IMG/VR virus record: IMGVR_UViG_3300028553_000200
Coordinates: 1 to 20,647 of that record
Source: a virus
Strand: one strand, 5' to 3'
DNA length: 20,647 nt
Shown: positions 1-20,647 of the stretch, piece by piece
Layout: each line of letters opens with the position of its first letter
Numbering within the stretch: the stretch's first letter is position 1
The notes under the pieces: model-generated
What the model was told of the DNA's origin: nothing
Seen by the model: only the letters and a program-made list of their open reading frames with translations
Database searches by the model: none
Made by a program: the position numbers and the translations under genes

Positions 1-1265
1 TCAGAATAAGACTTACCAGCTAATCCGAAATTTAATTTATTTTCATTTCCTTCATATAGAATACCTAATTCAGATGGTCCATAAACATTGGTTTGAACTT
101 GTTTTCCTCCAGCATTAACTGGTATTTGATTAGGGGGTGAGGTGATTGTTGACGGTTCGGAAGTTCTTGACCCCACATAATATCCACCCCTTAAAGTCCC
201 ATTTTCTGGGTTTATTGAACCAAGGGTGTCTCTTATTATTTGACCAAACCCTCTTTCATAAAATGGTTGGTACTTATTATAATTAATAGTTTGGAACAAT
301 ACGGAACGTTGTCCACCACCTGTGTTTGATAAAAATATTTCTGATGGGTTTCTATTCGTATTTAATATTGGTCCTAAAAATCCACCAGTTAATCTGTTTA
401 TTACATTTAATGCTTGAGTTGTTTGTCTAGACATACCAGCTCCTGGTTCATTCTCTAAGAAGTAATCACCAGGTATTAATGAAAAAGGTAAATAAGCACC
501 AGTTAGTCTTAATGCCAATTCAGCTCCAGCTGTCACTGGATTTTCAGGAACTGTAATTCTGTAATCCCTATATACTAACGGTTCTCTACCACTCGCAACT
601 AAACTACCTTCAAATGGGTCTGATAATACATCTAAATTTACTGAACCCAAAGTTCTTTGAAATAACTCGGCTTCAATCCTTGCTTGGATTGCAAACTTAA
701 GAGACTCCGCACCTAATTTGGCAATAAATGAATCTTGAGATAACAATCCATCAGAACCCGTAGGATTGTTTGATAATAATATATTATAAGGAGAATATGA
801 TGACGGTATAAATGTGGGTGGATTCCAATACGGAACATATAGTCTATTGTTATTTTGAATTGAATCAATAACAACCATATTATTAAACCCTCCAACGGGA
901 CCATATCTATTTTCAATATACGCAGCATCAATATAAAATTCATTTACCAAGTCTAATACCGTATCATTGAGATTGTATTCACCTTGGTTTGGGGTAACAG
1001 GTAAGTTATTATTTATAACGGTATTTTGGTATCCGTTATTAGGTCCGTATTCGTTTAATGTTTGAGTATTTCTGACAAATGGATTCTGACTAATAAGTTC
1101 ATTTGGTGAATCAACTACATTAAAATTTGACACAGATGTTTCATAGTTCTGAGGACCAGATGGTGGTGTATATAAACCACTAACACTATATGGGGGTAAG
1201 TTTCTAGTAATTAAACTATTTCTAAAACTTGAACTATTAACAAAAGATAATATACTATCAGCCAT
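1..1265 (-). CDS. Unrecognised large phage protein, probably virion/tail, C-terminus cut by window edge
   Basis: An open frame runs leftward from ATG at 1265-1263 (MADSILSFVNSS...) to the left edge, giving about 421 residues without a stop. It is rich in Asn, Ser, Pro, Tyr and Gly and has no cysteine cluster, signal peptide or membrane segment that I can see, which fits a beta-rich structural protein. It lies 29 nt after the tape-measure stop, where T4-like phages often place baseplate or tube-cap proteins, so a virion role is inferred from position only. The start is supported by a TATTTAT motif 14 nt upstream. The stretch near residues 195-260 contains an ordinary ELALRLTGAYLPFS segment, not a known catalytic motif. 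I do not recognise the family. The gene is real with high confidence, the function is open. Confidence 0.8.
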   Translation of the reverse strand, partial: MADSILSFVNSSSFRNSLITRNLPPYSVSGLYTPPSGPQNYETSVSNFNVVDSPNELISQNPFVRNTQTLNEYGPNNGYQNTVINNNLPVTPNQGEYNLNDTVLDLVNEFYIDAAYIENRYGPVGGFNNMVVIDSIQNNNRLYVPYWNPPTFIPSSYSPYNILLSNNPTGSDGLLSQDSFIAKLGAESLKFAIQARIEAELFQRTLGSVNLDVLSDPFEGSLVASGREPLVYRDYRITVPENPVTAGAELALRLTGAYLPFSLIPGDYFLENEPGAGMSRQTTQALNVINRLTGGFLGPILNTNRNPSEIFLSNTGGGQRSVLFQTINYNKYQPFYERGFGQIIRDTLGSINPENGTLRGGYYVGSRTSEPSTITSPPNQIPVNAGGKQVQTNVYGPSELGILYEGNENKLNFGLAGKSYS

Positions 1266-1279
1266 TATTTGATTTTATA

Positions 1280-1286
1280 ATAAATA
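1280..1286 (-). promoter_or_regulatory. TATTTAT motif (putative late promoter core), gene 1-1265
   Basis: The minus strand reads TATTTAT ending 14 nt before the ATG at 1265. The same heptamer precedes nine other genes in this window in the same orientation. It lies in the 29-nt gap after the tape-measure stop, so this gene may be transcribed separately from the tape measure. Confidence 0.5.
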
Positions 1287-1294
1287 GATATTTT

Positions 1295-3136
1295 TTATTT
1301 TTTTACGAGTTCTATTTCACCTCTTTTAATAGCTTCAACTAATGCTTGGTCTAATTTTCCTCCTTTTATCCAATTTAATAACATTTGTTCTTCTGCGGGT
1401 GATTGAAGTCCAGTTACACTTAATTCCATTTTCAATGGTTTACTAAAATTTATTTCCCCACTTGAATTAGCTCCAGTTTTTGGTATTTCTACTACTTTTT
1501 CTATTTCTTTTTTCGCCGCAGTTGTTTCAGTAGAGGTTTTTAGATTATTATTTGTAGCTTTTACTGTTTCAGTTAATGTTGTAAACTCTTTTTCCAAACC
1601 TTCTTGTTTTGCAACAAATTCACCAGTTTTTGTTGCTAAGGTAGTCATAACACCAATTAATGGATTAGTTGATTTACCTAAATCACTTAAAGCAGTATTC
1701 GCCCCTGATATTACATCACCCAACGCAGCGTCAGACCATTTTTTACCTTCTGACTCAGCTTTAGTTAATGAACCAACTAAATCACCTTTTTTTATTCCTT
1801 CTAATAAATCTTGACCTATTTTGTCCCCAGTTTCTCTAATTGTTGGGATTTGCAATCTTTCACCACTAACTAATTTTGGGATTACTTGAGATAGTTCTAT
1901 ATTGGCTTTATTAGCCATTTCTTGAGTGTCTGAACTAGCAACAGCTGCCCCTACTCTATTAGCTATGGATTTAACATTTGCTAATACTGACTCCGAAACG
2001 GTTAATTGTCCTTTCGCAATATCTTCCATTGATTTGGGTTTTGAGTCTTCCAAGAATTTTTTATATGTCTCAGGTTGTTCTTGGAACAATTTCATTGCCT
2101 TATCAATACCCATATCTTTTCCGTCCAATCGTAACATATATTCACCACCTTCACCCATTTCAGCCATATTGGCAACAAATTTTCTTTGTTCTTCGGTGAA
2201 TGTGTCAGGGAATGATATTTTCTTTAATTTATCATCCATTTCTGCCGCAGATTTTGCCATTTTTGCAAAAGCTTCTGGTTGCATACCAAGAGCTTGTGCT
2301 ACTTCTTGTAATTGTCGTTTAGCCCCTGGTGCTATTTGGAATGACTTTGTTTTTTCATTAAACTCAACAAAGGTCTTACTCATTTCAGCCATTTGGTTTT
2401 GTAATTCCGCTGGGTCATTTTGAGCTAAATCCATTAATCTTAGTGGGTCTAACAAATCACTCTGAGCCATACCAAGTCTTTGTAATGCCGCGGCCATCTC
2501 AATAGCACTTTCAGGTTCAAATGTCTTAGACATTGTATTTTGAATATCTTTAACAGTAATTCTTAAATTTGTTGCTTGAGTTGCCATTTTAGCTAAACCC
2601 TCAACACCTCCGGCAAAATTATACTTATCCATTAAACCCATATTACTCATAACCTCACTGGATACGGTTTTGACATTTATACCCGATTCTCTAGCGGTAT
2701 CAACAACCTTTTGCATATTTTGACTAACTTGATATACTGAAAACCCAGCATCTTTAAATCCATTAATCAATGTAGCATTTTGAACTCCAGTTACTTGTGC
2801 TGTTGCGTAAAGTTTAGCGTAAGAATCTGATGTTAATGTAATATTTCTATTTAGTGCCTTACCAACGTCTAATGCTAATGTAGCAACATCATCAAGTCCT
2901 CCACCTAATTGAGTTACACTAACTACAGCATCGGCCATAGATTTTTTAAGTTCAACAATGTTGTCACGACCTAATCCAAATGCCTTTGTTGCCGCAATTG
3001 CTTTATTTTCATATTCTTGAATTTGTTTAGAGATATCTGTTGTTCTAAAATTCGATAGGAATGCAGAACCTACGACTTCAGCATATTTACCCAAAGATTT
3101 AAAGACATCCGTAAACTTTTTTTCATCATCACCCAT
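1295..3136 (-). CDS. Tail tape-measure protein (T4 gp29-like position and size)
   Basis: This 613-residue protein is Ala, Lys, Glu, Met and Gln rich, largely helical, and made of long amphipathic stretches. Examples are the AAALQRLGMAQSDLL region near residue 220 and a KEIEKVVEIPK stretch near residue 560. It has no enzymatic motif. Its size is close to T4 gp29 (590 aa), the tape measure that sets tail length and is built into the tube. The strongest argument is order: tube, chaperone with overlapping frames, then this gene, which is the standard tube-G/GT-tape-measure order of long-tailed phages. I chose ATG 3136 (MGDDEKK) over an ATG at 3163. The latter would lie inside the upstream TATTTAT element, and 3136 leaves 15 nt after it. 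Direct sequence recognition is weak, so the call rests mainly on composition and synteny. Confidence 0.72.
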   Translation of the reverse strand: MGDDEKKFTDVFKSLGKYAEVVGSAFLSNFRTTDISKQIQEYENKAIAATKAFGLGRDNIVELKKSMADAVVSVTQLGGGLDDVATLALDVGKALNRNITLTSDSYAKLYATAQVTGVQNATLINGFKDAGFSVYQVSQNMQKVVDTARESGINVKTVSSEVMSNMGLMDKYNFAGGVEGLAKMATQATNLRITVKDIQNTMSKTFEPESAIEMAAALQRLGMAQSDLLDPLRLMDLAQNDPAELQNQMAEMSKTFVEFNEKTKSFQIAPGAKRQLQEVAQALGMQPEAFAKMAKSAAEMDDKLKKISFPDTFTEEQRKFVANMAEMGEGGEYMLRLDGKDMGIDKAMKLFQEQPETYKKFLEDSKPKSMEDIAKGQLTVSESVLANVKSIANRVGAAVASSDTQEMANKANIELSQVIPKLVSGERLQIPTIRETGDKIGQDLLEGIKKGDLVGSLTKAESEGKKWSDAALGDVISGANTALSDLGKSTNPLIGVMTTLATKTGEFVAKQEGLEKEFTTLTETVKATNNNLKTSTETTAAKKEIEKVVEIPKTGANSSGEINFSKPLKMELSVTGLQSPAEEQMLLNWIKGGKLDQALVEAIKRGEIELVKK

Positions 3137-3151
3137 ACTATAACATTTAAC

Positions 3152-3158
3152 ATAAATA
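3152..3158 (-). promoter_or_regulatory. TATTTAT motif (putative late promoter core), tape measure
   Basis: TATTTAT on the minus strand ends 15 nt before the chosen ATG at 3136. It directly follows the terminator hairpin of the preceding chaperone frame, so the tape measure seems to start its own transcript. Confidence 0.5.
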
Positions 3159-3163
3159 CACAA

Positions 3164-3189
3164 AAAGACTAATTTATTAATTAGTCTTT
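3164..3189 (-). terminator. Hairpin terminator after the chaperone frames
   Basis: A perfect 11-bp inverted repeat (AAAGACTAATT, 4-nt loop, AATTAGTCTTT) is followed on the minus strand by TTTTTG. The stop codon of the 61-residue frame (3183-3181) is inside the stem. The stem is AT-rich, so termination may be partial. Confidence 0.6.
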
Positions 3190-3366
3190 CGGTGTATTGT
3201 ACTCAATTATTTTATCAATCAAATATTTTCTCATATATGTAGGCATAATCCAAAAATCACTCCAAGATAATCCTAAGTGTTTTGCCATAACATAATATTC
3301 ATCCAATAATAGCGTTCCGTAATTAGAAGAAAGGACGAAAAAACTCCGCCCCAAAAGTAACATCAA
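3181..3366 (-). CDS. Overlapping +1-frame extension of the tail-assembly chaperone (gp51/GT-like)
   Basis: This open frame overlaps the last 44 nt of the gp26-like gene in the +1 frame and continues about 47 codons past its stop. The product beyond the overlap is a compact helical segment (LDEYYVMAKHLGLS..., then MPTYMRKYLIDKIIEY). It sits between the gp26-like gene and the tape measure. In most long-tailed phages that place holds the second half of the chaperone, made by programmed frameshifting (lambda G/GT), and in T4 gp26 and gp51 have been compared with that pair. It may be made by frameshift near 3338-3343, giving a fusion of roughly 295 residues, or by internal initiation at ATG 3366, 3363 or 3288. 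The in-frame ATG at 3366 has no obvious ribosome-binding signal. That the frame is used is likely, and the mechanism is inferred. Confidence 0.6.
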   Translation of the reverse strand: MMLLLGRSFFVLSSNYGTLLLDEYYVMAKHLGLSWSDFWIMPTYMRKYLIDKIIEYNTPKD

Positions 3367-4075
3367 ATGTTACTTTTTCTCCTGATGGGGCTAAAATTGT
3401 TTTACTTAAATCTAATGATGGTTGATTATCCTTAATAAAATTTCTTATATATTTTGAATCAGAAATTGGTAGACTTTCAATGAATAGTGAAATGTTTCCT
3501 CTATCGGTATCTCCGTTTATTTCTTGAACTATTTTATTTAGTCTCCAAGTAATTTTAGGTATAATTAAATTAGCTGGGTATTGTTCTGCCATTTTATCTA
3601 AATCATTTATTTCACCATAAGTTAAAGGTTTTAATTTTACAGTTACACCTGTTTTGGGTAAAATTGTCGTAAATAAACCATTTTCATCAGGTAATTCTTT
3701 TGGTTGTTTGATATTTAATTCATCTAACAATAGATTGACTGTAAATGTTTTATCTGTTTTTGGATCGGATAGAGATATTGTGTATTCTGGACCAAAAGCA
3801 GTGTTTCTCAGAAATATCAAAAGTGCTTCAATGTCACCCTCTAATAATTCATCAGGTTTTAAATCAGGTTCATATATTTTATTTCTTAATAGGGTTAGGA
3901 TTATATTACCCCCATTTATTTGATTTCCTGACACTAAAGAATTTTCATCACTAGCTGTAAGATACCCAACTTTTATTGATTTCTTTTTTGATTTATAAAA
4001 TTTACCCTGAGATGGTAGTGGTACTAAATCGTGAGGTAAACTAAAATTCATTTGTCCATAAGCTTCAACATTCAT
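3323..4075 (-). CDS. gp26-like baseplate/tail-assembly chaperone protein (T4_baseplate family)
   Basis: This 250-residue protein begins MNVEAYG and soon reads LPSQGKFYKSKKKSIKVGYLT, then ASDEN. That matches the LPS.G.fY....v.v..mTa.dE opening of the T4 gp26-type baseplate family (Pfam T4_baseplate as I remember it). A further family-like stretch, ELLEGDIEALLIFLRNTAFGPEY (residues about 78-100), carries the conserved L..GD..aLl..lR...yG.eY pattern. In T4, gp26 helps hub assembly, and it has been proposed to be a tail-assembly chaperone that coats the tape measure. Its position between the tube gene and the tape measure supports that role. The gene ends TTT TTT CGT CCT TTC TTC TAA within an overlap with the +1 frame. 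No TATTTAT motif precedes it, only the gp19 terminator and a T/A run, so it may depend on readthrough. Confidence 0.72.
   Translation of the reverse strand: MNVEAYGQMNFSLPHDLVPLPSQGKFYKSKKKSIKVGYLTASDENSLVSGNQINGGNIILTLLRNKIYEPDLKPDELLEGDIEALLIFLRNTAFGPEYTISLSDPKTDKTFTVNLLLDELNIKQPKELPDENGLFTTILPKTGVTVKLKPLTYGEINDLDKMAEQYPANLIIPKITWRLNKIVQEINGDTDRGNISLFIESLPISDSKYIRNFIKDNQPSLDLSKTILAPSGEKVTFDVTFGAEFFRPFF
3338..3343 (-). other. Candidate programmed frameshift site (U-run before stop of gp26-like gene)
   Basis: In the sense strand the gp26-like frame reads GAG TTT TTT CGT. A +1 slip of the Phe tRNA from TTT to TTC would continue in the 61-residue frame (next codon GTC). A G-run, TTT GGG GCG at 3355-3347, is also in the shared window and could allow a -2 slip into the same frame. 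The shared window runs from about 3370 (after a TAA in the +1 frame) to the stop at 3323. Confidence 0.35.
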
Positions 4076-4105
4076 AATTGTTTTTTTTTAAAAAAATAAA
4101 AAAAA

Positions 4106-4136
4106 AATCCTAAATGTAAACGATACATTTAGGATT
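4106..4136 (-). terminator. Rho-independent terminator after the tube gene
   Basis: A perfect 13-bp stem (AATCCTAAATGTA with TACATTTAGGATT) and a 5-nt loop is followed on the minus strand by a run of about ten T. It lies 24 nt after the gp19-like stop and 31 nt before the gp26-like start. Confidence 0.85.
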
Positions 4137-4159
4137 GAAAATAACGTGATTATAGTATA

Positions 4160-4648
4160 TTAGTATACTAAAATACATCTATCCATTTGTAATTGGATGT
4201 CAATACCCGCAATACCTTCTTGAGAATAACCTAATTGACCGAAGTTAGCTGAAGTAATGAAACAGCCTTCTAAAATCCATTTTTCAACAACAACTCCAGT
4301 TGGGTCTAACATTTCCAAATCAACATTCTTTTTATAACCCGCAGCATAACCCATACGACCTGTAACTGATTCAGCACAAAGACGAACCCACTCCATAACC
4401 GCTTGTGCCGCCGAAGGACCTATTGGGTCTCTTAATTTAACTGTAATTGGGCTCCATTTGAATCTACCAGCAACATAAGTTGAAGTGTTTAAAAATTGGA
4501 TTTCAGTTCCCCCAACGGTGAATGTCGGTCTACTACCACTTTCTACAAACCATTCATTAATTCCTAATGAAGATGGAAATCTGAAAATAAACCTATTCTG
4601 TCTTTTCGGTTCATAAGGAACCGGCATTTTCATTAATAAATCAGCCAT
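4160..4648 (-). CDS. Tail tube protein (T4 gp19-like)
   Basis: At 162 residues it is almost exactly the length of T4 gp19 (163 aa), whose hexameric rings stack to form the inner tail tube. It opens MADLLMKMPVPYEPKRQNRF and continues with a beta-rich core: IQFLNTSTYVAGRFKWSPITVKLRDP near residues 50-75, then MEWVRLCAESVTGRMGYAAGYKKNVDLEMLDPTG. The family ordering is a VxxRFxWxPixVxlxD strand, a variable helix and a DLxxLDPxG turn. The C-terminal half (ILEGCFITSANFGQLGYSQ) is the usual G.fi....fg.ldy stretch. It follows the sheath gene as in T4, although two non-tail genes are inserted between them. A terminator follows, and a TATTTAT motif lies 35 nt upstream, farther than for most genes here. 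Confidence 0.9.
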   Translation of the reverse strand: MADLLMKMPVPYEPKRQNRFIFRFPSSLGINEWFVESGSRPTFTVGGTEIQFLNTSTYVAGRFKWSPITVKLRDPIGPSAAQAVMEWVRLCAESVTGRMGYAAGYKKNVDLEMLDPTGVVVEKWILEGCFITSANFGQLGYSQEGIAGIDIQLQMDRCILVY

Positions 4649-4683
4649 TTTGTATTGTTTTAGTTTTGTTCATTTATTTTATT

Positions 4684-4690
4684 ATAAATA
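4684..4690 (-). promoter_or_regulatory. TATTTAT motif upstream of the tube gene
   Basis: TATTTAT on the minus strand lies 35 nt before the ATG at 4648, at the end of a 149-nt gene-free AT-rich stretch (4649-4797). Apart from this motif the gap shows only AT-rich sequence with no convincing hairpin or ORF. Confidence 0.45.
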
Positions 4691-4797
4691 TTATGTAGTT
4701 GAAAATTTTTCTATTTACTTTTATTTGAAAAATAATTATCCATTAATTAATCACATTATATATTAGTTATTATATATAATTTTAATTATATTAATAA

Positions 4798-5634
4798 TTA
4801 ATTATCTATTTCTATATTAATATATTTTTTCTTAACATCTTTAGGATTTGAAGTATCATATATTACAAATTTAACTTTAGGATATTTCTTCAATAATTCT
4901 TTCCTAATGAATTCTTCCATTTTTTTGATGTTACCTAAATCATCATCACTGAATCCAATTTTAACTCCCTCTCTATCTGGGTGGTCAACCAAATCCTCAA
5001 CCTTTTTAACAACACTTTCAACATATTTCTCAAAAGCCATTGTCTTTGCTACTTCAGGGTTTTCAGCACCACCTTTTGATTGGTATTCAGTTTTAAATTC
5101 TTCTGAAGAAACTGCCGATAATTGTTGGTCACTTATATAGTCATCAATACTTTTATATTTCTTTTCTTTTAAATTTTTATTCATTGTTTCTTTTTCTTCA
5201 TCAGAGAAAGTCATATCAATTAAAACTTTTATACCCTTTCTTAAAGAATCTTTACTTATACCACGAGCTGTAATGATTGAAAAATCATATCCATTTATTA
5301 AAGCTTTTTTGAACTTTTTGAAACTAGGTCCAAATTCATTAGCATTAATGGCATCTTTAGTATGTTGAATAAAAATTTCAGTTTTAAAATCTTTAAAGGC
5401 GTCATTTGGATTATTGTTTTTTAATCTCAATTTTTCCCCATCAAGTTCATGTCGTATCTCTCTAAACTTTTCTGTTGATACTTCATAATCTTTCCAACCA
5501 CCATTTGATTTTTTCTCCAAATGTATTTTTGTTGGCATATTTAAAACATTATCATCCCAATCAAATGAATAACCCTTTTCATAAAATTCACTTAATATTC
5601 TCCTATATTGGTTTTCAGTTACTAATATTCTCAT
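4798..5634 (-). CDS. HAD-superfamily phosphatase-like protein with N-terminal tag-like peptide
   Basis: This 278-residue protein shows haloacid-dehalogenase motifs in order. Motif I is FDWDDNV (Asp25 nucleophile, Asp27 acid/base), motif II is IITARG (Thr122), a motif III Lys is probably Lys204 in FEKYVES, and motif IV is GFSDDDLGN (Asp230-Asp232). A large mostly helical insertion separates motifs II and IV and could hold the cap. HAD enzymes hydrolyse phosphoesters through a phospho-Asp intermediate with Mg2+. Substrate is not evident; nucleotide or polynucleotide ends (as in T4 Pnkp) are possible. The first 16 residues, MRILVTENQYRRILSE, precede the domain and resemble peptides in the SOD fusion gene. 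The start is supported by TATTTAT 14 nt upstream. It lies between sheath and tube genes, an unusual place for an enzyme. No terminator with a G/C stem follows. Confidence 0.72.
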   Translation of the reverse strand: MRILVTENQYRRILSEFYEKGYSFDWDDNVLNMPTKIHLEKKSNGGWKDYEVSTEKFREIRHELDGEKLRLKNNNPNDAFKDFKTEIFIQHTKDAINANEFGPSFKKFKKALINGYDFSIITARGISKDSLRKGIKVLIDMTFSDEEKETMNKNLKEKKYKSIDDYISDQQLSAVSSEEFKTEYQSKGGAENPEVAKTMAFEKYVESVVKKVEDLVDHPDREGVKIGFSDDDLGNIKKMEEFIRKELLKKYPKVKFVIYDTSNPKDVKKKYINIEIDN

Positions 5635-5648
5635 AATTAATTTTAATA

Positions 5649-5655
5649 ATAAATA
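5649..5655 (-). promoter_or_regulatory. TATTTAT motif (putative late promoter core), HAD gene
   Basis: GATATTTAT on the minus strand ends 14 nt before the ATG at 5634. It lies just downstream of the terminator of the preceding gene, so the HAD gene appears to form its own transcription unit. Confidence 0.5.
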
Positions 5656-5673
5656 TCATTTTACAATAAAAAA

Positions 5674-5703
5674 AATGGGGAGAGGTTAAAACCTCTCCCC
5701 ATT
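5674..5703 (-). terminator. Strong rho-independent terminator after the zinc-ribbon gene
   Basis: A perfect 14-bp stem (AATGGGGAGAGGTT with AACCTCTCCCCATT) and a 2-nt loop is followed on the minus strand by a T-run. It begins only 5 nt after the stop at 5709 of the frameshifted extension, which supports 5709 as the original gene end. Confidence 0.88.
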
Positions 5704-5708
5704 ATCGG

Positions 5709-6172
5709 TTATTCACACAATAATTCAAACTTTAATGAACCACAATCCCAAATTCTATCATAGCCTTTTAATTTCATTATTTCCCATTCAGTCATGTCTT
5801 TATTGTAACCTTCTTTAACTAACACATCCTTTCTAAACACAAATCTATGATGTCTATTACCCCGTATTTTTCATACATGGCTTGTTTTGAATTATTAATT
5901 CTATTTTTCTTGTTCTCCTCATTTTGATTCCAAAGTACCCTACATTCATTTGAACAAAGGTTTCTTTCGTGTTTTTTTCTTTCCGTAAAATTATTACCAC
6001 ATTGAACACAAAATCTTTCCTCTCTTACACTTTCATCTTTTTCCTTACCGAGTAATTTATTTTTTTTCGCATATTCAAAATAACAAGTTCTATCACAGAA
6101 TTTCTTATCTCTATGTTTATAATCAGTAATAAACATATTTGAACAACTCGTACATTTTAATTCAACTTTCAT
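5709..6172 (-). pseudogene. Double zinc-ribbon protein, possibly a mobile endonuclease, interrupted by a frameshift
   Basis: From ATG 6172 the frame encodes two zinc ribbons: Cys7, Cys10, Cys26, Cys30 and Cys55, Cys58, Cys73, Cys77. A basic helix ending NNSKQAMYEKYG follows, a stretch often seen in zinc-finger phage endonucleases. After Gly104 this frame runs out of sense and stops at 5819. The -1 frame instead continues RGNRHHRFVFRKDVLVKEGY, then MTEWEIMKLKGYDRIWDCG, and stops at 5709, five bases before a strong terminator. The switch point lies at or near a GGGG run (5860-5863), and one missing G would explain it. Restored, the protein would be about 155 residues. A GTG at 6202, 10 nt after a TATTTAT motif, is an alternative start. 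It interrupts the sheath-to-tube order, which fits a free-standing homing-type gene, but I cannot assign the nuclease family. A sequencing error cannot be excluded. Confidence 0.65.
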
Positions 6173-6212
6173 AGGTAAAATATTTTTAAATGTGACTAAC
6201 ACTTATCTACAC

Positions 6213-6219
6213 ATAAATA
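6213..6219 (-). promoter_or_regulatory. TATTTAT motif upstream of the zinc-ribbon gene
   Basis: ATATTTATG on the minus strand ends 10 nt before GTG 6202 and 40 nt before ATG 6172. It directly follows the sheath terminator. Confidence 0.45.
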
Positions 6220-6246
6220 TAATAAATTTTATTAAAAAACAAAAAA

Positions 6247-6269
6247 CCCTCCTTAAAATTTAAGGAGGG
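6247..6269 (-). terminator. Rho-independent terminator after the sheath gene
   Basis: The stem CCCTCCTTAAA pairs with TTTAAGGAGGG and is followed on the minus strand by TTTTTTGTTTTT. It lies 26 nt after the sheath stop at 6296. Confidence 0.88.
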
Positions 6270-6295
6270 ATAATTAATTATAAGGTTAAAAAATA

Positions 6296-9200
6296 TTAAA
6301 TATTCTCAAATGAAGCACCTGTTGGGGTGATGTAAAAAGTAATATCTATAAATTCTAACGCTCTAGTTGGTTTGATGTATATCTTACCTGTCAATTGGTT
6401 TCTATCCAAATCAGCCGGATCTGAAGAAACTGTTACACGGAAATCGTATAAACCTCTATCTCTTCTGATAGCGTCTAGGATTGGATTAACCGCATCCAAG
6501 AAGTCTTGTCTAACCTTGGCATCGTTTTGTTCGAATAATAACCTTACAGATACCGCAGAAATCAATTTACGTGCTTGTAATAACAATCTTCTAACATTGA
6601 TTCTGTCTAACGCAGATTCTCTAATTTGTAAAGTCTTGTTACCCCAAATTACAGTTCCAACATCAGAGAAAGTCGCAATAGGATTAATTCTACCTTTGTA
6701 TAAAGTATCTCTTTCTTCTTGTGTTAGTTTTCGTCTAGCCTTAACTGCATTAACAATACCACGAGTATAACCTGCCGCAGCAAACCAAGGAAAAGCGATA
6801 TTGTCAGTTAATGCTAAGTTTCTACATACCTCCGCAGTTGGAGGAATATAAACCTGAGTGTTATTAACCGTGTCTCTTGTTAATACCCAAGGATAATATG
6901 TTGCCGTATAATTAGAATCAATATTACTTTCTTCCAAACTATCAACCGCTTCTTGAGGGAAAATACTATTGATTGGGTCACTAGTATTTGGTGCTAACAT
7001 ATTATAGTCGGGTGTTGTACAAATATATATTGAGTCAGCCCTATCAAACTCTACCATTTCTATTGCCGCCTCAACTAAGTTAGAATTAAATACATAATCA
7101 ATACCTGGTGTTGTGAAAACATTAATATTAACCGCTTCTGGATTTGAAAATGTTTGTTGAGCTAACAAGTAAGCATAATAGTCAGTGTTAGCGTAATCTT
7201 CACTATTATTACCAACTGTAATACGTTTAAATGTTCCATTACCAGTCGCAGTTGGATATCTTAATGATGTACAAACACCTCTTAAGAAACCAGATCCACC
7301 TAATCTGAATTCATCACCATTTGATCTTCTTTCTCTATACACATCCCAACCATCAAAACCGCCTCGACACAATAAAGTAAATTTACGTGCGTTTAACCTA
7401 TAATATGGATTTGTCGCATTTTCTGGGTCTGTGATAAATTCACCAGAACCAACTTGGAACGCGGATGTACCACTAGTTGTAAAGAAGTTAGATATTGTAA
7501 TAGCCGAAGCGTTTTTATCCATATGGAAACCTTGAGTTTTAAACGCCCAATTAGTACCAACACCTTCACAAGTATCTATTGGATTTTGTTTTCCTTTATA
7601 TCCAAAGAAATCAATATCATATCCAATAGTATCTGAAATACCTAAATATGTTCTTTTTACATTATCCCCACCACTTCTAGATATATCATCTGCACCCGAT
7701 ATTAAACCAAATGGTGGATTGTATATAACTTCACCAGGGAAATCATATTTTGTTTTATAAATTGGGAATGGAGATTTAACGCCAGCATACTCCCTAAACA
7801 TATAACCTTCAAATCCACAAGGTAAGGCATCAGTTGGAGCATCTTCATTCATCTCCAACATCACATATTTTGAATTCATTTGGAACTCACCATTACTAGT
7901 ACCAATCTTTTTAGCAATAAAACTATTTTCATTGGGGTTCATCGTACAATTGGTGAATCTCTCAATTACCACAGGATTAGCATCAGTATCAAAGAAATCA
8001 CGTACAAATACATCAAATGTTCCATTATTGAACGACATATTACCAATTGATATTTTTACTTCCGTATTAGCGGCATCACCATCAGCTATTGTAATAAACT
8101 TAAATAGATTGAATACTTTATTACCTCTTAATTCAGAAACAACCCAAGGTGATTCCGGTGATTGATATTGTTCCAAATACCATCCAATTGATGTTGATAC
8201 TTGAGAAATTGCTGAATCTAAAGAAGTCAAATTACAATTCAAACCTCTGATATAACCTTTTCTGTAAGCGTAATTTAATAAACTTTGGAATCTTTCTTCC
8301 AAAAATAATGGTACAACAGTTCTAGGTTTTGCAAAGTTAGAGTAACCAAATACCTTACCAATATAATTAACATTTGAATTTGAGAATGAAGTTTCAAAGA
8401 AGAAAGTATCTCCGTCCTTATCTGTTACATTTACCCCAAAAGTTGAATATGGGTTTTTAGTTACCGCAGAATATGTTCCAATACAATTCAATGACACATC
8501 AGTCAAACCCGTTACTTGATAAGCTGGACCTGTACTATTACTACCATAAGTAGCAATACCCCTTGAACGTAATGTGGCGATAACCAAATCATCGTAATTA
8601 GTATACGCCATACCTGAGAACACATATATAGTTCCAGTGACAATACCCGAATAACAAGTTACAACAACAGGTGTTGGAGTAGTCGTTGGTGTTGGTGTTG
8701 GTAATGGTGTCACACAAGGATTAATTGGTGTTGGTGATGGTGGTGGCGGTGGCGGTGGCATCGTTGAAGTTATTGTTGTCGGCAACACCGTCAATCCAGA
8801 TACAATAGAATAATACGAAAACCCAGTATACATTGAATTAATACCAGTATGGTCAAACAAAGCATAATACCAAGGGTCATTAGCTGGGGCGTTGTAATTA
8901 ATAAGACTAGCATCAACATTATCTACTTTAAACACATTAGTTGCGGCAGTATATCCTGTTGAAACTAAGGCTGTGTAATCTGAACCCGAAATTGGTCCAT
9001 AGTAGTAAATTGAATTGTCATCCAAACTTGGGGTAATTAATACATCCAATATTTGTTGATACATATTATCCCTCAAGGTACTAATTGAACCGTTGAACTG
9101 TTCAAAAGGTAAATCAATTTTACTTAGAATTAATGGTTCAATACTTGATGTAAAGGCAATTGTTTCCACATTGTTAGTACAACCAGTAAAGTCAATTGAA

Positions 9201-9637
9201 TAATCATAGATTGAGTACCCAGTACAAACTGGTTCACAAGTACCTGATGGTATTGTTGAACCCAAACATAAGAAATCAACGGTTGATTGGTCAACATTTG
9301 CAATTGTTGATATAGACCAAGATGGTCCCGCATCATAACCTGATAATCCCAATATTCTTGTTACAAATAATTGATTAGATTGTTGCAAATACGCCTTGGC
9401 AATATAAGCCGCCTCATATTTTGGTATTTGTGTGTTGATGAATTTTTCTGGTGAAGTACCACCAAAGTAGGCTGTGAACTCGTCAAAGTTTCTAATGAAT
9501 ATAGGTTCAAAAGCGGGACCTTTAAGAGTTTCACCGACAATACCTAATGTTGTAACACCCACACTCTGTGATACAAAACTTAAGTCAACTTCGGAAGTAT
9601 AAACACCTGGTGATACGAAAACTTTAGAATTAGACAT
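6296..9637 (-). CDS. Tail sheath protein, extra-long with proline-rich linker (T4 gp18-like)
   Basis: The N-terminus (FVSPGVYTSEVDLS, residues 7-20) and the C-terminus (IYIKPTRALEFIDITFYI, then TPTGASFENI) are the hallmark ends of contractile tail sheath subunits. These assemble in helical rings around the tube and shorten on injection. A typical sheath middle, YPWVLTRDTVNNTQVYIPPT followed by AVKARRKLTQEERDTLY, lies near residues 910-1000. The protein is 1113 residues against 659 for T4 gp18. The excess sits mainly between about residues 100 and 560 and includes a P/T linker (MPPPPPPPSPTP to PTPTPTTTPTP, residues about 293-323) flanked by beta-rich, Cys-containing segments. These are likely surface-exposed insertion domains. 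A terminator follows. A TATTTAT motif lies 36 nt upstream of the ATG at 9637. Confidence 0.93.
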   Translation of the reverse strand: MSNSKVFVSPGVYTSEVDLSFVSQSVGVTTLGIVGETLKGPAFEPIFIRNFDEFTAYFGGTSPEKFINTQIPKYEAAYIAKAYLQQSNQLFVTRILGLSGYDAGPSWSISTIANVDQSTVDFLCLGSTIPSGTCEPVCTGYSIYDYSIDFTGCTNNVETIAFTSSIEPLILSKIDLPFEQFNGSISTLRDNMYQQILDVLITPSLDDNSIYYYGPISGSDYTALVSTGYTAATNVFKVDNVDASLINYNAPANDPWYYALFDHTGINSMYTGFSYYSIVSGLTVLPTTITSTMPPPPPPPSPTPINPCVTPLPTPTPTTTPTPVVVTCYSGIVTGTIYVFSGMAYTNYDDLVIATLRSRGIATYGSNSTGPAYQVTGLTDVSLNCIGTYSAVTKNPYSTFGVNVTDKDGDTFFFETSFSNSNVNYIGKVFGYSNFAKPRTVVPLFLEERFQSLLNYAYRKGYIRGLNCNLTSLDSAISQVSTSIGWYLEQYQSPESPWVVSELRGNKVFNLFKFITIADGDAANTEVKISIGNMSFNNGTFDVFVRDFFDTDANPVVIERFTNCTMNPNENSFIAKKIGTSNGEFQMNSKYVMLEMNEDAPTDALPCGFEGYMFREYAGVKSPFPIYKTKYDFPGEVIYNPPFGLISGADDISRSGGDNVKRTYLGISDTIGYDIDFFGYKGKQNPIDTCEGVGTNWAFKTQGFHMDKNASAITISNFFTTSGTSAFQVGSGEFITDPENATNPYYRLNARKFTLLCRGGFDGWDVYRERRSNGDEFRLGGSGFLRGVCTSLRYPTATGNGTFKRITVGNNSEDYANTDYYAYLLAQQTFSNPEAVNINVFTTPGIDYVFNSNLVEAAIEMVEFDRADSIYICTTPDYNMLAPNTSDPINSIFPQEAVDSLEESNIDSNYTATYYPWVLTRDTVNNTQVYIPPTAEVCRNLALTDNIAFPWFAAAGYTRGIVNAVKARRKLTQEERDTLYKGRINPIATFSDVGTVIWGNKTLQIRESALDRINVRRLLLQARKLISAVSVRLLFEQNDAKVRQDFLDAVNPILDAIRRDRGLYDFRVTVSSDPADLDRNQLTGKIYIKPTRALEFIDITFYITPTGASFENI
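8670..8760 (-). repeat. Low-complexity Pro/Thr-coding repeat inside the sheath gene
   Basis: The plus strand shows repeated GGTGTTGGT and GGTGGCGGT units, encoding on the minus strand runs of Pro and TP/PT dipeptides interrupted by a short non-repeated piece (INPCVTPLP). It codes for a flexible linker joining two parts of the sheath insertion and is a likely site of length variation. Confidence 0.75.
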
Positions 9638-9673
9638 TTTTTTTTAGTGTTTAGTAATTTATTTATTTATTAC

Positions 9674-9680
9674 ATAAATA
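9674..9680 (-). promoter_or_regulatory. TATTTAT motif upstream of the sheath gene
   Basis: AATATTTAT on the minus strand lies 36 nt before the sheath ATG at 9637. It is 21 nt from the -35 side of the rightward promoter at 9701, so the two transcription starts diverge from one short intergenic region. Confidence 0.45.
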
Positions 9681-9700
9681 TTAAAGAAAAATGTAAAATA

Positions 9701-9731
9701 CTTGACATATAGATATGTATATATAAATTGA
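9701..9731 (+). promoter_or_regulatory. Host-type promoter for the RHH gene
   Basis: CTTG (9701-9704), 19 nt, then TAAATTGA (9724-9731) fits the Bacteroidota pattern TTTG-N19-TAnnTTTG with one mismatch in each box. Read as an E. coli-type promoter it has a perfect TTGACA (9702-9707), but TATAAA follows after only 14 nt. It differs from the TATTTAT elements before the virion genes, which suggests early or constitutive expression by host polymerase. Confidence 0.5.
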
Positions 9732-9747
9732 GTAGAATTAATTCTAC
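9732..9747. promoter_or_regulatory. Perfect 16-bp palindrome, candidate operator for the RHH regulator
   Basis: GTAGAATTAATTCTAC is a perfect palindrome immediately downstream of the -10/-7 box and 12 nt before the ATG of the RHH gene. Its place at the expected transcription start fits autorepression by the dimeric RHH protein. There is no T-run after it, so it is not a terminator. Confidence 0.5.
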
Positions 9748-9759
9748 CTTTTTTCTGCT

Positions 9760-9924
9760 ATGGATGATAAGGAGAAGAAAATCAAAAATTTAAAAATATC
9801 TATTGAGGTTCATAATGTACTCAAAAGTTATTGTGATAAAAATGGTATCAAGATGTATCGTTTTTTAGAAAAATTGATTGTTGAAAAATGTAAAGAAAAA
9901 AAAGATATCTATGGGGATAATTAA
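9760..9924 (+). CDS. Small ribbon-helix-helix DNA-binding protein
   Basis: ATG 9760 to TAA 9922-9924 encodes 54 residues. A short basic N-terminus (MDDKEKKIKN) leads into a strand LKISIEV (about residues 11-17), a helix HNVLKSYCDKNG and a second helix MYRFLEKLIVEKCKEKK. This is the order of MetJ/Arc-type RHH repressors, in which paired strands of a dimer enter the DNA major groove. The gene is read rightward inside a leftward late block and its last four bases overlap the end of the gp15-like gene tail to tail. It has its own host-type promoter and a palindrome just before the start, which suggest an autoregulated repressor, possibly also affecting the divergent sheath promoter. It occupies the gap between gp15-like and gp18-like genes where T4 keeps terminase genes. 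Confidence 0.75.
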   Translation: MDDKEKKIKNLKISIEVHNVLKSYCDKNGIKMYRFLEKLIVEKCKEKKDIYGDN

Positions 9925-10958
9925 ATTAATTTACTAATTATCCTTATTGTACTATCACTCAAAGTATCAACCTTAACAATATCAATTCTTATTACATCCC
10001 CACTATTTAATTGGATTAAATTAACATCAGAACCATAATAATCATTATTGATAAACACATCATATGAATCAATATTGGTTGTTTGTTCAATAGTCAAATC
10101 CGTAATATAATTAAATCGTTCTGATAATGATGTTACACCAACTTTAAATACAGAATTTATTTCAGTTGTATCATTTGGAATATCTTTTCTTTTACCCCTA
10201 CTCACACTCCTTGTATCAGTTTCAAAAACTTGAAGCGCTCTTGTAATTGCTGGGCTAACCTCAAATTCATTTTCATCAATCAAAAATCCCAACATTGTGA
10301 ATTCATAACTTTGGATATAATATTTTCTTTTCTCCATATCCATCACGGATTCATCAGTAATCCCTCCCATTATAATTGGAATGTAATGTCCTTTAATAAC
10401 TTGATATGCTTGTCTTGACGAAAACTTCTCAATTACAATTTTATTGAATGAGTTTAACTCCCTCATTCTATTACAAATTATTTTTACTTGATAGGTTATA
10501 TCAATTGGTACTGGTTGGGGTATTGTATATATATCCATACCTACTCTATTCCCATCCCAAGTTGGAACTTGAGCATAAAAAAATTGTCTCCTATTTGGTA
10601 TTGTATATAGTGTAGCTGGATTAGTTCCATATTTAACTTCAGGAGTTCTAACAACTGTTATAAATGGGGGTTCTGCGTTTTTATCTATATTTTGGAAATC
10701 CCAAGTCTGTGTAAATTGTGCCCAATTCTGAGTGGTCATTAATATATCAACATTTGGTACTACCTTACCATCAACAGATAATCTTAGCTCATTCTTAACA
10801 AAATCCAAAAACCCACCATCCAAATCAGCATGTAGTAATGATTTGGGTAGATATGTTCCGTCCTTATTGATTTTATCCAACAACTCTTGCCTTCTAGCCA
10901 ATAAAATTTTGGATTCAGTTAATGGTAAATTCTTTTTAATCTTTTTAGGTAATGGCAT
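9921..10958 (-). CDS. Tail terminator / sheath-stabilising protein (T4 gp15-like)
   Basis: At 345 residues it is somewhat longer than T4 gp15 (272 aa), which caps the finished tail and joins it to the neck. The middle part matches the gp15 pattern as I remember it: PVPIDITYQVKIICNRMREL (residues 150-168; gp15 has a PIkmiYELsifTRyedd stretch), a helix, then IPIIMGG (residues 193-199), and DMEKRKYYIQSYEFTMLGFL (207-226; gp15 has a similar RRRIEWSLTFEVNGW). The N-terminal 70 residues are basic and helical and lie outside this core. The start is ATG 10958, two bases after the stop of the upstream neck-like gene, so the two are probably translated together. The order neck, gp15, gp18, gp19 agrees with T4. 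Confidence 0.65.
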   Translation of the reverse strand: MPLPKKIKKNLPLTESKILLARRQELLDKINKDGTYLPKSLLHADLDGGFLDFVKNELRLSVDGKVVPNVDILMTTQNWAQFTQTWDFQNIDKNAEPPFITVVRTPEVKYGTNPATLYTIPNRRQFFYAQVPTWDGNRVGMDIYTIPQPVPIDITYQVKIICNRMRELNSFNKIVIEKFSSRQAYQVIKGHYIPIIMGGITDESVMDMEKRKYYIQSYEFTMLGFLIDENEFEVSPAITRALQVFETDTRSVSRGKRKDIPNDTTEINSVFKVGVTSLSERFNYITDLTIEQTTNIDSYDVFINNDYYGSDVNLIQLNSGDVIRIDIVKVDTLSDSTIRIISKLI

Positions 10959-10960
10959 AA

Positions 10961-11461
10961 TTATAATCCTCTAAATTCATTATCTACTACAGCTGATGCT
11001 ATAATAGTTCTATAATAAGGTTTATACCCCGCATAGTTATGTTTGTTGTCAGATACAACCCTACCATCATTATTAACAATATAGTATCTGATTCTATCCT
11101 CAGTTTCGTAATAACCCAAGTAATCCCCAAATTCAATATCAACTCCCAACTCATCCAATTGTTTTTGGTATGTTGAGAATTTCATATTACCTGGTTCAAA
11201 TTGATTTATCTTATTTCCAGCAATCTGTTTATTCTCTGGTGCCATAATCTGAACATAACCCTTTAATTCAATTGGGGGTAAAAATTTAATTCCATCTTTT
11301 AATGTTTCACCATATACATCGTCAGTCTTGGTTTTCATTCTATCTACACGATACAATACAACGGTGAAATTCATATCACCATACAACCATTCTTCCCCAA
11401 TAGATAAGTCCAAGTTATAGTCTTCAGCTCCAAAAAACTTACCAACCCTTGTTATAGGCAT
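10961..11461 (-). CDS. Probable neck/head-completion protein (gp14-like by position)
   Basis: This protein is 166 residues from the chosen start and beta-rich. Segments include FTVVLYRVDRMKTKTDDVYGE near residues 32-52, a strand pair LKGYVQIM, and C-terminal DRIRYYIVNNDGRV. It has no catalytic motif or membrane segment. It sits directly before the gp15-like gene with a 2-nt gap, the place of gp14 in T4, which forms the neck between portal and tail. Sequence resemblance to gp14 is not strong enough for me to be sure, and another adaptor or connector is possible. I chose ATG 11461 (MPITRVG) over ATG 11473 because the TATTTAT element ends 16 nt before 11461, in line with other genes, but only 4 nt before 11473. 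Confidence 0.5.
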   Translation of the reverse strand: MPITRVGKFFGAEDYNLDLSIGEEWLYGDMNFTVVLYRVDRMKTKTDDVYGETLKDGIKFLPPIELKGYVQIMAPENKQIAGNKINQFEPGNMKFSTYQKQLDELGVDIEFGDYLGYYETEDRIRYYIVNNDGRVVSDNKHNYAGYKPYYRTIIASAVVDNEFRGL

Positions 11462-11477
11462 TTTGTTTATCATATTG

Positions 11478-11484
11478 ATAAATA
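11478..11484 (-). promoter_or_regulatory. TATTTAT motif (putative late promoter core), neck-like and gp15-like genes
   Basis: AATATTTAT on the minus strand ends 16 nt before ATG 11461. It lies in the 60-bp divergent gap to the helicase gene and should serve the neck-like/gp15-like pair. Confidence 0.5.
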
Positions 11485-11521
11485 TTAAACTTTCAACTAT
11501 TTTTATGTTAAAATCTTTATT

Positions 11522-13288
11522 TTGACTTTAACAGGAAAAACATCAACTCTTATTGAAACAAAAGCTCTATATATTTTAGATAATTATTTGGGTGGGAACA
11601 ATTATATCCTCAAACTAAAAAATCTAAAAGAAACCAATAAGAAATTCTATCCCACCAGATCCCAATCAGAATATATCGTAAATTATAATTCAGTTGAACC
11701 AAAGGTTGCCAAGAAATGGGTGAACATAGAACCTTATTTCGCAAAGAAGATTGCTGATGAAAAAAATATGTTGAACATCCCCACAGACGTTTGGGTTGAA
11801 AAATTATTGGTTGATAAAGAAAAATCTTATCACATTTGGGGTAAGTTTAACACTGGTGATACGTTATCAGATATGTGGTTACCTAAAGCCGCGTTATTGA
11901 AAACACATAACACAACTGAAGTTAAAATTGATTATTCAAAGTATAGTCATAGGACGCCCTTGGAACATCAAAAGGTCGCCATTGAGAAATTGGTTGGTAG
12001 TAAAAAATTCATATTAGCAGACGATATGGGCCTGGGAAAAACAACTGCGGCAATCATAGCCTCACTAGAAACAAATGTTAAGAAAATCTTAATAATATGT
12101 CCCGCTTCATTAAAGTTAAATTGGGAGAGGGAAATTAGAAATTATTCCGATAGAAGTGTTTATATTTGTGAGGGAAAGAATTTCTCCACCGAGCACGATA
12201 TTGTTATCATAAATTATGATATTGTTAAAAATTTCTATGATTTAAAAGATAAGGAGAACTCCCCAATTACAAAAGGTAATTTTGATTTGATTATAATGGA
12301 CGAGGCACATTATGTTGCAAATCCCCAATCATTGAGAACGAAATTGATTAATAGTTTTGTTAAGAGTTCAGAATACCTTTGGTTGTTAACAGGAACTCCA
12401 ATGACAAACAGACCAATCAATTATTATAACTTATTAAACTTAATTGAAAGTCCTGTAGCTCAAAATTGGATGGCTTATGTTATTCGGTATTGTCAAGGAT
12501 ATCAATTCAAGGCGGGAAATAGAAAGGTGTGGAATGTCAACGGAGCATCTAACTTGGAAGAATTAAGAGATAGGACATCAAGACAAGTGTTAAGAAGATT
12601 AAAAGAAGATGTTTTGGATTTACCTGAGAAGATTATAACCCCAATCTATTTGAGATTAAAATCAAAGAAATATGAAGAATTGATGGGGGAATATTATGAG
12701 TGGTATAATAAAAACCCTAACGAATCAAAATCATTAACCGTTCAATTTAATAAGTTGATGAAGGTTAGACAAGCAATTGCCGAAGGAAAAGTACCTGATA
12801 CAATTGAATTTATTGAGAATGTATTGGAACAAGGCAAGAAGGTTATTGTATTCACAAACTTTACTGATACCCTACAACAAATCCACACCCACTTTGGGAA
12901 GAAATCAGTTTATTTGGATGGGACTTGTTCAAAGGCTCAAAGACAATACGCTGTTGATCAATTCCAAGATAATGAAAAGATATCTGTATTCGTTGGTAAT
13001 ATTCAAGCAGCAGGAGTTGGTATTACATTAACCGCAGGAGAAGCAGTTATATTCAATGACTTATCGTTTGTTCCCGCACATCACCAACAGGCTGAAGATA
13101 GAGCTTATAGATATGGGCAGAAAAATTGTGTTTCAGTTTATTACCCAATCTTTGATAATACTATTGAGGGTGTTATATATGATATGTTAATTAATAAAAA
13201 GAATATCATTGATACTGTTATGGGCGATAATATTGATAAGGCTGAATTTATAGAACAGATAATGAATAAGATTAACGTATCACATTGA
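11522..13288 (+). CDS. SNF2-type (SMARCAL1-like) superfamily 2 DNA helicase/translocase
   Basis: This 588-residue protein has all SF2/SNF2 motifs: Q-like PLEHQKVAIEKL (146-157), Walker A DDMGLGKTT (167-175), Ia ICPASLKLNW, Walker B DEAH (260-263), motif III LLTGTPM (288-294), motif V GNIQAAGVGITLT (492-504) and motif VI QAEDRAYRYGQ (523-533). The Q-A-E-D-R-A-.-R form is typical of SNF2 proteins, and the compact build resembles the annealing-helicase (SMARCAL1/HARP) group. It would act on branched or annealing DNA, the job T4 gives to UvsW. About 140 residues precede the motor and are not recognised. The start is TTG 11522: the only nearby ATG (11505) is out of frame, and the frame is closed by TAA at 11486. 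TATTTTTAT lies 15 nt upstream as a longer version of the motif. The next gene starts 23 nt after its stop. Confidence 0.88.
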   Translation: MTLTGKTSTLIETKALYILDNYLGGNNYILKLKNLKETNKKFYPTRSQSEYIVNYNSVEPKVAKKWVNIEPYFAKKIADEKNMLNIPTDVWVEKLLVDKEKSYHIWGKFNTGDTLSDMWLPKAALLKTHNTTEVKIDYSKYSHRTPLEHQKVAIEKLVGSKKFILADDMGLGKTTAAIIASLETNVKKILIICPASLKLNWEREIRNYSDRSVYICEGKNFSTEHDIVIINYDIVKNFYDLKDKENSPITKGNFDLIIMDEAHYVANPQSLRTKLINSFVKSSEYLWLLTGTPMTNRPINYYNLLNLIESPVAQNWMAYVIRYCQGYQFKAGNRKVWNVNGASNLEELRDRTSRQVLRRLKEDVLDLPEKIITPIYLRLKSKKYEELMGEYYEWYNKNPNESKSLTVQFNKLMKVRQAIAEGKVPDTIEFIENVLEQGKKVIVFTNFTDTLQQIHTHFGKKSVYLDGTCSKAQRQYAVDQFQDNEKISVFVGNIQAAGVGITLTAGEAVIFNDLSFVPAHHQQAEDRAYRYGQKNCVSVYYPIFDNTIEGVIYDMLINKKNIIDTVMGDNIDKAEFIEQIMNKINVSH

Positions 13289-13295
13289 TATTTAT
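13289..13295 (+). promoter_or_regulatory. TATTTAT motif (putative late promoter core), SOD fusion gene
   Basis: GATATTTAT begins right after the helicase stop and ends 16 nt before ATG 13312. A second copy (13300-13306) follows 4 nt later, only 5 nt from the ATG, so the first is the better placed one. Confidence 0.5.
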
Positions 13296-13311
13296 AGGAT
13301 ATTTATATCTT

Positions 13312-15933
13312 ATGATGATACTTGAAAACAAAATCAATTTATTAACAGAAAAAATCAATGCTGGTGAGTTTCTATTATTGGAAATGAAAAAGATTGGGAT
13401 TGAGAAATTACCTTATTCGAAATCCTCACTTAAAAGATTTATTGATGGTAAAACTATGGATGTTCATTATAACGGACATTATAAAACATATGTAAAGAAA
13501 CTAAACGACGTGTTATCTAAAAAAAATTACGGTGATTTAGAATTAGAAGATATTATTAAATCAATTAGTAAATTCCCGAAAACTGTCAGAAACAATGCGG
13601 GTGGGGCATTTAACCATGTTTTATTTTGGAAAATGTTATCACCCCAAAAAAAAGAAATCCCATCAGAATTAAAATCAAGAATTATAAAAGATTTTGGATC
13701 AATAAATGAATTTAAAAATAAATTCAACGAAGAATCTAAAGATAGATTCGGATCTGGATGGTGTTGGTTGGTTCTAACAAAAAATGGTAGGTTAAAAATT
13801 ATGTCAACACCAAATCAAGACAATCCATTAATGAATGTTATTGAGGGAGGTGGGTTTCCAATATTAGGTTTGGACTTATGGGAACATGCGTATTATCTAA
13901 AGTATCAAAACAAAAGAGATGAATATATTAAAAACTTTTGGCATGTAGTTAATTGGGACTTTGTAAATGACTTGTATTTGAAAAAACAAAAATCTAAATT
14001 AATGGAATCAATTAGGATTATTAAAGAAGAAACTAGTAATGACGGATTACCTGAAAGTGAATACATCGTTAATGGAAGAATTAATCCCAAATTAACCCAA
14101 GAATTATTAAAAAAAGTATATCCAGAATGTAGTCCTAAAATAATAAAAGATTATGACTTAAATAAACGTATACCAAATGCCTGTTATGGTAAAATAGAAT
14201 CAGATACTTGCAAAACTGGTTATGGTGTTATTGGTGGTAAATATGCGATGAGTCAAAGGGGTGGTTTAGGTGAATGGTCAGTTTTGAATTGGTTTGACGG
14301 TCATAAAGATATTAGTAAAAAGATTTTAGAGTTTTATGGATTTCTAAATAGTGAAAAAAGTTCGTTTAAGTCTTGGATGAATAAAATGAAAAATGCTTTA
14401 TTTGCTGAAGACAGAAAATTAGTCCAACAATTATTACCATTAATTTCTAATCCTGAAACAAAAAAAGGATCATTAGACCTTGGTATTACTAGAGAAAATA
14501 CTGCGGTAGATATTTTAAATTCCTTATATAGTCAATCAAAAATAACAAGATTTTGTGATGGAGACCTTCGTGATAAATTTAAAGGTCAAGATATGATATG
14601 GAATGAAGACAATGTTGATAAGTTCGTTCAGGTTAAACCAACACATGATTTATTTAAAGGTGATGAGAATGGACAACCAATATATGTATTCAAAAGTAAA
14701 AACAAATATGAAGTTAAGAATATTCAAATATTTGTTTTCATATATAATCGTAACAATTATATATTATTCAATAATAACGCAACCCCAACCCCAATTGAAA
14801 ACGATTCTAATTTCAAATATTCATATACATTCAAAGAAGATGAGATAATGAAAAAAGATGGCAATGTTTTCTTAAAAAAATTAACTGAATCAACACGTAA
14901 AAACAGACTATTACTTGAGGGTAGTAATTTCCCATTCTCCAAAAAAAGAATGAGGGATTTAATGTTTAATCAATACCCAAGTTGTGATGATGATAAGTCA
15001 GGTAATGGTTGTATTGGTAAAATTAATGAACCAAATTGCGAAACAAACATTGGGATTATTGGAGGTTATTACACAGAAGAAGAATATGGTGGAAGTGGTA
15101 ATTGGTCATTAATTAATCGTTGGGATGCCAATACAAATATTCATAGTGCAATTATTAACATATATAAAAGAGAAAAAAAGAAAACAAAACGTAATTTAAA
15201 TCTTGAGGATTGGATTTTAGAAAACGTATATGACTTGTTCTCAAATGATGGAATTTACACAGAAGAACTAGTTGATATTGCTAAAGATTATTTTGATAAA
15301 GGTATTAAAAATGAATCTTTTGCCAAAAATATTATTGAGAAAATATATGATTTAGATAAGAAAAAAGAAAATATTGACTATAAGTTATATAACTATTGTG
15401 GTGGAGCAATCAATGATACACTTTATGGTCAAGATATTGTTTTAGAACTAGAAAACAATGAACCAATTTACTTCCAAGTAAAACCATTCAAGCCAGACGA
15501 TATTGGTTATTTTGAAGACGATGATAGAGGGTTTTATTATGGGGTTAAATCATATAACCAACATAATAAATATAAAATGGATTATGTTGATATTATAATA
15601 TATGTTAATACATCAACAGATGAATATGTTATGTTCAGAAATGATTATAATAAAATAATAACAACAAGTAGTACCAATTACGGTGGTCTTAAATTTATAA
15701 TCAATTATTATGAAGAACCATTAAAAACAAATATATTATTTGAATTAAAGAAAGGAACAACATTAAGTTCAGAAAAAAAATTATTACGAAGAGACAAAGA
15801 AAAATTAGTTAAGTATTACCAAGATAGAATACAATTCTTTCAAGATAAACTAAAAGATTTGGGAATTTCAGAAGAATTAAGTGAAGGTATTAAACAATGT
15901 AAAATTCAATTGTTGAAATTATTAACACAATAA
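13312..15933 (+). CDS. Superoxide dismutase (Mn/Fe type) fused to two tandem copies of an unknown nuclease-like module
   Basis: This protein is 873 residues. Residues 25-225 are a whole Fe/Mn superoxide dismutase, which converts superoxide to O2 and H2O2. The metal ligands are present: His52 (VHYNGHYKTY), His102 (FNHVLFW), Asp188 and His192 (DLWEHAYY). Second-shell residues are His56, Tyr60 and Gln169 in NQD, with Gly98 where iron enzymes have Gln; this is the manganese pattern. Then come two related modules, about 250-515 and 537-802. Each has three cysteines (273, 291, 300; 558, 567, 576), a G.IGG.Y.....GG.G.WS..N..D block, and GQD followed by QVKP (Asp427, Lys442; Asp708, Lys724), like a PD-(D/E)xK core with Gln for Glu. 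The C-terminus is a basic coiled coil. LTE...LLLE peptides lie at residues 11-24 and 524-536. I chose ATG 13312 over TTG 13285, which overlaps the helicase stop. Confidence 0.88.
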   Translation: MMILENKINLLTEKINAGEFLLLEMKKIGIEKLPYSKSSLKRFIDGKTMDVHYNGHYKTYVKKLNDVLSKKNYGDLELEDIIKSISKFPKTVRNNAGGAFNHVLFWKMLSPQKKEIPSELKSRIIKDFGSINEFKNKFNEESKDRFGSGWCWLVLTKNGRLKIMSTPNQDNPLMNVIEGGGFPILGLDLWEHAYYLKYQNKRDEYIKNFWHVVNWDFVNDLYLKKQKSKLMESIRIIKEETSNDGLPESEYIVNGRINPKLTQELLKKVYPECSPKIIKDYDLNKRIPNACYGKIESDTCKTGYGVIGGKYAMSQRGGLGEWSVLNWFDGHKDISKKILEFYGFLNSEKSSFKSWMNKMKNALFAEDRKLVQQLLPLISNPETKKGSLDLGITRENTAVDILNSLYSQSKITRFCDGDLRDKFKGQDMIWNEDNVDKFVQVKPTHDLFKGDENGQPIYVFKSKNKYEVKNIQIFVFIYNRNNYILFNNNATPTPIENDSNFKYSYTFKEDEIMKKDGNVFLKKLTESTRKNRLLLEGSNFPFSKKRMRDLMFNQYPSCDDDKSGNGCIGKINEPNCETNIGIIGGYYTEEEYGGSGNWSLINRWDANTNIHSAIINIYKREKKKTKRNLNLEDWILENVYDLFSNDGIYTEELVDIAKDYFDKGIKNESFAKNIIEKIYDLDKKKENIDYKLYNYCGGAINDTLYGQDIVLELENNEPIYFQVKPFKPDDIGYFEDDDRGFYYGVKSYNQHNKYKMDYVDIIIYVNTSTDEYVMFRNDYNKIITTSSTNYGGLKFIINYYEEPLKTNILFELKKGTTLSSEKKLLRRDKEKLVKYYQDRIQFFQDKLKDLGISEELSEGIKQCKIQLLKLLTQ

Positions 15934-15938
15934 TTTGA

Positions 15939-15945
15939 TATTTAT
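15939..15945 (+). promoter_or_regulatory. TATTTAT motif within palindrome TATTTATAAATA, gp13-like gene
   Basis: GATATTTAT ends 12 nt before ATG 15958. Here the sequence continues as TATTTATAAATA, a perfect 12-bp palindrome that also contains the T4 late-promoter core TATAAATA in the sense direction (15943-15950). Confidence 0.5.
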
Positions 15946-15957
15946 AAATAAAAAACT

Positions 15958-17079
15958 ATGTCAATAATACCCGAACCAGAAAGAACACAGCTCTACACAA
16001 AATTAAGACACTCATTGGGTGCTCCACTAAGAAGTATTGAGCTGGAAGATGAACAACTAGATTCCTTATTACAATTGGCAATTGAGGATTATTCACAATA
16101 CATACAAGATTGGTTAATTGAATCTCAATGGTCTTCCTTATATGGATTGAACTTGGATACCCAATCATTATCAAAAGCCTTCATAACAAAAGGTTTTGAC
16201 TTTGAGAATAGATATTCTTATGCCTATTCTAAAATTGTTGGATTACAAGCTGGTGGTGACAGTGTATTAAAGAAAGATTATATACAACTTATACCCCACC
16301 AACAGATATATGAAATACCAGCAGGTCGTGAGTTAAACGAACTTCTATGGTTTACTCCAGCAACTCTTAATAATTTATTATTTGACCCATTTTCGTTTGG
16401 TGCTATGGGTGGTGTTGGATTGGGTGGTCCTGGTGGTTTTACTCAAATGGGTAATAGTGGTTCATATTTTATGATGCCAGTATTTGATATGTTATTAAGA
16501 ATGCAGGAAATTAATATCCAAAGAAGAATTATTGGTGGGGAAATGACTTATCGTGTTACCGCACTACCTGAAGGCAAAAAAGCTGTTCACTTAATGCAAA
16601 CACCTGGGGGTAAATTTGACTTTGGTAATGCAACATTGATGAATGGTAAGGTTTGGTATTGGTATTATGAAGTTGACGGTCCAGATAGAGATGACTGTTT
16701 AAAAAAGAATCCTGATATAATAAAATTACCTTCCGATGTCCCATTTGATAAACTAAGTTGGATTGATTTAAATAACCCCGCTCAAATATGGGTTCGTAAG
16801 TGGTTCTTTGCGTCCGCCAAGGAAACATTATCAAAAGTAAGGGGTAAGTTCAGTGGTAACATTAAAACTCCTGACAGCGAGCTTACAATGGATTATCAGA
16901 GTTTAGCCACAGAAGGTAAAGATGAAAAAACAAAATTGATTGAAGAATTAACTGGGGCTGAAGGAAGATTATCAAGACTTAGACCAGAAAAGGTAATGGA
17001 AAGAGAAGCGTTGATTGCTGAAAACCTAAATAAGGTTAAAAAATTCCAAGCAATGCCAAGACAAATATATGTAATATAA
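15958..17079 (+). CDS. Neck protein (T4 gp13-like)
   Basis: This protein is 373 residues; T4 gp13 has 309. The N-terminal helices LRHSLGAPLRSIELEDEQLDSLLQLAIEDY (residues 16-45) match the LGaP...iELtdeql...i..A..dY opening of gp13-type neck proteins, which connect the packaged head to the tail. The middle, LKKDYIQLIPHQQIYEIP followed by a hydrophobic stretch, fits the beta core. A glycine-rich loop (FGAMGGVGLGGPGGF, 147-161) and a C-terminal charged helix (EELTGAEGRLSRLRPEKVMEREAL) follow. It lies on the plus strand, while the gp14/gp15-like genes are on the minus strand 4 kb away, so the neck set is split over two directions. Its stop and the next start share one base (TAATG), showing translational coupling. 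Confidence 0.75.
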   Translation: MSIIPEPERTQLYTKLRHSLGAPLRSIELEDEQLDSLLQLAIEDYSQYIQDWLIESQWSSLYGLNLDTQSLSKAFITKGFDFENRYSYAYSKIVGLQAGGDSVLKKDYIQLIPHQQIYEIPAGRELNELLWFTPATLNNLLFDPFSFGAMGGVGLGGPGGFTQMGNSGSYFMMPVFDMLLRMQEINIQRRIIGGEMTYRVTALPEGKKAVHLMQTPGGKFDFGNATLMNGKVWYWYYEVDGPDRDDCLKKNPDIIKLPSDVPFDKLSWIDLNNPAQIWVRKWFFASAKETLSKVRGKFSGNIKTPDSELTMDYQSLATEGKDEKTKLIEELTGAEGRLSRLRPEKVMEREALIAENLNKVKKFQAMPRQIYVI

Positions 17080-17423
17080 TGGAACAAAAGAAAAAAATTG
17101 GTGAAATAACCAAAACATTAAAATACGGACAACAAACTCAACCAACTAAATTAAAGAAGATTGTAAATGTCCCAACCTATACCACAAATGGTGAATACCT
17201 TTTGATTATTAAAGATGTTGATAAATGTGAAATAACTTTGGATGGTGAAACAACCGAATCAGTTAAAATAAAAGTTTTAACCAAGACAATTATATTACCA
17301 AAGAATTCTTTGATTGATGAGCAATATGAGGAAATTGAAATTGATAATGGAGCTTGTGTTGAACTTGAATATTATATGGGGGGTTGGTACATAATATCCT
17401 CAGATGGAATGAAACTAAATTAA
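17079..17423 (+). CDS. Small beta-rich phage protein, coupled to the neck gene
   Basis: This 114-residue protein starts at ATG 17079, overlapping the gp13-like stop by one base. The first 35 residues are basic and Gln/Thr-rich (KIGEITKTLKYGQQTQPTKL). The rest alternates in strands and ends IDNGACVELEYYMGGWYI, then ISSDGMKLN. A similar C-terminal pattern (IDE.Y..I.l..ga.VEl.y..g.WYI.SSDG.K) occurs in small structural proteins of other tailed phages as I remember them, for example in fibre or decoration contexts. No catalytic residues, signal or membrane segment is seen. Because it is co-translated with a neck protein I infer a virion role such as a neck or head decoration. A terminator begins 7 nt after its stop. 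Confidence 0.65.
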   Translation: MEQKKKIGEITKTLKYGQQTQPTKLKKIVNVPTYTTNGEYLLIIKDVDKCEITLDGETTESVKIKVLTKTIILPKNSLIDEQYEEIEIDNGACVELEYYMGGWYIISSDGMKLN

Positions 17424-17429
17424 ATAATT

Positions 17430-17452
17430 AACCCCACCTTTTGAGTGGGGTT
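17430..17452 (+). terminator. Rho-independent terminator between convergent gp13-like and polymerase units
   Basis: AACCCCAC pairs with GTGGGGTT around a 7-nt loop and is followed on the plus strand by a long T-run (17451-17459). The minus strand lacks a good T-run after the stem (TTAATTATTTAA), so it mainly serves the rightward genes, though it could slow polymerase transcripts too. Confidence 0.88.
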
Positions 17453-17457
17453 TTTTT

Positions 17458-20259
17458 TTAACCATTATTAAATTGTTCCCATCCTTCTTCAGCTAAATCG
17501 TAAATATAGTTGGGATTAATTCCTCTTTTGTTCCAGTATTCAATTTCCTTTTGTTCTAAATCCAATACATCCTCCTTTAGTCTGTCTTGATCTTTTTCCT
17601 CAAATGGAACTCCATTTATTAGTTCACATTGTTGTTGTGTATAGAATTGTCTTTTCACAGGATTATCAATAATAAGAGTATCTCTCACATCTTGTTTGAA
17701 GACAACTAATAAAGGTTCAATACGATTATTAAATGTTGTGATTGTTCTCGCTACATTGTATTCTCCTGTCATGTTGGGATTGTTTTCTAAATCGTTTGGG
17801 TCTAACATATAACAATTAAGTTGTGTATAAGAATCAACAGAATCTAGTGGTATTTGTCCATAACCTTCCATAAAATTATCTAAATCTTGTTGAGTCCAAC
17901 CTTTTTTTGGTTTATTAATTTTTTGTACATCCCCATGACTTGCTTTTGTTCCGTTATTAACATAATAAATTACATCACCCAAATTAATTTTTAGATTATG
18001 TTTGATTGCTAATTCTAAATGAGCCATTCTCGACATTGCCCCACCTGATTTGGTTGTTTGTTTTGACCTCTCAATATAATCCTTGATACTCAGTTTAACC
18101 TTAGCTCTTTGAGCCACTTTCATCAATGGTATTTCTTTGTTATAGATTTTAGTTAAGTATTCATAATACCACTCAACAAACTTTTGACCCTCACCTTCCA
18201 ATAACAATCTAATTGCTTTATCCAAATATTCCTCAATGTATAGTGGAAGTTTTTTTGATTTAATTGAGTTACCTGTAAGTTTTACCTTTCCATTGTGTTC
18301 CATCGTTGCGTAATTCTTACGAGCAAGATTAATACATGATTTCCAAGTTCCATCACAATCTAGAGCCATTTCACCTCTCATAAAAATATCGTTAAACTCC
18401 GCAACATCAGCATCATATCCTTTATACTCCTTACCCTTTTTAACCTTCCAATTAAGACCTTTCCCAATATAAACTCTATCATCCACTCCACCTTTAGGTA
18501 GTGAGAAATTCACACCATCCGTATCCATTACAAGTGCGGTATAACCTTTTCCCATAAAAAACTTAATCATCTGACGAAGATATTGTCTTCCAGTACAAGT
18601 TATCTGTTCACCCATATACATATCACCCCATGCAAACACATGAGGGGCTGATAAAGCACCAAACATTGAGTTGATGAATATCTTGATTGGTAATTGTTTT
18701 CTATCATATGATAATGATTTCTTCTTGTCTTTATCATACCATTCAGCCGCCAAGTTCTTGTACATAATACGAGCACTTCTAAAATATGATAACATACCTT
18801 TCATCGCACCTGTAATATCACAATCAGGGAATACATCGTGAACCAATTGAATTGATGGATATAGAGATGAGTAGTCAAGTTTTAAAACATCCTTGGAATA
18901 ACCCACTCTTAATAGTCTTGATAAACCACCAACAAAATCAGTTTTCTTTTCTTTTTGGGGAATTGCAAGTTTATGTTTATAAGACCAAGCCATCATCAAC
19001 ATTTTCCATAATGTTGCAGTTCCAATGGTGGAAACTCTTTCATAAGTTGTTGGAATCATTGAGGCCAACATAAATGTACCTTGATTGAATTCATCATCCA
19101 CCTTCAAGGTTTCCTCCAAGTCATCATCCAAATATCTCTCAACAATATTGTCCCCAGTTGTTTTAATATAAACACCAGGATGTTTTTTATCTAGGTTATT
19201 GAATTGTGGATTATCAGCTTTCTTATATTTTCCATTTTGGACATTCAACCAATACTCTTCTTTATTAGCGTACATTGACCCAATTTTATTATGGTCAATA
19301 TAAACACGATCAGGAGCTTCAACATTAATATACTGAGTAATGTATTTAAGACCTGCAGATTTAATACTCGAATTGATTGCTTGAGCTCTTCTAACTGAGT
19401 GTAGGATATCAATAACATTATATCCCCATATTCCAATCTGTTTAAATTCCTCTACTTCATTTGCGAGTTTCAACATACCCTTAGTTTGTTTAAATTTATA
19501 TTCTGGATGTAAGGTCTTACATATACGTTTAATGTCAAGATGTAAAGTTTTACACCTTTCCATAATCCAATACCAGTCAAAGTTGGATGAATTATATCCA
19601 CCAATGATTGATGGTTTAACTTCGTCAATAATTCTGAAAAACTCAACAAGCCCTGCTCGTTCTTGGTCTTCAGTTGCACATTCAATTACTTTCTCTAATC
19701 CTTTGTTTGTTTTAATTCCAATCATAAATATTCTACCATCTTTAGGTTCTAAAGAGGTAGTCTCTAAGTCGAATACCAATCTTGTAATGTCATTATAATC
19801 ATCGTACCCTTTGAATAACCTCTTTTCCTTTTGGATTAGATATTGTTCAACTGGGGAAGGTATTAAGAAGTATTCTTTGGTTTTTTCGCCATAAGGGTCA
19901 ATTCCTCCTTCTTTAAAGAATTGCATTAAACTTCTGTAACCCTTTAAAGATTTGACCATATACTTAAGACCTTTCTCAAGTCTTTCATTACCACCAGTCT
20001 CCAATTTCTCAATTAGGATTCCGTGTTTGGTCATTGCTTCTTTTTGATTTGCTTTGGACGATTTGTAGAAATTAAGTCCGTGTAGGTCACCAACCCAAGC
20101 AAATGGGGTGAATGTATCCTTTCTAATTTCTTTTCCTTTACCGGGGATTTCTTTAATCTTAAAGATGTTTTCTGAAGCCCAATCATATTCTATTGCGACT
20201 ATGTGTTCTTCGGGGTCGTTTCCGTGGAGGAAACTTTCGATTTCTTCTGGTGTTATCAT
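17458..20259 (-). CDS. Family B replicative DNA polymerase (T4 gp43-like)
   Basis: This 933-residue protein is close to T4 gp43 (898 aa). The 3'-5' exonuclease motifs are complete: Exo I VFDLETTS (Asp164, Glu166), Exo II NSSNFD (Asn223-Asp228) and Exo III YNVID (Tyr280, Asp284). Polymerase motifs are motif A LDYSSLYPSI (Asp462), motif B KIFINSMFG (Lys526, Asn530, Gly534) and motif C VMDTDG (Asp579, Asp581). Both activities should therefore work, giving accurate replication of the phage genome. The N-terminal domain (residues 1-160) and the C-terminal 350 residues (thumb and clamp-binding end) are present, and I see no intein, intron or split. The start ATG 20259 is preceded by an A/T-rich leader of about 60 nt with a small hairpin (20289-20305) and a TATTTAT motif (20320-20326). 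The gene converges on the gp13-like unit. Confidence 0.96.
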   Translation of the reverse strand: MITPEEIESFLHGNDPEEHIVAIEYDWASENIFKIKEIPGKGKEIRKDTFTPFAWVGDLHGLNFYKSSKANQKEAMTKHGILIEKLETGGNERLEKGLKYMVKSLKGYRSLMQFFKEGGIDPYGEKTKEYFLIPSPVEQYLIQKEKRLFKGYDDYNDITRLVFDLETTSLEPKDGRIFMIGIKTNKGLEKVIECATEDQERAGLVEFFRIIDEVKPSIIGGYNSSNFDWYWIMERCKTLHLDIKRICKTLHPEYKFKQTKGMLKLANEVEEFKQIGIWGYNVIDILHSVRRAQAINSSIKSAGLKYITQYINVEAPDRVYIDHNKIGSMYANKEEYWLNVQNGKYKKADNPQFNNLDKKHPGVYIKTTGDNIVERYLDDDLEETLKVDDEFNQGTFMLASMIPTTYERVSTIGTATLWKMLMMAWSYKHKLAIPQKEKKTDFVGGLSRLLRVGYSKDVLKLDYSSLYPSIQLVHDVFPDCDITGAMKGMLSYFRSARIMYKNLAAEWYDKDKKKSLSYDRKQLPIKIFINSMFGALSAPHVFAWGDMYMGEQITCTGRQYLRQMIKFFMGKGYTALVMDTDGVNFSLPKGGVDDRVYIGKGLNWKVKKGKEYKGYDADVAEFNDIFMRGEMALDCDGTWKSCINLARKNYATMEHNGKVKLTGNSIKSKKLPLYIEEYLDKAIRLLLEGEGQKFVEWYYEYLTKIYNKEIPLMKVAQRAKVKLSIKDYIERSKQTTKSGGAMSRMAHLELAIKHNLKINLGDVIYYVNNGTKASHGDVQKINKPKKGWTQQDLDNFMEGYGQIPLDSVDSYTQLNCYMLDPNDLENNPNMTGEYNVARTITTFNNRIEPLLVVFKQDVRDTLIIDNPVKRQFYTQQQCELINGVPFEEKDQDRLKEDVLDLEQKEIEYWNKRGINPNYIYDLAEEGWEQFNNG

Positions 20260-20288
20260 TTTTATATTTTTAAGTTTAGTATATTAGC

Positions 20289-20305
20289 TGTCATACAAGA
20301 TGACA
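20289..20305 (-). promoter_or_regulatory. Small hairpin in the polymerase leader
   Basis: TGTCAT and ATGACA form a perfect 6-bp inverted repeat with a 5-nt loop, 29 nt before the polymerase ATG and inside the expected leader. T4 and RB69 gp43 bind a leader hairpin to repress their own translation, which makes a similar role conceivable. No T-run follows it. Confidence 0.3.
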
Positions 20306-20319
20306 TTTACCTTATCCTT

Positions 20320-20326
20320 ATAAATA
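20320..20326 (-). promoter_or_regulatory. TATTTAT motif upstream of the polymerase gene
   Basis: ATATTTATA on the minus strand lies 60 nt before ATG 20259, much farther than in the virion genes. The polymerase should be an early or middle gene, so this copy may be fortuitous or used differently. Its plus-strand reading is TATAAATA. Confidence 0.3.
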
Positions 20327-20356
20327 TAGTATGACGATGGGGTTAAGTCAATAAAA

Positions 20357-20384
20357 AGTTGGTGATAAATTAATACCACCAACT
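20357..20384 (-). terminator. Terminator after the right-edge gene
   Basis: AGTTGGTG pairs with CACCAACT around a 12-nt loop and is followed on the minus strand by TTTTTATTG. It lies 20 nt after the stop at 20405. Confidence 0.7.
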
Positions 20385-20404
20385 CTTAATATTGAATAAA
20401 TTAT

Positions 20405-20647
20405 TTAAGCGGTTATTGAAACATATGTAGGTGTTGTTGCCGACAAATATTCCAAGTATAAATTAGAATCATCCGATTTTATAATTTTACAATTATAATC
20501 AGCATATACATGTGTTGCAGATAAAAAATCAGTATAAGACACTGGGTATAATATTTGATTGTATCTAAAATCGTTACCTATTTTGTTTGAAACGAAACTA
20601 TCCCCAATTATGTTGTCAAAACAAGACCCTATAATAGTATTATTATC
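20405..20647 (-). CDS. C-terminal part of a probable fibre-like virion protein, cut by the right edge
   Basis: The minus strand is open from the right edge to TAA at 20407-20405, giving 80 codons. The visible part begins with a repeating pattern (TIIGSCFDNIIGDSFVSN, then KIGNDFRYNQI) in which IG-(D/N/S)-x-F and Asn recur about every 10 residues. This resembles a short-rung beta-helix as found in phage tail fibres and tailspikes. It then changes to an irregular beta segment ending in SATTPTYVSITA. No start is visible. A terminator lies just downstream. The frame is supported by the absence of stops and by the repeat pattern, and the fibre assignment is inferred from the pattern alone. Confidence 0.6.
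   Translation of the reverse strand, partial: DNNTIIGSCFDNIIGDSFVSNKIGNDFRYNQILYPVSYTDFLSATHVYADYNCKIIKSDDSNLYLEYLSATTPTYVSITA

Follow-up and report, generated by a model that had tools for sequence, protein, structure and literature searches.

Gene organization at the locus

The analysed window, the whole stretch of 20,647 nucleotides in the IMG/VR virus record IMGVR_UViG_3300028553_000200, encodes an 873-amino-acid protein that begins, after a short leader, with a complete Fe/Mn superoxide dismutase (SOD). The single frame is open from end to end with zero internal stops. Two nuclease-like modules (NUCA1 and NUCA2) and a helical tail follow SOD in the chain (Table 1). The first-pass annotation had described one 873-residue frame holding a complete SOD, and this description holds. 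An identical 873-amino-acid protein is encoded in four further separate IMG/VR contigs (L002, L003, L083, L084), so the fusion is real, and a frameshift or misassembly is unlikely.

The location, with a SNF2-like helicase on one side and a neck gene on the other, had been taken as the sign of a phage gene, which is right. The order is conserved across the relatives: the neck gene follows the polyprotein gene directly in 98 loci, in 3 it has another position, and nearly all relatives with sufficient flank have the SNF2-like helicase upstream. The tail sheath protein of the window (1113 amino acids) carries a large extra part with a Pro/Thr-rich stretch PPPPPPSPTPINPCVTPLPTPTPTTTPTP. The family B DNA polymerase, encoded in a phage whose head genes are T4-like, has only distant relatives among phage isolates, namely the Salinibacter and Nostoc/Anabaena phages (about 24% identity).

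Table 1. Features of the polyprotein gene and other genes in the window (↓, predicted cleavage position).
Feature	Position	Strand	Evidence or remark
HAD-like ORF	4798..5634	-	HAD assigned by eye
Tail sheath protein	6296-9637	-	1113 aa
SNF2-like helicase	11522..13288	+	conserved upstream neighbour; outside the polyprotein
Polyprotein ORF	13312..15933	+	873 aa; leader - SOD - linker - NUCA1 - linker - NUCA2 - tail
Leader MMILENKINLLTEKINAGEFLLLE	13312..13383	+	24 residues, capsid-targeting-like; predicted protease site LLLE↓M (Glu24)
Fe/Mn superoxide dismutase module	13384..13986	+	residues 25-225; Pfam, PDB match, active-site alignment, tree, dN/dS
Linker 1 QKSKLMESIRIIKEE	13987..14031	+	predicted protease site IIKE↓E (Glu239); targeting-like ES box
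Nuclease-like module NUCA1	14032..14874	+	residues 241-521; PD-(D/E)XK-type motif GQD...FVQVKP
Linker 2 KKLTESTRKNRLLLE	14875..14919	+	predicted protease site LLLE↓G (Glu536)
Nuclease-like module NUCA2	14920..15801	+	residues 537-830; AlphaFold model pLDDT 91
Helical C-terminal tail	15802..15930	+	residues 831-873; secondary structure of model
gp13/neck-like head-tail adaptor gene	15958..17079	+	phrog_211; conserved downstream neighbour; outside the polyprotein
Family B DNA polymerase	17458-20259	-

The superoxide dismutase module

Residues 31-220 match the Pfam families Sod_Fe_N (PF00081, E=1.7e-19) and Sod_Fe_C (PF02777, E=3.9e-40). The scores of 70.5 and 136.5 bits exceed the curated cut-offs of 27 and 20.9, respectively. 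The top sequence match in the PDB is the MnSOD of Sphingobacterium (E=4.8e-59, 44% identity), and the predicted structure of the module matches MnSODs with a target-normalised TM score of 0.88 (E=5e-18). The metal ligands proposed earlier, His52, His102, Asp188 and His192, are located at these positions, and none of the 96 aligned phage rows deviates at any of them. The manganese-type second shell, defined by the equivalents of Gly77 and Gln146 and by a Gly two positions before the Asp ligand, is represented by Gly98, Gln169 and Gly186, which are likewise invariant. His56, Tyr57, Trp106 and Glu191 also do not vary, and the equivalents of His30, Tyr34 and Glu170 are kept in all 96 rows. The module is thus a complete SOD with an intact active site, for which catalysis is predicted. 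One of the roles first considered, in which the SOD fold would serve only to bind metal, is disfavoured, given that the invariance extends past the ligands to other active-site residues. The module is also selectively maintained: the median dN/dS of 0.044 (56 pairs) indicates strong purifying selection. Both the SOD chemistry and the anatomy of the modules are well supported.

In a tree with 76 bacterial SODs, calculated with long branches left out, the phage SODs lie on one side of a branch with an SH-aLRT support of 100; in the first tree, which included the long-branched L086 and L087, the phage group was split by one extra change. The nearest cellular SODs belong to Ignavibacteriota and Bacteroidota, mostly to Bacteroidota, with up to 53% identity. 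The best fit is a single capture of SOD and, after it, a long period of vertical and modular evolution. By capsid protein, the nearest isolates include Flavobacterium phages of the genus Immutovirus. Because of these phages and the nearest cellular SODs, the host is probably a member of the Bacteroidota.

Relatives and exchangeable modules

A scan of IMG/VR with SOD alone found at least 598 stretches that encode a relative. In every one of the best 80 of these at least 598 stretches, SOD was part of a longer ORF. Initially, no described fusion of this kind had been known. SOD fusions are common in uncultured phages, and a public database already lists a 501-amino-acid example under the name 'superoxide dismutase [uncultured Caudovirales phage]'. 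This entry matches the nuclease model; members of the family are therefore already deposited, seemingly unrecognised. No description of a SOD-bearing phage polyprotein was found in the open-licence papers searched, which does not prove its absence.

The first-pass annotation had considered the remaining 650 residues unrelated to SOD. They do lie outside SOD, but they are no unrelated filler: one new nuclease-like module (NUCA) is present in two homologous copies, at residues 241-521 and 537-830. Glu132, Asp166, Asp172, Gln186 and Lys188 of NUCA are invariant in 33 rows. The model (mean pLDDT 91) has the order alpha-beta-beta-beta, in which the helix with the Glu is followed by the strands with the Asp and with (D/E/Q)xK. 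The best folds in the PDB, I-Ssp6803I, the SPARDA nuclease and D212, are weak matches with E-values of 9e-3 to 0.08 and low global TM scores. The motif and these weak fold matches suggest a PD-(D/E)XK-type nuclease-like module, for which nuclease activity is predicted. The NUCA profile had no match among PDB sequences, and tblastn with residues 229-873 yielded no match in 50,697 phage records.

Profiles built in this analysis distinguish further modules in the relatives: a zincin-like module (ZNP), NUCB, NUCC and MODD. Neither these nor NUCA had a match above the cut-off in Pfam and PHROGs. The most frequent architectures are SOD-NUCB (48, including those with a NUCA match on the same stretch) and ZNP-SOD-NUCA (42). 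SOD-NUCA-NUCA, the type of the window, was found 5 times, ZNP-SOD-NUCC 3 times, ZNP-SOD-MODD and SOD-NUCA-MODD twice each, and SOD-NUCA-NUCC once. In 5 complete proteins SOD has a leader and a short tail only. The C-terminal module thus comes from four families across the relatives. As in zincins, HEWVH or HEWIH is present in 52/52 members of ZNP, a module not present in the protein of the window. The Pfam matches of ZNP, M76 and SprT, are both sub-threshold. Stand-alone ZNP and NUCA proteins also exist. Modules are exchanged between linkers and the neighbouring genes are fixed; this is therefore a single locus, in which SOD is constant and its partners can be exchanged. At least two distinct effector domains and shuffled architectures, the properties of polyvalent proteins, are found here as many architectures at a single locus.

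On the minus strand of L027 (2067-3548), L029, L035 and L017, proteins of about 490-505 amino acids are encoded upstream of the SNF2 helicase. They comprise a leader, zinc-ribbon-like CxxC motifs and a NUCA-like C-terminal domain.

Leader, linkers and the prohead protease

In bacteriophage T4, the prohead protease gp21 cleaves after L/I-X-E (PMC9026906). The internal head proteins IPI, IPII, IPIII and Alt carry capsid-targeting sequences that are removed by gp21 (PMC9026906, PMC9958956). IPIII needs only its first 10 residues to be incorporated into the head, and fusion to IPIII allows foreign proteins to be packaged and then ejected into cells (PMC9026906).

The leader of the phage polyprotein and its two linkers end in, or contain, a site of this type. 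Clusters were formed below 90% SOD identity. [LI]-x-E in the form [LIF][LI]xE occurs immediately before SOD in 33/33 clusters (0.74 expected after shuffling of each extension), the linker after SOD has a site in 25/31 clusters (5.3 expected), and the composite of ES box and site is present in 23/34 post-SOD linkers (0.8 expected). At the upstream site, all 33 clusters have Glu at position -1 and either Ile or Leu at position -3; position -2 varies. The same site precedes SOD in 69/69 unique polyproteins, and Glu24 is invariant in alignment A3. The stricter post-SOD site is missing in 6/31 linkers. Three of the six read ILE or LNE; no clear post-SOD site was found in the other three (L017, L031, L287). 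SOD begins straight after the upstream site, with Met in most relatives and Ala in some. An internal start at the SOD Met instead of a cleavage is disfavoured because several relatives carry Ala at that position. In the AlphaFold model of the whole chain, pLDDT falls below 50 at residues 4-32, 229-249 and 526-538, while the modules are ordered. The linkers are read as disordered, and the low pLDDT coincides with the three predicted sites.

Matches to Peptidase_S77 and Gp23 above the curated cut-offs were obtained for contig G028, which belongs to the virus of the window, and for four relatives. A gp21-type protease and a gp23-type capsid protein with a matching maturation site hence occur in the same virus, the setting of T4-type internal head proteins. 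The head genes follow the T4 order of terminase, portal, core protein, protease, scaffold and capsid protein, where the names other than protease and capsid protein were given by eye from position and sequence. The phage group is T4-like and widespread. In the alignment with T4 gp23, SYLINE↓A is placed on SFLTE↓A, and the Glu and the Ala are invariant. Because the capsid site matches, the protease of this virus very probably shares the specificity seen at the SOD junctions.

A stand-alone NUCA protein (L106:6105-7061, + strand) on contig G027 has the leader MKITISEGQYKILSE↓ and is encoded between the protease and scaffold genes (gp21/gp22), within the head-core cluster. The polyprotein gene adjoins the neck gene and lies outside this cluster. 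In G027, 17/338 ORFs have a leader of this type, e.g. MKKVIRLTESDLVRLVKQVINE↓, compared with about 1.2% in internal and shuffled controls. In the relative G011, the contig of which was largely covered, the genome-wide leader motif showed no enrichment. Immutovirus phages of Flavobacterium have comparable leaders on a few proteins.

Some related observations were made on other proteins. Leaders of the form MKKxIRLTESDLxxxVKRIINE↓ precede otherwise unrelated small proteins of contig G027 (L111, L112, L115, L116 and L125). Together, these may be the proteins that a 322-kb phage injects. The HAD-like ORF of the window starts with MRILVTENQYRRILSE↓FYEKGYSFDWDDNV, in which a targeting-like leader is followed by an apparent HAD-type FDWDD motif; it is a possible second packaged protein. 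Two prohead proteases begin with site-like leaders themselves, RILEASEFGHGILVE↓ADAG in L107:11226-11942 and RILNPGELGKGILIE↓NDG in L105:16898-17617. T4 gp21 cleaves itself, and these leaders would fit self-cleavage.

Proposed function of the polyprotein

The 873 residues had been regarded as a single enzyme. Most likely, they represent a polyprotein, the modules of which are held apart by disordered linkers with L/I-x-E sites. The leader and the leader-like linker in front of each later module would serve as capsid-targeting sequences and direct the chain into the prohead core. There, the virus's own gp21-type protease would cut after [LI]-x-E, removing the 24-residue leader and leaving SOD with a native-like N-terminus. 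The same cleavage would separate SOD from both nuclease-like modules. Mature SOD and nucleases would remain in the head beside the DNA and be delivered along with it to the next host. Injected SOD could remove superoxide in the first minutes, before phage gene expression, and the nuclease-like modules would probably attack host or competing DNA. Taken as a whole, the polyprotein is probably a capsid cargo from which the prohead protease releases SOD and two nuclease-like proteins, and these enter the host along with the DNA. Points against this reading are the shortness of the L/I-x-E motif, the post-SOD linkers that lack the stricter site, the missing leader enrichment in G011, the position of the gene beside the neck gene and the weak fold matches of the nuclease-like module. 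Superoxide removal just after entry appears as the most likely purpose by analogy with chlorovirus PBCV-1, whose virion-packaged but unrelated SOD has been argued to act in this way (PMC7019647).

An uncut polyvalent protein, packaged and injected as a whole chain with the linkers as flexible spacers, is an unlikely alternative. Phages are known to encode polyvalent proteins, multidomain effectors in which a zincin is joined to further enzymes (PMC5512222), and the modules are in one frame in nearly all relatives. Spacers of this kind would not account for the invariance of the site residues in an otherwise variable leader and linkers, for sites that match the virus's own capsid maturation site, or for a SOD that begins exactly behind the site with either Met or Ala.

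It is also improbable, to a slightly higher degree, that the protein is an ordinary auxiliary SOD that stays unpackaged in the cytoplasm and protects the host during phage production. Such a role could be imagined from the stand-alone SODs of the jumbo phages PA5oct and Vibrio phage 2.275.O, which give no sign of packaging. The leader of the polyprotein, in contrast, has an invariant end of the prohead protease type, leaders are common to unrelated proteins, and a NUCA protein is encoded in the head-core cluster. A structural use of the SOD fold, as neck or head decoration or for metal storage and without catalysis, is very improbable. The gene directly precedes the neck gene in the 98 loci, as would suit a structural protein, yet a purely structural role would not preserve the ligands, the Mn-type second shell and the His30/Tyr34/Glu170 equivalents all together in 96 rows. 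That a misassembly or frameshift joined a host SOD to phage genes has a negligible probability, having nothing in its favour beyond the frequency of SOD in bacteria and being rejected, as is a host fragment, by identical junctions in independent contigs, the conserved gene order and the separate clade of phage SODs.

With packaging and cleavage as the preferred reading, the locus may well constitute a new modular cargo locus of a large clade of T4-like phages, in which a capsid-targeting and cleavage segment of its own precedes each enzyme of the chain, the constant SOD as well as the exchangeable nuclease-like and zincin-like modules. To our knowledge, neither a virion-delivered SOD of a bacterial virus nor a tandem-targeting polyprotein has been known before. 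Capsid-delivered effectors and defence against oxidative stress, two things not known together, would be combined. If so, superoxide at infection would be a problem that is met with a ready enzyme, hinting at a host response not yet considered or at a side effect of DNA entry. The [LI]-x-E-flanked locus would offer a sequence rule for the injected cargo of a large group of uncultured phages, and also a natural way to load several proteins into a capsid.

Comparison with known systems

The internal head proteins of T4 share with the polyprotein a short N-terminal leader ending in L/I-x-E, a leader type present on unrelated proteins, and the same lineage of capsid and protease. The T4 products are single proteins with one leader each, whereas here a single chain joins several enzymes, each behind a leader-like linker. 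The cargo here consists of a redox enzyme and nuclease-like modules, and its packaging is predicted.

The polyvalent proteins of phages and conjugative elements are also large multidomain proteins with shuffled effectors, often with a zincin-like metallopeptidase, and are thought to be packaged and injected (Iyer et al. 2017, PMC5512222). For these, cleavage by their own zincin is the principal processing route proposed, in contrast to the prohead-protease-type sites of the present family. Superoxide does not occur in that survey (PMC5512222), and the modules described here, except SOD, match no Pfam or PHROG family. As far as found, tandem targeting and cleavage segments between enzymes are present in neither the T4 nor the polyvalent systems as described in the literature.

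The Mn/Fe SODs of Bacteroidota, e.g. of Sphingobacterium sp. T2 (PDB 6GSC), have the same fold, ligands and second shell. They are single-domain proteins of about 200 amino acids, whereas the phage SODs form a separate clade inside polyproteins. The particle of chlorovirus PBCV-1 contains a SOD as well, and infected cells have less superoxide (PMC7019647). This enzyme is an unrelated Cu/Zn SOD1 and a single product of a eukaryotic virus, with experimentally shown packaging. The jumbo-phage SODs (PA5oct group, Vibrio phage 2.275.O) are Fe/Mn SODs of tailed phages like the one described here. The identity is about 30%, and the Vibrio gene, a 570-base ORF, encodes a single domain and no further modules.

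Several 'phage' records (Staphylococcus, Listeria, Enterococcus, Escherichia and Salmonella, e.g. Staphylococcus phage SA 1298/1306 Kay) hold a host-like SOD. These appear to be host sequences filed under phage names, and they were left out of the analysis.
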